Below, piece after piece: positions 1 to 64,000 of a stretch of 64,000 bases of DNA. Both the position numbers and the translations under genes were made by a program. The notes beneath the pieces are model-generated. The model was not told the DNA's origin. It searched no databases and was given only the letters and a program-made list of their open reading frames with translations. How positions within the stretch are numbered: position 1 is the stretch's first letter; each line of letters starts with the position of its first letter. The DNA is from Alienimonas californiensis (GTDB lineage Bacteria; Planctomycetota; Planctomycetia; Planctomycetales; Planctomycetaceae), in contig NZ_CP036265.1 in the NCBI RefSeq assembly GCF_007743815.1, positions 894,501-958,500 of the forward strand, read 5' to 3'.

Positions 1-81
1 GTAGGCAACCGTTAGATCGTGGATCGCCAGCGGCGCCGGGCCGCCGGGGGCGGATTCCTCGGACGGGGGAACGGCGGTCAT
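1..81 (-). CDS. Metal ABC transporter ATP-binding protein (5' fragment)
   Basis: Only the first 27 codons are inside the window; the gene continues beyond base 1. The translation ends in LAIHDLTVAY, which matches the first beta strand and A-loop tyrosine region of an ABC ATPase before Walker A. Its ATG overlaps the TGA of the upstream substrate-binding protein (ATGA, 78-81), so the two are translationally coupled. By context it should be the cytoplasmic ATPase energising Zn/Mn import with the neighbouring TroA-type lipoprotein. The family call rests on a short stretch plus context. Confidence 0.7.
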   Translation of the reverse strand, partial: MTAVPPSEESAPGGPAPLAIHDLTVAY

Positions 82-1079
82 TCCGACAGCTCGCCGCCGA
101 ACCCGCCGGCCGGGGCCTCACCGCCGAGGGCGCGGGCGACGGTGGTGAGGTTGTGGTCCAGCATGCCGACGTAGGTGCCCTCGTAGGAGCCCGCCGGCCC
201 CATCGCGTCGGAGAACAGTTCCCCGCCGATCGTCACCGCGTGCCCCCGCGCCCGGGCGCCCTCCACCAGCGACTCCACGCTTTTGCGGGGCACGCTGCTC
301 TCGACGAACACCGCCCGCACGTTCTGTTCGGCCAGCAGGTCCACCAGCGCCGAGACCCGCTGCAGGCCGGCTTCGGACTCCGTGGAAATTCCCTGCACCC
401 CCTGAACGTCCAGCCCGTAGGCCCGGCCCATGTAGTTGAAGGCGTCGTGCGAAGTGACCAGCACGCGGCTGCCCGCGGGGATCGAGCCGATCACCTGCTT
501 GCCGTAGGCGTCCAGATCCGCGAGGCGTTTTTGATAGGCGGCGGCGTTGGCGGCGTAGTCGTCGGCGTGGGCGGGGTCGTGCTCCGCCAGCGCCGCCGCA
601 ACGACGTCCACGCACTGCGACCAGGCGGCGACGTCCATCCAGACATGTGGGTCCGCGTGCCCGGCGAGGTCGTCCGGCTCCAGCAGGAAGGATTCGTCGA
701 TCGCCTCCGTCACGGCCACGACCGGGCGGGAGCGGGCCATCCGCACCAGCACGTCGGTCATCTTTCCCTCCAGCATCAGGCCGGAATAGAAGATCATGTC
801 CGCGGTTCCCAACTGCCGCACGTCGTCCCGCGTGGCCTTGTAGAGGTGCGGATCGACGCCGGCGCCGAACATCTGGGCGACCTCGACATGCTCCCCGCCG
901 ACGTTCCGGACGAGGTCCGCGACCATCCCCGTGGTCGCCACCGCCTTGATCGGGCCGTCGCCGTCATGCGTCCCCCCGCCGGCGGCCGAGTCGCCGTCCG
1001 CGGCGCCGCCGCACCCGACCGTCGCCCCCAGAACGAGGGCCGCGAGAACCGGGAGGAGACGTGTTGTCGTCGCGGTCAC
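78..1079 (-). CDS. Metal ABC transporter substrate-binding lipoprotein (ZnuA/TroA family)
   Basis: A 333-residue solute-binding protein that should capture Zn2+ or Mn2+ outside the inner membrane and hand it to an ABC permease. The N-terminus is a lipoprotein-type signal with Cys at about residue 23. Likely metal ligands are His78 (DPHLYKAT), His145 (ADPHVWMD), His211 (TSHDAF) and Asp291 (LFSDAMG). The third ligand is His as in TroA/ZnuA rather than the Glu of PsaA/MntC, so zinc or mixed specificity is plausible. The long His-rich zinc loop of ZnuA is absent. It is the upstream gene of an ATGA-coupled operon with the ATPase. Confidence 0.92.
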   Translation of the reverse strand: MTATTTRLLPVLAALVLGATVGCGGAADGDSAAGGGTHDGDGPIKAVATTGMVADLVRNVGGEHVEVAQMFGAGVDPHLYKATRDDVRQLGTADMIFYSGLMLEGKMTDVLVRMARSRPVVAVTEAIDESFLLEPDDLAGHADPHVWMDVAAWSQCVDVVAAALAEHDPAHADDYAANAAAYQKRLADLDAYGKQVIGSIPAGSRVLVTSHDAFNYMGRAYGLDVQGVQGISTESEAGLQRVSALVDLLAEQNVRAVFVESSVPRKSVESLVEGARARGHAVTIGGELFSDAMGPAGSYEGTYVGMLDHNLTTVARALGGEAPAGGFGGELSE

Positions 1080-1197
1080 CGGCGGCGGGATCGGAGAACG
1101 GGGGCGGGGCGAATAGTCCGCAAATCGTAGCAGCGGCTACATATCCCGACCAGCCGGCCCCGCCATCCATCTTGCCGCAGGCGAGATGGCGGTCGTG

Positions 1198-1229
1198 CTC
1201 CCCTCTCCTCCTTTTGGGGGAGAGGGGAG
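1198..1229 (-). terminator. Hairpin downstream of the TolC-like gene
   Basis: An 11-bp perfect inverted repeat (1198-1208 with 1219-1229, arms of the CTCCCCTCTCC type) lies 41 bp past the stop of the TolC-like gene. It is a likely transcript end for the secretion operon. Similar CCCCTC-rich hairpins recur at 56.9 and 57.0 kb. Confidence 0.5.
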
Positions 1230-1269
1230 ACGGGCGAACCGGGAGTTCTCCGATCGTGCCGCGTTCGCC

Positions 1270-3279
1270 CTACTCGTCCGCCGGCAGGGGCACCGGCATC
1301 GGGGCCGGGTCGAACTGCGGCGTCGGGATCAGGGTCGGCTGGGCCGCGGGGGAGGCGGCGGTGGCGGCGGCGAGGTCCGCGACGGCGATCCAGTAGGCGT
1401 ACCGGGCCGCGACCAACGACTCGGCGGCGGAGGCGGCGGCGGCTTCGCGGAGGTTCAACCGCAGCAGGTCGCTCTCGCCCAGGCCGAACGCGCTCTCCTC
1501 GGCCGCCCGCAGCCGCTCGGCCAGGTCCACGCCGATCTCCGCCTGCTCGATCTGCCGGCGGGCGGCGTCGAGGGCGGCGACGGCCAGTTGCACCTCCACC
1601 GCCGCCTTGTCCGCGGCGAACCGCTGCTTGACGGACAGTTGCGCGAGCTTCGCTTCCACCTGGGCCGCCTTGCCGCGGGCCTTCCGCCGTTGGAGCGGCA
1701 CGCTGAACATCACCGCGGTGTCCAGTTCCAGCGGCTGCTTGTCGCCCTTGGAACTGCTCAGTTCGCCCACGTCCTGGCTGACGACCATCCCGGCGTCCAG
1801 CTCCGGCAGCAGGTCGTTGCGGGCCTCGGCGAGGGCGACGACCTGCTGTTCCCGGGCCAGCCGCAGCTGCGCCAACTCCGGCCGCCGCCCCAGGGCCTCG
1901 TTCACCAGCGCCTCGACCGGCGGCAGTTCGCCGGCGGCGTCGGGGAACTGGGCCGGCAGCAGGGCGTCGTCCGGCGTCAGCGGGGCGCCGGACGGGTCGC
2001 GAAGGTACAGCGAGAGCTTGGCGGAGGCCTGCCGGAACTTGCGTTCGGCGTCGATCACCTTGCTGCGTCGGTCGGCGATCAGGCGGTCGTTGTCCCGCAG
2101 GGTGATCGCCGCCGTCTCGCCGGTGCGCACCTGGGCCTCCAGTCCCTCGGTGCGGTCCAGGGAAAGGGCCAGCAGTCGCTCCGCGACCGTCAGCAGACGG
2201 CCGGCGAGCACCCAGTCCCAGTAGGCCGCGGAGCCGTTCCGCACCGCGTCGAGCTGGGCGGCGGCGACGGCGGGGTCGGCGGCGGCCCGTTCCAGGGCGG
2301 CGGTCCGCAGGGCAGCCCGCCGGGCGTCGATGCGGCGGTCCTGCAGCAGCGGCACGGTGAAGCCCGCCTTGAACTCGCCGCCGTCGTTCGTCTGCCGTTC
2401 CTGATACCACGGCTCGAACGACCCGCGGCCGATCCGGTAGCCGGCGAACAGGTCCGCCCCGTTCATCAGCGGTTGCTCCACGCCAACGGCGTGGCGGTAG
2501 TTTTCGTAGTAGCCCAGTGGTTCCAGCTCCTGGGACGCTTTCAGCTTGGAGTCGAAGGCGCCGGCCGCCTCCAGCGCCAGGCCGGCGGCCAGCGGGCGGC
2601 CTAGGGCGGCCTCCTCCAACAACGGATAGGTCGCCAGCACCGAGGCCGTCACGTCGTCCAGCCGCAGTTCCGGCCCCGGCTCCGGGGAGGGACGGTCGAG
2701 GTCCGGCAGGCTCTCGTCGGCCCCCGCCCCGCCCGGCCGCCCGCCGAGCAGCGGGGTCCGCCCGTTCGCATCCCTCCCGACGCCCGTGCCCCCGACGCCC
2801 GTGCCCGGAGCGGAAAGCGGATCCGACAGATCGACGTCCGGCGCCTCCGTCGAGCCGGGGGCCGAACCGAGATCACCCGGTTCCTGCCCGATCTGGCCGC
2901 CGTCCGACTGGAGCGGCCCGGCAGAGGGCGCCGCGGAGGGATCGAACCCGTCGCCGGACCCGTCGGCGCCGGCGCCGGCGTCCCCGACGCCGCCCTCGGG
3001 GCCGGCGCCAAACTCCTGCGGGACGTACGCGGCCGGGGCGACGCGGCCGGCGGGCGCGTCGGCGTCGGTCTGTGCGAGCGCCGGACGAACCGAATCGCGG
3101 CGGTTCGCGGGAGCGTTCGGTCCCGCGGCGGCCTTCGGTCCCGGAATCGACAGGGTCGGGGGGCCGTAGGTGGTGAGCAGTCGTCCGCCGCCGCAGCCGG
3201 CGGACAGGCCGGCGGCGCCCAACACGGCCAGGGCGACCCCGCGGCGCAGACGACGGGCGGCGGGGGGCGGAACGGTCAC
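1270..3279 (-). CDS. TolC-family outer membrane efflux protein (lipoprotein)
   Basis: A 669-residue outer membrane channel of the TolC/OEP family, the exit duct of the type I secretion operon to which it belongs. The N-terminus has an Arg-rich start, a hydrophobic segment and LSAGC with Cys29, so it is probably lipid-anchored. Residues ~35-210 are a Pro/Gly/Asp-rich low-complexity stretch not typical of TolC. The conserved part follows (~210-660), with long Ala/Leu/Arg-rich helices in two repeats, including motifs such as LAEARNDLLPELDAG and ALDAARRQIEQAEIGVDLAERLRAAEESAFGLG-like heptads. It is the last gene of the operon, 97 bp after the HlyD gene. Confidence 0.88.
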   Translation of the reverse strand: MTVPPPAARRLRRGVALAVLGAAGLSAGCGGGRLLTTYGPPTLSIPGPKAAAGPNAPANRRDSVRPALAQTDADAPAGRVAPAAYVPQEFGAGPEGGVGDAGAGADGSGDGFDPSAAPSAGPLQSDGGQIGQEPGDLGSAPGSTEAPDVDLSDPLSAPGTGVGGTGVGRDANGRTPLLGGRPGGAGADESLPDLDRPSPEPGPELRLDDVTASVLATYPLLEEAALGRPLAAGLALEAAGAFDSKLKASQELEPLGYYENYRHAVGVEQPLMNGADLFAGYRIGRGSFEPWYQERQTNDGGEFKAGFTVPLLQDRRIDARRAALRTAALERAAADPAVAAAQLDAVRNGSAAYWDWVLAGRLLTVAERLLALSLDRTEGLEAQVRTGETAAITLRDNDRLIADRRSKVIDAERKFRQASAKLSLYLRDPSGAPLTPDDALLPAQFPDAAGELPPVEALVNEALGRRPELAQLRLAREQQVVALAEARNDLLPELDAGMVVSQDVGELSSSKGDKQPLELDTAVMFSVPLQRRKARGKAAQVEAKLAQLSVKQRFAADKAAVEVQLAVAALDAARRQIEQAEIGVDLAERLRAAEESAFGLGESDLLRLNLREAAAASAAESLVAARYAYWIAVADLAAATAASPAAQPTLIPTPQFDPAPMPVPLPADE

Positions 3280-3376
3280 CCCGTCCGGTTCGGCGCCGGC
3301 GGGCGCCGGGCCGCACCCGGCCCCTCGCCGCAGGGCGCGTCGCCCGTCGTTCGCCCCGTCTGCCGAAAGCCCCCGG

Positions 3377-4849
3377 TCACTTCCCCTTACCCATATTGAC
3401 AGGCTTGAGACCGCCTCCGCCCTTGCCGCCCGCCTTCTCGGCGGGGGCGTCGGTCAGGACGGGGGGGAAGCCGTTCATACGGCGCCACATCTCGTAGCCG
3501 AGGGCGACTTCGTTCAGCAGCACCCAGCCGTTGGCCCGCACGCCCTGCCGCAGGAAGCGGTCCTCCGGCCAGGGGTCGTCCTCGGGGTCGGGCGTGACGA
3601 GCACGCGGAACCGGCCCATGCCGTCGTCGACGGCGTCCACGCTGGCGACCTCCCCGCCGAAGGTGCCCACGGCGACGCTCGGCCAGCCGGCGAACTGCAC
3701 CGCCGGCCAGCCCTCGAACTGCAAACGCACCTTGCGGCCGGGGTTCACCAGCGGGGCGTCGTTGCCGTCCAGCCAGATCTGCACCGCCCGCTCCCCGCCG
3801 TCGGGGACCAGCACGAACAGCGGGTCGCCCTTCTTGACGATCCCGCTGCCGCCGTCGGAGATCAGTTGGGTCACGATCCCGGACCGCGGGGCGTACACCT
3901 CCTGGCGCCGCTGCTTGGCGAGCTTCGATTCGGCGTCCAGCAGGTAGCTGTTCGCCTTGGCGATCTCGGACGAGGCCTTCTGGAGGTCGCTCTCGGCCTT
4001 GGCGACGTCCGATTCGCTCTTACGGACTTTGGCCCGCACCTCGTCGATCTTGGCCTGCAACTCCCGCTCCTTGGCGGGGCGGAGGCTCTGCTTGGCCTGC
4101 ACGGCGAGCCTGGCGTCTTCGAGGTAGGCCTCGTGCTTCGCCACGTCCGCGGTCGCCCCGAGGTATTTTTGTTCGGCTTCTTGAAACTTGGCCTGGGCGG
4201 CGAAGCCTTCTTTGAACAGGGCGAGTTGCCGGTCGTGATCGGCCCGCGCCTGAACCAACGTGGCCTGCGCCTTGGCGAGGGCCTGCTCCTCGGCTTTCAC
4301 CTTCTGCTGGGAGCCCTCGATCTCGCGGTCGAGGGCGTCGAGGGTGTCCCGCAGCGCCTCCTGCAGGAAGACGAGCTGGCTGTTGTTGCTCTCCACGACG
4401 CTCTGGGAGGCGATCACGCCCCGCTGCGCCGCCTCCCGGGCGGACTCGGCGAGCTGCACCTGGTCGGCGGCCTGGCTGCGTTGGCGGCTGAGCCGGCTGA
4501 GCAGTTCCGGGTCCACGTCGGCCAGCTCGACGACGAAGTCGCCCTCCTCCACGAAGGCGTTCTCGCGGATGCCCTCCGCCCAGCGGGCGATGTTGCCCTC
4601 GATCGGCGCCTGCACGACCTGCTGGCGGTTCTGCGGGTCGTAGGCCACCACCGACCCGCTGCCGGCGACCGTCTGGATCCAGGGGGCCAGCAGCATCGCC
4701 GCGAAGGCCAGCGCCAGCCCGCCCAGCAGAAGGCGGCCGAACAGCCGCACCCGCCGACTCGACCGGGCCAACCGCAGGCCCGGCAGGGCGCGGTCCCGCA
4801 GGGCGGGGTCGGCGAGGTGGAACGCGGAGTGCGTGCGGTCGTTGAGCAT
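3377..4849 (-). CDS. HlyD-family periplasmic adaptor (membrane fusion protein)
   Basis: A 490-residue adaptor expected to bridge the inner-membrane ABC exporter and the TolC channel. One membrane anchor lies at about residues 33-53. The first half of a lipoyl-like barrel follows (EGNIARWAEGIRENAFVEEGDFV), then a long coiled coil (~115-310) rich in Ala, Glu, Gln and Lys. The second barrel half is APRSGIVTQLISDGGSGIVKKGDPLFVLVPDG-like sequence, and a C-terminal beta-barrel region ends at GWVLLNEVALGYEMWRRMNG. It lies 65 bp after the ABC gene and 97 bp before the TolC gene, all on one strand. The substrate is not evident. Confidence 0.9.
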   Translation of the reverse strand: MLNDRTHSAFHLADPALRDRALPGLRLARSSRRVRLFGRLLLGGLALAFAAMLLAPWIQTVAGSGSVVAYDPQNRQQVVQAPIEGNIARWAEGIRENAFVEEGDFVVELADVDPELLSRLSRQRSQAADQVQLAESAREAAQRGVIASQSVVESNNSQLVFLQEALRDTLDALDREIEGSQQKVKAEEQALAKAQATLVQARADHDRQLALFKEGFAAQAKFQEAEQKYLGATADVAKHEAYLEDARLAVQAKQSLRPAKERELQAKIDEVRAKVRKSESDVAKAESDLQKASSEIAKANSYLLDAESKLAKQRRQEVYAPRSGIVTQLISDGGSGIVKKGDPLFVLVPDGGERAVQIWLDGNDAPLVNPGRKVRLQFEGWPAVQFAGWPSVAVGTFGGEVASVDAVDDGMGRFRVLVTPDPEDDPWPEDRFLRQGVRANGWVLLNEVALGYEMWRRMNGFPPVLTDAPAEKAGGKGGGGLKPVNMGKGK

Positions 4850-4914
4850 GAACGAAGCGTCGGGGCGGACCGAGGCGAACGGGGCGGACGCGGGAATATC
4901 AGGCCGCGGGAATC

Positions 4915-7224
4915 TTAGGCGGCGGGATCGAGCGGGGCGCCGTCCGGGCGGAGGGCCCGGTCGCAGACGGCGGCGATCTCGGCCCGCCGGGTGAGCACCA
5001 GCGTGGCGTGCGCCCGGCCCCCGATCGGGCGGACCGCGGCGGCGAGCAACTCCGCGGCGGTCTCCGCGGCGCAGCCGTCCAGCAGCGAATCGATCACCAG
5101 CAACCGCGGCCTGCCGGCGAGGGCCCGGGCCAGCGTCAGCCGGCGGGCGTGGATCTCCCCCAGCGGCGCCCCGCCGAACCCCAGCGTCGCGTCCACGCCG
5201 CCCGGCAGGGCGTCGACCCGCTCCGCCAGGCCGACCCGCTTCAACACGGCCCGCACGTCCGCGGCGGTCACGTCCGGCCGGCCGAGGTGCACGTTCTCCG
5301 CCACCGTGCCGGCGAAGACCTCCGCCCCGCCCCCCGGGGACGCCCCCGCCAGCGCCACCCGCCGCCGCAGCGCGTCCGGCCGGTAATCGCCCGGCGCCAG
5401 CCCGTCCAACTCGATTCGCCCCCCCAGCGGCGCCCGGCGACCGAACAGCGCCTCCGCCAGCGCCGTCTTCCCCGCCCCCGGCGGAGCCAGCAGGCCGACG
5501 CTCTCCCCCGGCGCCAGCGCGAGGTCGAACCGCGTCCCGCCGCGGACCGTCGCGTTCTCCAACCGGAGGATCGGCTCCGCGATCTCGGACGTCCCGGCGC
5601 CCGGGTTCGCCCAGTCGTCCCGTCGGTCGATGCCGGTCAGGGCGCCGTCAGTGCGTTCGGTCGGCAGGGCGAACAGCACGCCCAGCTTGTCGCCGGCGGC
5701 GACGAGGTCGTACCAGGCCTCCAGGTGCTTGCCGAGTTTCGAGAAGGAGCTGAGCACGAGGGTCACGATCAGTTCCGCGGCGACCAACTGCCCCAGCGTG
5801 AGCCGCTGGTTGATGACCAGCCAGCCGCCGAGGCTCAGCAGGGCGGTCGCCGCGACCGCCTGCAGTCCCAGCGCGAAGGCCACCTGCCGGACCAGCACCC
5901 GGAAGTGATTGCGGCGGGCCTTGAGATAGTCCGCGGCGAGACCGTCGGCCCGATCGACGGCGAACGCAACCCCGTCGCCGTGCCGGAACGCCGTCGGGTT
6001 GGCCGCCAGTTCCTCCAGCCACGCCGCCGTGCGGTACTTCTGCTTCGACTCGTAGATCGCCGTTTTCACCGCCCCGCGACCCAGCAGGTAAGTCACGACG
6101 GTCATCGCGGCGAGCAGCACGAGGTCGAAGCCCAGCAGATAGGGGTGATAGAAGGCCAGGATCCCCAGCCCGATCACCGCCCCCAGCACGAGGTTCAACC
6201 CCTCCAGCAGCAGGCCGGCGGCGACCTTCTGCACCGTCACCACGTCGAAAAATCGGTTCACCAGTTCCGGCGGGCTGTGCCCCGCCATGCCGTCCGCCGT
6301 CACCCGGGGCAGGCGCCGGGCGAGGTCTCCGGCGACCCGGACGAAGGTCCGCCGCTGGATCAGTTCCGCCACCCAGACCTGTAACAGCCGCAGCGCCGCC
6401 TGGAAGGCCAGGAAGCCGAACAGCACCGTCGCCAGCACCACGACCGGCTGGAGCAGCCGCCCGAACGCCACCGTGCCGACGAGGCTCTCGACCGCGATGG
6501 GCGTGGCGAGGTTCAGCAGGGCCACGAACAGGGCGAACACCGCGATCGCCCGGATGTCGCCCGACTCCGGCGCGAACAGCGCCCGCAGCGTGGCGTAGGG
6601 CGAGGCATGGCCGTGGGCGTCGATGTGCTGGGTCAGGTCCGCCCCGGCCCGGCCGGCGACCAGCCACCGCACCTCTCCGCGGTCGGTCTCGGCGGGGTCG
6701 GCCGCCGCGGACGCCTCGGCGGCGGCGACCATCCGGGCGACGGACTGCTCCTCCGCCCCCGTGCCGGAGAGCCGCAGCGTCCGCTTCCCGTCGGCCCCGG
6801 CGACCCACCACGCCCCCCCGTCCCCGTCGCCGTCCCCGTCGCGGCCGACGCCGTCGCGGCCCACGCCGTCGCGGCCGTCGCGAAAGTCGTCGCCGTCGTG
6901 GGGGAGGAACGTCAGGGCGGCGCCGCCGTCGTGCACCAGGGCGACGACGTCCCTCGGCCGGGCGTCCACGACCCGCACCGGCACGTCCAGCGACCGGGCC
7001 GCCTCCCGCGTCCAGCGCCACCAGTTCCGCCGCGGGCCTCCGGGGAACGCGCGGACCGCCTCCGCCGCCGCCCGACGGGCGGCGGCGGCGTCGTAGCCCC
7101 GGCCGCACAGCTCCACGAACGTGGCGAGGGCCTCCCCGCACTGCGCCGACGCGACGCCCGCCCCGCGATCGGTCGGCAACTCGCTCCCGTTCGGACCGAC
7201 GGTCGCCTCAATCACGGCCGGCAT
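4915..7224 (-). CDS. Type I secretion ABC exporter (TMD-NBD) with degenerate ATPase motifs
   Basis: A 769-residue half-transporter with about 210 N-terminal residues that could be a degenerate C39-like domain (no clear catalytic Cys/His), a six-helix membrane domain (~225-500) and a C-terminal nucleotide-binding domain. Walker A is intact (GAGKT, 583-587). The other ATPase motifs look decayed: the Q-loop region reads ALAGAS, the signature LSGGQ is replaced by PLGEI (687-691), the residue after the Walker B Asp712 is Ser713 instead of Glu, and the H-loop reads LTRRAE with no His. It is first gene of an operon with HlyD and TolC partners. Export or energy coupling by an atypical cycle is an inference. 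Confidence 0.85.
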   Translation of the reverse strand: MPAVIEATVGPNGSELPTDRGAGVASAQCGEALATFVELCGRGYDAAAARRAAAEAVRAFPGGPRRNWWRWTREAARSLDVPVRVVDARPRDVVALVHDGGAALTFLPHDGDDFRDGRDGVGRDGVGRDGDGDGDGGAWWVAGADGKRTLRLSGTGAEEQSVARMVAAAEASAAADPAETDRGEVRWLVAGRAGADLTQHIDAHGHASPYATLRALFAPESGDIRAIAVFALFVALLNLATPIAVESLVGTVAFGRLLQPVVVLATVLFGFLAFQAALRLLQVWVAELIQRRTFVRVAGDLARRLPRVTADGMAGHSPPELVNRFFDVVTVQKVAAGLLLEGLNLVLGAVIGLGILAFYHPYLLGFDLVLLAAMTVVTYLLGRGAVKTAIYESKQKYRTAAWLEELAANPTAFRHGDGVAFAVDRADGLAADYLKARRNHFRVLVRQVAFALGLQAVAATALLSLGGWLVINQRLTLGQLVAAELIVTLVLSSFSKLGKHLEAWYDLVAAGDKLGVLFALPTERTDGALTGIDRRDDWANPGAGTSEIAEPILRLENATVRGGTRFDLALAPGESVGLLAPPGAGKTALAEALFGRRAPLGGRIELDGLAPGDYRPDALRRRVALAGASPGGGAEVFAGTVAENVHLGRPDVTAADVRAVLKRVGLAERVDALPGGVDATLGFGGAPLGEIHARRLTLARALAGRPRLLVIDSLLDGCAAETAAELLAAAVRPIGGRAHATLVLTRRAEIAAVCDRALRPDGAPLDPAA

Positions 7225-7452
7225 CGGGGGGAGACTCCGGCGGGAACGGCGAACGGGGCGAATCGAGCGAGGCGAGCCGGGGGCAGTCTAGCCCCCGCCC
7301 GTCCCCGCGGCACGGCGGCGTCCCGACGCAGTTCCGGCTCCCGCACGCCCCGCCGCGACGGCTGCGGGTCCGGTTGATAGGGTCGGGCGTCCCGCCGATC
7401 GCCCCCGCCGATCGGGCGACGGCTCCGCTCCCCGACGATCCCCCCGACGATC
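7225..7452. promoter_or_regulatory. Divergent promoter region between secretion operon and glycosidase gene
   Basis: This 228-bp gap separates two divergently transcribed genes and must hold promoters for both. I see no convincing -35/-10 pair or operator. Confidence 0.4.
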
Positions 7453-8850
7453 ATGCAACACCGGCGCTCCGCTGTTTCTTCCCTCCCCGCGGGCTTGGCG
7501 GCCCTGCTCGTCGCGGCGTTCGCCCCCCCCGCCCCGGCGGACGAAACGGCCGGGGGCGAGGCCGCGTGGGTCGTCGACTCGCCGGAGCAGTGGGAACGGG
7601 CCGCGGGGAAGACAACCGCCGTGACCCTCGCCGACGGCCTGGCGACCTCCACGGCGCCGGACAGCCGCTTCGCCAGCGTCCTGCAGACGTATCAAACGCC
7701 GCGGAAGCCGCAGACGCTGACGTTCACGCAGTCGCCCGTCTGGGACAACTGGCAGGAGATCCCCAACGTCGGCACGTCGGAGATGGCCGACGCCCCGGTG
7801 TTCGTGCCCGTCAAACCCGGGGACTACTGGCTGCTCGCCCGTCATCAGAAGTTCAACGGGGAGAAGGACGGCGGCTATCACGCCTGGCACAGCGGGGACA
7901 TGAAAACCTGGACGCACCACGGCCCCGTCTGCGGCAAGCGGGAACGCTGGGTGACGACCGCCGAGTACGTCGACGGCGCCTTCTATATTTATTACGACTT
8001 CCCCAACGACGAAGACCCGCACCTGATCGTCGATCGAGACCTCCGCGACGGCCAGATGGGCGAGGACCGCGGGATGGCCTTCAACGACCCGTCGCACGGC
8101 TCCGACGCCGGCGTGCTGCGTGAGGAGGACGGAACCTTCCACCTGTTCTACGAAAACTGGGACCCCATCAACGCCAAGACCCACGCGTGGGACTCCCCGC
8201 TGGCCGGCCGCGCCGTCAGCCCGGACGGCGTGCAGCCGTTCCGTCACGCCAACAACGTCGTGGACGAACGCACCACGCCGACCGGCAAAAAGGGCGAATA
8301 TCGGCACCCCCACGGCACGTACGAGTACGAGATCCACGAGCCGGAGCAGAACGCCTACGGCGACTGGACGGCGATCAAAATCGGCGCCCGCTACTATCTG
8401 TTCTGCGACTTCGACCCCGTCGGCGAGCACATGCGCGTCGGCCGCTGGACCAGCGACGCCTTGAATCAGGAGTTCACGTTCTGCGGCTCCTTCGGCAAGG
8501 GCCACCCGGACCCGACCGTCGGCTTCGCCGAGGGGCAGTTCTATCTCATCCAACAGCGGGCGGACGTCGATTTTGTCAGCCCCGGCCCGTGGGTCGGCGA
8601 CGTGCAGGCCCGGGCCGGCGTGGACGCCGACGGCGACGGCCGCGCCGATCAATGGACCGACTGGCAGACCGTCCGCGAGACCTATCGCCAGAAGCCCGGC
8701 TTCGTGCGGATTATTGAAAAGACCCCGGCCACGCTGGACCTCTCCGCCCTGCCCGCCGGCGTGGGATTTCAATTCGAGTATCGCACCGTCGGCGTGGACG
8801 GCCAGACCGTTCGCCCGGCGATGGATCGGGTCGAGTGGACGTTTGAATGA
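7453..8850 (+). CDS. Secreted glycoside-hydrolase-like five-bladed propeller protein
   Basis: A 465-residue protein with an N-terminal signal peptide (hydrophobic ~9-28, Ala-Asp-Glu cleavage region). The body reads like a GH43/GH32-type beta-propeller: repeated blade motifs such as DAPVFVPVKPGDYWLLARH, WVTTAEYVDGAFYIYYDF, HGSDAGVLREEDGTFHLFYE and KIGARYYLFCDF, with acidic residues at blade starts. A role in hydrolysing a polysaccharide outside the cytoplasm is inferred. The substrate and catalytic acids cannot be fixed by eye. It is a single gene, convergent with the DUF1552 gene and separated from it by a strong palindrome. Confidence 0.75.
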   Translation: MQHRRSAVSSLPAGLAALLVAAFAPPAPADETAGGEAAWVVDSPEQWERAAGKTTAVTLADGLATSTAPDSRFASVLQTYQTPRKPQTLTFTQSPVWDNWQEIPNVGTSEMADAPVFVPVKPGDYWLLARHQKFNGEKDGGYHAWHSGDMKTWTHHGPVCGKRERWVTTAEYVDGAFYIYYDFPNDEDPHLIVDRDLRDGQMGEDRGMAFNDPSHGSDAGVLREEDGTFHLFYENWDPINAKTHAWDSPLAGRAVSPDGVQPFRHANNVVDERTTPTGKKGEYRHPHGTYEYEIHEPEQNAYGDWTAIKIGARYYLFCDFDPVGEHMRVGRWTSDALNQEFTFCGSFGKGHPDPTVGFAEGQFYLIQQRADVDFVSPGPWVGDVQARAGVDADGDGRADQWTDWQTVRETYRQKPGFVRIIEKTPATLDLSALPAGVGFQFEYRTVGVDGQTVRPAMDRVEWTFE

Positions 8851-8854
8851 GCCC

Positions 8855-8896
8855 CGACGGGAGCGCCCCCGGCCGCGGCCGGGGGCGCTCCCGTCG
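8855..8896. terminator. 42-bp perfect palindrome, bidirectional terminator
   Basis: A perfect 21-bp inverted repeat with no spacer (centre 8875/8876) fills the 57-bp gap between two convergent genes, 4 bp after one stop and 11 bp before the other. A shared bidirectional terminator is the simplest reading. Confidence 0.8.
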
Positions 8897-8907
8897 TGCC
8901 GCGTTCC

Positions 8908-10179
8908 TCAGGCGCTCAGGCCGGTCAGCGTGCTCGTGCCGCTGGAGAACTCGTCCACTTCCAACTGAAGATGCTGGAGCATCGAGACCAGTAGGTTGCA
9001 CATCGGCGGCGGGCTGTCCGGGTCGAAGGCCAGGTGCTGGCCGTGCCGGAACCGCCCCCCGGCGACGATCGCCGGCAGGTTCGTGTTGTTGTGGCTGGAC
9101 GCGTTCCCCAGGCTGGAGCCCATTAAGACGGCGGTCTGATCCAGCACGGTCCGCTCGCCGTCGGGGAAGGAGTCCAGCTGTTTGAGGAACTCGCCGAACA
9201 GCCGCATTTCCTCCCGCTCGATAATCGCCAATTGGGCGATCTTCTCCTCGGAGCGGCCGTGGTGGCTGAGGTTGTGCCAACCGTCCTCCACCCCCTTCAA
9301 ATCGACCACCTCGGCGCCGCCGGGGCCCATCAGGGTGATCAGGCGGGTGGAGTCCGTTTGCAGGGCCAGGGCGATCAGATCGAGCAGCAGTTTAAAGCGG
9401 CCGCTGAAGTTCGCCCGGTCGTCGATATCCTCCGGGGCCTCGCCGTCAACGGTCGGCTTGGGCAGTTTCGCCCACTCCTCGGCCCGCACGAGCCGCTGCT
9501 CCAACTCCCGCACGCTGGTGAAGTATTGATCCAGGGTCTCCAGGTCCTGACCGCCGGTGCGGCGCTGGATCGCTTTCGTCTGGGCGCCGACGAGGTCGAG
9601 GATGCTCTGCCCGTCCTTCACCCGCCGCAAGTGAGCGGCCTTCTCGCTCTCGGAGCCTTCCAAGAAGAGTTGCTGGAAGACGCGGGAGGGCCGCGACTCC
9701 GCGGGGATCAGCACGCCGCTGCGGGTGTAGGACATCCCGCCGTTGCCGCCGGTCAGGGAGAGCGAGGGGAACCGGGTCAGGTGGCCGATCCGCTCCGCGG
9801 CGTATTGATCGACGGAGATCGTATTCCGGAAACTCGGCTGCCCCGGGTGGGCGGCGCCGGTCAGGAAGCTTTTCTCCGCGGCGTGCCCGCCGTCGACCAT
9901 CGGGTGGTTCAACCCGGAAATCACCGTGAACTTCTCCCGAACCTCCTGCAACGGCTCCAGATAGGGCGTCGGCGGATAATCCTTCCCCGCCTGCTCCGGG
10001 AACAGGTTGGGCGTGTGGATGCCCAGCGGGGCGCAGATCGCGACCATGCGGCGGGCCTCCCTCTCCGCCGCCGGGGCGGCGCCGAGGGCCCCCGGCAACA
10101 TGCCGTGCAACAACGGCAGCCCCAGGGCCACGCCGGAGGACCGGAGGAACGTGCGGCGGGGTACGAGCGTGCGGGGCAT
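8908..10179 (-). CDS. DUF1552 domain-containing protein
   Basis: A 423-residue planctomycete DUF1552 protein. It opens with a twin-arginine-like signal (RRTFLRSSGVALGLPLLHG), suggesting folded export. Family-typical stretches include APLGIHTPNLFPEQAG, HPGQPSFRNTISVDQ and MGSSLGNASSHNNTNLPAIVAGG. In this phylum the family is almost always encoded next to DUF1592/DUF1587 haem-containing proteins, as here: it starts 76 bp after the upstream DUF1592 gene on the same strand. The biochemical role is unknown; a metal- or redox-linked periplasmic function is only suggested by the partner. Confidence 0.93.
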   Translation of the reverse strand: MPRTLVPRRTFLRSSGVALGLPLLHGMLPGALGAAPAAEREARRMVAICAPLGIHTPNLFPEQAGKDYPPTPYLEPLQEVREKFTVISGLNHPMVDGGHAAEKSFLTGAAHPGQPSFRNTISVDQYAAERIGHLTRFPSLSLTGGNGGMSYTRSGVLIPAESRPSRVFQQLFLEGSESEKAAHLRRVKDGQSILDLVGAQTKAIQRRTGGQDLETLDQYFTSVRELEQRLVRAEEWAKLPKPTVDGEAPEDIDDRANFSGRFKLLLDLIALALQTDSTRLITLMGPGGAEVVDLKGVEDGWHNLSHHGRSEEKIAQLAIIEREEMRLFGEFLKQLDSFPDGERTVLDQTAVLMGSSLGNASSHNNTNLPAIVAGGRFRHGQHLAFDPDSPPPMCNLLVSMLQHLQLEVDEFSSGTSTLTGLSA

Positions 10180-10255
10180 CGGAGTTGTCCGGGAGCGGTT
10201 GGACGGGCGGGCGGGCGGCGGGAACGGGGCGCGGCGGGGAGCCGCGGCGGGGCGG

Positions 10256-12676
10256 TCAGGGGCGGTGGAACAGTTCGCTGTCCACGACCGCGTGGATCAT
10301 GGATTTGAGGCCGAAGTCGTCGCCGCGGGCGGCGTTCACGACCGCATCGACCGACGCCCGCTCCCCCGGCCCCACGGGGCGGCCGCAGCCGTAGACGAGC
10401 AGCTTGGCGGCCAGCGCCCGGGCGATCGCGTCCGGGTCTTTCAACAGCCGTTCCCGGAACTCCACGAAGCCGTCGAACGTCCGCCCGCGGGACAGTTCGC
10501 CGTCGGACTCCACCGGGCGTCCCTCGTAATAATTCGTCTTCTCGACCTTCGACTGCCGCGGTTCGAGTTTCTCAATGGAGCGATACGACGCCCGCAGCCC
10601 GCCGATCACGTCGAACTCCTCCAGCGCGAAGCCCGGCGGGTCGATCCGCACGTGACAGCGGTTGCAGGAGGGATCTTCCCGGTGCTTGGCGAGCTGTTCG
10701 CGGATCGTCTCGGCGCCGCGGATGTCCGGCTCCACGGCCGGCACGCCCGGCGGCGGCGGCGGGGCCGGCTGGCCGAGCAGCTTGTCCAAGACCCACTGCC
10801 CCCGCAGCACCGGCGAGGTGGTGGTACCGTTCGCCGTCACCTTCAGCATGCTGGCCTGGGCCAGCACGCCCCCGCGCACGCTGTCCGCCGGGAGATCGAC
10901 GAGGCGGAACTCTTCGTGCCCCCGGAGTCCGGGGATGCCGTAGTGCTCCGCCAGCCGCTGGTTGAGCACGGCGAAGTCCGAGTCGACGAAGTTCAACACG
11001 CTGAGGTCTTCCTTCAGCACATGCCGGAAGAAGCCGCGGGTCTCGGCGAGCATCGACCGCAGCAACAATTCGTCGTATTCCGGGTAGAGCGTTTTGTCCG
11101 GCGTCGTGAATTCAATCTCCCGCAGGTCCAGCCATTGGCCGGTGAAGTTGTCGACGAAGCGATCGATCCTAGGGTCGGCGATCATCCGCTCGATCTGCGC
11201 GTGCAGCGTCTTTGGATCGCGGAGCCGGCCGTCGGCCGCTAATTCAAGCAGTTCCTCGTCCGGCATCGAGGACCAGAGGAAATACGACAGCCGCGAGGCC
11301 AGCGTATAGTCGTCCGCCGTGCCCCCCGCCGCCTCCGGGCGGTCCGGGGCGTTGAGCAACAGAAAGTGCGGCGAACAGAGCACGGCGGAGACCCCCGCCC
11401 GCAGGGCCTGCTCAAAGGTGGCCCCCTGCTCCAGCCGGGAGAGGGCGAACTGCACGAATTGACCCGTCAATTCCTCCTCGACCGGCCGCCGGAACGCCCG
11501 CGGCACGAAGTCCCGCAGGATCCGCTCCACGTCCGCCGGCGGATTGCTGGAGTCGACGTAGTGCGACTTCACCCCCCGCCGGTGTCGCATATAGATCCCC
11601 TCGCCCTCCTTGAAGCTCAACGTGTCCGACTGGCCGAACAGGTTTTGATGGGCCTCCGAGGGGAACGCCTGATCCAGCGGGCCGTGGGTTTCCGCCCATT
11701 GGATGGCGACGCCGGGTCGTTCCTCCTCTTTGCCGTCGCGCCAGGTAACGTGCTCCGGAGAGATCCAGGGGAGGATGTGCAGGGCGTCGCCCTCGGCCAT
11801 GCGGGTTTCAAACTCGACGATCCGCGGCTGCCCCGGCGTGCCGGTGACGTCGAACATGCCCTGAAAATAGCGGTCGCCGGGGCCGAACAGCGGACCGGTG
11901 AACACGGCGACGCTGAGGGTGCGATTCAGCCCCGGTTCGTGCGGCCAGACGGCGACCCGGCAGCGATAGACGCCCGGTTCGATGGGGTGAGCCTCGTCCA
12001 CGCGGGCCGGCGGCCAGCCGGGGGTGAAGTCCACGAACGCCCCGTGCGATTCGATCACCCCGCCCTTCTTGCCCTTCACGCTGGCGAGATTCTCTTTAGA
12101 CTCCATCAACACCGCCCGGCGGGTCGCCGGCGGGGAGGGTTTAATACGGCGAATCGCGGCGTCGAACGCCGTGTCCGCGGCTTCCAGATACCGCTCCATT
12201 AAGATGGCGGAGATCCCCAGCCCGCCGGCGACGTTATCAAAACCCTGCGATTGGCCGTCCTCCGGCAGCAGCGGGGCCAGCGGCACGTCGATCCCCAGCA
12301 GATCGTGCACGGTGTGCTCGTACTCGATGCGATTCATCCGCCGCACCGCCGGCACGGGTTTGGTGATGCGGGCCAGATCGTGACGGATGGAAGCGAGCAG
12401 ATTGAGCTTCGCCGCGGCCTCCGGCCGGGGCTGCGGCTCCGGCGGCATGTCGCCGGCCTCGACCAGCTCCGCGATTCGCGACCAGGTCTCCGCGGAGTCC
12501 TCGCTCAGCGGCGGGAGCTGATCAAGCCGCAGATCGGCCTCCTGCAGGTCCGGCCCGTGGCAGTCCACGCAGTGCTGCCGGAAGAATTGAGAGACGTCCG
12601 CCGCGTCCGCCGCGGCGCTCGAACCCGACAGCAACACGAACAGGGCGAGAGCCTTCGCGGCAGAGCGGGCGAGCAT
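10256..12676 (-). CDS. DUF1592/DUF1588/DUF1585 protein with cytochrome-c-type haem motif
   Basis: An 806-residue exported protein. After a signal peptide (~1-25) comes a CVDCH haem-binding motif (FFRQHCVDCHGPDLQEADLRL), typical of planctomycete cytochromes. The DUF1587 region follows (RMNRIEYEHTVHDLLGID), then a carbohydrate-binding-like middle, DUF1592 (LASRLSYFLWSSMPDEELL), DUF1588 (ASMLKVTANGTTTSPVLRG and CNRCHVRIDPPGFALEEFD) and DUF1585 at the end (FVEFRERLLKDPDAIARAL). It pairs with the DUF1552 gene just downstream. A role in envelope redox chemistry is inferred from the haem site; the substrate is unknown. Confidence 0.94.
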   Translation of the reverse strand: MLARSAAKALALFVLLSGSSAAADAADVSQFFRQHCVDCHGPDLQEADLRLDQLPPLSEDSAETWSRIAELVEAGDMPPEPQPRPEAAAKLNLLASIRHDLARITKPVPAVRRMNRIEYEHTVHDLLGIDVPLAPLLPEDGQSQGFDNVAGGLGISAILMERYLEAADTAFDAAIRRIKPSPPATRRAVLMESKENLASVKGKKGGVIESHGAFVDFTPGWPPARVDEAHPIEPGVYRCRVAVWPHEPGLNRTLSVAVFTGPLFGPGDRYFQGMFDVTGTPGQPRIVEFETRMAEGDALHILPWISPEHVTWRDGKEEERPGVAIQWAETHGPLDQAFPSEAHQNLFGQSDTLSFKEGEGIYMRHRRGVKSHYVDSSNPPADVERILRDFVPRAFRRPVEEELTGQFVQFALSRLEQGATFEQALRAGVSAVLCSPHFLLLNAPDRPEAAGGTADDYTLASRLSYFLWSSMPDEELLELAADGRLRDPKTLHAQIERMIADPRIDRFVDNFTGQWLDLREIEFTTPDKTLYPEYDELLLRSMLAETRGFFRHVLKEDLSVLNFVDSDFAVLNQRLAEHYGIPGLRGHEEFRLVDLPADSVRGGVLAQASMLKVTANGTTTSPVLRGQWVLDKLLGQPAPPPPPGVPAVEPDIRGAETIREQLAKHREDPSCNRCHVRIDPPGFALEEFDVIGGLRASYRSIEKLEPRQSKVEKTNYYEGRPVESDGELSRGRTFDGFVEFRERLLKDPDAIARALAAKLLVYGCGRPVGPGERASVDAVVNAARGDDFGLKSMIHAVVDSELFHRP

Positions 12677-12770
12677 GAAGGGCGCAGCGGGGGTCGGGGG
12701 CGGACGAATCGCCCCATCAGACTAGCCGTCGCCGATACGTCGAACAACGGCCGCCCGGCGGTCGCGGGCG

Positions 12771-13694
12771 TTACTCCGCGGCGGCGGAGCCCGGTCGGAG
12801 ATGCTCGTCGAGGAACGCCGTCAGCCACCGGCCCGGCTCGCCCCCGTAGAACTCCGCTCCCCCGTGTCCCGAGCCGTCGAGGACGTGCAGCGTGATCGGC
12901 AGGCCGGCGTCGGCGTAGACCTGTTCGATCCGCTGCGACTGATCGAGCAGTACCGTCTTATCCTCGCTGCCGTGCAGGACGAGGAACGGCGGATCGTCCG
13001 GGCTGACGTGCGTCACCGCGGAGGCCTGCCGGGCGAGGTCCACCTTCTCGTCCGCCCCGCCGCCCAGCAGCAGATAGACGACGGAACCCTTTCCGTTGGC
13101 CCGGTGCGGCTGCGTTTTGGAGCGCAGTACGAAGTCCGTGGCGCCGTAGTAATCGACCACGGCCTGCACGCGGGAGCTTTGATCGAGGTTCCCGCCCAGG
13201 GTTCCCTCCAACGCCGCCACGTCGCCGGACGTGCCCATTAATGCCGCAAGGTGCCCGCCGGCGCTGCTGCCGGCGACGGCGATTCGTTCCGCGTCGTAGC
13301 CGTATTGATCCGCATGCGCCCGCAGCCACCGCACGGCGGCTTTGCAGTCGTGAATTTGAGCCGGGAAGATCGCCTTGTCCGTCAGCCGATAGGAGACGCT
13401 GGCGACGGCGTAGCCCTCCTTCGTCAGCCAATTGATCGGGCAACTCGCCTTGCTGCCGGCATGCCAACCGCCGCCGTGGATGAAAACCACCAGCGGCGGA
13501 TCGTCCGCCGCGGGCAGGTAGAGATCCAGTTTGAGGCTGTGCCCGTCGACGTTCGCGAACTCGATGTCCTTTTTTACTCCGGCCTCGCCCGCCGACGCGT
13601 CGCCGCAGGAGACGGCCAGCAGCGCGGCCGTCAGGAGGGCCGTCGGCCGGAGCGAGGATGTGCGAGCGAGGCGGAGCATCGGGCGTCGTTCCAT
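12771..13694 (-). CDS. Secreted alpha/beta-hydrolase (BD-FAE/HSL-like esterase)
   Basis: A 307-residue hydrolase with an N-terminal signal peptide. The oxyanion motif is HGGGWHAGSK (~75-85) and the nucleophile elbow is AGSSAGG with the central Ser. The catalytic Asp lies in HGSEDKTV and the His in DGSGHGG, so the triad is complete. This arrangement fits acetyl/feruloyl-esterase-like enzymes that remove ester groups from polysaccharides. It lies between the pyruvyl-transferase-like gene (28 bp upstream) and the DUF1592 gene (94 bp downstream) on the same strand. Confidence 0.9.
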   Translation of the reverse strand: MERRPMLRLARTSSLRPTALLTAALLAVSCGDASAGEAGVKKDIEFANVDGHSLKLDLYLPAADDPPLVVFIHGGGWHAGSKASCPINWLTKEGYAVASVSYRLTDKAIFPAQIHDCKAAVRWLRAHADQYGYDAERIAVAGSSAGGHLAALMGTSGDVAALEGTLGGNLDQSSRVQAVVDYYGATDFVLRSKTQPHRANGKGSVVYLLLGGGADEKVDLARQASAVTHVSPDDPPFLVLHGSEDKTVLLDQSQRIEQVYADAGLPITLHVLDGSGHGGAEFYGGEPGRWLTAFLDEHLRPGSAAAE

Positions 13695-13722
13695 TGGGAG
13701 GGGGTGCGAAACGGCGGCTGAA

Positions 13723-14994
13723 TCAGGCGGGGAGCTTGCTTTTCAGCACGGCCATCGTCTCCCGCTGGCGCTTCTCGACAAATTTCCGGGCCTCGGCGAC
13801 GCGGCGTTTGGCGGCTGCGGGGTTCTTCGCCATGTCCAGCACCGCCGGGACAATCCTGGCGTGATCCTCCGGCTCGTCCAGATTGAACAGCCACTCGCCC
13901 AGGCCGACATCCCGCCACATATACCCCTTGCTGGTCTGCTCCGCGAAGCGGCAGACGATGGCGGGGACGCCGTTGCCCACGGCCATGATGGGCGAGTGCA
14001 TTTCGCTGCCGAACAGCCCGGCGCTGCGGACGTAGACGCTCAGGGCCTCGTCGGTCAGCCAGAAGTTTTCCCGCCAGACGACGCGATCTTTCACGTCGGC
14101 GGGCAACTGGTCGTAGAACATCTCCTTGCCCACGGCCATCTGCGTCATATCTTCCGGGCAGAGCAGCACCTTGAGCGGCGTCTCGCGCACCACGGCGACG
14201 ATCGCGGCCCGCAAGGCGGCGTGGTCCCGCTCCTTCATCTCCTCGTTGCGGGCGTGCTTTTCCGGGTCGAGCTCCCGGTTTTTGGAGGGAATCGTCCAGT
14301 AGGGCGTGTGCCGCAGCCGGGACAGGCAGCAGAGGAACTGGCCCTCCTCCAGCCCGTTCGCTTTTAAGAACGCCTCGGCGCCGGCGTCGTCCCGCAGGTC
14401 GCAGGCGAAGGCGCCGTCGGGGCCGAACTCCATAATCGGGCAGTTCACCCCCTGCTTTTTGGCGAACTCCAGTGAGACGGTGTCGCGGAAATAGAGGAAC
14501 TCCGCCCCGCTCAGCAACGCTTTGCGATCGGCGTCGTAGTACGACCCGTAGGTGATACCGTAGACGCCGAAGGGCTTCTCCGTGTGTTCCACCCAGGCGG
14601 CGACGTCCCGGGCGGCGACCAGCGAGGGACCGCTGCCGTGCAGCAGGAAGTCGGCCCAGGCGACGGCCTCGCCGAGGTCCGTATTGGAGGCCTTGCCCTT
14701 GGAGTCGATCCCGCCCTTGACGATCTTTAACTTCGGGAAGCGTTTGTGCTCCATCGCGGCGACCTCGTCGGTGAGGTCGCCGGAGGCCCAGAGGATCACC
14801 TCGGCGTCGGGAATATGCTTTTCAATTAGCGCCAATACTCCCGGCGTGTGGGCGATATCGCCGATATTCACCACCTGCCAGGAGGACCGCAGCAGGATGC
14901 GGGGCGCCCGCGACTCGTCGGCCCGGGCGACCTGCGCCGCCGCGAGGGCGGCGACGAGCGATTGAAGAAAGGTGCGGCGGGGTAACATATTCAC
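13723..14994 (-). CDS. Polysaccharide pyruvyl transferase family protein
   Basis: A 423-residue protein with a Tat-like signal ([17 protein letters not shown]). The body carries features of the polysaccharide pyruvyl-transferase fold: [19 protein letters not shown] near the N-terminus, [17 protein letters not shown], a two-domain Rossmann-like layout, and near the C-terminus [33 protein letters not shown]. In known members the reaction adds pyruvate ketals to surface sugars from phosphoenolpyruvate. An exported version would lack cytosolic substrate, so the true activity may differ. It is the first gene of a four-gene minus-strand run. Confidence 0.8.
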
Positions 14995-15079
14995 TCTGCG
15001 GGGCGGGCGGCGCGAGCGTTCGTCGCGCGCCGGCCGAGCGCCGCCGCCGACCGAAACGTCGGAGCGGCCATCATGCCCG

Positions 15080-15931
15080 CTACAGTTTGCCGCCGCAATG
15101 TTTGCAGTAGTTCGGCGGCGGCTCCGGCGGACCGGCCGGCGTCGGGACGGGCTTGTCCGGGTGCGGGCGGGACATTTCCGCGGTAACGATGCCCGTGGGC
15201 ACCGCGAGGATCGAATAGCCCAGCAGCATGATCGCCGCCGCGAGGAACTGGCCGAGGTTCGTCCGCGGGGAAATATCCCCGTAGCCGACCGTCGTGAGCG
15301 TGACGATCGCCCAATAAATACTGCGGGGAATGCTGGTAAATCCGTTCTCCTCGCCCTCGATCAGATACATCATCGACCCAAGGATCACCACGAGCGTCAG
15401 CACGCAGACGGTGAACACCTCGATCTTCCGCCGACTGGCGATCAGGGCCCGGCTCAGCTCCGTCGTCTCCGACATATAAACCGCGAGCTTCAACACGCGG
15501 AACACCCGCAACACCCGCAGCAATCGGACCACGGTGAGGTACCGCGCCCCCGGAAACAGCAGCGCCACGTAGCCTGGCAACACGGCCAGCAGGTCCACGA
15601 CCCCGAAGAAGCTCAGGGCGTAGCGCATTTTATAACCGACGCAATACAGCCGCAGCAGATATTCCATCGTGAACAGGACAGTGAAGACCCATTCCGCGGC
15701 CCGCAACTGCTCCCCGTAACGGAGATTGATCGGCTGAACGCTTTCGGCCATCACCGCCGCCACGCTGGCGAGGATGAGCGCGATCACGCCGACGTCGAAC
15801 GCCTTGCCGGCCGGCGTGTCGCTTTCGAAGATAATGATATACAGCCGCAACCGCAGGCCGCGGAGTCGCGACTTGCCGAAGGAATCGTCCGCCGCGAGGG
15901 AGAACGGGGCGTCGGGGCGAGACTTCGTCAA
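15080..15931 (-). CDS. Voltage-gated potassium channel-like ion transporter
   Basis: A 283-residue six-helix channel. S1-S3 occupy ~30-135. S4 carries regularly spaced arginines ([18 protein letters not shown]), and the pore has the K+ selectivity filter [12 protein letters not shown] followed by the S6 helix. The voltage-sensor/pore plan matches bacterial KvAP/KvLm-like channels. The tail after S6 is short and ends in CKHCGGKL, half of a zinc-ribbon-like motif. It is separated from the upstream alpha-CTD/TPR gene by a palindrome-containing gap, so it is probably transcribed separately. Confidence 0.92.
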
Positions 15932-15942
15932 ATTCCAATTGC

Positions 15943-16000
15943 CAAGAAATCAAGAACCAAAGGCGAGCCGGCGAACCGTCCCTTGGTTCTTGATTTCTTG
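15943..16000. repeat. 18-bp AT-rich inverted repeat in intergenic gap
   Basis: Arms 15943-15960 and 15983-16000 are perfect complements (CAAGAAATCAAGAACCAA type) around a 22-nt GC-rich loop. They lie between the stop of the alpha-CTD/TPR gene and the start of the channel gene. They are far richer in A/T than the surroundings. They could be a terminator or a small palindromic repeat element. Confidence 0.6.
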
Positions 16001-16028
16001 TCCCTTGGATTTTCGAGCGAAGTGAGCC

Positions 16029-17657
16029 TCAGTCGTTCCGCAGCTTCAGTTCGAAGTCGGCCAGCTTCTGGCGGATTTCGTTGAGGCTGGTCACGCCGAA
16101 GTTGCGGACGCTCATCAGGTCGTCCGGGGTCCGGCTGACCAGTTCGCCGAGGGTGACGATGCCCAGTCGCGTCAGGCACTTGCGGGCCCGGACGGAGAGG
16201 TTCAGATCGCTGACCGGGCGCTCCAACTTGGCGCGTTCGGCCGGGGAGATGTCGTCGGAGACGAACGGCGAGAGCTTCGGCTGACCCGGGCTGCCGCCGC
16301 CGGTCGGGTTGACCGAGGCCAGCGGGGAGGGCTGGCCGGGCTGCGGGGGGCGGGCCATTCCGGCGCTGGCGCCGTAGCCGCTCGGGGCGCCGCCGTAGCC
16401 GGGGCTGTAGCCGTAGCCGGCGGATTCGGCGGCGTCCTGCTCGACGAGCTGGCCGATCCGCAGGCCGCGACCCTCGAGGATCTCCTTGATCTCGTTCAGG
16501 CTGGTGTCGCCGAAGTTCTTGGCGGCCAGCAGTTCCGCCTCGCTGGTGCGGCAGAGGTCGCCCAGGGTGGCGATGCCGGCCCGCTCCAGGCCGTTGCGGC
16601 TGCGGGCGGTCAGTTCGAAGTCGGTGATGGGGATGCGCATCTGCTGTTCCAGCTCGCGCTGGCGCCGCATCGCCTCCTCGTCGTAGTACATGCTCGTGGC
16701 GGCGGCCACGTCCTTGAGGAACAGCAGGGCCCGCTCGTGGTTCGGGTAGACCTGCAGCACCCGGCGGAAGCAGTAGGCGGCGGCGGGGTAGTTCTCCGCG
16801 TCCTCGTACAGCAGGCCGAGGTTCATCAGGGCCCCCAGGAACAGCGGGGGCTTGCTGAGGCTCTGCTCGTAGAGGCGGATCGCCTCCTTATCTTCGCCCA
16901 GCAGGTCCATCAGGCCGGCGAGGCGGAACATCGCCTTGCTGTGGCGGGGGTCCATGTCGACGGCCCGCTCGAAGTACTCGATCGCCCCGAGGGTGTCCCC
17001 CCGGTCGGCCATCACGCAGCCCTTCTGGTAGCTGTACTCCGCCCGGGTGGCGGCCTTGCGGGAGACGGAGGTCAGCAGCTCGTCGGCCCGTTCCGGGTCG
17101 CCGGACTGCCGGACGACGCCGGCCTTCTCCAGGGCGCACTGGACTTCGTCGTAGCCGTTGGAGGCGGCGGTCTGGAGGGCGTCGATCGCGCCGTCCCAGT
17201 CCTTCAGGCTCATCAGGGCCTGGGCGAGGTAGTAGTCGGCCAGCGGGTCGCCGTCGACTTCGTTGAGCCGTTCGGCGGCCTGTTCGTGCTCGCCCAGCAG
17301 GTAATGGGTGACGCCGGCGGCGGCGTTCTGGCGATTGTTGCCGTCCTCGCCGATCTCGTTCTCGAGTTCCTGCAGATGCTGGCGGACCTCGGCGGGCTGG
17401 GTGCCGGCGACGGCTTTTTCGAGGAGTTTGACCTGTTCGGCGCCGAAGGGGCCGTCGCCGCGGAGGACGCCGGCGACGTCCACCTGGTCGGCCTGTTCGG
17501 CGCTGGTGCCGCCGCCGGGCAGGAAGGCGGGGGCGCCGCGGCGACCGCCCATGTGGGCGGGCGGGGCGGTCATGCCGGCCGCGGTGTACTCCCCGGTGGT
17601 GACCCCGTCGGGGGTGCGGGCGGGCTGAAGATCGGCGAGGTGGCTGCCGGCGCTCAT
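16029..17657 (-). CDS. TPR protein with two RNA polymerase alpha-CTD-like domains
   Basis: A 542-residue protein. Residues ~60-340 form TPR-like helix pairs (for example AIEYFERAVDMDPRHSKAMFRLAGL and YPAAAYCFRRVLQVYPNHERALLFLKDV). Two copies of the RNA polymerase alpha C-terminal helix-hairpin-helix domain follow: ITDFELTARSRNGLERAGI...KNFGDTSLNEIKEIL and VSDLNLSVRARKCLTRLGI...RNFGVTSLNEIRQKL, separated by a Gly/Pro/Tyr-rich linker of ~60 residues. The alpha-CTD of RNA polymerase binds UP elements and activators, so a DNA- or transcription-related scaffold role is inferred. The true rpoA is not here. It stands alone on the strand. Confidence 0.88.
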   Translation of the reverse strand: MSAGSHLADLQPARTPDGVTTGEYTAAGMTAPPAHMGGRRGAPAFLPGGGTSAEQADQVDVAGVLRGDGPFGAEQVKLLEKAVAGTQPAEVRQHLQELENEIGEDGNNRQNAAAGVTHYLLGEHEQAAERLNEVDGDPLADYYLAQALMSLKDWDGAIDALQTAASNGYDEVQCALEKAGVVRQSGDPERADELLTSVSRKAATRAEYSYQKGCVMADRGDTLGAIEYFERAVDMDPRHSKAMFRLAGLMDLLGEDKEAIRLYEQSLSKPPLFLGALMNLGLLYEDAENYPAAAYCFRRVLQVYPNHERALLFLKDVAAATSMYYDEEAMRRQRELEQQMRIPITDFELTARSRNGLERAGIATLGDLCRTSEAELLAAKNFGDTSLNEIKEILEGRGLRIGQLVEQDAAESAGYGYSPGYGGAPSGYGASAGMARPPQPGQPSPLASVNPTGGGSPGQPKLSPFVSDDISPAERAKLERPVSDLNLSVRARKCLTRLGIVTLGELVSRTPDDLMSVRNFGVTSLNEIRQKLADFELKLRND

Positions 17658-17888
17658 CGAGGGGGGGACTCCGCAGACGCTAAATGAAAGGAACCGGCCC
17701 AGGGGAAACCGGCGGTCCGACGCAACGGGCGCGGGGGGAGCGGCGTCCGCGACGCCGCGACGCCGTCAGCAGACCGGGGGCCGTCCCTGCCGCCGGCGCA
17801 AGCCCCCCACTGTACGAGCCCGCGTCGCCCAATCAACCGTGAGCCCGCGATCCCCGCTGATCCCCGGCGGGGGGCGACGTTCCGCCGG

Positions 17889-18515
17889 CTAATCCAGCGG
17901 CGGGATCGACGCGGCGATCTCGCGGTACAGGTCCAGCGTCCCGTGCTCCGCGGCCCAGCGTTCGATGTAGGGCAGGTCCAGTCTGCCGCGTTGAGCGAAC
18001 AGAACCGTCTCGAGGTCTTCCCGATCCTTGGCCCGGCGGGTGTCCTTCGCCCAACGGAGCTTGGCGATGATCAGGTCTTCGGCGGTGGCGGCCCACGCTT
18101 CGCGGCCGTCGCCGAGGTCTTTGCGAACCCGCCGCGCAAACCGCTCCGCGTCGTGCGGATCGTCGCCCATCAGAAAGAACTCGAACTCGAACCCGGAGTC
18201 CTTCAATCCCACCCGGATTCGCCGCAGACCGGTCACGCTCTCGAAGCCGATTTGCGGGTCCGGCACGAACTCCGGCCCCAATGAGCGAGCCGCCGCCGTC
18301 AGGTCCGCCACCTTCGCGGACACCAGAAAGTCGGCGTCCGCCGTCGATCGATCGACGCCGTACAGGTTCGAGGAAAACGAGCCGACGACCATATAGTCCA
18401 CGCTGGCGGCCTCCAGAGCGGCGACGAGCCGAAGCGTGGCGTCGAACGGGTCCGGGCCGTCGTCCTGAGAGGCGGAACTAGCGCCGTCTACGTCATTCGC
18501 GTCGGCTGGCGTCAC
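17889..18515 (-). CDS. Nucleotidyltransferase-fold protein
   Basis: A 208-residue protein beginning at a GTG (18513-18515) that overlaps the TGA of the preceding small gene (GTGA), which is why I reject longer upstream starts. Residues ~20-75 carry a polymerase-beta-type pattern, MVVGSFSSNLYGVDRSTADADFLV, with the GS motif and the paired Asp residues expected for metal binding. Later sequence (EDLIIAKLRWAKDTRRAKDREDLETVL) matches the helical part of uncharacterised nucleotidyltransferase-like families. The substrate is unknown. It could be the antitoxin-like or RNA-modifying half of a two-gene unit with the upstream small basic protein. Confidence 0.75.
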   Translation of the reverse strand: MTPADANDVDGASSASQDDGPDPFDATLRLVAALEAASVDYMVVGSFSSNLYGVDRSTADADFLVSAKVADLTAAARSLGPEFVPDPQIGFESVTGLRRIRVGLKDSGFEFEFFLMGDDPHDAERFARRVRKDLGDGREAWAATAEDLIIAKLRWAKDTRRAKDREDLETVLFAQRGRLDLPYIERWAAEHGTLDLYREIAASIPPLD

Positions 18516-18814
18516 GCCTTCACTCCCCGCTCCAAGCAGAAGGCGGTCCACTCCGGATCCGGCGGGGCCGGCCGGTAAATGTGCCGTTCGCGAAAGTTCC
18601 GGACGGAGCGCAGACGTTCGACAAGCCGGCGGTCCGTTTCGGCGGGCGTGTCGTCGGGAAACTCGGCCCGCAGGCCTGCCCGCATCCTCCGACGCACGCC
18701 GCACCACAACCGCACCGAGGACCGCACCCGGCTGCCCCCGGCCGCCGCCGCGCGCTCGGCACGCTCCCGCGTCATCGCGGCCGGCGTGACGATCGGGGCG
18801 GGGGCGTCGCTCAT
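18512..18814 (-). CDS. Small basic hypothetical protein
   Basis: A 100-residue Arg-rich protein with no signal peptide or membrane segment and no family I recognise. Helical stretches (AGLRAEFPDDTPAETDRRLVERLRSVRNFRERHIY) resemble small helical partners encoded with nucleotidyltransferase-like genes. Its stop overlaps the GTG start of that gene, so the two are co-translated. It starts 63 bp past the hairpin that ends the rsr gene. Codon use matches its neighbours. Confidence 0.65.
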   Translation of the reverse strand: MSDAPAPIVTPAAMTRERAERAAAAGGSRVRSSVRLWCGVRRRMRAGLRAEFPDDTPAETDRRLVERLRSVRNFRERHIYRPAPPDPEWTAFCLERGVKA

Positions 18815-18876
18815 CGCCCCAGCTTATCAGCGCCGCCGGAGTGCGAAAAACCCGTCCCCGCGGAACGCGGCGCATG

Positions 18877-18911
18877 GAACGACCCGGACGCGGCATGCGT
18901 CCGGGTCGTTC
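18877..18911 (-). terminator. Terminator hairpin after rsr
   Basis: A 15-bp perfect stem (18877-18891 with 18897-18911) with a 5-nt loop lies 25 bp past the rsr stop codon. It probably ends the Y-RNA/rsr transcript and separates it from the downstream two-gene unit. Confidence 0.7.
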
Positions 18912-18935
18912 GTTCTCCTCAACGCTCTTCGCCCT

Positions 18936-20573
18936 TCAAAACGCCCCCGCGGCGAATCGGGACAGGACGGTCGGCGTCGCCGTGTCGAAGCCGACCAGGT
19001 CCAGCATCCCCGGGTCCTTGGGGTCGGCGATGCTGAAGCCGGTGGAGGTCAGGCCGACCACCGCCAGCTTCGCGTCGATGCCGGTCGCCCGCCGGTAGCG
19101 CCGCAGCGCCTCGGCGGGGTGGACCGCACCGCACCAGGTTTCGTTGTCCGTAAGGACGACGAACACGTCCACGGCCAGCCGCTGCTCCAGGGCGTACAGC
19201 ATCGGCAGGGCGCAGTCGGTCGGGCCGAACGGCAGGTCCGTGACGGCCTGCACCGCCGCCGCGACGCTGGCGGAGGCGTTGACCGCCGGCAGCGGGGCGA
19301 CGCCGGGAGAACCCAACCGCCACCGCGTGCCGTTGGCGCCGGTGAACCCGACGACGTGGCAGGCCGGCTCCGTCGCGGCGGTGACGATCGCCAGGGCCGC
19401 GGCCGCCTCGCGGCAGGTGATCGCCGTGCCGGCCAGCGACCAGCCCATCGACCCGGACACGTCCAGACCGATCAGGAACCGCTTGCCGGTCGGCTCGACC
19501 GCGTCGAACGCCGCCCGGAAGGCGCCGTCCAGGGCGGCGGTCACCCGGCCGCTCGGCTCCCACGTCCCCTTCCCCTGCACCCCGCGGCCGGACCGGTACA
19601 CGGCCTGGGCGAGGAGCACGGACAACGGGTGCACGCGGGCCTTCTTCAAGGCCGCGGCGTCGGAGAGCCGGTCGACCGCGGCGGCCTCGGCGGCCGACAG
19701 CGGCGGGAGCGCCCCGACGCGGGTCATGTTGCCGAGGTTCCGCAGCAGCGCCGTCGCCCCGAGGTGCGGCAGCATCGCCCGCCAAACGGCGGGGTCCGCG
19801 TTCGCCCAGGTCGGCAGGGCCTCCCACGGCAGCCGGTGGGCCTGGATCAGCTTGACGAGTCTCTTCCGCGGCGAGGCGGCCATCGCCTCCAGGTGCGCCC
19901 GCACGATCGCCGGCAGCCGGCTCTCGTCAGGAACCGAGCCGTTCGCCAGCCAGCGGTACAGGACGTCCCGCTCCGCCTTGTCCTCCCCCGCGCCGTCGGC
20001 CGGGTTCGGGTGGGACAGCCGGATCAGCCGGGCGTGGTCGAAGCCGTACCGGGAACGGTACTTCACGCCCTGAAGGGCCAGCGCGTCGACGGACTTCGCC
20101 GCGTACCAGGCGGCGACGGCCCGCTTCAACCCCCGCCCCCACCCCCGGCCGAGGCCGGTGGCGGCGTTGACGAAGGCGAACAGGTGCGACGCCGTCCGGC
20201 AGACCCGCGGGACCGCCGCCAGCGCGGCGGACCGGGCGTGCGGGTCGGCGTGATTGGCGCCCACGGCCAGGGCGAAGATGGCCGGGTCGTTCTTGGGCGC
20301 CCGGCCGTCCTCGCTGACGGCGGCGATCGTCGCCGCGGTGCGGGTCGGGTTCAGGGCGAAGCAGGCCGTGAGGTTGTCGCAGTTCTCCTTCGTCAGGTCC
20401 CGGGCGGACGCGTAGTAGGTCGGGGCGTCGGAGCCGAGGATCAGGAGCCGATCCAGCCGGGCCCAGCGATCCAGCTCGAACGCGTAGCCGCCGGCGCCGT
20501 TCTTCACCTGCCGCGGATCCGCCGGGGCGGACTGCGGGGCGTCGCGGGGGTTCGTGAGGACGGGGTACTTCAT
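18936..20573 (-). CDS. rsr: Ro60-like TROVE domain RNA-binding protein (Rsr)
   Basis: A 545-residue orthologue of the Ro60 autoantigen. The N-terminal ~330 residues form the helical-repeat TROVE ring (GGYAFELDRWARLDRLLILG, YYASARDLTKENCDNL, APKNDPAIFALAVGA). The C-terminal part is a von Willebrand A-like domain with a complete MIDAS: DVSGSM, the Thr in GPTD and the Asp in LTDNET. In studied bacteria Rsr binds Y RNAs and joins them to exonucleases such as PNPase for structured-RNA decay. The ATG at 20573 is chosen because GGGAGGAG lies about 8 nt upstream; extending further would run into the leader hairpin and the RNA genes. Two Y-like RNAs lie immediately upstream on the same strand. Confidence 0.95.
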   Translation of the reverse strand: MKYPVLTNPRDAPQSAPADPRQVKNGAGGYAFELDRWARLDRLLILGSDAPTYYASARDLTKENCDNLTACFALNPTRTAATIAAVSEDGRAPKNDPAIFALAVGANHADPHARSAALAAVPRVCRTASHLFAFVNAATGLGRGWGRGLKRAVAAWYAAKSVDALALQGVKYRSRYGFDHARLIRLSHPNPADGAGEDKAERDVLYRWLANGSVPDESRLPAIVRAHLEAMAASPRKRLVKLIQAHRLPWEALPTWANADPAVWRAMLPHLGATALLRNLGNMTRVGALPPLSAAEAAAVDRLSDAAALKKARVHPLSVLLAQAVYRSGRGVQGKGTWEPSGRVTAALDGAFRAAFDAVEPTGKRFLIGLDVSGSMGWSLAGTAITCREAAAALAIVTAATEPACHVVGFTGANGTRWRLGSPGVAPLPAVNASASVAAAVQAVTDLPFGPTDCALPMLYALEQRLAVDVFVVLTDNETWCGAVHPAEALRRYRRATGIDAKLAVVGLTSTGFSIADPKDPGMLDLVGFDTATPTVLSRFAAGAF

Positions 20574-20615
20574 CGGGGGCTCCTCCCTTTCGAGGAACGA
20601 ACACGTGGCCTGCCG

Positions 20616-20647
20616 TAACGCCGAGACCTCGTGGGGCCTCGGCGTTA
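20616..20647 (-). promoter_or_regulatory. Hairpin in the rsr leader
   Basis: A 10-bp perfect stem (20616-20625 with 20638-20647) with two or three possible further pairs lies 43 nt upstream of the rsr ATG and 22 nt past the first Y-like RNA. No T-run follows, so it is not a standard terminator. It could be a processing barrier at the RNA 3' end or an Rsr-bound autoregulatory element; both are inference. Confidence 0.5.
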
Positions 20648-20668
20648 TCGAGCGAGGAGAAGAGAGGA

Positions 20669-20815
20669 CGGAGCCGAGCGAACGGGGCGAGGGTCGACGG
20701 CCCAATGCTCTACCCAGTTGAGCTACGCCGCCGGTCGGCTCGCCGATCGGCGACGGCGGGACTCGAACCCGCAACCGTTGGATTAAGATGATCGACCCTC
20801 TGGGGCTCGGCCCCG
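20669..20815 (-). ncRNA. Y RNA-like (YrlA-type) RNA, copy 1
   Basis: About 147 nt, directly upstream of rsr. Reading 5' to 3' on the minus strand: closing stem CGGGGCCGAGC (20815-20805) pairs with GCTCGGCTCCG (20679-20669); an internal loop CCCA faces GCCCCGTTC; a second stem GAGGGTCGA (20800-20792) pairs with TCGACCCTC (20697-20689). The body is tRNA-like but permuted: TCCAA anticodon-stem half, 5-nt variable region, T-arm GCGGG-TTCGAGT-CCCGC (20772-20756), an 8-bp acceptor-like stem closed by its own small hairpin, TA, D-arm GCTC-AACTGGGTA-GAGC (20723-20707), then TTGGG. T-arm before D-arm with a closed acceptor is the plan of bacterial Y RNAs, and the rsr neighbour supports it. Ends are approximate. 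Confidence 0.85.
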
Positions 20816-20934
20816 AGACTCGCCGGCGGGGTGTTCCCCCGCCGACGCGTGCCGCGGCGAACCGCTCGCCGGCGCCCCCGATCCGCCGTCGCCGACAGGC
20901 GGCGCGCGTCCGGGGTGCGACTGGCGTGTACGGA
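20816..20934. other. Spacer between the two Y-like RNAs
   Basis: About 120 bp with no gene. It includes small GC-rich inverted repeats (for example CGCCGGCGGGG facing CCCCGCCG around 20821-20844) but no clear promoter. The two RNAs may therefore be cut from one precursor. Confidence 0.4.
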
Positions 20935-21080
20935 GCGGGACCGAACGAACGGGCGGCGATCGGCGTTACGCGCTCTACCAGACTGAGCTACGCCGGGCGT
21001 GCAAGAGGCCCGGCAGCGGGATTCGAACCCGCGACCTCGTCCATCGGGAGGAGAACCGATTGCCTGGGGCTCGGTCCCGC
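20935..21080 (-). ncRNA. Y RNA-like (YrlA-type) RNA, copy 2
   Basis: About 146 nt with the same plan as copy 1. Closing stem GCGGGACCGAGC (21080-21069) pairs over 12 bp with GTTCGGTCCCGC (20946-20935). The internal loop is again CCCA, facing GCCCGTTC. The second stem GGCAATCGG (21064-21056) pairs with CCGATCGCC (20963-20955) with one mismatch. The permuted tRNA-like body has T-arm GCGGG-TTCGAAT-CCCGC (21032-21016), acceptor-like stem GCCGGGC/GCCCGGC closed by a 9-nt loop, TA, and D-arm GCTC-AGTCTGGTA-GAGC (20988-20972). The anticodon-side helix is weak (about 3 bp). Stem sequences differ from copy 1 while pairing is kept. It is the promoter-proximal RNA of the rsr locus. Confidence 0.83.
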
Positions 21081-21274
21081 GGAGGAACGGACCCGCGGGC
21101 CGTCGCCGCGGTTCGCGGGTTGGGACGGATTCGCTGCGATCCCGCGGCAGTCAGGTTCGGCCCCATGACAGGTCGGTCCGTCGCTCCTACACTCCCCGAC
21201 CGCAGTTTCAATGAATCCGTCGCCCGCCGCCGAAGTTTCGTCCTCGCGGCCCCACCCCACGGAGGCCCTCCCCC

Positions 21275-22132
21275 ATGCCGACCACCCCCGACGACAAGAT
21301 CGGTCAACTCGCCACGAGCACCGCTCGCCCCGGCAGAACGTCTGTCCCCGCCCACGACGCCTCGTCCCACGACGACGCCTCGAAGAAAAGGTCCTCCAGC
21401 GGCGCCCCGATCGAGGGCGAACCGGACGACACCCCCAGCCCGGCGACCGTCGTCTATAACCCGCCGGACGCCGACCCGGTCTGCGTGATCTGGGACGTGG
21501 ACGGCGTGCTGGTCGACAACTACACGCCCCACCTGGAAAGCTGGCAGAAGACCGCCGAGAAGTTCGGCGTCTCCTACACCGAGGAGGACTTCCAAAGCGG
21601 CTTCGGCAAAACCAGTCGGGAGCACCTGAAGGAGAACTTCGGCGCCAGCATGGCCGACGAGCAGATCGTCGAGGTCGAGAACGACAAGGAGTCCCTCTAC
21701 CGCGAGATGGTCGCGGAGAACTTCCCGGCGATGCCCGGCGCCCGCGAACTGATTCAGGCCCTCAAGGACGCGGACTTCAAGATCGCCCTGGCCACCAGCG
21801 GCCCGGCGGCGAACCTGATGCTCGCGGTCCGCCTGATGAAGCTCCAGCCGTTCCTCAGCGCCGTGGTCAGCGGCAATGAGGTCGCCAAGGGCAAGCCGGA
21901 CCCGGAGATCTTCCTGAAAGCCGCGAAGAGCTGCGGCGTGAAGCCGACCCGCTGCGTGGTGGTCGAGGACAGCCGCTTCGGCGTCGAGGCCGCCAAGGCC
22001 GCGGGGATGGGCTGCCTGGGCCTGCTCTCTACCGGCCACGAAGCCGCCGAACTGGAAGCCGCCGACCGCGTCGTCGAGAGCCTCGAAGGCCTCACCGCCG
22101 ACGACCTCCGGGCCCTGCTGCCGGCGACCTGA
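21275..22132 (+). CDS. HAD-family hydrolase (beta-phosphoglucomutase/phosphatase-like)
   Basis: A 285-residue HAD-superfamily enzyme. Motif I is [10 protein letters not shown] (Asp74 nucleophile, Asp76 acid/base), followed by an alpha-helical cap ([21 protein letters not shown]). Motif II lies in ALATSG, the motif III Lys in [11 protein letters not shown], and motif IV in [17 protein letters not shown]. This matches subfamily I phosphatases and phosphoglucomutases acting on small phosphorylated metabolites. The first ~65 residues are a low-complexity extension without family similarity, so the true start could be later. It is followed 112 bp later by dapA. Confidence 0.88.
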
Positions 22133-22162
22133 CGCCGGACGCCTCACGCCTGAAACCGTGAA

Positions 22163-22192
22163 CCCGGGCCGGACGCATGCGTCCGGCCCGGG
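22163..22192. terminator. 30-bp perfect palindrome between HAD gene and dapA
   Basis: A perfect inverted repeat centred at 22177/22178, containing GGACGCATGCGTCC. It lies 30 bp after the HAD stop and 52 bp before the dapA start. Terminator function is likely. A related GGACGC/GCGTCC hairpin follows rsr. Confidence 0.6.
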
Positions 22193-22244
22193 CCCGCACT
22201 ACCCTGCCGCCCCCGATCCGCTTCCCTCCCCCCGCTTGTCCACC

Positions 22245-23132
22245 ATGCCCCGCAAAGGCGAACAGTTCGCCGGCCTGACGGTCGCCCTCGTCACCCCCTT
22301 CCGCGACGGGGCGGTGGACGAGGGGCGATTGAAGTCGAATGTCGACTGGCAGGTGGAACAGGGCACCGCCGGCCTGGCCCCCTGCGGGACCACCGGCGAA
22401 TCGCCCACGCTCTCCCACGCCGAGCACGAACGCGTCATCGACCTGGTCTGCACCCGGGCCGCCGGGCGCCTGAACGTGGTCGCCGGCACCGGCTCCAACA
22501 GCACCGCCGAGGCCGTCCGGCTCACCAAAAGCGCCCAGCGCAGCGGGGCGGACGCGGCCCTGATGGTCGCCCCCTACTACAACAAGCCGACCCAGGAAGG
22601 CTTCTACCAGCACTTCGCCGCCGTCGCCGACGCCTGCGATCTGCCGATCGTCCTCTACAACATCCCCGGCCGCACCGGGAAGAACATCGAACCGGACACG
22701 ATCTGCCGGCTCGCCGAGCTGACCACGATCGTCGCCGTCAAAGAAAGCACCGGCGACCTGGATCAGGCCAGCGCCATCGCCGTCGGCAGCGATCTGACGA
22801 TCCTCTCCGGCGACGACAGCCTGACGCTGCCGATCCTGTCGGTGGGCGGCTCCGGGGCGGTCAGCGTGGCGGGGAACATCGTGCCCGCGGAGCTGACGGC
22901 GATGATCGACGCCTACCGGGCCGGCGATCCCGCCGAGGCGCTCCAGCGGCACGCCAAGCTGTTCCCCCTCTGCCGGGCCCTGCTGGGCCTGTCCAGCAAC
23001 CCGATCCCGCTGAAGGCTGCCATGGCCCGCCTCGGAAAGGACACCGGCGAGGTGCGCCTGCCGCTGGTCGAACTCGACGCCGCCCTGAAGCCGCGTCTCG
23101 AACAGGCCCTCAAAGACTACGGCCTCCTGTAG
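22245..23132 (+). CDS. dapA: 4-hydroxy-tetrahydrodipicolinate synthase
   Basis: A 295-residue cytoplasmic TIM-barrel enzyme that condenses pyruvate with aspartate semialdehyde, the first step of the diaminopimelate/lysine branch. Diagnostic motifs are [10 protein letters not shown] (Thr49-Thr50), [20 protein letters not shown] (Tyr138 and Arg143) and AVKES with the Schiff-base Lys166. The ATG at 22245 gives a start just before the first strand ([12 protein letters not shown]), as in the family. No other lysine-pathway genes are adjacent, as usual in planctomycetes. Dihydrodipicolinate synthase is favoured over other NAL-family aldolases because of the GRTG arginine. Confidence 0.93.
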
Positions 23133-23461
23133 AGGCCGGCGGCGGCCCTTCCGACGGCGATTGTCGTCCCTGCTGAGGAGAACGGCGCTCCGGACACCGG
23201 GGTCGGCCGCCGGGCGGTCGCGGCTCGTCGGATGCGGGCGGATTTGGGCGGGCGGAATTGGGACGGAAGGATCCAATTCTCGCCCCTTCGGTTCCCAAGC
23301 CCCTCAAAAACACAGTCTGCGCGGGCTGTAACGGCAAAAGCGCCTCAGCCGGCGGGCCGGCGGTGACGACTTGAACGAATACGCGGGTTCGTTTGGAGAA
23401 TTCGTCCCAGGACGATTGGGTCCTGCTCGCCCCCACAGTCTGACTTCACGGAGCGTCACGG
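23133..23461. other. Intergenic leader of the first autotransporter
   Basis: 329 bp with no supportable gene. A 6-bp hairpin (CAGGAC/GTCCTG, 23408-23425) lies in the presumed leader about 40 bp before the ATG. No clear promoter pair is visible. Confidence 0.4.
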
Positions 23462-26400
23462 ATGACATCGCCCCCCTGCCCCGACGCCCCACGCCGCCCG
23501 CCGTCGGGCCGCCGGTCCGTCCTCCGTCCGGTCGTCGCGATCGCTGCCGCCCTGCTGGCCCTCCCGGCCCCGGCGACGGCTCAGGTGGTGGACGTCGGCG
23601 GGTTCACGGTCGTGTTCCACAACGCCACCGACGGCGACTACAATTTCGGCGGGGTGGACAACATCGCCGCGGCGGACCTCGGCAACTGGACCGCCGCAGA
23701 GCAGACGGCCGTATTGAACACGTTCCAATACTGGACGGACACGCTCAACTTGCCGACGGCCGCGGCGAATCCGGAACGGCCGATCATCTATCTGGTGAAG
23801 GACAGCACCATCGCGCCGCAGAACGCGAACGCCCGTCCGGCGGTGGTGAACAACGGCGGCGTCCTGCGTTCGAACACCTCCAGCCGGCTGGTCGACGGGT
23901 TCGACGCGCCTCGAATCGCGGCTCCGGGCAGCACGCCGGCCCGCCCGGGGCAGGACGGCCGGATCATCTACGGCGTCGAAGGGCTCGGCGCCTTGCTGGA
24001 TCCGACCGAACCCACGCAGTTGGCCACCGGGTTCTCGTTGCAGCGGACCTCGATCCACGAAGTCGGCCACCTGCTGGGGTTTGTCGGCGACGACCCCTAC
24101 GTCAATAACATTAACGGGGCCGGGAACTTTATCGTCGCCGGCGGGGCCGTGGACCGGATCACCGGCGGCGTCGGCGTGCCGATCGCCGGCGATAACGCCC
24201 ACACGCTGCTCCAGTACCACAATATGACGCGGGCCAACCCGTTCGGCACCTCGTTTCGCAACATGGCGGCCTTCGGCCCCGCGGAACTGGCCATCCTCGC
24301 GGACATCGGCTACGACACCGGCGTCGACGCGACGTTGGACCTCGACGAGCACTTCGGCGGCGCCCGATACTTCACCGCCGTCACCGGGACCATCGGGTTC
24401 AACGACAACGTCGCGGGCGTGACCGGCTCGGGGACGACGTGGGTCTCGGCTCAGGATTATTCGCTCGGCTACTTCCTGCAGACCGACGGCAGCGACATCG
24501 TCCTCGTCGGCGACACGCAGCAGACCGGCTTCGCCACCGCCGGGGTCCGGATCGCCGGGGAAGACACCCAAACGATCGGCGACCGGGTCACCGTGTCGAC
24601 GGACAGCAACATCGAGGCGACCGGGGACAGCAGCGTCGGCGTGCTGGTCAGCAGCGGGGCCAACAACTGGATCACCCACCGCGGCGGGATCAACCTGACC
24701 GGGGCGGACACCGTCGGCCTGCAGTTCGACTTCGGCGGCCCGTTCGGGACCGCCGGCCCCAACTCCTTCCAGGTCGGTTCGGGTGATTACGGCGCCTATC
24801 TCGTCGACCGCGTCGACCTCTCGGGGACCGTGATCGCGGACACGGCGATTTTCATCGACGACAGCGCCGCCGTCCGGGAGATCAACCTCCTCCGCGGGAC
24901 CGTCCTCGCCGGGCCGGCCCTGACCGGCGACATCATCAGCAACGCCTACACCGACGCCACGCTGATCCGGCCGATCCTCACCTTCGGCCGGGACGTCGAT
25001 CTGGCCACCGGCCGGGCGGTCGGCGCGGGCGGCGACGGGCTGTTCGACTTCACCTACGACGGCGACATCGGCGGCACGACCCCCGTCTTCGCCGAGGTGT
25101 ACGGCGGGACCAGCACGATGAACGGGGACCTCCTGTTCCGCAGCTTCAACGGCCTCGGCGGACAGATGCTGGTCAACGGCTCGATCACAAACCAGCTCGG
25201 CACGACGCTCACCGGCGGCGACCTGTCGATCGAGGCCGGCGCCGACGGGGCCCTGGCGGAGACCGTCGTGGACAGCGGCGTCCTGAACGTCGCCGGCGTC
25301 GCCGCCACGGGCGGCAACGACCTGACCGTGAACGGCATCGGCGGCGCCGCCGTCACCGGCGGCGGCGTCCTGACCGTCGACGACCTGTTCGTCAACACCG
25401 GCGGGACGGTCGTCGTCACCGACGCCGGCACGCTGAACGGCGACGACGTGACGGTCAACCAGGGCTTCGTCACCCTCGCCGGCGCCGGCGACATGAACGT
25501 CGACACCGTCACCGTGGCCGCCGGCGGGACGGTGAACGTGTCCAGCGCCCTCGCCACGCTGGACGCCGGCGCCGCCGCCGCCGTCGACGGGGCCGGTTCC
25601 CTGTTGCAATCTTCCGGCGGCGGCGGTTTCAACGGGGCCACCCTCGCCCTCACCGACGACGGCGACGCCCTCGTCACCGGCGCCGGCTCCACATTCACCC
25701 TCACCGGCGCCGCCACCGTCGACGGGGCCGGCTCCGGCTTAGTTGCCCAGAGCGGCGGCGACTTCGACGGAACCACCCTCGCCCTCACCAACGACGGCGA
25801 CGCCCTCGTCACCGGCGCCGGCTCCACGTTCACCCTCACCGGCGCCGCCGCCGTCGACGGGGCCGGCTCCACGCTCTCGTCGCAGTTCGGCGGCGCTCTG
25901 ACCGCCGACTCCGCCACGCAGACCGGCGGGTTGATCCACGTGGGGACCGGCTCCACGACGACCTTCGCGAACGACGTAACGGTCAACGGCGGGGAGACCC
26001 GCGTGAACGGCACGCTGACCGCCGCCAACCTGCTGATCAACAGCGGCGGCCTGCTGACCGGCGGCGGCACGATCGTCAGCGATCTTGCCATGAACGGCCG
26101 CCTCGCCGTCGGCAACAGCCCCGCCGTGCTGAACGTCGTCGGCAACTTCACCAGCGGGCCGGGCGCGATCACCGACCTCGAATTGCAGGCCGCCACGGCC
26201 CCCGTCGCCGGGATCGACTTCGACCAGACCGCCGTCACCGGAACCGCCACGGTCAACGGCGGGACGGTCAACGTGCAGCCGTTCGGCAATCAGAACTTCG
26301 CGGTCGGCACGCGGTACGACTTCCTCACCGCCGCCGGCGGGCTGACGGTCCTGAATCCCGTGACCGTGTTCGACCCGCTGGCGAACGTGCGGTTCATCCA

Positions 26401-27568
26401 GCAGATCGACCCGAACGTCTACGCCCTGATCTTGGCCCGGGACCAGTCCTTCGCGGCCGGCGGAGCCACGTTCAACACCCGGCAGGTCGGCGCCGCGCTG
26501 GACGCCGTCGGGAGCGACCCCGCCCTCGCCGATCTGCGGAACGCCCTGGACACCCTGCCGACCGAAGCCGCCGCGCAGCGGGCGCTCAACCAGTTGTCCG
26601 GCGAAATCTACGGAACGCACCTGACGGCGTTGAACCGCAGCTCGCTGCAGTTCCTGGACGTGATCGGCGGTCAGGGCGGGGCCTCCCCGCTGGCCTGCGG
26701 GTCCTGCGAGGTCAACGGCCTGCAGGGCTGGATGGAAGGCTACGGCGGCGACGCCCGGATCGACGGCGACGGCAACGCCTTCGACGCCCGCACCGGCAGC
26801 GGCGGGGCGGCGGTCGGCCTGTCGCGGACCTACTACGGCCCGAACGAGTGCATCTCGATCGGCGGGTTCTACGCGTTCGAATCGCTGACCACGCGGGCGC
26901 CGCAGGCGAACTCCACGATCACCGACAAGGTGCTCCGGGCCGGCGGGACGGTGAAGGCCGTCGCCGGGTCGGCGTACGCCCGCCTGTCCGGCTTCGGCGG
27001 CATGGCCTTCGGGGACGCAACGCGGTCGTTCTCGGCCGCCGACGCCGTCCTGCCCTTCGCCGACCGCACCGCCGCGGAGACCGACGCCACCCTCGCCGGC
27101 GGCGACGCCGAACTGGGCATGCTGTTCGGCGTGGAGGAGTCCTTCGTCACCCCCGTCGTCGGCGTGCAGTACATGCATGTGGACCGTGACGGCTTCACCG
27201 AAGACGGCGGCGCCACGGCGCTGTTGGTGGACGACAGCACGTTGAAGGAAGTGCGGCCCCGCGTCGGCCTGCGGGCCGGACGCTGGATCCCCCTGGCCGT
27301 CGTCGGGCCGAGTACCGCCACCTTTGAAGCGTTCTACAGCCGCGATGTCACCGCCGGGTCGATCGGCGACTACCGGGCCCGGTTCGACGCCGTCCCGACC
27401 GCCGCGTTCGACGCCCGCGGCACGGACTTCTCCCGGGACCGCTTCACCCTCGGCCCCGGCCTGACGATCGGCGAGGGGCCGGTGCGGCTGGCGACCCAGT
27501 ACCGGGCCGGGCTGACGGAGACGTCGGTCCTGCACAGCGGCGACGTGCGGCTGGAAGTCTGCTACTGA
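23462..27568 (+). CDS. Autotransporter with metalloprotease-like passenger domain
   Basis: A 1368-residue secreted surface protein. A signal peptide ends near ATAQ (~40). Residues ~45-300 resemble planctomycete NF038122-type metalloproteases, with the zinc motif HEVGHLLGFVGDD (HExxHxxGxxxD) near residue 200. A Gly/Thr/Asp-rich beta-helical passenger with repeats follows (~300-950). A linker ALNQLSGEIYGTHLTALNRSSLQFLD and a CGSC motif lead into the C-terminal ~300-residue autotransporter beta-barrel (GWMEGYGG...), ending in an aromatic residue (EVCY) as expected for BAM recognition. It is first of three tandem paralogues sharing linker and barrel. The protease may act on the cell surface or release the passenger; that is inference. 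Confidence 0.87.
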   Translation: MTSPPCPDAPRRPPSGRRSVLRPVVAIAAALLALPAPATAQVVDVGGFTVVFHNATDGDYNFGGVDNIAAADLGNWTAAEQTAVLNTFQYWTDTLNLPTAAANPERPIIYLVKDSTIAPQNANARPAVVNNGGVLRSNTSSRLVDGFDAPRIAAPGSTPARPGQDGRIIYGVEGLGALLDPTEPTQLATGFSLQRTSIHEVGHLLGFVGDDPYVNNINGAGNFIVAGGAVDRITGGVGVPIAGDNAHTLLQYHNMTRANPFGTSFRNMAAFGPAELAILADIGYDTGVDATLDLDEHFGGARYFTAVTGTIGFNDNVAGVTGSGTTWVSAQDYSLGYFLQTDGSDIVLVGDTQQTGFATAGVRIAGEDTQTIGDRVTVSTDSNIEATGDSSVGVLVSSGANNWITHRGGINLTGADTVGLQFDFGGPFGTAGPNSFQVGSGDYGAYLVDRVDLSGTVIADTAIFIDDSAAVREINLLRGTVLAGPALTGDIISNAYTDATLIRPILTFGRDVDLATGRAVGAGGDGLFDFTYDGDIGGTTPVFAEVYGGTSTMNGDLLFRSFNGLGGQMLVNGSITNQLGTTLTGGDLSIEAGADGALAETVVDSGVLNVAGVAATGGNDLTVNGIGGAAVTGGGVLTVDDLFVNTGGTVVVTDAGTLNGDDVTVNQGFVTLAGAGDMNVDTVTVAAGGTVNVSSALATLDAGAAAAVDGAGSLLQSSGGGGFNGATLALTDDGDALVTGAGSTFTLTGAATVDGAGSGLVAQSGGDFDGTTLALTNDGDALVTGAGSTFTLTGAAAVDGAGSTLSSQFGGALTADSATQTGGLIHVGTGSTTTFANDVTVNGGETRVNGTLTAANLLINSGGLLTGGGTIVSDLAMNGRLAVGNSPAVLNVVGNFTSGPGAITDLELQAATAPVAGIDFDQTAVTGTATVNGGTVNVQPFGNQNFAVGTRYDFLTAAGGLTVLNPVTVFDPLANVRFIQQIDPNVYALILARDQSFAAGGATFNTRQVGAALDAVGSDPALADLRNALDTLPTEAAAQRALNQLSGEIYGTHLTALNRSSLQFLDVIGGQGGASPLACGSCEVNGLQGWMEGYGGDARIDGDGNAFDARTGSGGAAVGLSRTYYGPNECISIGGFYAFESLTTRAPQANSTITDKVLRAGGTVKAVAGSAYARLSGFGGMAFGDATRSFSAADAVLPFADRTAAETDATLAGGDAELGMLFGVEESFVTPVVGVQYMHVDRDGFTEDGGATALLVDDSTLKEVRPRVGLRAGRWIPLAVVGPSTATFEAFYSRDVTAGSIGDYRARFDAVPTAAFDARGTDFSRDRFTLGPGLTIGEGPVRLATQYRAGLTETSVLHSGDVRLEVCY
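25583..25852. repeat. 135-bp tandem repeat (two units plus partial) in autotransporter passenger
   Basis: Units start at 25583, 25718 and 25853 with GTCGACGGGGCCGG, an exact 135-bp (45-codon) period. Units read VDGAGS...TLALT(D/N)DGDALVTGAGSTFTLTGAA. They are near identical at the DNA level, indicating recent duplication within the beta-helix. Confidence 0.85.
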
Positions 27569-27619
27569 GCCGGCGCCCCCCACGCGGGAAACCGCCGCGG
27601 GAAACCGACGATCACCGCC

Positions 27620-27654
27620 GCGGCCGCCCCGGGAACGCTTCCCGGGGCGGCCGC
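27620..27654. terminator. Terminator hairpin after first autotransporter
   Basis: A 16-bp perfect GC-rich stem (27620-27635 with 27639-27654) with a 3-nt loop, 51 bp past the stop codon, followed by TTCG rather than a long T-run. Confidence 0.7.
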
Positions 27655-27944
27655 TTCGCATTGGGGGGATACCCCCGCGAGGCGGCCCCGCCCCCTCGGA
27701 GCCGCCCTGCGGCGGCGGATCGCCTGTCGGGGATCGCTCGTCGGGGAGAACCGCGGGAGGTTCGGTCGCGAGGGGGGGACGGTTCGGGACCGCGGGCGCG
27801 CGAAGGGACGTTCGGACTCTGCGGGAAGCGCCAGATTGACCGACGCTTGAGCGGTTCCACCTCAAGCCGTCGCAGGAGTGGTGTCGATTGAGCGGGTTAT
27901 TCGGGGCGACGGAAATCCGTTTCCCGCCCGGCCGCGGGCTCAAC
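27655..27944. other. Intergenic region before second autotransporter
   Basis: About 290 bp between the upstream terminator and the next start. No gene is supportable. The promoter of the second autotransporter must lie here, but I see no convincing boxes. Confidence 0.35.
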
Positions 27945-30515
27945 ATGACCTCCCGAGAAGCGTCAGACATGACATCTCACACCTCCGCGGCCGGCGCCGC
28001 GTCGCCCCGGCTCTCGGCCTCGACCTCCGCCGCCCGTTGCGGCGGGGGGGGCTCCGTCGGGTCGGCTCGTGTCAAAGACCGGGCGTCCCGTCCGCGGCGG
28101 TCGTGGTTCCGCCGGGCCCTGCCTTGGATGCCGGCCGCGGCGTTGGCGCTGGGGGTGCTGCCGTCGAAGGCGTCGGCCCAGACGGTCGTCATCAACGGCG
28201 CGTACTCCGTGACGACCGAGACGCCGCCCGATAACGACGTCATCCTCAACCCGCCCAACCCGCCCATCGACCTGCCGTTCTTCGCCACGGTCGAGGACGT
28301 CCAGGTCAACGGATCCCTCTCAGTGGGGACCAACACCGGCTGGGTGAAGGCGGAGGACCTGCTCAACTTCGGGAACGTCACCGTCGGCACCGACGCGCTG
28401 ATCACGACGCAGACCGGCGGCACGCTCCTGCCGGGCAACGTGCAATATGCGAACCGGGCCGGCGCCACGACGAACGTATTCGGCCGCCTGATCGTGGGCG
28501 GGCCGGTCTTCTCGGGGGCCGCCGCGGATAACCCCCCGCCCGCCACCGCGATCGGCAGCGGCATCCTGGAGGTGACCGGCGGGAGCGTGAACGCACTGGG
28601 CGCCGGACAGATCCGCGCCGGCGAGCTCAACGTTACCGGCGGCCTGTTCAACACCTCCGGATTCGGAGCGAACTCGACGATCTCCGGCTCCACCGTGATC
28701 AACGGCGCCGGAGCCGAACTGCGCGTCAGCAACGGCGGCGTCACGAACGTCGATTCGCTGACGCAAACGGCCGGCTTGGTCGACGCCCGGGCCGGGGGCA
28801 CGCTGACCGTGGCGGGCCCCGTGGATCCCCTTGATCCGACGGACATCTCCGGACGGGCGGACTTCAACGACCGGCTCCGGGTGAGCGGGACGTTGAACGC
28901 CGCCACCACGTTCCTGCGGGCGGGCAGCCTCCTGAACGGCCGCGGGACGATCAACAGCGACGTGTTCGCCTCCGGGAGGATCGCTCCGGGCCAGGGGCTC
29001 GGCGCCGGCGCCAACGGCATGGGGGTGCTGAATATCGGCGGGGACTACGTCGGGGACTCGGTGGTCTACGACATCGAAGTGACCTCGGGCGGGGCCGGCA
29101 ACGCGGTCGCGGGTCTCGACTACGACCAGATCGCCGTCGCCGGGCAGGCGACCATCAACGGCGGCACCGTCAACGTGATCCTGCCGGCCGGCGCCGACGC
29201 CTCCAGCTTCTCTATCGGGCGGCGGTACGACTTCATCACCGCCGCGGGCGGACTGGTGGTCAACGCGCCGGTGGTCGTCGTCAACCCCCAGCCGGACGTG
29301 CGGCTCATCCTAGACGACGGGCCGAACAGGTATTCGCTGGTGGTCGGCCGGAACGTGCCCCTGGCGAGCTTCGCGGACACCTACAACGTCACCGCGGTCT
29401 CCGTCGCGCTGGACCAAGTCAGCACCGACCCGGCCCTGGCCCGTCTGTTCAACGCCGTGGACACCCAGCCGACGGAGGCCCTGGCCCGGCAGGCCATCAA
29501 CGGGCTGTCCGGCGAGGTCTACGGCACGCAGATGACGGCGCTGAACCGGAACTCGTTGCAGTTTCTGGACATCATCGCCGGGCAGGACGCCGCCGCCCCC
29601 CTGGTGTGCGGAACCTGCGGCGTGAACCGCGACGGCGAAGGCGCCTGGCAGGGTTGGAACCACACCTACGCCGCCGGCGGCCGCGTGACCGGGGACGGCA
29701 ACGCCTTCCCCGCCGAGATGGACAACGCCGGGATGGTGATCGGGGCGACGCGGATCTTCGGTCGCTCCAACGCCTGCCTGGCCGTCAGCGGCTTCTTCGG
29801 CTCCGAGATCAGCACCGTCGAGGTGAACACCGAGCGGGTCGGCGGCTCCAAATCCGTCGTCAACGACGAGGTGCACCGCCTCGGGACCTACCTGCGGGGC
29901 TCCGTGGGACGGGTTCACGGCCGGCTCACCGGCGTCGTCGGCGCCGCCGACGCCGAATCCCGCCGGGTCTACGAGCTCAGCGACTCCCAGGGCGGCCTCC
30001 CCTTCGCCGACGTCGCCGGCGCCGAATACGAGACCATCCTCGGCGCCGTCGACTCGGAAGTCGGCTACCTGTTCGGCGCCCCGACCTCCTTCATCATGCC
30101 GGTCGCCGGCCTGCGGTACGTCGAGGCCGACCGGGACGAATTCACCGAGGTCGGCGGACTCACCGCCCTGGACGTCAGCGACACCTTCCTGAAGGAAGTC
30201 CGGGCGCGGGCGGGCCTGCGGACCGGCAATCAGCTGAGCTTCATCACGATCGCCCCCACCAGCTTCACCATGGAGGCGTTCTACAGCCGCGACGTCTCCG
30301 CCGCCTCGGTCGCCGACTACGACGCCCGGCTGAGCGCGGCCCCGGCGGCGTCCTTCAACGCCCGCGGCACGGACTTCGGCGACCACCGCTTCGTCCTCGG
30401 CCCCGGCCTGAGCGTCGGCATCGGCCCGGTGCAGTTCTCCGCCCGGTATCGCGCCAGCTTGACCGAGAGCTCCACGGTGCACTCCGGCAACGCGAACTTC
30501 GAAGTCTGCTTCTGA
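27945..30515 (+). CDS. Autotransporter, second tandem paralogue
   Basis: An 856-residue protein if started at ATG 27945; a second ATG at 27969 with a GAGAAG upstream is equally possible. It has a long basic N-region (to ~60), a hydrophobic signal core and cleavage near KASAQ, then a short beta-helical passenger (GNVTVGTDALITTQTGGTLLPG, GAELRVSNGGVTNVDSLTQT). The linker AINGLSGEVYGTQMTALNRNSLQFLD and a CGTC motif precede a C-terminal barrel ending NFEVCF. The barrel aligns along its length with both neighbours. The passenger lacks the protease domain of the first paralogue. A surface-exposed structural or adhesive role is inferred. Confidence 0.86.
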   Translation: MTSREASDMTSHTSAAGAASPRLSASTSAARCGGGGSVGSARVKDRASRPRRSWFRRALPWMPAAALALGVLPSKASAQTVVINGAYSVTTETPPDNDVILNPPNPPIDLPFFATVEDVQVNGSLSVGTNTGWVKAEDLLNFGNVTVGTDALITTQTGGTLLPGNVQYANRAGATTNVFGRLIVGGPVFSGAAADNPPPATAIGSGILEVTGGSVNALGAGQIRAGELNVTGGLFNTSGFGANSTISGSTVINGAGAELRVSNGGVTNVDSLTQTAGLVDARAGGTLTVAGPVDPLDPTDISGRADFNDRLRVSGTLNAATTFLRAGSLLNGRGTINSDVFASGRIAPGQGLGAGANGMGVLNIGGDYVGDSVVYDIEVTSGGAGNAVAGLDYDQIAVAGQATINGGTVNVILPAGADASSFSIGRRYDFITAAGGLVVNAPVVVVNPQPDVRLILDDGPNRYSLVVGRNVPLASFADTYNVTAVSVALDQVSTDPALARLFNAVDTQPTEALARQAINGLSGEVYGTQMTALNRNSLQFLDIIAGQDAAAPLVCGTCGVNRDGEGAWQGWNHTYAAGGRVTGDGNAFPAEMDNAGMVIGATRIFGRSNACLAVSGFFGSEISTVEVNTERVGGSKSVVNDEVHRLGTYLRGSVGRVHGRLTGVVGAADAESRRVYELSDSQGGLPFADVAGAEYETILGAVDSEVGYLFGAPTSFIMPVAGLRYVEADRDEFTEVGGLTALDVSDTFLKEVRARAGLRTGNQLSFITIAPTSFTMEAFYSRDVSAASVADYDARLSAAPAASFNARGTDFGDHRFVLGPGLSVGIGPVQFSARYRASLTESSTVHSGNANFEVCF

Positions 30516-30574
30516 GACGCGGAATCGGCACATCCCCGGAGCCCGCAGCGGCTCGGGGACTCAACGCACCGCCC

Positions 30575-30600
30575 AGGCGGGCCGCTCCGGCGGCCCGCCT
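30575..30600. terminator. Terminator hairpin after second autotransporter
   Basis: A 10-bp stem (30575-30584 with 30591-30600) with a 6-nt loop, followed by GTTTG, 59 bp past the stop codon. Confidence 0.65.
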
Positions 30601-31314
30601 GTTTGCGTCGGCGCCGCCGACTCCGACCGAGCCGCGGCCCCGGAGCGGGCGGACGACGGCGAGGGTGAACGCGGGGCCGCGGGAGGCCCTGCTCCCTGCT
30701 TAACGCGCCGGTCGGAACGGCACGCCGCTGTTCCGGAGACCGGAACCGCTCTCTCCGCGGGCGTCGGCCCCCGCAACGGGCCGTCGCCGTGAGCGGGTCG
30801 TCGCCGTGGCGGGAACCATGCCCCCCCGCGGCCCTCTGCGCTTCGCATCTCCGGGAACTTCGGGGCGAGGTGCGGTTTCCCGACGGTTCCGCCCCCCAGG
30901 CGGCGACGCCTGCCGCCGCCCCACGCCGAGTGCCCTCGCCGCCTCGCCAGCGAGTCGCCCCAGGCGGCCGCGGGAGACGCTGAATGCTTGGTTTGGAGCA
31001 AGAAAACAGACCAATCGGACGCTTCGGATGCGAGACGTTCGGCCCGGTCCACGGCGGACGCATTCGAGACGCCGGATATCCCCCAGACCACCCGAAGCGT
31101 TGTGAGGGAAAGAACTTAAGTCGAATCGCGGCTTGGCCGCGAAGTTTCGGCAGGCGGCTTGGCCAGACGCGATCACCCCGACGACCGGACGCCCCCGAAA
31201 GGCTTGGAGCACTGCACAGGCAACGTTCGCCGGTGCGGTCGTCGCCTTCGCGGCGGGCGGACGACGCCCGGCGCCGGAGCGCGTTCCGTCACCTGCTTTC
31301 GGGCCGCCACGTTC
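30601..31314. other. 714-bp intergenic region before third autotransporter
   Basis: The largest non-coding gap in the window. Open frames here have no family signal, no plausible ribosome sites and unlikely composition. A relatively A-rich stretch (30980-31020 and 31100-31125, GAAAGAACTTAAG) could hold the promoter. It contains no recognisable RNA fold or repeat. Confidence 0.4.
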
Positions 31315-34300
31315 ATGCGTAGATCCCTCGCACTCCCGTCCGTCAAATCCCGTCTTGGCGGGCTCCGTCGCGGTCGCATCCGGCCGCGAGCGCTGCTCTG
31401 GCGGCGGCGGGCGCTGCCCTGGCTGTCGGCCGCCGCCTTCGCCCTCGCGGCCCCGGCCGCGGAGGCCGGGCTCCTCTCGATCGACCTGAACCTGTTCGGC
31501 TCCGGCAGTCCGTTCCTGGTCGCGGGGACGGACGATCAGACCGGCAACGACGTGCACGTCGGCCTCGGCGGGTTCCTGGAGGTTCAGTTGGGCGGCGAAC
31601 TGATCACCGACGCCTTCCTGAACGACAGCTTCGTCGACGTGCAGGTCGGCGGCCTGCTGTCGACCAATGTCGGGACGGATTTCACCGCTCAGGACGGGGT
31701 CGTCTCGGTCGACGGCACGCTGGCGGTGGGGGACGAGTTGCTCGTCGTCGGCGGCGACGTGCTGACGAACGCCGGCGGGTCGATCACCGCCGCCGCCCTC
31801 GACCAGACCGGCGGGCTGGTGCAGGTGGACGGCTCCCTGTCGCTCGCCGGCGCCGCGTTCGTCTCCGACCTCGACGCCGCCGCCACGCTCGACGTCAACA
31901 GCGGCGGCTCGCTCGTCGCGACGAGCCTGAACCTCTCCGCCGCCGGGGGGAACGGCCTATCGGTCACGCTGGACGGCTTGGTCACGCTCAACGGCGGGGG
32001 GAACGCGGCGGACGACGACGTCTACGTCATCGAGGACGGCGCCGAAGTGGAGGTCGGCGGGACCGTCGTCGTCACCGGCGAAACCGCCGTCCTCGGCGCC
32101 GGCTCCCTGCTGACGATCCTGGAGAACGGCTCCTTCACCACCGACCGGCTCACCATCGAGGGCGGCGCCGTCGTGGTGAACGCCGGCGTCGGCGGCGCCG
32201 CGGACGGCCTGCTGACGGTCCACGACGCCGCCGTGATCGGCGACGGGGCGGGCGCCGGCGGGTCGCTGACGGTCTTCGGCAGCGCCTCCGCCGGGAGCCT
32301 CACGCTGCACAGCGACGGCGCCCTCTCCGTCCACGGCGATCTCACGACCGGCGCCCTCTCCACCGCCGGCGCCCTCTTCCTCGACGCCGGCGGCGTCCTC
32401 ACCGCCGGCGCCGTGACGCAGTCCGGCGGGCTGCTCACGCTGAACGGGACCGCCCTGTTCGACAGCCTGGCCCTGACCGGCGGCGCCGCGACCGTCGCCG
32501 GGGACGTGATCGTCGCCGGCGCCGCCTCCGTCGACGGGGCCGGCAGCACGCTGACGCTCGCCGCCGGCACGTTCGACGCCGACAGCCTCTCCGTGACCGC
32601 CGGCGGCGTCGTGAACGTCGACGCCGCCGCGACGATCGCCGGCGTCACCACGCTCGACGGCGGCACGCTGGCGCTGCGGGCCCCCGGAGCGGTGTTTACC
32701 ACCGACTCGCTGATCGGCCTGAACGGCTCGGTCCTCAGCATCGCCGACGGGGCGATCCTCAACGCCCGGACCTTCAGCCTGGACGGCTCCAGCACGCAAA
32801 CCGTGGACGAGGGCGGCACGCTCAACGTCCAGGCGCTGACCTTCGTCGACGGCTCCACGCTCGATGTGTCGAACGGCGGCACGGTCCGCAGCGGCGACCA
32901 CGTGCACGTCGTGGCCGGCTCCCACGCCAGGGTGAACGGCCGCCTGGAGGGGCGTTCGTTCCTGCTGGAGGGCCGACTGAGCGGGAACGGCACGGTCGTC
33001 GTCACCGGCTCCGGGCCCAACGACTACTTCGCCGCCTGCGGCGTGATCGCCCCGGGAAACAGCCCGGGGATTCTCACGATCGACGGCAACTTCGTCGGCG
33101 AGGCGCACAACGCCTTCGAGATGGAGATCGCCGCCACGCCGCCGGGCCTGGCGCCGGTGGCCGGCGTGCACTTCGACCGCCTCGCCGTGACCGGCGCCGC
33201 GACGCTCGACGGGGGGCGGTTCGAACTCAGCCGCGACGTCCTGCCCGGGCAGACCCCGTTGCCGCTGCCGGTCGCGGTGCGGTACGACCTGCTGACCGCC
33301 GCCGGCGGGCTGACGGTTTTGGATCAGCCGCTGCTCGTCGACGACTTCGCCGACGCCCGGTTCGTTTCGTTCGTCACGCCGACGAGTTACGGCGTGATCT
33401 CCGCCCGGGACGGGTCCTACGCACACCTGTTCGGCTCGACCGCGAACCAGGCCGCGGTGGGCGCCGGGCTGGACGCCGTTCGCTCCGCCCCCGGCCTGCG
33501 GGCGCTGCGGGATTCGCTCGACACCCTGCCCGCGGAGGCGGCCGCCGCGCACGCCCTGAACGCCCTGTCGGGTGAGGCGTACGGCTCCCACCTCAGCGGC
33601 CTGAACCGCAGTTCCCTCCAATTTCTGGATCGGGCGACCGCCCGCGACGCCACGTTCTCCCTGCTGTGCGGCACGTGCACGACCGGCCGGGGCGGGAACA
33701 GCGGCCTGCAGGGCTGGTGGGACACCGCCGGAACCGTCGGCCGGGCCGAGGGCGACGGGAACGCCGCCGAAGCGGAAGTCCAATCGGCCGGGACCGCGGT
33801 CGGTCTTTCGCAGATCTTTGGCGGACCGAACGGTTACCTCAGCGTCGGCGGGTTCTACGGGTATGAGTCGGTAGTGACGGAGGTCGACGCCGTTCGATCC
33901 CGGGCGGAGACGGACGCCCACCGCTTCGGCGGCGAAGTGCGGGGGGGCCTCGGCCGGATGTACGGCCGGCTGACCGGCTTCGGCGGCGTCACGCAGACGG
34001 ACGCCCGCCGCGACGTGCTGATCGAAAACCCGCTGCTCCCCTTCGCCGACCGCACCGACGCCTCGTTCGACGGCCTGCTCGCCGGCGCCGACGCCGAGAC
34101 CGGCCTGCTGATCGGCGGGGCGAACGCCTTCCTCGCCCCGGCGCTGGGGCTGCGGTACGTCCGGACCACTCAGGAGGACTTCGTGGAACGCGGCGGGGCG
34201 GCGGCCCTGTCGATCGACGACGCCTCGCTGGGCGAACTGCGGCCCCGCGTGGGCGCCCGGGCCGGCGTGCGCACCGGGGACGAGCTGTTCGCCGTCGCCG

Positions 34301-34551
34301 GCACGCTGGAGGCGTTCTACAGCCGCGACGTGACCGCCGGCTCCACCGGAGAGGCGACCGCCGCCTTCGCCGCGGCGCCCGGCGTCCCCGTCGCCGTCCG
34401 CGGCACGGACTTCGGCCGCGACCGCCTGACGCTCGGCCCGGGGCTGACCTTCGCCGTCGATTCGCTGTCCGTCGGCGCCTTCTACCGGGCGAGCCTCAGC
34501 CCGGAATCGACCTTCCACGCCGGCGAGGTGCGGGTGGAGTACGTGTTCTGA
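31315..34551 (+). CDS. Autotransporter, third tandem paralogue
   Basis: A 1078-residue protein. The ATG at 31315 gives a normal Arg-rich signal peptide (MRRSLALPSVK...) with cleavage near AAEAG (~50); longer starts add non-coding-looking sequence. The passenger (~55-640) is a long run of beta-helix turns rich in GG, DG and NAG motifs (AGSLLTILENGSFTTDRLTIEGGAVVVNAG-like). The linker is ALNALSGEAYGSHLSGLNRSSLQFLD, then CGTC, then a ~300-residue barrel ending VEYVF. It is followed by a 24-bp inverted repeat. No protease motif. Barrel paralogy with the two upstream genes points to duplication with passenger diversification. Confidence 0.87.
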   Translation: MRRSLALPSVKSRLGGLRRGRIRPRALLWRRRALPWLSAAAFALAAPAAEAGLLSIDLNLFGSGSPFLVAGTDDQTGNDVHVGLGGFLEVQLGGELITDAFLNDSFVDVQVGGLLSTNVGTDFTAQDGVVSVDGTLAVGDELLVVGGDVLTNAGGSITAAALDQTGGLVQVDGSLSLAGAAFVSDLDAAATLDVNSGGSLVATSLNLSAAGGNGLSVTLDGLVTLNGGGNAADDDVYVIEDGAEVEVGGTVVVTGETAVLGAGSLLTILENGSFTTDRLTIEGGAVVVNAGVGGAADGLLTVHDAAVIGDGAGAGGSLTVFGSASAGSLTLHSDGALSVHGDLTTGALSTAGALFLDAGGVLTAGAVTQSGGLLTLNGTALFDSLALTGGAATVAGDVIVAGAASVDGAGSTLTLAAGTFDADSLSVTAGGVVNVDAAATIAGVTTLDGGTLALRAPGAVFTTDSLIGLNGSVLSIADGAILNARTFSLDGSSTQTVDEGGTLNVQALTFVDGSTLDVSNGGTVRSGDHVHVVAGSHARVNGRLEGRSFLLEGRLSGNGTVVVTGSGPNDYFAACGVIAPGNSPGILTIDGNFVGEAHNAFEMEIAATPPGLAPVAGVHFDRLAVTGAATLDGGRFELSRDVLPGQTPLPLPVAVRYDLLTAAGGLTVLDQPLLVDDFADARFVSFVTPTSYGVISARDGSYAHLFGSTANQAAVGAGLDAVRSAPGLRALRDSLDTLPAEAAAAHALNALSGEAYGSHLSGLNRSSLQFLDRATARDATFSLLCGTCTTGRGGNSGLQGWWDTAGTVGRAEGDGNAAEAEVQSAGTAVGLSQIFGGPNGYLSVGGFYGYESVVTEVDAVRSRAETDAHRFGGEVRGGLGRMYGRLTGFGGVTQTDARRDVLIENPLLPFADRTDASFDGLLAGADAETGLLIGGANAFLAPALGLRYVRTTQEDFVERGGAAALSIDDASLGELRPRVGARAGVRTGDELFAVAGTLEAFYSRDVTAGSTGEATAAFAAAPGVPVAVRGTDFGRDRLTLGPGLTFAVDSLSVGAFYRASLSPESTFHAGEVRVEYVF

Positions 34552-34581
34552 GAGCGGCGTTTGGGAAGGCCTTGCCCGTGT

Positions 34582-34645
34582 GTGAGCCCGAAGCGCAAGC
34601 GAGGAGGGGACGCCCCCGACCCTCGCTTGCGCTTCGGGCTCACAA
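34582..34645. repeat. CCCGAAGCGCAAGCGAGG-type palindromic element (REP-like)
   Basis: A 24-bp perfect inverted repeat (34582-34605 with 34622-34645) around a 16-nt loop that itself contains GGGG/CCCC. The arm resembles the REP core at 61.5-62.3 kb (CCCGAAGCGTCAGCGAGG) with a changed middle. It follows the third autotransporter by 30 bp and could also end transcription from both sides. Confidence 0.75.
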
Positions 34646-34705
34646 AGCCGCGACGCCTCGCTAAGAGGGCTCGAGCTCTCCCTCGCCCCCCCCGCCCCGC
34701 CCCGC

Positions 34706-35140
34706 TCAGCCCACGGCAAGGCTGACGACGATCATCACCACGACCGCGCCCCACAGCAGGGCGAAGAATCCGCCGCAGCCGATGCCGATCCAGGCGTGGG
34801 CGGAGCCTTTGACCTTCGGGTTCTCCCGCCGCCGCTTCAACCCCATGATCCCCAGCACGAACGCCGCGATCCCCAGCGGCAGCCCGATCAGCGGGAACCC
34901 GCTGAACAGCCCGAGGTAGTAGGCGATCAGTGCCGGCGGGTTTTTGTAGGGGATCACGCCGCCGGTGGCGTCGCCCTCGTCCTCGGCGGGGTCGAAGTCG
35001 GGGTCGTCCTCGAACAGCTCGTCGGGGGCGTCGCCGGCGGCGAGGCGCTCCGAGATCGGCCGCGGCTCGCCGCAGGCTTCGCACACCGCGGCCCCCGGGG
35101 GGTTGGCGTAGCCGCAGACGGGGCAGAGCGGGCGGGGCAC
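34706..35140 (-). CDS. Small membrane protein with N-terminal zinc ribbon (DUF4190-like)
   Basis: A 144-residue protein starting at a GTG (35138-35140) chosen because it lies directly before a zinc-ribbon motif, CPVCGYANPPGAAVCEACG; extending upstream only adds Arg/Pro-rich non-coding-looking sequence. An acidic linker (~45-60) precedes two membrane helices, IAYYLGLFSGFPLIGLPLGIAAFVLGIMG and GIGCGGFFALLWGAVVVMIVVSLAV, with a basic loop KRRRENPKVKG between. This layout matches small DUF4190-type proteins. Function unknown. It is transcribed divergently from the inverse autotransporter and convergently with the third autotransporter. Confidence 0.75.
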   Translation of the reverse strand: MPRPLCPVCGYANPPGAAVCEACGEPRPISERLAAGDAPDELFEDDPDFDPAEDEGDATGGVIPYKNPPALIAYYLGLFSGFPLIGLPLGIAAFVLGIMGLKRRRENPKVKGSAHAWIGIGCGGFFALLWGAVVVMIVVSLAVG

Positions 35141-35696
35141 GGCGGACCTTGGGTAACGTGACGTCGGATTGAACCGCCCGACCCGACCGCGTTCAACGCC
35201 CGCCGGTTCGCCCCGGGCTCCGCAGGCTCCCCGCCCTATGACGACCGCCCCCGCCGCGGACGACCCTGCGGCCGGGGGCCGTGGCGGGGGACGTCTCGGG
35301 ATCGGCGTCCGACAGCGTGCCGCAGCCGGCGCCCTGAGCATCCGGCGCCCTGAAGACGGTTCCCCGCTCAGCGAAGTCCGCCCGCCGCCCGGGCTGCCGC
35401 CGGTGGCCGGGCGCCCCCTTAGAAAGAGGTGAGGGACGGGGCGACGAACGGAGGCCGCCGGGGCGGGCGGCAGGACGGGTGGGCCGACATGACGGGCGGG
35501 CGGCCGGAAGACAGAACCGGGCGAATCCGCAAACTTCGCCAAGCCTGACTCACGATTCCGTCGGTGCGACCCGATCTATCCCGATAACCGGACCTGCCGT
35601 TCGACCCGACGTAGATCCTCCCGACTTGGGGGGCCGCGTCGGGCTGGGGGCGGCCGGTCTGTCAATGCCCTTTGGACGTGCGGGATGGAGATCGGG
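35141..35696. other. 556-bp divergent intergenic region
   Basis: It separates the small zinc-ribbon membrane gene from the inverse autotransporter and should hold both promoters. No repeat, RNA fold or convincing promoter box is visible. Confidence 0.4.
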
Positions 35697-38600
35697 ATGA
35701 CTCACACCAACACTCGCGCTGCCGCTCACGAGACGGCCGGTCGGTCGTTCGCGTCCCTAGGGTCCGGCGGAGACCGGTCTGGCGAGCGTTCGCCAGGGTC
35801 TTCCGCCTCCGACTTCCCCGCGTTCGCCCCGGCGGCGTCCGTCCCCCCGGCCCCTGCCCCTCGGCAGCAAGGACTTCCCGTGCAGAGAGCCACCGACCGC
35901 CCCCGCCGTCTGCCGGCCTCGCCGGGCTTCCTCCGGCCGACCCGTGTCGGGACGGTTCGCGAGGGGGCGGCTCGCGAGGGGGCGGCGGCGACCGTGCGGC
36001 GTTTGTCCGACGCCCTGGCTCAGGAATTGAATCGGGCGGCCCGGCAACTCACCGGCGCGATCGGCCGCAAGGCTCGCGCCGCCGGGGCGTTGGCGGCGCT
36101 CGCGGCGCCGATCGGCGGCGTCACGCCGGAGGCCCTCGCCCAGACCGGCTACGGCCCCCCGCCGGCGCCGGCGCCGGGCGTGGTGCAGTTCCAGCCCGGC
36201 CCCAATCCGGGCTACGCCGATCCGCGGCAGCCGTTCACTGAACCGAACGGGCAGAACCCCCTCTTCGCGACCCCCAACGTCCCGTTCAACGTGCGGGGCC
36301 GGGTGGAAAGCAACATCGGCGACGGCCGCGGTTACGAGGACGGCTACACCCGGGGCAGCGCCTTCTTCCCCTGGGTGACGCTCGACGGCAACAGCCTGTT
36401 CTTCCTCGACGCGGGCGGTTTCGGCTCCTACGACCGCGGGGCCGGCCTGAACGTCGGCTTCGGCGCCCGGCGCTATCTCGCCGGGTTGAACCGGATCGTG
36501 GGCGCCAACGCCTGGTTCGACCTCGACAGCAACTTCGACAACGACGTCGCCGACAGTCTCGACACGGACGTGTCCTTCACCCGGTTCGGCCTGGGTCTGG
36601 AGTCGATCGGCGAGCTGGTCACCGTGCGGGGGAACGCCTACATCCCGCTGAACGATTCGGAAGTCCTCTTCAACAGCCTGTCCGCCCCCGCGTTCGTCGG
36701 GAAGAACATCGCGCTGACGGAGACGACCGTCGAGCGGTTGTCCTACGGCGGCGTGGAAGGCGAAATCGGCGGTCCGCTGCCGGTCCTCGGGACGTACGGG
36801 GCCAGTGGGTTCGTGGGGGCGTACGTGCTGGCCCATGACGACGCGAACAACGTGGTCGGCGTCTCCAGCCGGTTGGACCTGCGGGCGTCGGAGGCCGTCA
36901 ACGTCGGCGCCCAGCTGACCAGCGACGACGTGTTCGGCACCAACGTCTGGCTCAACTTCACCCTCGCGACGCCGCAGGGCAGCTGGTACGACTTCATGCG
37001 GACCGGCTGGTTCCAGCAGCCGGAGGTGTACAACCGGATGGACGACGCCGTCGTTCGCCAGCACCGCGCGATGACGAAGGATCAGCTGACCAGGTTGCAG
37101 GAGAACCTGCAGAACGCGGACGGCACCGACATCATGGTCTGCCACATCGACCCGACCGCCGCCGGCGGCGACGGCAGCGTGGAGAACCCCTACGGCAGCT
37201 TCTCCCCGCTGCTGTCCGGCAACAACTGCCTGGACGACAACTGCGACATCGTCCGCGTGATCGCCTCCCCCGGCGCCACCACGCTGGTGACCGACGGGCC
37301 GATCAACCTCGCCGCGAACCAGCAGCTGCTGAGCTCCGCGGAGCGGCAGTTCATCAGCGCCCAGTTCCGCGGCGCGTCCGCCCGCTACGAACTGCCCGGC
37401 TTCACCGGCGGGACCCGGCCGACGCTGCAGAACGGGATGACGACCCCCAGCTACGTCATCGGCCTGAACGACAACAACGTCGTCAGCGGGTTCACCATCA
37501 GCGGACTCGGCGGGAACGGCCTGCCCATCCACGACGGCATCATCTCCGTTGGCGACTGCGAAGACCTGCCGGCCGACTTCAACACGCTCGCCAGTCACGA
37601 GGCGATCACCTCCTTTAACATTAACCGGAACACCTTCCTGTCGGTCCGGGACGGCGTCGACATCGAACACGTCGGCAACGGCCGTGGCGTGTTCACCGGC
37701 AACACGCTCACCGGCAACGGCGTCGCCGGCCTGGGCCCCGGCGCCCCCGGGTTCAACATCAGCGGCGCCGGCTTCGACGTCGAAGCCCAGGGCGGCAGCC
37801 TGACCCTGATCGCCACCGAAAACACGATCACCAACTTCTTCGGCGAGGACGTGAACCGCGACGGCGTCGTGGGCGTCGGCGAAGACTTCGCCTTCCCGCT
37901 CACGCCCACCGAGGGCGCCGGCGAGGTGAACGAGGGCTTCGGCATCCGCGTCGCCGCCCTCAACGGGTCGACCGTAAACTCCTTGCTGGCGGACAACACG
38001 GTCACGAACAACGAGACCGGCGTCTCGATCGAGGCCGACGGTTCGACCCAGGTCGCCACTCTCCGGGGCAACACCGTCTCGGATAACGGCGGCCGCACCG
38101 CCGGCGTCCAGATGCTCGCCGACAGCGGGGCGAACCTGACCGCCACGCTGAGCGACAACACCGTCCAGAACAACGGCCTGGCGCCGACCGCCGCCAACCT
38201 GCTCCGCAACAACAGCTTCACTCCGGACCTCGGCTCCCAAATCCTCGCCCAGGTGGACGGCGACCTGACCGGCACCGGCGGCAGCACGCTGAGCCTGAAC
38301 CTGCAGGACAACACGATCTCCAGCACGACCGCCGGCTCCGACATGGTGCTGGTGGAAGCCGACGGCACCGTCGGCACGTCGAGCACGGTCAACTTCCTGG
38401 CCCAGGGCAACGACCTGACCGGCCGCGCGCCGCAACTCGCCAACGTCACGGGCGGGGTCGCGACGTCCCCCTATCCGGAGCGGATCGGCGGGATGATCCT
38501 GGACGTGCAGAACGCCACCCTGAACGCCCAAATCGGCGGTCTGGCCGACGGCGACGGGAACACCGTCACGCAGGCGGCCGGCGCCGGCATCGCCGTGCTG

Positions 38601-40958
38601 GCGGCCGGCGGACCGGCGACCAACGTGAACCTGCGGATCGAGAGCAACGTCGTCTCCGACACGGCGTTCGACGAAGTTAATATTCCCATCACCAGCGTCG
38701 GCGGCGGCGGCCCGACCGTGCCCGGCCAGACCGGCAACTCCGTCCTGGCCGCCGACTTCGACAACGTGTTCGTCGCCCAGAACAACACGAACCAGCTGAC
38801 GCCCTACCAGGGCGACGGGATTTACGTCCGCGTCGGCGGACAGGCCAACATGAACGGGGCCGTCATCAATCGGAACGTCGTCACGGGCGCCACGCCGGCC
38901 GGGGCTTTGGGCCTCGGCAACCTGCCGGGCGACGGCATCCAAGTCACCGCCGCGGGCAGCGCCGTCGTCACCAACCTGTTGATCGGCGACCCCGGGCCCC
39001 CGGGCGGCAACGGCAACGTCGTCACCGGGAACGCCAGCGGCATCCTGGTTCGCCGGCAGGACTCCGCGACGATGGACGGCACCCGGATCATCGACAACGT
39101 CGCCCTGGGCAACGCCGTCGCCGGCCTGACGTTGCAGGGTCTCGGCGACGCGACGGACGAGTTCGACGTCACCGTCGCCAACAACAACCTCTCCAGCAAC
39201 AACCGCCTGATCACCGGCGTCGGCTTTGACGACCGGGCCGGCCTGCGGGTCGAAAGCGGCTCCAACAACGTCACCCGTCTGAACGTGGTGAACAACCAGA
39301 TCCGCAGCAACGGCTCGGACGGCATCCTGCTGACCAACAGCGCCATCGACGGCACGCTGCTGCGGAACCCGCTGACGGACGTCGGCACGATCGTCGGCTC
39401 GATCGCCAACAACGACGTCGCCAACAACGCCTCCTACGGCCTGCACAGCGTCGCCGTCACCGGCACGCTCGGGCTGGGCGGCTTCGATCGGGCCGAAGCC
39501 CTCGCCGCCAACGAACTGTTCGTCGAGCAGAACGCCATCGTCGGCAGCGGCCTCGCCGGCGTGCTGCTGCAGGGCGCCGGGACGATGCGGTTCGAGGACA
39601 ACCTGATCGCCGGCAACGGCTCCGCCCTCCCCGCCGGCAGCGGCGCCGGTATCGATATCGAGGGCAACTACTTCGGCCTCAACTTCAACCGGGACATCGT
39701 TCAGGGCAACTTCGGCGACGGCGTGGAGATGGTGTTCAACGATCCCATCTTCAGCTACGTCCGCTTCACCGACCTGAAGGTGCTGGACAACGCGGACCGC
39801 GGCTACGACATCCTCAACCAGGGGAATGCCTACAGCCTCGTGGACATTTCCGGGACCACCACCCCGTCCCTGGCGGACCCGACCGCCGGCTCCGTCATCA
39901 GCGGCAACGGCGGCGAGGCGACCTACATCGTCAACACCGCCAGCACGACGCAGACCCAGACCGGGCCTACGCCTGAGCCCAGCGGCCTGAGCGTCGCCGC
40001 CCTGCAGGACGGAAACGAAGACCACGGCCTCGAACGGGACGGGGCGTTCCAAGGCACCGCCCCCCGGCTGAAGTTGCTGTACGAGAACAACCTCGTCACC
40101 AACAACGGGCAGGCGGGCACGTTCGACTCGAACGGCCTGGTCATCCGGGTCGGCACCAGCGACGGCGGCGGCGGAACCGGCGACACCGGCGGCTTCGCCT
40201 CCAACGTCTACACCGCGACCGCGGGCACCCCGCCCGGCACCTCCGGCGACGTCTTCTTCGACAACTTCGACCTGGGCCGCGGCGGCGTGGCGGCCATCGT
40301 CCAGAGCAACACCTTCGCGGCGAACGCCGGGACCCAGGTGCTCTTCGAAGGCTTCACCAGCACCGTCGATCCGCCGAACACCACGTTCGGCACCGGCGGC
40401 GAGCCGACCGGTCCCATCACCAGCTACGAGAGCGATCCGAAGTCCCGCCTGGACCTGGTGTTCAACGACAACGTGTTGACAAGCAACTCCGGCATCGTCC
40501 TCGACGGCGCCGATACGGTCGGCGCCTGGTACGACAACGCCGACCCGGCCAAGTCCCGTCCGTTCGACAACGACAACAACGGGGCGACCCCCTTCACCCC
40601 GGGTCAGTTCCCGAACAACGTGGACCGGACCCGTCGCCGCAACGCTCAGCGGCAGGACATCCCGCCCGGCGCCGTCGCCACCAACGGCGTGGACAACTCG
40701 GCCTTCGCCTACCCGCTGGTCGGGTTCGGCGAGAGCACCTTCCGGGTCAACTCCGCCGACCCCGGTCTCGTCTCCCCCGTCACTGGCGAACTGCTCGTGC
40801 CTGGCCTGAACGGCTCTGGGACGAACACGATCAACGGAGGGGCCGTGACCAACGACTTTGCCTTCGGCCTGATCTCCAACTCGATCCGCGTCGGCACGGT
40901 GCCCGGCGAGGACGGCGTGCAGGGCGGGAGCAGCGACTTCGTCTGGAACCTCGAGTAG
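35697..40958 (+). CDS. Inverse autotransporter-like beta-barrel with right-handed beta-helix passenger
   Basis: A 1753-residue surface protein. ATG 35697 is preferred over 35685 because GGAG lies 7 nt upstream. Residues ~1-115 are low-complexity. A signal-like hydrophobic stretch ends at EALAQTG (~147). Next comes an inverse-autotransporter-type barrel (~200-460): FFPWVTLDGNSLFFLDAGGFG, NVGFGARRYLAG, GANAWFDLDSNFDND and RFGLGLESIGELVTVRGNAYIPLND are typical of the intimin/invasin family. The C-terminal ~1250 residues are parallel beta-helix coils with N-rich turns (ENTITNFFGED, NNETGVSIEADGSTQVATLRGNTVSDNGG). The barrel is N-terminal and the passenger C-terminal, opposite to the three upstream paralogues. 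An adhesin or carbohydrate-active surface role is inferred. Confidence 0.82.
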   Translation: MTHTNTRAAAHETAGRSFASLGSGGDRSGERSPGSSASDFPAFAPAASVPPAPAPRQQGLPVQRATDRPRRLPASPGFLRPTRVGTVREGAAREGAAATVRRLSDALAQELNRAARQLTGAIGRKARAAGALAALAAPIGGVTPEALAQTGYGPPPAPAPGVVQFQPGPNPGYADPRQPFTEPNGQNPLFATPNVPFNVRGRVESNIGDGRGYEDGYTRGSAFFPWVTLDGNSLFFLDAGGFGSYDRGAGLNVGFGARRYLAGLNRIVGANAWFDLDSNFDNDVADSLDTDVSFTRFGLGLESIGELVTVRGNAYIPLNDSEVLFNSLSAPAFVGKNIALTETTVERLSYGGVEGEIGGPLPVLGTYGASGFVGAYVLAHDDANNVVGVSSRLDLRASEAVNVGAQLTSDDVFGTNVWLNFTLATPQGSWYDFMRTGWFQQPEVYNRMDDAVVRQHRAMTKDQLTRLQENLQNADGTDIMVCHIDPTAAGGDGSVENPYGSFSPLLSGNNCLDDNCDIVRVIASPGATTLVTDGPINLAANQQLLSSAERQFISAQFRGASARYELPGFTGGTRPTLQNGMTTPSYVIGLNDNNVVSGFTISGLGGNGLPIHDGIISVGDCEDLPADFNTLASHEAITSFNINRNTFLSVRDGVDIEHVGNGRGVFTGNTLTGNGVAGLGPGAPGFNISGAGFDVEAQGGSLTLIATENTITNFFGEDVNRDGVVGVGEDFAFPLTPTEGAGEVNEGFGIRVAALNGSTVNSLLADNTVTNNETGVSIEADGSTQVATLRGNTVSDNGGRTAGVQMLADSGANLTATLSDNTVQNNGLAPTAANLLRNNSFTPDLGSQILAQVDGDLTGTGGSTLSLNLQDNTISSTTAGSDMVLVEADGTVGTSSTVNFLAQGNDLTGRAPQLANVTGGVATSPYPERIGGMILDVQNATLNAQIGGLADGDGNTVTQAAGAGIAVLAAGGPATNVNLRIESNVVSDTAFDEVNIPITSVGGGGPTVPGQTGNSVLAADFDNVFVAQNNTNQLTPYQGDGIYVRVGGQANMNGAVINRNVVTGATPAGALGLGNLPGDGIQVTAAGSAVVTNLLIGDPGPPGGNGNVVTGNASGILVRRQDSATMDGTRIIDNVALGNAVAGLTLQGLGDATDEFDVTVANNNLSSNNRLITGVGFDDRAGLRVESGSNNVTRLNVVNNQIRSNGSDGILLTNSAIDGTLLRNPLTDVGTIVGSIANNDVANNASYGLHSVAVTGTLGLGGFDRAEALAANELFVEQNAIVGSGLAGVLLQGAGTMRFEDNLIAGNGSALPAGSGAGIDIEGNYFGLNFNRDIVQGNFGDGVEMVFNDPIFSYVRFTDLKVLDNADRGYDILNQGNAYSLVDISGTTTPSLADPTAGSVISGNGGEATYIVNTASTTQTQTGPTPEPSGLSVAALQDGNEDHGLERDGAFQGTAPRLKLLYENNLVTNNGQAGTFDSNGLVIRVGTSDGGGGTGDTGGFASNVYTATAGTPPGTSGDVFFDNFDLGRGGVAAIVQSNTFAANAGTQVLFEGFTSTVDPPNTTFGTGGEPTGPITSYESDPKSRLDLVFNDNVLTSNSGIVLDGADTVGAWYDNADPAKSRPFDNDNNGATPFTPGQFPNNVDRTRRRNAQRQDIPPGAVATNGVDNSAFAYPLVGFGESTFRVNSADPGLVSPVTGELLVPGLNGSGTNTINGGAVTNDFAFGLISNSIRVGTVPGEDGVQGGSSDFVWNLE

Positions 40959-40992
40959 TCCCCCCCGGGGGAGCCGACGCCACGGCGAACCG

Positions 40993-41024
40993 ACGCCGCC
41001 CCGCACCCGCGGGGCGGCGTTTTT
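40993..41024 (+). terminator. Intrinsic terminator after inverse autotransporter
   Basis: A 12-bp perfect stem (40993-41004 with 41009-41020), 4-nt loop and a run of five T. It is 35 bp past the stop and is the most canonical rho-independent terminator in the window. Confidence 0.85.
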
Positions 41025-41309
41025 CTTTGGTTCGGCGTCAACCCGTCGACCGCGGTTTAGGAGCAAGGCGACGCCGCGGGCTTGGAGCGGAGAAGGAGGC
41101 GTGCTCGGAGCGGGAGGGACGGCGGACCCGCTCCGTCCGAACGAAGGGCGTCTGCGGCGGCCTGCCCGCGGCCCGACGCCGGTCCCCTTCGGGCTCCCCG
41201 CGGGCTCCCCACAGGTGCGGCCGGGGGACGTGCCGGGTTCGGTCGCGTGCGCCCCGGCCCGTCGGCGATCCTGCGCGACGCTTCCCCGTTCCCTTTGCAG
41301 GTCGCGACC
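41025..41309. other. Intergenic region before small lipoprotein
   Basis: About 285 bp with no supportable gene; upstream in-frame extension of the lipoprotein here is Arg/Pro-rich and unlikely to be coding. Confidence 0.35.
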
Positions 41310-41486
41310 GTGCTCTCCCGCCCCCGCCGCCGTTCTTCCCTGTTGCTGGCCGCGCTGCCGGCGTTCCTTCTGCCGCTCTCGCTGGTCGGTTGCGGCGTCG
41401 AAGACCGCGGCGGCGAAATCCGACAGACGGTCACGCCCGAGGAGGCCGCCGCGGCCCAGGCGGAACTGGACGCCAGCGAGAAGTAA
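41310..41486 (+). CDS. Small putative lipoprotein
   Basis: A 58-residue protein read from a GTG at 41310. It has a basic start (VLSRPRRRSS), a hydrophobic core and a lipobox LSLVGC, leaving a mature peptide of about 30 residues (CGVEDRGGEIRQTV followed by an Ala/Glu-rich tail). Short lipoproteins of this kind are common near DUF1559 genes in planctomycetes; here the DUF1559 gene is convergent, with a hairpin between. Function unknown. The start is uncertain because an upstream ATG frame also exists. Confidence 0.6.
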   Translation: MLSRPRRRSSLLLAALPAFLLPLSLVGCGVEDRGGEIRQTVTPEEAAAAQAELDASEK

Positions 41487-41565
41487 CGGCCGCGCCCGGC
41501 CTGCCCGCACCGCCGCGCCGAGCCGCACGTCGGCTGAGTCGAAGCCGCATGACGGCCGAAACGAA

Positions 41566-41603
41566 CGAACGCCCCGCGCCCGGGGTCGGGCGCGGGGCGT
41601 TCG
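41566..41603. terminator. Bidirectional terminator hairpin
   Basis: A 16-bp perfect stem (41566-41581 with 41588-41603) and 6-nt loop between the convergent small lipoprotein and DUF1559 genes. Confidence 0.75.
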
Positions 41604-41676
41604 ATGGGTCGCGACCGTGCCGCGGCCCGGCGACGTCGCCGGACCGCGGGGCGTTACTCCCGGGGGCGGCGGGGCG

Positions 41677-42804
41677 TCAGTACCCCTCGGGCGTCTCGCC
41701 GCCGTCCCGGCTGCCCAGGGCGCCCCAAACGCCGTAGGGGCTGCGGGCCTTCACGACGTTCGCGGCGGAGGCGCGGCCGGCCGTGACGGAGTTGATCGTC
41801 TCGGAGATGAACGCGACGCTGCCGTCCCCCATGACGACCTGCACCCCGCCGGTGTGGTAACTGCCCGCGGAGACGACGGACCCGTTCTCGTGGTTGCCGC
41901 TTTCCATGCAGCTCGCGGAGTTGGGGGGGAGAATCGTATTAAATCCGGTCACTTCCGGCACCCCGTCCACCCAGGAGCAGCCGCGAGGGCGGATCGAACC
42001 GAACCCGCTCCCGTAAAACCCCGGCTGATTCGGGTCTTCGACGGCGTTCAGACAGGAGACGACCGGATCGGCGAAGATCGCGGCGGGGTCGCTCGCGGGT
42101 TGCACGGCGTGGGTGAGGAGCCGCAGCGCCGTCCGGACGTTGGACCGTCCGAGCTCGGACATCAGGATGGTCGAGGTCGTCCCGTCGCGCAGGCTCCGCA
42201 GGCCGTTCCACTCGCCGAACGCGAAGGCCCCCCGGTGCGACGCCCGATTCCCCTCGTCCCCGTTCCCCTCGCCGTTGTCCCCGTACGAGAAGCAATAGTT
42301 CGTGTCCCCCCGATTGACGGGCTCCTCGTCGTCGGACGGGCACAGCAGGCTGTTGATCTGGGTTTTATAAGGCGGATAGTTCGAACCGCCGTCGTCCCAG
42401 GTGTCGCGGGGGCCCATCGCGGGGAAATCGACGTTGCCGTCGGCGTTCGTATCCATGGGCTTGCTGATCTGATTCCACAACGCCGTCTGGTCCAGGAACG
42501 GCGCGAGCGGGATCAGCCCGGAATGCCGACGCTGGTTCGAGCCGCCGGTGTAGCTCGTCGCATTGTAACGCGCGGCGGGAAAGGTCTTGTACGTGCTATG
42601 ATAGTTGTGCAGCGCCAGGCCAAGTTGCTTCAAATTGTTCTGGCACTGCGCCCGGCGGGCGGCTTCGCGAGCCTGCTGGACCGCGGGGAGCAACAGACTG
42701 ACCAGGATGGCGATGATCGCTATGACCACCAGCAGTTCGATGAGCGTGAACCCGCGCCTGGCGGCCCGATTCGTCGACGTACAATCGCGACAGTGGGTCA
42801 ACAT
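41677..42804 (-). CDS. DUF1559 domain protein with type IV pilin-like N-terminus
   Basis: A 375-residue protein. ATG 42804 gives a short leader ending in [19 protein letters not shown], a prepilin peptidase cleavage motif (G before FTLIE) with a hydrophobic helix. The next block, [32 protein letters not shown], is the hallmark of DUF1559 pseudopilins, very abundant in planctomycetes. The C-terminal [22 protein letters not shown] is the conserved end motif. Likely exported and assembled through a type II/IV pilus-like system or displayed on the surface; the exact role is unknown. A GAGAG-type purine run precedes the ATG. Confidence 0.95.
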
Positions 42805-42969
42805 GAGAGCGCCTCTCGAAAGCCTAAAAGGCCTTGCGATAAAGAGGATTGTGGAAGGAACCCGCGGAGGTGCGGCGTCGACCGAACCGGCGAATGCGGC
42901 ACGCATCAACGGTCGGCTATGCTAGGGCGTCGATGCCCTCGACACAACGCGCCGCCGCCCGCCCCCAGG

Positions 42970-44355
42970 TCAGTCCCCCGTCAGGAACTTGCCCACCGGG
43001 CCGAGGGCGTCGACGTGGTCGCAGAGAATCTTCATCGCCGCCAAAATCGGCACCGCCAGCAGGGCGCCGGGCACGCCCCAGATCCAGCCCAGCAACAGCA
43101 GCCAGGCGAAGATCACCGGGGCGTTCAAGTTGAGCCGCTCGCCAAGGATGCTGGGGGTGATGAAGTTCCCCTCCAACGTCGTCCAGCACAAATACAGCGC
43201 CGGCGCCAGGAACATGCGCAGGCCCTCGAACTCCCCGAACGACACGAGCGTGACGATCGCCGCCCCGAACACCGCCCCGACGTAGGGGATGTAATTGAAC
43301 AGGAACGCCAGCGCCCCCCACAGCACGGCGTTCGGCATGCCGATGAGCCACATCGTCGAGCCGACCGCCACCCCCAGGCCGGCGTTGATGACCGTGACGG
43401 TCAACAAATAGTTCCCGATCGCCGCCTGCGCGTCGCCGATCAGCACCCGCACCGCCCGCTTGTCGCGGAAGTGGGGCGTCAGTTCGATGCACTTGCGGGT
43501 GAACACGTCCCCGCTGGCGAGCAGGAAATACAGCAGCACCACGGTGGCGAAGGCCAGCGTCAGCACGTTGCGGGCGGCGTTGAACACGTCGTCGCCCAGC
43601 AGCTCCCCGGTCAGTGAACTCGTCACGTCAACGGGGATCTCCTCTGCGTCCGCCTCCTCCGCCGCTTCCTCTTCGAGGATCGCCTGCGGGTCCCGCTCGA
43701 CGACCTCGCGGGCGCTTTCGGCGGGGTCGACGGCGGCGTCGGCCGTGGCCTCGGTCTTCTCGACCTTGGCCGTCAGGTTATAGAACGCCTCCAACTCCGG
43801 GGCGTATTGCCGCTGAATCTTCTGAATAATCTCCGGGGCTTCCGCGAACTGGCTCTGCACCGCGGGCAACACCGCGGCGGCCAGGCCCAACAGCGCCGCG
43901 CCCGCCGCGCCGAGCACAATTCCCGCGCCGATCGGCTCCGGGATGCGGCCGCGTTTGAGCGCCCGCACCAGCGGGGAGAGCAGCAGGTTCAGCACCGCCG
44001 CCGCCGCGATCGGCAGGAACACGCCGCGGGCCAGGAACATCACAGCCCCCAGGGCGATCAACGTCAGCGCCAGCAGACTGAACGCCGACACCCGCAGCGC
44101 CACGACCGGGGGCAACTCCAGATCGGCGATCTCCGCGGTGCGCGAGGCCTCCATCGGGGCGCTCGCCGCCGGCCGCGGCGTCTCCTCCAGCAGTTCCTCG
44201 GTGAACGCCTCCTCGTCGTGGGTGCGTTCCAGTTCGTCCAGCACCTCGTCCGGGGCGTCCGCCAACCCGGAGGGCGAATCCCCTTCATCGAGGGTCCCCG
44301 CCCCGGCGGCGGCGGATTCGTCCAGAACCGCGGCGTCGTCCCGGGCGGCCGTCAT
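42970..44355 (-). CDS. AI-2E family transporter (PerM/YdiK-like permease)
   Basis: A 461-residue membrane protein. ATG 44355 overlaps the TGA of the upstream PH-domain gene (ATGA), indicating coupling. An acidic cytoplasmic N-tail (~1-85) precedes two helices (SAFSLLALTLIALGAVMFLARGVFLP...), a long insert (~160-260), and a C-terminal bundle with family motifs: ALWGALAFLFNYIPYVGAVFGA, LYLCWTTLEGNFITPSILGERLNLNAPVIF and WIWGVPGALLAVPILAAMKI. The family includes AI-2 exporters and Na+/H+ antiporters, so the substrate is open. Confidence 0.92.
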   Translation of the reverse strand: MTAARDDAAVLDESAAAGAGTLDEGDSPSGLADAPDEVLDELERTHDEEAFTEELLEETPRPAASAPMEASRTAEIADLELPPVVALRVSAFSLLALTLIALGAVMFLARGVFLPIAAAAVLNLLLSPLVRALKRGRIPEPIGAGIVLGAAGAALLGLAAAVLPAVQSQFAEAPEIIQKIQRQYAPELEAFYNLTAKVEKTEATADAAVDPAESAREVVERDPQAILEEEAAEEADAEEIPVDVTSSLTGELLGDDVFNAARNVLTLAFATVVLLYFLLASGDVFTRKCIELTPHFRDKRAVRVLIGDAQAAIGNYLLTVTVINAGLGVAVGSTMWLIGMPNAVLWGALAFLFNYIPYVGAVFGAAIVTLVSFGEFEGLRMFLAPALYLCWTTLEGNFITPSILGERLNLNAPVIFAWLLLLGWIWGVPGALLAVPILAAMKILCDHVDALGPVGKFLTGD

Positions 44356-45095
44356 TGCAGGTCCCGGACGACGTTCGCCGCGTGCTCCGGGTGGGGGATG
44401 CCGTAGGCCCGGATTTCCAGGTCGTCCTGCCCGCTGCTGGACAGGAACAGGTCGCCCACGCCGAACAGGCGATCCAGGCCGGACTGATCCACCTGGAGGT
44501 TGCGGACGTCGTCGTGCTGGATCTCGGTCGTGTCCCGGGCGATCAGGCCGAACCGGAACGTCGTCCGGCGGCCGGTGATCGTGAGGGTTTCGAACCGGCT
44601 CCGCAGCCACCAGACGAGCAGCGGGATCGCCCCGAGCAGGATCAACACCCCGCCGATCCCCGCCAATACGGTCCCGCCGATCGCCCCGCTGATGGGCTCG
44701 ATCACCCCCCAGCCCAATCCGCCGATCAGCCCGCCGATCGCGCCGACGACGCCCAACGCGATCGCCAGCACGGCCAGAAACGCTTTGCCCGGCCGGTTCC
44801 GGAACGCGGCGGGATGGGTGACGAACACGACCTCCTCCGTGTCGCCGCCGCCGGGGTCGACGACGTAATCCGCCTTGGCGCCCGGTTCGTCGCGGATCGG
44901 TTGGGCGACGGGCACGCCCAATTCGAACGGCTTGTGGCAGCGGCGGCAGTCGATCCGCTCGCCCATCAGCACCTCGGCGACGGACGACTTCGCCCCGCAG
45001 TGCGGGCACTGGTAGGTCAGGTGCTGCACCTGGGCGGCGTCCCCGCCGGCCTCGGCGTCTCCCCTATCGGGCTGGCTGGTGGGAACGTCGGCCAC
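44352..45095 (-). CDS. Membrane protein with zinc ribbon and bacterial PH domain (bPH2)
   Basis: A 247-residue protein. A zinc ribbon, YQCPHCGAKSSVAEVLMGERIDCRRCHKPFE, occupies ~28-60. Two membrane helices (~105-165) are separated by a short Gly-rich turn. The C-terminal part (WWLRSRFETLTITGRRTTFRFGLIARDTTEIQHDDVRNLQVDQSGLDRLFGVGDLFLSSSG) is a bacterial PH domain of the YdbS type. It is co-translated with the AI-2E permease through an ATGA overlap. Function unknown; a membrane-associated scaffold is the family expectation. Confidence 0.87.
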   Translation of the reverse strand: MADVPTSQPDRGDAEAGGDAAQVQHLTYQCPHCGAKSSVAEVLMGERIDCRRCHKPFELGVPVAQPIRDEPGAKADYVVDPGGGDTEEVVFVTHPAAFRNRPGKAFLAVLAIALGVVGAIGGLIGGLGWGVIEPISGAIGGTVLAGIGGVLILLGAIPLLVWWLRSRFETLTITGRRTTFRFGLIARDTTEIQHDDVRNLQVDQSGLDRLFGVGDLFLSSSGQDDLEIRAYGIPHPEHAANVVRDLQ

Positions 45096-45283
45096 GGCGG
45101 GAGGGAGCGTGCGGAACGGGGCGAATCGCGGCGTGCGGCCCGCAGCCTACGACCGCGCAGGGGCGACGACCGGCGGGGGAACCCCGTGCCGCGGCGGGGG
45201 GAGGCCCCGGGGCCGTCGCCGGGGCCGCCCGCGCCGTCCCCGGCGGGGTTGAACGCCGCGGCCGCTCCGGCGACCGTCCCGGC

Positions 45284-46894
45284 GTGGTTCGACTCCCCGC
45301 CCCCGCTCCGCTGCTCGTGGCGCTACTGAGCGTCACGGCGCCGGCCCTCGCCCCGGCCTCCGCCCCGGCGGCCTTCGCCCAGGACGCCCCGCCGGCCACG
45401 ACCGATCCGGTCGAGCCGACGGAGGGACCGGATGAACGGCTGTCCGGTCAGACGATCGACGTCGACGACGAGACCGACGACGAGGCGATCGCCGCCGCCC
45501 TGGAGGTGCGGCTCCGACGGCTGGAGGACGCCGGCTGGATCGTCAATCCGTCGGTGCGGGTCGGCGACGGAATCGTGACGCTCCGCGGCGTCTCCGACAC
45601 GCCGGAACACCGCGCCCGGATCGCGGAACTGGCTTCCACGGTGGGCGGCGTCTCGGTCGTCATCAACAACCTCACGGTCGCCCCGCCGGACCCGTTCGAT
45701 CTTTCCCGGATCACCGCCACGCTGCGGGGTTGGCTGACGAACGCGGTCGCGGCGGTGCCCTACGTGCTGTTCGCGCTGGTCGTGCTGGGGCTGACGTTCT
45801 TCGCCGCCGGGCTGGCCCGGCGGCTGGCCCGACGGGTGCTGGGCCCGCGGATCGAAAACCCGCTGCTGGAAACGGTCGCGGTCCGGGCGGTGGCGATTCT
45901 GGTGGGGATCGTGGGGGTCTATCTGGTGCTCAGCGTCAGCGGGCTGACGGGCCTTGCCGCGGGGGTGCTGGGCGGGGCGGGCCTGGGCGGGTTGGTGGTG
46001 GGCTTCGCCTTTCGCAACATCGCGGAGAATTTCCTTGCCAGCGTGCTGCTGAGTGTGTCCCAGCCGTTCCGGGCCGGGGACGTCGTGGAGATCGGTGCGG
46101 AAAAGGGCGTCGTGCAGAAGGTGACCACCCGCGGCACCTGGTTGATGAGCTTCGAGGGCAATCATATTCAGATCCCCAACGGCACCGTTTATACGTCCGT
46201 GATCCGCAACCTCACGGCGAACCCGAACATGCGGCTGAACTTCGTGGTCGGCCTGGACTACGCCGACGGCGTCGCCGAGGCCCAGCAGGTGATCGCCGAC
46301 GCCCTCCGCTCCCACCCCGCGGTGCTGACCGACCCGGAGCCGATGGTCCTGCTGGACGAACTGGGCGCCAGCACGGTGAATTTAAAGGTCTATTTCTGGT
46401 GCGACGGCGTGGCGAACAGCACGTTGAAGGTTCGCAGCAGCGTGATTCGCACGGTTAAACGGGCCGTCGAGGACGCCGGCCTGACGATGCCGGACGAGGC
46501 CCGCGAGGTGATCTTCCCGAAGGGCGTGCCGCTGCGGGGCCTCCCGCCCGCCTGGACCCACGACGGCCGGGGCGAGGACGGCCGGAGCGACGAGGGGGCC
46601 CACGGCCCGGCGGCGGCCTCCCCCCCCGAGCAGGCCGGCCCAACACAGGCCGACCCAAACAAGGCCGACGACGCCCCCGCCGTGCGGATCCTTACGCCGG
46701 AGGAGCCGATCGTCAGCGCCGGGGAGGGGAACCTGTCCAGCGACACGCCGGAATTGAACGATCAGGCCCGCCGCAGCCGCGACCCCGACGACGCCCGGGA
46801 TTTACTGGCGGATTCGCCGGACGCGCCTAGGTCTTCCCCGGACCGGGCCTCCCCCGACCGCCCCGCCGCCCCGCCGCCCCCGAGCCCCCGCTGA
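45284..46894 (+). CDS. Mechanosensitive channel (BON + MscS), first of a tandem pair
   Basis: A 536-residue protein starting at GTG 45284, with a signal peptide (~1-32, AFAQD). A BON domain (~60-130, LEVRLRRLEDAGWIVNPSVRVGDGIVTLRGVSDTPEHRARI) is followed by three membrane helices and an MscS core: pore helix LGGAGLGGLVVGFAFRNIAENFLASVLL, then the beta domain PFRAGDVVEIGAEKGVVQKVTTRGTWLMSFEGNHIQIPNGTVY. The MscS function is release of solutes on hypo-osmotic shock; BON domains bind membranes or phospholipid. The ~120-residue tail is a disordered acidic/Pro-rich stretch. The stop overlaps the next start (TGATG). Confidence 0.92.
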   Translation: MVRLPAPAPLLVALLSVTAPALAPASAPAAFAQDAPPATTDPVEPTEGPDERLSGQTIDVDDETDDEAIAAALEVRLRRLEDAGWIVNPSVRVGDGIVTLRGVSDTPEHRARIAELASTVGGVSVVINNLTVAPPDPFDLSRITATLRGWLTNAVAAVPYVLFALVVLGLTFFAAGLARRLARRVLGPRIENPLLETVAVRAVAILVGIVGVYLVLSVSGLTGLAAGVLGGAGLGGLVVGFAFRNIAENFLASVLLSVSQPFRAGDVVEIGAEKGVVQKVTTRGTWLMSFEGNHIQIPNGTVYTSVIRNLTANPNMRLNFVVGLDYADGVAEAQQVIADALRSHPAVLTDPEPMVLLDELGASTVNLKVYFWCDGVANSTLKVRSSVIRTVKRAVEDAGLTMPDEAREVIFPKGVPLRGLPPAWTHDGRGEDGRSDEGAHGPAAASPPEQAGPTQADPNKADDAPAVRILTPEEPIVSAGEGNLSSDTPELNDQARRSRDPDDARDLLADSPDAPRSSPDRASPDRPAAPPPPSPR

Positions 46895-48225
46895 TGCCCC
46901 GTCGCCGCTCGCCCCTCCCCGCGTCGGCGAGCGCCGTCGTTCGCACCGCCCTGGCGCTCGGCCTGACGGCGACCGTCGCCGCCGCCGCGCCGCGACTGCT
47001 CCAGGAGCCCCCCGCCGCCGAGGCCCCCGCCGATGAAGTCCCCGCGGACGGGGAGGCCGCGGAGGGACCGGAGTTGGAAATCGCTCAGGTCATCCCCGTC
47101 GAGCAGACGGTCGACGACGACAAAATCGCCGCCCGCATCACCGCCCTGCTGACGACCTACGATTACATTAAGAACCCCGGCGTCACTTCCGAGGGCGGGG
47201 TCGTCAAGCTGACCGGCACGACGGACGTCAGCGCCCATAAAGATCTGGCCCGCGACTGGGCGAAGCGGGTCGAGGGGGTGTTCGGGGTGCAGAACGACAT
47301 CGTCGTCGATCGCTCCTTCAATGCGCAGCGGGCCTGGACGCAGGTGCGCAGCAGCGTGCAAACGTTGTGGGAGGACTTTCTGGAGCAATCCCCGCTGTTG
47401 CTCGTCGCCCTCGTGGCGCTGCTGCTGACCGGCGTGCTGGCGAAAATCGCCCGCTTTATTTTCAGCCGCACGCCCGGCTACGGGAAGCTCCGCAGCAGTT
47501 TGCAGGACCTGCTGGAGCAGTTTTTGGTCGTCGGCGTGTGGGTGCTGGGCGTGCTGATCGCCGCCACCGTCGCCTTTCCCGGCGTCACGCCCGGCAGCCT
47601 GATCGCCACGCTGGGCCTCGGCGGCGTGGCGATCGGCTTCGCCTTTAAAGACGTGTTCGAAAACTTCCTCGCCGGGATCTTCATCCTCTGGAAGTTCCCC
47701 TTCGACCGCGGAGACTTTATCGAGTGCGGCGAGGTGAAGGGCAAGATCCAGCAGATCACCATTCGCAACACCCTCGTCCGGCAGCCGGACGGGGTGCTGG
47801 TCGTGATTCCCAACGCCGACCTGTTCAAGAACCCGGTGGAGGTGCTGACGAATTGGAAAAGTCGCCGCGTGACGATCACCTGCGGCGTGGCCTACGGCGA
47901 GGACGTGGACGCCTCCCGCGAGGTGATTCATCAAGCCGTCGCCGGTTGCGAGACCGTCGAGAGCCGCAAGCCGATCGAGATTTTCGCCGACGAGTTCGCC
48001 GACAGCAGCGTGAACTTCAAGATCAGCTGGTGGGCCGACCCGACCCCGCTGGGCGAACGGCAGAGCCGCGATCAGGTCGTTTCCGCGGTCAAACGGGCGC
48101 TGGACGACGCCGGCATCGAGATCCCCTTTCCCCAGCGGACGCTGTGGTTCAAGGAGACGTTGAACCTCTCGAACCGCGACGACGACGGCGGTTCGAACGG
48201 CGACGGGACGTCGAACGGCGGATGA
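46894..48225 (+). CDS. Mechanosensitive channel (BON + MscS), second of a tandem pair
   Basis: A 443-residue paralogue of the preceding channel, overlapping it by one base (TGATG at 46892-46896), so the two are co-translated. It has an N-terminal signal, a BON domain (~70-135, ITALLTTYDYIKNPGVTSEGGVVKLTGTTDV), helices LLLVALVALLLTGVLAKIA and FLVVGVWVLGVLIAATVAFPG, pore helix LGLGGVAIGFAFKDVFENFLAGI and the MscS beta domain DRGDFIECGEVKGKIQQITIRNTLVRQPDGVLVVIPNADLF. The divergence from copy 1 is large, so heteromeric channels or different gating thresholds are possible, but this is inference. Confidence 0.92.
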   Translation: MPRRRSPLPASASAVVRTALALGLTATVAAAAPRLLQEPPAAEAPADEVPADGEAAEGPELEIAQVIPVEQTVDDDKIAARITALLTTYDYIKNPGVTSEGGVVKLTGTTDVSAHKDLARDWAKRVEGVFGVQNDIVVDRSFNAQRAWTQVRSSVQTLWEDFLEQSPLLLVALVALLLTGVLAKIARFIFSRTPGYGKLRSSLQDLLEQFLVVGVWVLGVLIAATVAFPGVTPGSLIATLGLGGVAIGFAFKDVFENFLAGIFILWKFPFDRGDFIECGEVKGKIQQITIRNTLVRQPDGVLVVIPNADLFKNPVEVLTNWKSRRVTITCGVAYGEDVDASREVIHQAVAGCETVESRKPIEIFADEFADSSVNFKISWWADPTPLGERQSRDQVVSAVKRALDDAGIEIPFPQRTLWFKETLNLSNRDDDGGSNGDGTSNGG

Positions 48226-48234
48226 CGTCGACCG

Positions 48235-50106
48235 CTACTCGGCCGCGGCCGTGAACGCGGCGGTCGAGGGCGGTTCGGAGCGTCCTTTTTCCGGCGCCAT
48301 CGCCGGATAGCTGACGAGATAGTGATTCTCGTCGACGAAGTTAAAGAGGTAGTGCGTGGCGTCCCCGGGCAGCGTCGCTTCGGCGCGTTCGCCGTCGAGA
48401 CGGGCGGGCAGGCGATACCACTCCTCGTATCGCTCCCCGCCGTTGTTCGTATAGATCAGGTCGGCCCGTACGACGTTCGCCCCCCGCTCTTCGAACGTCG
48501 CCCACACGACGTTCCCGTCCCGGCCGTGGTCCAGCGGACGGCAGACCTTCGCCCGCTCCGGCCCCGCGCGGCGGGCGTCGGGATTGAGATACGGAGCGCT
48601 GGCGTTCATCGCGGCGAGGCGTCGTTCGAGTTCCGCGTTCATCGCCGCGGCCCGCGCCGGCCGCTCCGCGGAGAGGTCTCGGGCTTCTTCAAGATCGACG
48701 CGGTTTCCCCCCTCGTCGTACAGTCGGAACAGATCCAGCCCTTCCTGCCCCGGCAGCAGCGTCTCGCCCCAATTGCGCACGAGTTTCTCCCCGCCGATAC
48801 GGATCGTGGACTGCATCGGCCCGTGGGGGAAATGCCAGACCATCGTGTCGCGGGGGGCGCCGTCGCTGTCGAGTAACGGCGGTCGATCCGCCGGATCCGC
48901 CGCCAGGTAGGAAGCGAGGCTTACGCCGTCGAGCCGCTGCGCGACAGGCCGTGGGGCGCCGGTCCATTCGAGAATCGTCGGATAGAAGTCGAGTCCGTTG
49001 ACCATCGCGTCCGATTCCGCGCCGGCCGGGACGCCGGGGCCGCGGACGATCAACGGTACCCGCACGCCGCCCTCCTTCGCGTTGATCTTGCCTTTATCAA
49101 GCGGGGCGTTGTCGGTGATAATCTCGCCGGGGTGCTTCTCCATCCCGCCGTTGTCGGACGTAAAGATCACATAGGTGTTCTCGGCCAGTTTATGCCCCGG
49201 CCGTCGCGGGTCGTCGGTCTCGTCTAAATAGCCGATCACCTCACCGACGTAATGATCGAGCATTTCCACCATCGCCCCGTAGAACGGGTTTTGTTGCCCT
49301 TCCAGAAGCCATTCCTCCGGCTCGGTCGGAAACGGGACGTTCATCTTCTCGCAATACTTCCGCAGCAGCGCTTCGGAACGGGTGTGAATCGGCGAGTGAA
49401 CCAGCCAGGTCGCGTGGTAGAGGAAGAACGGCTCGGCTTTGTGGGTGCGAAGGAAGGTCAGCGCGTCCTCCGTGTTCTGATCGAAGGGGAAGCCATCTTC
49501 GTCCAGGCGATAGGGGTCGTCTTCGGCGACGGTCGCGAAGTCCGTCAGGCGATGGGGCCGCTGCGAGGAGGTCGCGCCGCGATCGGAGCGGGTGAAGTCG
49601 AACCCCTGATCCTCCGGCTGCGGGAAGGCGTTGTGGTTGATGGCGACATGCCATTTGCCGACGTGCCCGGTCGTATAACCGTACGGCTTCAACGCCTCCG
49701 CGATCGTGACGTCGCTGAGCGGCATCCGGCCGCTGTACCAGGGGGAGATCAGCGGCGAAGCGGGGCTGTGCGGGGCCGGCGGGGCGCCGCCGACCACATG
49801 CGTTTTCTGGGCGCGCGCCGGGTGCGTGCCGCTCAAGATCGCCGCCCGCGAGGGGGCGCAGGTCGGGGCGGGCGAATAGGCCTGCCAGAACTTCGTCCCC
49901 TGCGTCGCCAACCGATCGATATTCGGCGTTTCATAGGGGCACGGTTCGTCGACGTCGTAGCAGCCGACGTCCTGCCAGCCCAGATCGTCGGCCAGGATCA
50001 ACACGACGTTGGGTCGCGGCTTCTCCTCGGCGCTGAACGCATTTGTCCATGCGCTCCAACAAACCGCGACCGTCGCCGCAAACCGAAAACGACCAGAGCG
50101 AACCAT
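48235..50106 (-). CDS. Secreted sulfatase (type I, formylglycine-dependent)
   Basis: A 623-residue alkaline-phosphatase-fold sulfatase with a signal peptide (~1-26). The metal-site start NVVLILADDLGWQDVGCYD provides Asp40 and Asp41, and CAPSR (Cys83) is the C-x-P-x-R site converted to formylglycine by a separate maturase not seen here. Later motifs are TGHVGKWHVA and FTSDNGGMEKHPGEI. Such enzymes remove sulfate esters from marine polysaccharides or other sulfated compounds in the envelope, and planctomycetes carry many. ATG 50106 fits the signal peptide. The specific substrate cannot be read from the sequence. Confidence 0.95.
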   Translation of the reverse strand: MVRSGRFRFAATVAVCWSAWTNAFSAEEKPRPNVVLILADDLGWQDVGCYDVDEPCPYETPNIDRLATQGTKFWQAYSPAPTCAPSRAAILSGTHPARAQKTHVVGGAPPAPHSPASPLISPWYSGRMPLSDVTIAEALKPYGYTTGHVGKWHVAINHNAFPQPEDQGFDFTRSDRGATSSQRPHRLTDFATVAEDDPYRLDEDGFPFDQNTEDALTFLRTHKAEPFFLYHATWLVHSPIHTRSEALLRKYCEKMNVPFPTEPEEWLLEGQQNPFYGAMVEMLDHYVGEVIGYLDETDDPRRPGHKLAENTYVIFTSDNGGMEKHPGEIITDNAPLDKGKINAKEGGVRVPLIVRGPGVPAGAESDAMVNGLDFYPTILEWTGAPRPVAQRLDGVSLASYLAADPADRPPLLDSDGAPRDTMVWHFPHGPMQSTIRIGGEKLVRNWGETLLPGQEGLDLFRLYDEGGNRVDLEEARDLSAERPARAAAMNAELERRLAAMNASAPYLNPDARRAGPERAKVCRPLDHGRDGNVVWATFEERGANVVRADLIYTNNGGERYEEWYRLPARLDGERAEATLPGDATHYLFNFVDENHYLVSYPAMAPEKGRSEPPSTAAFTAAAE

Positions 50107-50187
50107 CAACCGACTCCCGTAGGCGCTGCGAACCGACGACCACTGTGACGCGACGATTGCGTGGCGGCAAGGCGCCCGGAACGCACA

Positions 50188-50217
50188 CGCCCCGGACGCT
50201 GCGAAGCGTCCGGGGCG
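50188..50217 (-). terminator. Hairpin terminator after guaB/hypothetical operon
   Basis: A 13-bp perfect stem (50188-50200 with 50205-50217) with GCGA loop, 32 bp past the stop of the hypothetical gene on the minus strand. The stem contains GGACGC/GCGTCC as in two other hairpins of the window. Confidence 0.7.
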
Positions 50218-50248
50218 CGGAATCAAAGCGGCGGTCGTTCGCCTTACG

Positions 50249-51370
50249 TCACGGCAGGATCAACGCCACGCCGCTGACGGCGGCGGCCTGCACCAGCGCC
50301 GCCTTGGCGTTCAGCGGGATCTGGTAGCACAGCTTCGGGGCGCAGTCGCCGGGGCGGTAATAGCCCAGCGGGGTCTCGCATTTATGCGGCGGGTCCAGCG
50401 CCATCTGATACGGCAGGCCGATCAGTTGCACGCCGAACTTCCCGACGGACGCCGCCGGCTGGAGCACGCCGTGGTGATGGCCGTACCGTTCCAGGTTCAC
50501 GTCCTGAAAATAGAGCGGGTTGTAGGTGATATTGGGCGCCGCCCAGCGATACTGCACCGGCAGCACGGGCCGCGGCTGATAGGGCGCCGTGGAGAGCGGC
50601 GCGACCTCCGGGCAGAGGGCGACGCGGTCCCCGTCGGCGTCCTGCGGCGGGCAACCCTCCGGCCGGGGACAGAGGTTGCGGCAGGGGTCGTCCGGGTCCG
50701 GGTACGGGTCGTAATCGGCGAACGGCAGGATCGAGCGGATCCCCGCGGGGTCCCGCACGTCGCGGATCGGCCGGTACAGGGCGGACGGCCCCCCGTCGAA
50801 CTCCCGATCGTCCGGCAGGCCGAGGTTGTCCGGCAGACCGAGCCCGGGCAGACCGAGGTCGTCCAGACCCAGGCCTTCCAGATCGATGTCCAGATTCAAC
50901 CCGTTCCCAACCGGCGGCTGGGGGGCCGGCATGTCGTCGGCTGACGGGTCGGCGGGCGGCTGCTGGGCGTCCTGGCGATGCCGCACCGGAGCCGCGGGGG
51001 TTTCGTCCCGCAGCCGGGCCGGGGCGTGGGGGAGCAGCACGGGAACCGCCTCGGCCGCCTCGGGCGAACCGGCTTTGCGCCAGCCCCCGGAGTACTGCTG
51101 CAGGGCCGCTTCGGGATCGCGGCGCCGCAGGCGGTTCATTACCTCCGCCCCGCGGTCGACGGACGGTTCCGACCCGGTTTGCGGGGCCGAACCCTGTTGG
51201 GCGAACCCTTGCGGCGCGAAGCCGACCCCGCCCGCGGCGAGCGCCGCCGCGGTGCAAAACAGGGTCGCCCACCGTTTGCGGCGGGCGGCCCGGGGGGCGC
51301 GATTAGACCGGGTCGGCGCCGGAATACTCCGCGGAGTAGTTGGGCGCTTCCTGAGTGATGGCGATGTCAT
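50249..51370 (-). CDS. Conserved secreted hypothetical protein
   Basis: A 373-residue protein that I cannot assign. ATG 51370 lies inside the end of guaB (68-bp overlap); no ATG, GTG or TTG occurs between it and the signal peptide, so this start is preferred. A basic N-region and a hydrophobic segment ([24 protein letters not shown]) give an unusually late signal core near residue 40. The middle is Pro/Gly/Asp-rich with repeats [24 protein letters not shown]. The C-terminal ~90 residues look folded ([58 protein letters not shown]) with several Cys. It probably resides in the envelope. Confidence 0.6.
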
Positions 51371-52829
51371 GCGGGTGGTTTTCCCGGACGCTCGCCGCCG
51401 AGACCCGCAGGAACCGAGGCTTGGTCCGTAGTTCGTCGACCGTGGCGCAACCCAGGTACCCCATCCCCGCCCGCAGACCGCCCACCATCTGATAGAGGAG
51501 GGGCGCCAGCGGGCCGCGATACGGCACCCGGCCTTCGACGCCCTCCGGGACCAGCTTGCGCGAGCCGCCGGCGGAACCGTCGTCACCGCTCCCATCGGGC
51601 GAACCGATCGACTGGCGATAGCGGTCCGCGCTGCCCTGTTCCATCGCCCCTAAACTGCCCATCCCGCGATACCGCTTGAAGCTCCGTCCCTGATACAGAA
51701 TCCGCTCGCCCGGCGATTCGTCCAGGCCGGCCAGCAGTCCGCCGAGCATCACCGTGCTGGCACCTGCGGCGAGGGCCTTGACCATGTCGCCGGAGTAGCG
51801 AACGCCGCCGTCGGCGATCAGCGGCACGTCGGTGCCCGCCACCCCCCGCACCGCCCCAGCGATCGCGGTCAGCTGCGGCACCCCCACGCCGGAGATAATC
51901 CGCGTCGTGCAGATACTGCCCGGGCCGATGCCCACCTTGACCGCGTCCGCCCCGGCGGCGGCGAGGTCCTTGGCGCCCTGCTCCGTGGCGACGTTGCCGG
52001 CGATAATGTCGACGTCGTGCCGCTTCTTCAGTTCGCGGACGGTGTCGATCACGTTCTTGGAATGCCCGTGGGCGCTGTCCACGACCAGCACGTCGGCGCC
52101 GCGGCGGATCAATTCGGCGGCCCGTTCGAAATCGTGCACCCCCACCGCGGCGCCGACCCGCAGGCGCCCGCGGTCGTCCTTGCAGGCCCGGGGATAGCGG
52201 CGGTTCTTATCGACGTCCTTAATGGTGATGAGCCCCCGCAGGCGGAACTGATCGTCCACCAGGAGCAGCTTTTCGACCTTGCTCCGCAGCAGGATCTGCT
52301 GGGCCTGCCGCAGGTCCGTCTCCGGCGGGGCGGTGACGAGATTGTCCTTCGTCATCACCTCGGAGATGCGGACGTCGGCGGTGTCGAGGAACCGCAGGTC
52401 GCGGGAGGTGAGGATGCCCCGCAGCTTGCCGGGGCCGCCGTTGGGGTCGGCGTCGACGATCGGCACGCCGCCGATGTTCCGCTCCGTCATGAGCCGTTTG
52501 GCGTCGGCGACGGTGGCCTCGGGCGGCAGGGTGACGGGGTCAACGATGACGCCGTGTTCGCTGCGTTTGACGCGGTCCACCTCCAGGGCCTGCCGGTCGA
52601 CGGTCAGGTTTTTATGCACGACGCCGATGCCGCCCTCCTGGGCCATGCCGATCGCCATTTCGCTTTCGGTGACGGTGTCCATCGGGCTGGACAGCACCGG
52701 CACGTTCAGCCGGATGCGGCGGGTCAGCGGGGAGCTGACGTCGCATTCGCTGGGCATCACCTCGCTGTAGGCGGGTTCCAACAGCAGGTCGTCGAACGTG
52801 AGCCCCTCGGCGGCGATCCGGTCTTGCAT
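51303..52829 (-). CDS. guaB: IMP dehydrogenase
   Basis: A 508-residue enzyme that oxidises IMP to XMP with NAD+, the committed step of GTP synthesis. It has the N-terminal barrel start [18 protein letters not shown], two CBS domains (~100-215), the barrel again with [14 protein letters not shown], and the active-site loop [20 protein letters not shown] with nucleophile Cys307. The flap [19 protein letters not shown] and the end motif [10 protein letters not shown] are present. The ~25-residue insert [17 protein letters not shown] in the flap region is slightly longer than usual. The downstream hypothetical gene overlaps its 3' end. Confidence 0.97.
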
Positions 52830-52914
52830 CGGGTGGGAAGGTGGCAGGATGAAAGTGGAAGGGAGAAAGTGAGGGGCTGGTTCGCCGTCGCCGTTAGGCG
52901 GCGCGTTCGAGCGA

Positions 52915-53379
52915 TTATTCTGCGTCGTCCGCGGCCGGTTCGAGCGCCGCTTCGGCCGGCAGCGGCGTGCCGGTGCGCTCGGCGTAGCGGGCGGCGGTCT
53001 CGGTGACGAGTTCGATCTTATAAAGCGGGATGTGCCGAACGCCCGGCGCGCCGGTCGGTTCTCTGTAAACGAACCCGTTCGGAACCAGACAGGTCAGCCG
53101 GCCGCTGCGACATTCGATCACGGTGCAAAGTTCTTGCGTCGGCCGGATCAGGCCGTCCGCGAGCCCCTGCCGCTCGTCGAACCGCCGCTGCGCGGTCTCC
53201 ACCCTTCGGCGGATCACGGCGGCTTCCGCGGCCGAGTAGATCGTGACTTCCCCCTTCCACCGAAACGACGTACCGGCCGGTAGCAACTCCGGCAGCCCCG
53301 CGATCCAAGCCTCCCTCGGCGCGGGGGCAACGTCGGCCGGCGGGGCGGTAAGACATGCCAGCAAAATGACGGCGTACAT
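52915..53379 (-). CDS. Hypothetical exported protein
   Basis: A 154-residue protein whose ATG (53379) overlaps the rsmA stop (TGATG); a GTG one codon earlier is an alternative. A short signal peptide ([18 protein letters not shown]) precedes a soluble domain with [35 protein letters not shown], then [21 protein letters not shown] and [19 protein letters not shown]. No family recognised. Translational coupling to rsmA need not mean a functional link. Confidence 0.65.
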
Positions 53380-54374
53380 CACTCTTCCTCGTCAGGCGAA
53401 GTGGAAGCGGACGGGGACGCGTTCTTCGCCTCGATCGCGTGATAAAAGGCGTTGCCCAACTCGCGCAGCTGCGTGGGGTCGAAGGCTTCGGCCCGGGCGT
53501 TGGGTTCGTAGCCCTCGGCGGCGAGGACGGCGTCGACCTCCGGTTTGTCCAATTGCTGGCGGTACATGCCGCACAGCACGCCCCGCATTAGCTTGCGGCG
53601 GTGATGGAACATCCGCCGCAGAAAGTCTTGGAAGAACCGCAAGTCCGCGATCTGATCGCGGGCGCGGGGGTTGGGGTTCAGGCGAATGACCGCCGAATCC
53701 ACCCCCGGCCGCGGCCAGAACACGCTGGGCGGGATCTTCTTGAGAATTTTGACTCCCGCGAGGTTCTGCACCCAGGCCGACAGGGCCCCGTAACTCCCGC
53801 CGCCGCCGCCGGCGTCGCCGGCCTCGCCGGGGCGGGCGGCCATCCGCTGGGCGAGTTCGTATTGAATCATCGCCACCATCCGGCTCCACGGCAGATCGCT
53901 GCCGGCGAGGTTCGAGATAATCGGCGTGGCGATATTATACGGCAGGTTCGCCACCAGCTTGAGCCGCGGCGGCTCCTCCGGGTTGCGGGCGGCCAGCTTG
54001 TCCAACTCGGCCTGCACCGCCTCCAGCACGATCGGCGAGATTTTATTTTTGTTCTTGAGCGCGTCCGTCTGCAGCAGCGTGACGTTCTCCCGCTCCCCCA
54101 GGGCTTCGGAGGCCATTGCGAACATCGTTTTATCGACCTCCACGGAGATCACCGCCGCGGCGCCGTCGCTGAGGAACGCCGTCATCCCCCCGGTCCCGGC
54201 GCCCACTTCCAACACGACGTCGCGGTCCTTCTCGAGGTGGGCCTCCTTCACCACGAAGTCGAGAATGTTCAGGTCAATTAAGAAGTTCTGACCCAGATCG
54301 GTGCGCGGGTGCAGCCCGTGTCGCTTGAACAGCGACATGAGATGCGTGCGGGTCTGGCGGCGGGGATCGCTCAA
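53379..54374 (-). CDS. rsmA: 16S rRNA (adenine(1518)-N(6)/adenine(1519)-N(6))-dimethyltransferase
   Basis: A 331-residue KsgA-family enzyme that dimethylates two adjacent adenines in the 3' hairpin of 16S rRNA during 30S maturation. Motifs: GQNFLID, SAM site VLEVGAGTGGMTAFL, the acidic residue after VISVEVDKTM, and NLPYNIATPIISNL (the NxPY catalytic motif). The C-terminal helical domain carries RRMFHHRRKLMRG. The TTG at 54374 is preferred to ATG 54338 because the extra RRQTRTHL residues look family-typical upstream of LFKRHG. A Gly-rich insert (GEAGDAGGGGGSYG) interrupts the region after motif IV, unusual for the family. Confidence 0.95.
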   Translation of the reverse strand: MSDPRRQTRTHLMSLFKRHGLHPRTDLGQNFLIDLNILDFVVKEAHLEKDRDVVLEVGAGTGGMTAFLSDGAAAVISVEVDKTMFAMASEALGERENVTLLQTDALKNKNKISPIVLEAVQAELDKLAARNPEEPPRLKLVANLPYNIATPIISNLAGSDLPWSRMVAMIQYELAQRMAARPGEAGDAGGGGGSYGALSAWVQNLAGVKILKKIPPSVFWPRPGVDSAVIRLNPNPRARDQIADLRFFQDFLRRMFHHRRKLMRGVLCGMYRQQLDKPEVDAVLAAEGYEPNARAEAFDPTQLRELGNAFYHAIEAKNASPSASTSPDEEE

Positions 54375-54414
54375 AGGCGGGGGGGGCGGGGCGAAAGGAA
54401 ATAGGCGGCGGGCG

Positions 54415-54870
54415 TCAGCCCGCGGAGCGGGTCAGGGCGAAGACGTCGGCAAGGGTGGTGCGTTCGTCCCACGTGGCCTGGAGTTCGGGCGAGATGCGAT
54501 ACTCCTCTTCAAGGACGACGCCCCAGTCATACAGTTCTTCGTTGTCGTCCAAGGCGAACGGACCGCCGACGGTCGCTTCGTCCCAGATGACGAAGGGCCG
54601 GTCGTCCGGTCCGAACTGCGTGGCGAGGTGGGGGGCGACGCGGAAGCACTCCGCGAAGCCGCGAACGAACCGGCGAATCTCGTCGTGCGGCGCGCCCGGG
54701 AACCGCCTGTGCCAACGGATCCCGCGGCACGACCGGCCGAGGTAGGGGTGCAGCGCGGCCCGCTTCCGCTGCGACAGAACGGTCTCGTACCAAACTGAGA
54801 GGGCGATGAACGCACTGAAGGCCGCCCCGTACGCGAACCAATGAGCGTGAGCGGCGAACCAATTCATCAT
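54415..54870 (-). CDS. Hypothetical membrane-anchored protein
   Basis: A 151-residue protein starting at an ATG that overlaps the riboflavin synthase stop (ATGATG at 54865-54870). One N-terminal membrane helix (WFAYGAAFSAFIALSVWYETVL) is followed by a basic stretch and a cytoplasmic or periplasmic domain ending AEYRISPELQATWDERTTLADVFALTR-like sequence. The acidic C-terminal half with a helix-turn pattern vaguely resembles DUF1493-type acyl-carrier-like proteins; this is weak. No function assigned. Confidence 0.6.
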   Translation of the reverse strand: MMNWFAAHAHWFAYGAAFSAFIALSVWYETVLSQRKRAALHPYLGRSCRGIRWHRRFPGAPHDEIRRFVRGFAECFRVAPHLATQFGPDDRPFVIWDEATVGGPFALDDNEELYDWGVVLEEEYRISPELQATWDERTTLADVFALTRSAG

Positions 54871-55520
54871 CGCCCCGCCCTCGCCAAATGCGGGGCGAGC
54901 AGTTTTTGCACGTATTTGCCGAGGACGTCCGCCTCAAAGTTAACCCGATCGCCGACGGAGCGGTCGCCGAGGGTCGTTTCGTGCAGCGTGTGCGGGATCA
55001 GGGCCACATAGAACCCCCCGTCGCCGTCGGGGCCGAGGTGCGGTTCGCAGACGGTCAGGCTCACGCCGTCCACGCAGACGCTGCCCTTGTCCACCAGCAG
55101 TTCGGCGACGTTGGCGGGGGCCGTGAAGTGCATATTCAGCCACTCGCCGTCGCGGTCGAGCTTCGCCACGGTTCCGACGGCGTCGACGTGGCCCTGGACG
55201 AGGTGCCCGCCGAGGCGGTCGCCGGCCCGCAGGGCCCGCTCCACGTTGACGCCGCGGCCCTCGGACAGTTCGCCGAGGTTGGTGCGAGAAAGCGTTTCGG
55301 CGCCGGCCTCGAAGCTCCAGAGTTCGCCGGCCGGCCCGGCGATCTCGACGACCGTGAGGCAGCAGCCGTTGAGGGCGACGCTGTCGCCGAGCTTGACGTC
55401 GCCGGCGAGCGGTTCGCCGCGGCCGTTGGCGGGGGGAACGGCGAGGGTCAGCCGCACGTCGGAGCCGCGCTCGTCCAGCCGATGGACGACGGCTTTGGCT
55501 TCGACGAGGCCGGTGAACAT
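54867..55520 (-). CDS. ribE: Riboflavin synthase, alpha subunit
   Basis: A 217-residue enzyme that dismutates two 6,7-dimethyl-8-ribityllumazine molecules to riboflavin. ATG 55520 places MFTGLVEAKAVV at the N-terminus, as in the family. Two lumazine-binding repeats are visible: LGDSVALNGCCLTVVEI / NLGELSEGRGVNVERALRAGDRLGGHLVQGHVDAVG and VDKGSVCVDGVSLTVCE / FYVALIPHTLHETTLGDRSVGDRVNFEADVLGKYVQKLL. Other riboflavin genes are not adjacent. The downstream hypothetical gene is coupled by overlap. Confidence 0.96.
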   Translation of the reverse strand: MFTGLVEAKAVVHRLDERGSDVRLTLAVPPANGRGEPLAGDVKLGDSVALNGCCLTVVEIAGPAGELWSFEAGAETLSRTNLGELSEGRGVNVERALRAGDRLGGHLVQGHVDAVGTVAKLDRDGEWLNMHFTAPANVAELLVDKGSVCVDGVSLTVCEPHLGPDGDGGFYVALIPHTLHETTLGDRSVGDRVNFEADVLGKYVQKLLAPHLARAGR

Positions 55521-55705
55521 GGGCGAGGGCGGGGCCGCACGCGGCGGCGAGAGGATCAAACCGCCAGTGTGCCGGCCCGCCCGGGGGCCGTCAACGGCCG
55601 ACCGTCACGGCGCCGAGCCCTCCGGCGACGGGAAGACCGCCGGCGCCGGCGTCGCGGCGTTCAGCCTCGGGTGGCTGGCGGTCCCGCTGGCGCTGTGCTC
55701 CGCGG

Positions 55706-56749
55706 TCAGTCTGCGGCGGGCGGTCTGCTCTCGGACCGAGCGGCCGGGGGGCGGGTCATCAATTCGTTGAGCACGTCTCGCACCGCGCTCGTTTCCACCC
55801 CCTCGGCCCATTCCAGCAGGCGGTGGCGGGGGTCGTCGGGCTCGTCGCGCCAGGCGTTGGTGCCGTTGGGGAAGATCTCGTTGGAGCCCTGCTCCCGCAC
55901 CGTCCAGAAGGGGGCGTCCGGGCGGACGGCGTACAGCACGGCGATCGGGTCCCAGCTCGGTCGGGCCGGCGTGTCGCCGAGATACAGTCGATAGGCCTGG
56001 CGAACCGGGCTGTTCTCCGGCGTCTCCGAGAGCGTCCCGCCGGTCTTGACCTCCTCGCCCAGGCCGGTGAAGACGACGGGCGTGGGCCAGTCGCGGGCGG
56101 CGACGACGGCGCTGAACGGGTCCGGCTTGAAGTTGCCGTACACCGCCGGGTCGCGGTGCTCCGGGTAGCGGCCGCCCATGCAGACCCACAGCCGCACCTT
56201 GGCCTTCACCAGTTCCGCCCCCGACAGCGGGCTGATCTTGTCCGGCTGGCTGCTGAGCAGGTCGCGAAGGTTCGTGCAGTAGCCCACCGTCGCCACCACG
56301 ACCCCGCCGGCCGGGTCGTTGGCGACGTCCGGGCGGGCGGCGAGGACCTCCCGATACACCCGCACCGCGTCCGGGGCGGCCTCGTTGGTGGCCACTTTGG
56401 CGGGGAACCCCGCCGCGATCTGCTTGGCGTACCTGGAGCCGCGGCTGGTGTCGGCCCCGCCCCCCTTCGGCGCCCCGACCGGCAGCTCCGGCCGGCCGTA
56501 CCAGGCGTTGATCGCCGCGGTGCACGGGGCGGAGTAGCGAAACCGGGAACTGACCGGGGTGGCGAGGATCTCCGCCTCGCCCGCGTCCGCCAGGGCGTGC
56601 AGGATCGCCAGGGCGCCGACGTCGTCGCAGTCGGTGTCCATATCCGTATCGAAGATGATCGGCACGGGACGCGCCGTCGGTTCAGACGACTCCGCCGCCG
56701 GCGGGGCGAACGCGACCACCAGGGCGGGAACAAGAAGGGCGGGAGCCAC
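55706..56749 (-). CDS. Exported nucleoside hydrolase-like protein
   Basis: A 347-residue protein with a signal peptide (~1-22). The N-terminal motif PIIFDTDMDTDCDDVGAL matches the DTDxxxDD calcium site of the inosine-uridine nucleoside hydrolase fold, and PVVFTGLGEEVKTG and the later His/Asp region fit the same fold. Family enzymes cleave the N-glycosidic bond of ribonucleosides. Export suggests scavenging outside the cytoplasm or a divergent function, as several planctomycete members act on unknown substrates. It stands alone, divergent from nothing obvious. Confidence 0.85.
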   Translation of the reverse strand: MAPALLVPALVVAFAPPAAESSEPTARPVPIIFDTDMDTDCDDVGALAILHALADAGEAEILATPVSSRFRYSAPCTAAINAWYGRPELPVGAPKGGGADTSRGSRYAKQIAAGFPAKVATNEAAPDAVRVYREVLAARPDVANDPAGGVVVATVGYCTNLRDLLSSQPDKISPLSGAELVKAKVRLWVCMGGRYPEHRDPAVYGNFKPDPFSAVVAARDWPTPVVFTGLGEEVKTGGTLSETPENSPVRQAYRLYLGDTPARPSWDPIAVLYAVRPDAPFWTVREQGSNEIFPNGTNAWRDEPDDPRHRLLEWAEGVETSAVRDVLNELMTRPPAARSESRPPAAD

Positions 56750-56863
56750 GGGCGAACCTGCGAGCGACGGGGGAGGAGCGAGCCGGCCCAGCGTAGCGAC
56801 TGGTCCGTCCCCGGTTCGCCCCGGCCCCCGCCCCGGCCGTCACGACCCGGGCGGCCTGCTCCT

Positions 56864-57034
56864 CCCCTCGCCCCCTTTTGAGGGAGAGGGGTCGGGGGCG
56901 AGGGGGCTGCGACTCCCGAACGCCGTCCAGGGTCCGTTCCCTCGCCCGTCGGCGAAGTCGCCACTGCATGGGCGGGAGCGGGTGAACCGTGCGTCACCCT
57001 CACCCCCGGCCCCTCTCCCTTAAGGGGAGAGGGG
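56864..57034. repeat. Two CCCCTC-type hairpins between convergent-side genes
   Basis: Two inverted repeats: 56864-56875 with 56894-56905 (12 bp) and 57010-57019 with 57025-57034 (10 bp). Both have CCCCTC arms like the hairpin at 1198-1229. The second lies 23 bp past the stop of the histidine kinase and may end that transcript. Confidence 0.5.
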
Positions 57035-57056
57035 AGAACGCCCCCCCGCCCGCCGT

Positions 57057-59081
57057 TCAGGCGTCGCGGTCGCCGGCGTGGGGGAAGGCGCAGACGATGC
57101 GCGTCCCGCCGGACTCCTCCAATTCAAATCGCAGCCGTCCGTGGATCGCCTGGGCGCGGAAGCGCATCGCGGTCAGGCCGATGCCGCCCTCCGGATCGGC
57201 GTTCGGGTTGCTGCCTTCGAACCCGATGCCGTCGTCGACGATGGAGAGCAGGGCGCAATCGGGGCCGTCGTTCGCGAGGATCAGCCGGACGTGCTTGGCC
57301 CGGCCGTGCCGCACCGCGTTGCTGAGGGCCTCCTGGGCGATGCGGTACAGGTGGTGGGCGACGTCGGGGTCGCCGACGGGCACGGGGCCGTCCGGGGCCT
57401 CGAAGGTGCAGCGGGCGAGGGTGATCTCCGAACTGATGGCGGCCAGGCGCTTCAGGCCCTCGGCGAGGCCGCCGCGGTCCGGGTCCAACGGCATCAGGCC
57501 GTGGGCGACGCCCCGCAGATCGCGGGCGGCGCTGCGGACGACCTCGACGATGCCGTCCACCGCCTCCGTCACGTCCTCGCCCGCGGCGGCCTGCGCCTTC
57601 AGGGTGCCGCACAGCATGTTCAGGCCGGCGAGCTGCTGGGCGACGCCGTCGTGCAGGTCCCGGGCGATGCGGGCCTGCTCCCGGGTCTGGGCGCTGAGGA
57701 CCTGAGACTCCAGTTCCCGCCGCCCCCGCAGATCGCGCAGCGTGACCGCGTAGTGGGTGGGCGTGCCCTCGGAGTCGCGGACGGCGGACACGTCCCACTC
57801 GACCGACAGCGGCGTCCCGTCGGCGTCATAGACGAGGGATTCCCCGTGGAACCGCCCGTCCTGTTTGAGGGCCTGCCGCATCCGGGCGGGAAAGTCGCGG
57901 TCGGTCCGCGGGCCGTCCAGCGTCGTGAGCAGCGCGCCGTTCAACTCCTCCGCCGGGAACCCGACCAGTTCGATCGCCGCCGGGTTGGCGTACACGATCT
58001 TCGGGCCGGGCGGGTCGAGTTCGTTATCGACGATGAGGGTGGGCACGTCCGTCTGCTGGACGGCGGCCCGCATCAGCGTGCGGTCGGCCTCGAGGGCGTC
58101 GAACTCCGTCAGGTCCTCGGCGGTGTAGCAGAACCGCCGGGCGCCCTCGGGGCCGGCGCCGACCGCCGTCGCGGACACCGCCAGGTGCCGCCGCTCCCCG
58201 TGCACCATCTGGTCCAGCCGGCAGCGCAGCGGTTCCTCGCCGACCTCGCCGGAGGCGATGGTCTCGAAGGCGTCGTTCAGCCAGTTCGACAGCGGCGCCG
58301 GCACGTTGAGGTCCTCGAGCGACCGACCCACGCACTGATCGGCGGCGGAGCGGTCCGCGTCGCGGAGCAGCAACCGCGCCGCCGCCGGGTTGACCCGCAG
58401 GTGCCGCACCGGCCCGTCGCCCTCGCGCTCCACCACCGCCAGCGCCACCGGGCTGGCGGCGAAGGTCGCGTTGAGGGAGGACTCGCTCTCCTGCAGTCGA
58501 TCGATCAGCAGATCCCGCTCGGTGACGTCGTTCTGCACCCCCACGAAGAACCGCACGCTGCCGTCGGGCTCCTCCAGCGGCGAGAGATACAGTTCGTTGC
58601 GGAACTCTGTCCCGTCCTTTTTAAAGTTCCGCAGCGTCATGCGGACGAATCGCCGCTCTCGAATCGACTCCCGCAGCTCCGCCCGGCTGTCGAGGTTGTC
58701 CTGCTCGATCCGCTGGCCGTCGCGGAACTGCAGGAAGCGGCAGTCGCGGTCGAGGATCTCCTCCGGCTCGTAGCCGGTGAACTCGCAGAAGTAGCGGTTG
58801 ACGTAAATCAGCGGGGTCTCCCCCTCCCCCCGCTTCTCCGACAGGCAGATCATCGTATTGGCGGCGTTCACCACCGTGGACAGCAAGTTGGAACGATCCT
58901 CCTCCGGGATCGTCTCCGACCAATAGCCCTCCTCCGAGTGCTTCAGACGCTTGCCGTCGCGCAACGACGGATCGTGCCCCGGCGGGACGACGCGGGCCAA
59001 TTCGCCCCGGGACGCGTCCGGATCAACAGTGCGATTCGCAGCCTCTCCCCGGGGAGAGTCGGGCGAGCCGGGCTCTGCCAT
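57057..59081 (-). CDS. LOV/PAS-domain sensor histidine kinase
   Basis: A 674-residue, apparently soluble kinase. Residues ~65-190 form a LOV domain: DCRFLQF with the flavin-adduct Cys114, Asn152 and Asn162 in RNFKKDGTEFRNELYLSPL and Gln183 in GVQNDVTE are the FMN-binding pattern, so blue-light sensing is likely. Two further PAS domains follow (~190-315, ~320-460). The H-box ARIARDLHDGVAQQLAGL (His near 475) is HisKA_3/NarX-like, and the HATPase_c domain has HHLYRIAQEALSNAVRHG and GIGLTAMRFRAQAIHG. No response regulator is adjacent, so it is an orphan here. No transmembrane helix is seen. Confidence 0.92.
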   Translation of the reverse strand: MAEPGSPDSPRGEAANRTVDPDASRGELARVVPPGHDPSLRDGKRLKHSEEGYWSETIPEEDRSNLLSTVVNAANTMICLSEKRGEGETPLIYVNRYFCEFTGYEPEEILDRDCRFLQFRDGQRIEQDNLDSRAELRESIRERRFVRMTLRNFKKDGTEFRNELYLSPLEEPDGSVRFFVGVQNDVTERDLLIDRLQESESSLNATFAASPVALAVVEREGDGPVRHLRVNPAAARLLLRDADRSAADQCVGRSLEDLNVPAPLSNWLNDAFETIASGEVGEEPLRCRLDQMVHGERRHLAVSATAVGAGPEGARRFCYTAEDLTEFDALEADRTLMRAAVQQTDVPTLIVDNELDPPGPKIVYANPAAIELVGFPAEELNGALLTTLDGPRTDRDFPARMRQALKQDGRFHGESLVYDADGTPLSVEWDVSAVRDSEGTPTHYAVTLRDLRGRRELESQVLSAQTREQARIARDLHDGVAQQLAGLNMLCGTLKAQAAAGEDVTEAVDGIVEVVRSAARDLRGVAHGLMPLDPDRGGLAEGLKRLAAISSEITLARCTFEAPDGPVPVGDPDVAHHLYRIAQEALSNAVRHGRAKHVRLILANDGPDCALLSIVDDGIGFEGSNPNADPEGGIGLTAMRFRAQAIHGRLRFELEESGGTRIVCAFPHAGDRDA

Positions 59082-59312
59082 GCCAAAGGTTGTATGGCGT
59101 AATTGTGAAGGTCCGTCTGGACCGAAGTCAGGTGTCTCCCCTTCACCGCGGTGGGGGGGCTCCCCCCCGAAGTTCGGCCGACAATCCTAACCCCCGCCAA
59201 GGGCGGGACAACGGCGAAAACGCCGGCGATTTACGTTCCAGAAGACCGTCGCATCGTGCGGTTCGGGTTGGATCGCAATCAGGCCCGCGGATTCTGTCGC
59301 GTTCCTGTTCGG

Positions 59313-61649
59313 ATGTCGAGGATGCGGGGGCGCCGTATCGTGGCGCCGTTCGGACCGCGTCCGCTCCGCCCCCCGCCGCCGTCGTTCCCCGTGTCCCTGT
59401 CGTCGCCCGCCCGCCGTTCGGTCCTCCTCCTGGGGGCGGCGGTGTGGGTCGGGCTCGGCGAGGTCGCGGGGTGGGCGGCGCCGCCGTTCCTGCCGCCGCC
59501 GGCGCCGGCCGCCGAGGCCGCCTTCGCCGCGCTGGCTCCCCTGGCGAACGAGGAGCGCTGGGACGAGTGGGCCGCGGCGCTGCGGGACGCCCGCGATCGG
59601 GCCGCCTCGGACTGGCTCCCCGCCCCGCTGGTCTCCGGCGCCGCCGCCCGCTGGCTGGGACCGGATGGGGCCGTCGAACTCCGGCTGGCGGAGGCCCCGC
59701 CGGCGGCCCGGGCGGCGTGGGAGCGGGCCACGGCGGCCCGCGTCGGCCGCTTGGCGGCCGAGGCGGAGGCCGACCCGTCCGACCCCCGCCCGCCCTTCAC
59801 CCTGGCGAGGGAACTGCCCTTCTCCCCCGCCGGCCGGGCCGCCGCGGGCGACCTTGCCGCCGCGGCCTTCCGGGAGGGACGGCTGGACGAAGCCCGCCGC
59901 CGCTGGGCCGAGCGCGCCCGCCTCGCCCCGGACGGCCCGTTGTCCTCCGCCGCGGCGGAGGACTGGGGGAACGTGATCGCCGCGGATCTCGCCGCCGGCC
60001 GCTTCGCCCTCGCCGAGTGGGAGCGAACCCGCTTCCTCGCCGCGTTCCCGGAGGCGGGGGAGCGCTCGGCGTGGGCGACGCCCCCTGACCCGGCCCGCTG
60101 GCCGCCGCGGGCGCTGCCGGACCGCACCCGCGCCCCGCAGCAGAACGGCGCCCGCGACGGTCGGCTGCGAGCGCTGCCGGCGCCCTTCGCCACGCCGGCG
60201 GCCCGGGCGCTCGCCGCCGGCGGGCCCTCCTGGGCCGTGCCGCGGGTCGGGGTCGCCCCGGCGGGCAACGCCGCCGGCGCCGTCCCCTCCGCCCCGGCGA
60301 TCTGGGAGGACGTGGTGCTGTACAACGCCGGCGACCGCGTCGTCGGGCTGGCCCTCGCCGACGGCCGGCCGCGGTGGCCGATCGGTCTCTCGGCGGACGG
60401 CCTGTCGGCGGACGGCCAGCCCGACGACGGCACGCTCTACCCGCCGCCGCCGGCGTTCGAACTCCCCGCCCCGTTCCCCGACGCCCTGGGGGCCGTCGGA
60501 GCCGACCGCGAACCGCCGCCGGTGGGCGCCGTGCGGCACGGCGTGGCCCTGTTCGGCGCCCTCGCCGTCGCCCGGCTGGGCGACCCCGCGGTGGAGTGGC
60601 CGCCGGAGGCCCTACGGGCGCCGACCTCCTCCCTCGTCTGCCTGGACCTGCGGCGGGAGGGCGAACTGCGGTGGGAAACGCCCGCGGAGGCCCTGCAAAC
60701 CGACGCCGCCGCTCTCGATCCCGCCGCCGCCGCGTGGAGTTGGGAGGGGACGCCGGCGCTGGGGCTCGACCTGCTGACCGGGGCGCCGCGGGCCTTCGCC
60801 GTCGCCCGCCGGAACCGGCCGCGTCCGCTGTTGGAGGCGGTGGCGCTGGACCTCGCCGACGGTTCGATCCGGTGGCGGGCGCCGCTGGGGGCGGCCCGCT
60901 CCGTACCCGCCCCGGGGGTGCGCACCCGCAGTTCGATCACGCCCACGCTGGTCGGCGGGCGGCTGTTCGTGGACGCCGGCGCCGGGGCCGTCGCCTGCCT
61001 CGACGCCGCGGACGGCCGGCCGGTCTGGCTGACCGCCCACGACCGCGCCCCGGCCGCGGCGGCGGCGTCCTCGGAGCCCCCCGCGGTGATCGGCGGCCGC
61101 GTGTTCCTCGCCCCGACCGGCGCCCCCGGCCTGCGGACGCTGGACGCGGAGACCGGCCTCCCGCTGTGGGCCCGCGACCTGCCCGGCGTGGGCGAACGCG
61201 TGCTGGGCGTCGCCGCGAACCGCCTGCTCGTCGCCGCCGCCCGCGGGCTGTGGGGCTTGGAGCCGACGACCGGCGAGACGGCGTGGCACATCCCCGCCCC
61301 GCGGGTTCTCCCCGGCCCCGTGGACGCGTACGCGGCGGGCCTGATCGGCGACGACACCGTCTGCTGGGCGACGGCGGACCGCCTCGTGCTGGTCGACGCC
61401 GCCACCGGCGCCGCCCGCGGCGTCATCCCGCTGGCGGAGGCCGGCGTGCGGACCGGAGCACTGGCCGGCTCTCCGGCCGGCGCCGTGCTGCTCACCCCCC
61501 GGGCCCTCGTCGGCTGGACCGGCCAGCCGGCCGAACGCGACTTCCCGCTGGCCGCCCTACCAACCCGAAGCGTCAGCGAGGGCGATCCGGCGCAGCCGGA
61601 TCGAGATGCGTTGAGCCCCCTCCCGCGGCTGCGCCGCGGCCCTCGCTGA
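59313..61649 (+). CDS. PQQ-binding-like beta-propeller protein with long N-terminal region
   Basis: A 778-residue protein from ATG 59313; a GTG at 59391 just before SSPARRSVLLLGAAVWVG would remove a Pro-rich stretch and is a good alternative. A signal-like helix precedes an Ala/Arg/Glu-rich helical domain (~60-250). The C-terminal ~480 residues form propeller blades of the PQQ-like kind: ITPTLVGGRLFVDAGAGAVACLDAADGRPVWLTAHD, RVFLAPTGAPGLRTLDAETGLPLWARDLPG, GLWGLEPTTGETAWHIPAP. The last ~30 residues (PTRSVSEG...) are translated from a REP element and carry its stop codon. Function unknown; likely an envelope protein. Confidence 0.85.
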   Translation: MSRMRGRRIVAPFGPRPLRPPPPSFPVSLSSPARRSVLLLGAAVWVGLGEVAGWAAPPFLPPPAPAAEAAFAALAPLANEERWDEWAAALRDARDRAASDWLPAPLVSGAAARWLGPDGAVELRLAEAPPAARAAWERATAARVGRLAAEAEADPSDPRPPFTLARELPFSPAGRAAAGDLAAAAFREGRLDEARRRWAERARLAPDGPLSSAAAEDWGNVIAADLAAGRFALAEWERTRFLAAFPEAGERSAWATPPDPARWPPRALPDRTRAPQQNGARDGRLRALPAPFATPAARALAAGGPSWAVPRVGVAPAGNAAGAVPSAPAIWEDVVLYNAGDRVVGLALADGRPRWPIGLSADGLSADGQPDDGTLYPPPPAFELPAPFPDALGAVGADREPPPVGAVRHGVALFGALAVARLGDPAVEWPPEALRAPTSSLVCLDLRREGELRWETPAEALQTDAAALDPAAAAWSWEGTPALGLDLLTGAPRAFAVARRNRPRPLLEAVALDLADGSIRWRAPLGAARSVPAPGVRTRSSITPTLVGGRLFVDAGAGAVACLDAADGRPVWLTAHDRAPAAAAASSEPPAVIGGRVFLAPTGAPGLRTLDAETGLPLWARDLPGVGERVLGVAANRLLVAAARGLWGLEPTTGETAWHIPAPRVLPGPVDAYAAGLIGDDTVCWATADRLVLVDAATGAARGVIPLAEAGVRTGALAGSPAGAVLLTPRALVGWTGQPAERDFPLAALPTRSVSEGDPAQPDRDALSPLPRLRRGPR

Positions 61650-61660
61650 CGCTTCGGGTT
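61562..61660. repeat. Inverted REP pair (REPIN), 3' side of RAYT gene
   Basis: Two REP units face each other: 61562-61583 and 61639-61660 are 22-bp perfect inverted copies with core CCCGAAGCGTCAGCGAGGG. Each is followed inward by a hairpin with the same loop: GATCCGG-CGCAG-CCGGATC (61584-61602) and CCGCGG-CTGCG-CCGCGG (61623-61639, loop is the complement of CGCAG). It supplies the stops of two convergent genes. Confidence 0.9.
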
Positions 61661-62130
61661 GGTGCGCACTGCCGATCCTGTACGTCCCGAACGTAGGCGA
61701 CGACCTCGGCAAGCGATTCTTCGCCGTTGACGAAGCGCACGCTGCCGCGTTCGGCCCACCAGTTCACCCGCTTGGCGTCGACTTGTTTGAGCCGTCGCGT
61801 GGCCCAGGCCTTCAAATCCGTCCGCACCCTCTTCGGAGTCACCCCCGCGGCGGTGACGACCGCATGCACATGGTTTGAACGACAATTGACCGCGTGTAAA
61901 ATCCATCCGCGGCGCCGGCAGGTCGCCGCGATCTGCTCCTCGACGGCCAGTCGACGTCCCCGATCGAGCGTGCAGGCGTTCTCCGTCATCACCGCCGCGG
62001 CTTCACGCTCCCGCACCGGGTCCGGCAGTCGCCACCCGCCCCGATAGACGACCCACCCTCGAGCGTCGCCCGGCAACCAGGCGCCGTACGTCACCCAGGT
62101 GAGGAAGTACGCCGTCGGCTCGGAATGCAT
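61573..62130 (-). CDS. REP-associated tyrosine transposase (RAYT, IS200-like Y1 family)
   Basis: A 185-residue HUH endonuclease-like transposase. The N-terminus FLTWVTYGAWLPGDARGWV is typical of planctomycete RAYTs. The metal-binding HUH motif is NHVHAVV (residues ~105-111) and the likely catalytic Tyr lies in VVAYVRDVQDRQ. It is single-stranded-DNA-specific by family. The gene sits exactly between two inverted REP pairs, so it probably recognises and mobilised those repeats. The last ~30 residues (PTRSVSEGRGAAAGG) are encoded by the REP itself. There is no IS200/605 tnpB and no terminal element ends, so this is a domesticated single-copy RAYT rather than an active IS. Confidence 0.92.
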   Translation of the reverse strand: MHSEPTAYFLTWVTYGAWLPGDARGWVVYRGGWRLPDPVREREAAAVMTENACTLDRGRRLAVEEQIAATCRRRGWILHAVNCRSNHVHAVVTAAGVTPKRVRTDLKAWATRRLKQVDAKRVNWWAERGSVRFVNGEESLAEVVAYVRDVQDRQCAPTRSVSEGRGAAAGGGSTHLDPAAPDRPR

Positions 62131-62139
62131 GGTCGCTAC

Positions 62140-62269
62140 TAACCCGAAGCGTCAGCGAGGGCCGCGGCGCAGCCGCGAGACGTAGAAACCCTGACGCGAC
62201 CGCTCCGACCGCACAAGCGTTTACCCCGTCGGGCTGCGCCCGACGGGCCCTCGCTGACGCTTCGGGTTA
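62140..62269. repeat. Inverted REP pair (REPIN), 5' side of RAYT gene
   Basis: Units 62140-62162 and 62247-62269 are 23-bp perfect inverted copies with core CCCGAAGCGTCAGCGAGGG. The adjoining hairpins have loops CGCAG (62168-62172) and its complement CTGCG (62234-62238, in a 9-bp CCCGTCGGG/CCCGACGGG stem). The right unit contains the stop codon of the symporter gene. Confidence 0.9.
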
Positions 62270-64000
62270 GTGGGCCAGACTCCGCTTCTTCGTCAGCAGG
62301 CTGACGAGGACTAGCGACGCGAAGCCCAGCGGGATCGTCACGATGCCCGGCTGGGTGAACGGCGTGAGGGCGTCCGCCGGGTTCAGGCCGTAGACCTCGC
62401 CGTAGGTGTCGCTGGAGAGCAGGATCCAGGCCAGGGAGCTGATCATCCCGATCGTCACCCCGGCGATCACGCCCTGCTTGGTCGTGCCCTTCCAAAACAG
62501 GATGCAGACCAACGCCGGCAGATTCGCGCTGGCCGCCACGCTGAAGGCCCAGCCGACGAGGTAACTGACGTTCATCCCCTGGAAGGCGATCCCCAACCCG
62601 ATCGCGATCACGCCGACGACCACGCTGGCGATCTTCGCGACCCGAACCTGTTTCGCCTCGTCCATCTCGATGCCGAGGCCGTGGGTCATCAGGTCGTGCG
62701 AGACGGCCCCGGCACTGGCGAGGATCAGGCCCGACACGGTCCCCAGCACGGTGGTGAAGGCGACGGCGCTGATGCAGGCGAACAACCACTCCCCGAAGCT
62801 GCGGGCCAGCAGCGGGGCGGCCATGTTGCTGTCGGTGGGGTCGAGGGCCCCGCTGGTCATCGCCCCCAGGCCGATATACAGCGTCAGGACGTAGAAGAAC
62901 CCGATGACCATGATGCCGACGATGGTCGATTTGCGGGCCGCCGCAGCGTCCTTGACGGTGTAGTAGCGGATGAGGATGTGCGGCAGCGAAGCCGTGCCGC
63001 AGAACAGGGCGAGCATCAGGGAGAGGAAATTGATCTTGCCGAGCAGTTCGTCCGATTTAATATCGGCGAACTTGGGGTGGTTGCCGGGGGTGAGGAGGTC
63101 GGCGCCGGACTTGGTATCGAACTGAAAGACAATGGTCCGGGTTCCGTCGTCTTCAATGAATTCGGTCGTTCGCGGCAGCGACGCAGAGCCGCCGCCGAAC
63201 TGCTTTAGAAAACCGATCGGGTCGTGCGACTCGTCGGCCGGGGCTGGCCCCCCGGCGAAGGCGGTAGCGTCGATCGGTCTTTGGAACACGCCGAACGGCG
63301 GCAGATCTGCGGCCGTGGCTTCATCCTCCGGATCCGCTCGCTCGTCGTCCGAACGACCGATCGAGTATTGGACCTCTCCGACGGGAGTCGTCGTGATCGC
63401 GGCGGCCTGCACGATCATACTTTGCTTCCTTTCCGCCTGTGACCACTCCGCCTGTGACCACTCTCCGGATTCGCCAAGCCCGTCGACTGCGAAATAGCTC
63501 GTGTCGAACAATCTCCAGCCGCTAACGCGACCGCTGTTCGCGTTCCGAGTGACAAAAAGTGTTTCGCCTTCCGAGACGTTCGATTTGACCCGTTTCTGGC
63601 CGATGAGACGCTCATTAGCCAACTCAGGAACTTGTCTCAGCGCCTCGGCGGCGTCTTGACTAGGAGTCTCGAGGGTGAACAGCGTGTCAAACTGCGGATC
63701 CGGAGACTCCAGGCCCCGCCACAAGACGAGCCCCACCAGAATCGTGCTGAACACGACCAGCAGCCCGCCCTTGATAAACTGCACCCAGGTGGTCGAGACC
63801 ATCCCCGCGGTCGTCACGATCGCGATCACCACGCCGCCGACCAGCGTCACCCCGACCCAGTGCGGCAGGCCCAGCAGCGGGGTGACCAGCGCCCCGGCGC
63901 CGACCATCTGCGGGATCAGATAGAAGATGCTGACCGCCAACGTGGAGAGCCCCGCGGCGATCTTGATGCCCTTCGAATTGAACTTGGCGTCTAACGCGTC
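62267..64000 (-). CDS. Sodium:solute symporter (SSS family, acetate permease-like), 3' part
   Basis: At least 578 residues; the 5' end is beyond base 64000. The first in-window residues (DALDAKFNSKGIK) continue into STLAVSIFYLIPQMVGAGALVTPLLG, the typical early helix of cation/acetate symporters. Later helices include FLSLMLALFCGTASLPHILIRYYTVKDAAAARKSTIVG, AFTTVLGTVSGLILASAGAVSHDL and SYLVGWAFSVAASANLPALVCILFW. Between two helices lies a ~190-residue hydrophilic insert (63040-63660), longer than in E. coli ActP and with a 15-bp duplication. The substrate is probably a small carboxylate, by family. The stop lies inside the REP unit. Confidence 0.92.
   Translation of the reverse strand, partial: DALDAKFNSKGIKIAAGLSTLAVSIFYLIPQMVGAGALVTPLLGLPHWVGVTLVGGVVIAIVTTAGMVSTTWVQFIKGGLLVVFSTILVGLVLWRGLESPDPQFDTLFTLETPSQDAAEALRQVPELANERLIGQKRVKSNVSEGETLFVTRNANSGRVSGWRLFDTSYFAVDGLGESGEWSQAEWSQAERKQSMIVQAAAITTTPVGEVQYSIGRSDDERADPEDEATAADLPPFGVFQRPIDATAFAGGPAPADESHDPIGFLKQFGGGSASLPRTTEFIEDDGTRTIVFQFDTKSGADLLTPGNHPKFADIKSDELLGKINFLSLMLALFCGTASLPHILIRYYTVKDAAAARKSTIVGIMVIGFFYVLTLYIGLGAMTSGALDPTDSNMAAPLLARSFGEWLFACISAVAFTTVLGTVSGLILASAGAVSHDLMTHGLGIEMDEAKQVRVAKIASVVVGVIAIGLGIAFQGMNVSYLVGWAFSVAASANLPALVCILFWKGTTKQGVIAGVTIGMISSLAWILLSSDTYGEVYGLNPADALTPFTQPGIVTIPLGFASLVLVSLLTKKRSLAH

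What the first reader, a model, noticed from the sequence alone, without database searches (positions are those of the whole stretch)
20669..21080. Two tandem unannotated Y RNA (YrlA-type) genes directly upstream of the Ro60 orthologue
Seen: on the rsr strand, two ~146-nt segments share closing stem, CCCA internal loop, second 9-bp stem, T-arm, self-closed acceptor-like stem and D-arm, in that order. T-arm before D-arm means a tRNA circularly permuted at the anticodon loop. Known: bacterial Y RNAs of the YrlA class carry such a tRNA-mimicking module and are encoded near rsr. Inferred: these are the Rsr partners in this planctomycete, in two copies.
Basis: partly seen in the sequence, partly recalled or inferred. 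Interest (0 to 1): 0.92.

Follow-up and report, generated by a model that had tools for sequence, protein, structure and literature searches.

The report
Two tRNA-mimicking Y RNAs beside Ro60
Just upstream of its Ro60-like gene this bacterium carries two small RNA genes, each a rearranged tRNA joined to a stem expected to bind the Ro60-like protein; this kind of RNA is known, but related loci in phages and other bacteria show the same parts joined in ordinary tRNA order too, often with the anticodon hairpin kept.

Summary
Confirmed. Upstream of rsr (18936-20573, minus strand) lie two ~148-nt minus-strand elements (20935-21082; 20669-20817): closing stem, CCCA loop, second stem, T-arm, self-closed acceptor, D-arm. 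Rfam YrlA is the best hit for both, but below its gathering score (44.7 and 40.3 against 69 bits). A covariance model built only from other loci finds both (57.3 and 64.4 bits; next 7.3). They are bacterial Y RNAs with a circularly permuted tRNA module; function is inferred.

(2) A. chondri keeps the distal RNA, but its second Y RNA lacks the tRNA module. (3) Related loci carry the chimera permuted (28 strict cases) and in ordinary tRNA order (25 Y-like cases); reversed-sequence control 0 and 0. (4) In 30 of 56 elements the Y stem sits within the anticodon stem between tRNA positions 28 and 29, leaving an anticodon hairpin; the distal copy fits. The key papers were not held, so prior report of (3)-(4) is not excluded.

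The parts
20935..21082 (-). distal Y RNA gene with permuted tRNA module
   Evidence: Rfam YrlA 40.3 bits; model R1 64.4 bits; conserved in A. chondri L127:180-348
21069..21080 (-). distal: 5' strand of the closing (expected Rsr-binding) stem; 3' strand 20935-20946
   Evidence: folds
21065..21068 (-). distal: CCCA internal loop, within GAGCCCCAG
   Evidence: same 9-mer in L127, L142, L156, L166 (listing; L127)
21040..21052 (-). distal: anticodon-like hairpin, 3-bp stem and 7-nt loop; two further pairs join the bases next to the D-arm to the bases before the variable loop
   Evidence: 5 of 5 pairs; loop has C, not U, at position 33
21016..21032 (-). distal: T-arm
20991..21015 (-). distal: self-closed acceptor-like hairpin
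20972..20988 (-). distal: D-arm
20669..20817 (-). proximal Y RNA gene with permuted tRNA module
   Evidence: Rfam YrlA 44.7 bits; model R1 57.3 bits; the A. chondri counterpart has the Y stem only
20756..20772 (-). proximal: T-arm
20726..20755 (-). proximal: self-closed acceptor-like hairpin with an extension
20707..20723 (-). proximal: D-arm
20778..20782 (-). proximal: 3' strand of a 5-bp anticodon stem; 5' strand 20701-20705 next to the D-arm
   Evidence: 5 of 5 pairs, classic mode
20616..20647 (-). hairpin between the proximal Y RNA and rsr; a similar hairpin stands at the same place in A. chondri; role unknown
   Evidence: read; the terminator scan found nothing
18936..20573 (-). rsr, Ro60-like protein of 545 aa (TROVE and vWA_Ro60)
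   Evidence: Pfam; 372 bits to D. radiodurans Rsr 2nvo and 349.2 bits to RO60 9nen

Best explanation
The two elements are small RNA genes for Y RNAs that partner the adjacent Rsr. The terminal stem with its internal loop is expected to bind Rsr; the far end is a tRNA module opened at the anticodon arm and closed at the acceptor, expected to be recognised by tRNA-modifying enzymes and to hold PNPase, as described for YrlA and the RYPER complex. The module comes from a real tRNA: in the distal copy the Y stem sits inside the anticodon stem between tRNA positions 28 and 29, in the proximal copy in the anticodon loop. The locus was probably gained horizontally from phage- or plasmid-borne loci of the Ro60 type. 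Shown here: anatomy, similarity to independent elements, gene neighbourhood, Rsr type, presence of PNPase in the genome. Inferred: transcription, Rsr binding, PNPase tethering, direction of transfer.
For: Structure and order of parts. Independent model hits. Outer stems pair better than swapped partners. Rsr adjacent on the same strand. Conserved distal element in A. chondri, with a compensatory acceptor change. In 101 genomes of the family all 27 with a TROVE hit also have a YrlA hit at E < 1e-3, though the Rsr there is of another type. Rsr of the Ro60 type in a 14-row clade with 10 viral contigs and 2 alphaproteobacterial plasmids. PNPase in the genome, 919 bits. RYPER and the modification of YrlA: PMC8394870 and PMC4726728, passages only.
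Against: Neither copy reaches the YrlA gathering score. The internal loop (GAGCCCCAG) differs from the Rfam consensus (AAUGC), and the UUAUC motif seen in 36 of 55 elements is absent from both copies. No minus-strand promoter-like or terminator-like site. The distal anticodon loop lacks U33. The outer-stem test failed (10 or more of 30 swapped partners as good) for 6 of the 31 elements. A. chondri lacks the tRNA module in the second copy. Nothing here measures expression or binding.
Confidence: 0.87

Rival explanations
1. Circularly permuted tRNA genes: the transcript is cut and rejoined so that a working tRNA (CUU anticodon for the proximal copy) results, as known for some algal and archaeal genes (recalled).
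For: The proximal copy can form a complete 5-bp anticodon stem and its loop reads like that of a tRNA-Lys(CUU) (my reading). The genome encodes RtcB ligase, 227 bits.
Against: Both copies keep a long terminal stem shared with rsr-linked Y RNAs elsewhere; the distal loop lacks U33; RtcB lies about 2 Mb away; the A. chondri second RNA has the Y stem but no tRNA part.
Confidence: 0.04
2. Rsr-bound decoys for nucleases that cut tRNAs in the anticodon loop: the kept anticodon hairpin, rather than PNPase tethering, would be the point of the tRNA module.
For: An anticodon-like hairpin fits in 30 of 56 elements, with U33 in 27 of those 30. Many relatives lie in phages, 343 records, some beside tRNA genes (at least 3 tRNAs in 27 of 102 loci). 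The authors of PMC7790460 suggest that YrlA could competitively inhibit an anticodon nuclease (passages).
Against: The window's distal copy has lost U33 and the proximal one has no separate hairpin of this kind. In Salmonella YrlA was not cut by the nuclease studied. 26 of 56 elements do not fit the 28/29 arrangement.
Confidence: 0.12
3. Decayed remnants: transferred Y RNA genes no longer transcribed.
For: No promoter-like or terminator-like site on the minus strand; one copy lacks its tRNA module in A. chondri.
Against: Stems intact in both copies; distal element 135 of 151 identical between species, with differences mainly in loops; rsr open and 82% identical.
Confidence: 0.06
4. Tandem ordinary tRNA genes or chance palindromes misread as Y RNAs.
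For: Tandem tRNAs also put a T-arm before a D-arm, and the YrlA model rings weakly in 13 of 14 control genomes at E up to 1.
Against: The acceptor strand pairs with a strand directly ahead of the D-arm in both copies; ARAGORN finds no tRNA here; 57-64 bits against next best 7.3.
Confidence: 0.01

Closest known systems
YrlA, bacterial Y RNA class (Rfam RF02553; Chen et al. 2014 and Wang et al. 2018, cited from memory and through PMC8394870, papers not held)
   Same: Order of parts, closed acceptor, T- and D-arms, terminal stem, place beside rsr.
   Different: Below the gathering score; another internal-loop sequence; anticodon hairpin inside the distal element; Y stem at 28/29.
Animal Y RNAs and nematode sbRNAs (Rfam RF01656)
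   Same: Relatives of these elements carry the GGNCCG-AAG ... GGUUAUC plan; 7 RF01656 hits in 6 of 12 related bacterial loci, one above its cut-off, L130 38.4 against 38 bits. The Rsr is of the Ro60 type.
   Different: The window itself has no RF01656 hit up to E 10. PMC4726728 calls bacterial Y RNAs not homologous with the vertebrate clades (passages).
Deinococcus Y RNA (Rfam RF01053) and RYPER
   Same: Rsr closest in the PDB to D. radiodurans Rsr; genome encodes PNPase.
   Different: No RF01053 hit to the window up to E 10.
Circularly permuted tRNA genes (algae, archaea; recalled)
   Same: 3' half before 5' half.
   Different: Long terminal Y stem, closed acceptor, link to rsr.

Membership tests
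Rfam YrlA RF02553 (curated) | score at or above gathering threshold, 69 bits | tested here: not met
   44.7 and 40.3 bits; none at gathering in the window
YrlA-class bacterial Y RNA (broad sense) | T-arm, closed acceptor, D-arm in this order inside a terminal stem | tested here: met
YrlA-class bacterial Y RNA (broad sense) | encoded near a Ro60 orthologue | tested here: met
   95 bases upstream of rsr, same strand
YrlA-class bacterial Y RNA (broad sense) | internal-loop sequence of the Rfam consensus (AAUGC) | tested here: not met
   GAGCCCCAG in both copies
YrlA-class bacterial Y RNA (broad sense) | bound by Rsr; dihydrouridine and pseudouridine in the tRNA module | not testable with these tools
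   needs pull-down and modification mapping
Ro60 / Rsr protein | TROVE domain and Ro60 vWA domain | tested here: met
   PF05731 and PF25045 over their cut-offs
Permuted tRNA gene | yields a CCA-tailed, charged tRNA | not testable with these tools
   acceptor closed by a loop in the gene
Nematode sbRNA / animal Y RNA | Rfam RF01656 match | tested here: not met
   no hit in the window region up to E 10; hits in 6 of 12 related loci

The most novel reading that the evidence does not exclude
The Y RNAs of Ro60-type Rsr loci are whole tRNAs into which the Ro60-binding Y helix was inserted, in many within the anticodon stem between positions 28 and 29 so that an anticodon hairpin survives. One and the same RNA then exists as two circular permutants: opened at the Y stem with the acceptor closed (YrlA order, as in the window), or opened at the acceptor with the Y stem closed by a short loop (ordinary tRNA order). 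These permutants have swapped repeatedly while moving with phages and plasmids, and the window's pair is a phage- or plasmid-derived case.
Probability: 0.65. Interest if true: 0.78.

Novelty: new variant of a known kind. Interest (0 to 1): 0.6.

Why it matters
It adds a Ro60-type Rsr/Y RNA pair in a planctomycete outside the type usual in its family, and through its relatives it says where the tRNA mimicry of bacterial Y RNAs may come from: not convergence on a tRNA shape, but a tRNA with a Y helix inserted. That makes an open question testable: whether the two permutants bind Rsr and PNPase alike, whether RNase P and RNase Z cut out the tRNA-order form, and whether the kept anticodon hairpins do anything. 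The loci also bear the UUAUC motif known from animal Y RNAs (36 of 55 elements), which bears on whether animal Y RNAs share ancestry with bacterial ones.

Tried and rejected
Rfam at gathering threshold gave nothing, so the lower-threshold search was read together with an independent model. Family-level YrlA hits with E above about 1e-3 were not used as evidence: control genomes ring at that level. The family's YrlA arrays (up to 6 hits, G067) belong to a different Rsr type and support co-occurrence only. Co-location was not seen in all family genomes: in G032, G046 and G098 the YrlA and TROVE hits stand on different contigs. Of 19 family genomes with a YrlA hit at E up to 0.1 and no TROVE hit, two (G026, G067) have an Rsr by an iterated profile; for three others fetched (G044, G054, G038) none was found in the stretch fetched; the other 14 were not looked into.

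Descriptor counts: one search examined the window and 102 loci (L127-L228). 31 permuted cases include L163 (duplicate of L162, dropped) and 2 of the window, leaving 28. 26 tRNA-order cases include L128:5766, which has no Y-like insert; the motif test passed 22, and I accepted 3 more (L181:6831 and two in L218) by eye. L137 nearly repeats one of L132. A. chondri (L127) was missed by the strict scan although one search had found it, and was added by hand. Of the strict permuted cases only 21 of 31 passed the same Y motif test. The strict scan selects for pairing, so the paired fraction is by construction; only the variety of pair types, the strand (30 of 30 and 26 of 26 on the rsr strand) and the zero controls are informative. 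The insert folds of the tRNA-order cases were often not better than shuffles. The relaxed scan gave 48 permuted and 29 tRNA-order cases on the rsr strand against 0 and 1 on the other strand; 36 of 89 rows had neither.

Transfer from phage is an inference from one tree (quick method, SH-aLRT only, 32 of 86 inner branches under 80). Two models of three and four Rfam searches of eight... were not all used: one covariance model was built and six Rfam searches run. No structure prediction was run.

Literature: searches (an open-licence library); from their listings none showed a Y RNA in tRNA order, but I saw listings only, except passages of PMC8394870, PMC11472068, PMC9569102, PMC4726728 and PMC7790460. 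Chen 2014, Wang 2018 and Sim and Wolin 2018 are not held; what I say of them is recalled or taken from those passages.

Full report
What is there. On the minus strand, between a HAD-family hydrolase gene (21275-22132, plus strand; Pfam) and rsr (18936-20573, minus), two elements of about 148 nt stand in tandem. Each has a closing stem, a CCCA internal loop, a second stem, a T-arm, a self-closed acceptor-like hairpin and a D-arm, in that order.

Is it more than chance. Shuffles fold as well in 3 of 200 (proximal) and 7 of 200 (distal) cases, which is modest. Rfam YrlA is the best family for both, 44.7 bits (proximal) and 40.3 bits (distal), below the gathering score of 69; at gathering threshold the window has no Rfam match. 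A covariance model made from 23 permuted elements of other loci, without the window or A. chondri, gives 64.4 bits (distal) and 57.3 bits (proximal), the next match in the window being 7.3 bits and in the whole genome 29.5 bits. The outer strands of the two copies pair at -44.7 and -49.6 kcal/mol, matched by 0 and 1 of 30 swapped partners; in the same test 6 of 31 elements did no better than 10 or more of the swapped partners.

The protein. The neighbour has TROVE and vWA_Ro60 domains. In the PDB it is closest to D. radiodurans Rsr (2nvo, 372 bits) and to animal Ro60 (9nen 349.2 bits, 1yvp 348.3 bits), whereas a typical Rsr of the same bacterial family reaches 87.1, 49.5 and 34.0 bits. Within 101 genomes of the family, 27 have a TROVE hit and all 27 have a YrlA hit at E < 1e-3, so Rsr and YrlA go together there too; but except in the same-genus genome the best identities to the window's Rsr are about 22-26%. 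In 392 genomes of the phylum 24 have a match at E up to 1e-10; besides the window's own, one scores 454.6 bits (a Brocadia assembly by its counterpart) and the next 72.8.

Relatives of this Rsr. A scan of genome contigs gave 12 loci: A. chondri (82%) and others at 44-49% from assemblies labelled Thermoleophilaceae, Glaciihabitans, Pedosphaera, Akkermansia, Myxococcales, Brocadia, Sericytochromatia, Solirubrobacter, Anaerolineae, Sorangium and Kofleriaceae. 343 of 50,697 phage records hold a match, 53 of 72,556 plasmid records match the Brocadia protein, and 302 viral-contig stretches encode relatives, of which the best 80 were kept, up to 56% identical. In a tree of 89 Rsr rows the window falls in a 14-row clade (SH-aLRT 99) with A. 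chondri, 10 viral contigs and two alphaproteobacterial plasmids. I infer horizontal gain from phage or plasmid; the tree is a quick one and the direction is not shown. The 9-mer GAGCCCCAG of both window copies recurs in L142, L156 and L166, with one change in L173, all of that clade.

The same-genus locus. A. chondri keeps the distal RNA: 135 of 151 aligned bases are identical, and the acceptor stems differ by a compensatory change (G-C to A-T). Its second element (L127:399-490) has the Y stem but no tRNA module.

The two circular permutants. A strict descriptor (5 of 5 T-stem, 7 of 7 acceptor and 4 of 4 D-stem pairs) on the window and 102 related loci found 31 elements in YrlA order and 26 in ordinary tRNA order with an insert of 50 nt or more between D-arm and T-arm; the reversed sequences gave 0 and 0. 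After dropping a duplicate and the window there are 28 permuted cases; of the 26, one (L128) is not Y-like, 22 pass the Y motif test and 3 were accepted by eye. All lie on the rsr strand (30 of 30 and 26 of 26). In the tRNA-order form the insert reads Y 3' strand, short loop (for instance GCAA, GAAA or UUCG), Y 5' strand, i.e. the Y stem is closed and the acceptor open. The Brocadia locus has such a chimera plus two plain Y stems ahead of rsr. RNAalifold on 23 tRNA-order cases gives acceptor, D- and T-stems with 14 of 17 pairs changed on both sides in at least one sequence, with the caveat that the cases were selected for pairing. On the Rsr tree the fewest changes between loci with only one or the other form is 9, and 7 loci hold both.

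The anticodon arm. Testing the bases between Y stem and T-arm against those after the D-arm, 30 of 56 elements show 5 of 5 pairs if the Y stem is placed between tRNA positions 28 and 29, leaving a 3-bp hairpin with a 7-nt loop; 27 of the 30 have U33, 28 a purine at 37, 27 A38. Swapping the D-side among elements gives 7.1 on average (most 14), shuffling 1.9 (most 6). Nine others show a classic 5-bp anticodon stem with the Y stem in the loop. The window's distal copy fits the first arrangement, but with C at position 33 (U in A. chondri); the proximal copy fits the second.

How it most likely works. By analogy with YrlA and RYPER (PMC8394870, PMC4726728, passages), the terminal stem holds Rsr and the tRNA module holds PNPase and draws tRNA-modifying enzymes; the genome encodes PNPase (919 bits). 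Binding, modification and expression are not shown. No minus-strand promoter-like or terminator-like site was found; in this G+C-rich genome that says little.

Known or new. Y RNAs that mimic a circularly permuted tRNA are known (PMC11472068 passages, citing the YrlA structure). The window's copies are a variant of that kind. Whether tRNA-order Y RNAs and the kept anticodon hairpin have been described I could not settle: the main papers are not held, and eight searches of the open library listed nothing of the sort.

Noticed in passing
window 20616-20647 (-) and A. chondri L127 upstream of rsr: A hairpin between the proximal Y RNA and rsr stands at the same place in both species; it is not followed by a T-run.
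   Followed up: no
window 25477-25570 (-): ARAGORN's tRNA-Glu call lies antisense within a 1368-aa open frame (23462-27568) and is probably false.
   Followed up: no
L065:10190-10370 / L127:1-160: A. chondri has about 20-nt tandem repeats up to the contig end, just ahead of the distal Y RNA.
   Followed up: no
G067:C85:27550-29623 (L091): The family's other Rsr type carries arrays of YrlA elements, up to six hits on one contig.
   Followed up: partly
L148:3113-3321 (Rhodococcus phage Trina): Annotators list a 209-nt pseudo 'tRNA-OTHER' directly ahead of the Ro gene, probably a Y RNA / tRNA chimera.
   Followed up: no
L130:3610-3679, L134:3751-3816, L131:506-577 and others: Bacterial loci beside Ro60-type rsr hit the nematode Y RNA-like family RF01656, once above its cut-off (L130).
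   Followed up: partly
window 16029-17657 (-): A protein with TPR repeats and two RNA polymerase alpha C-terminal domains.
   Followed up: no
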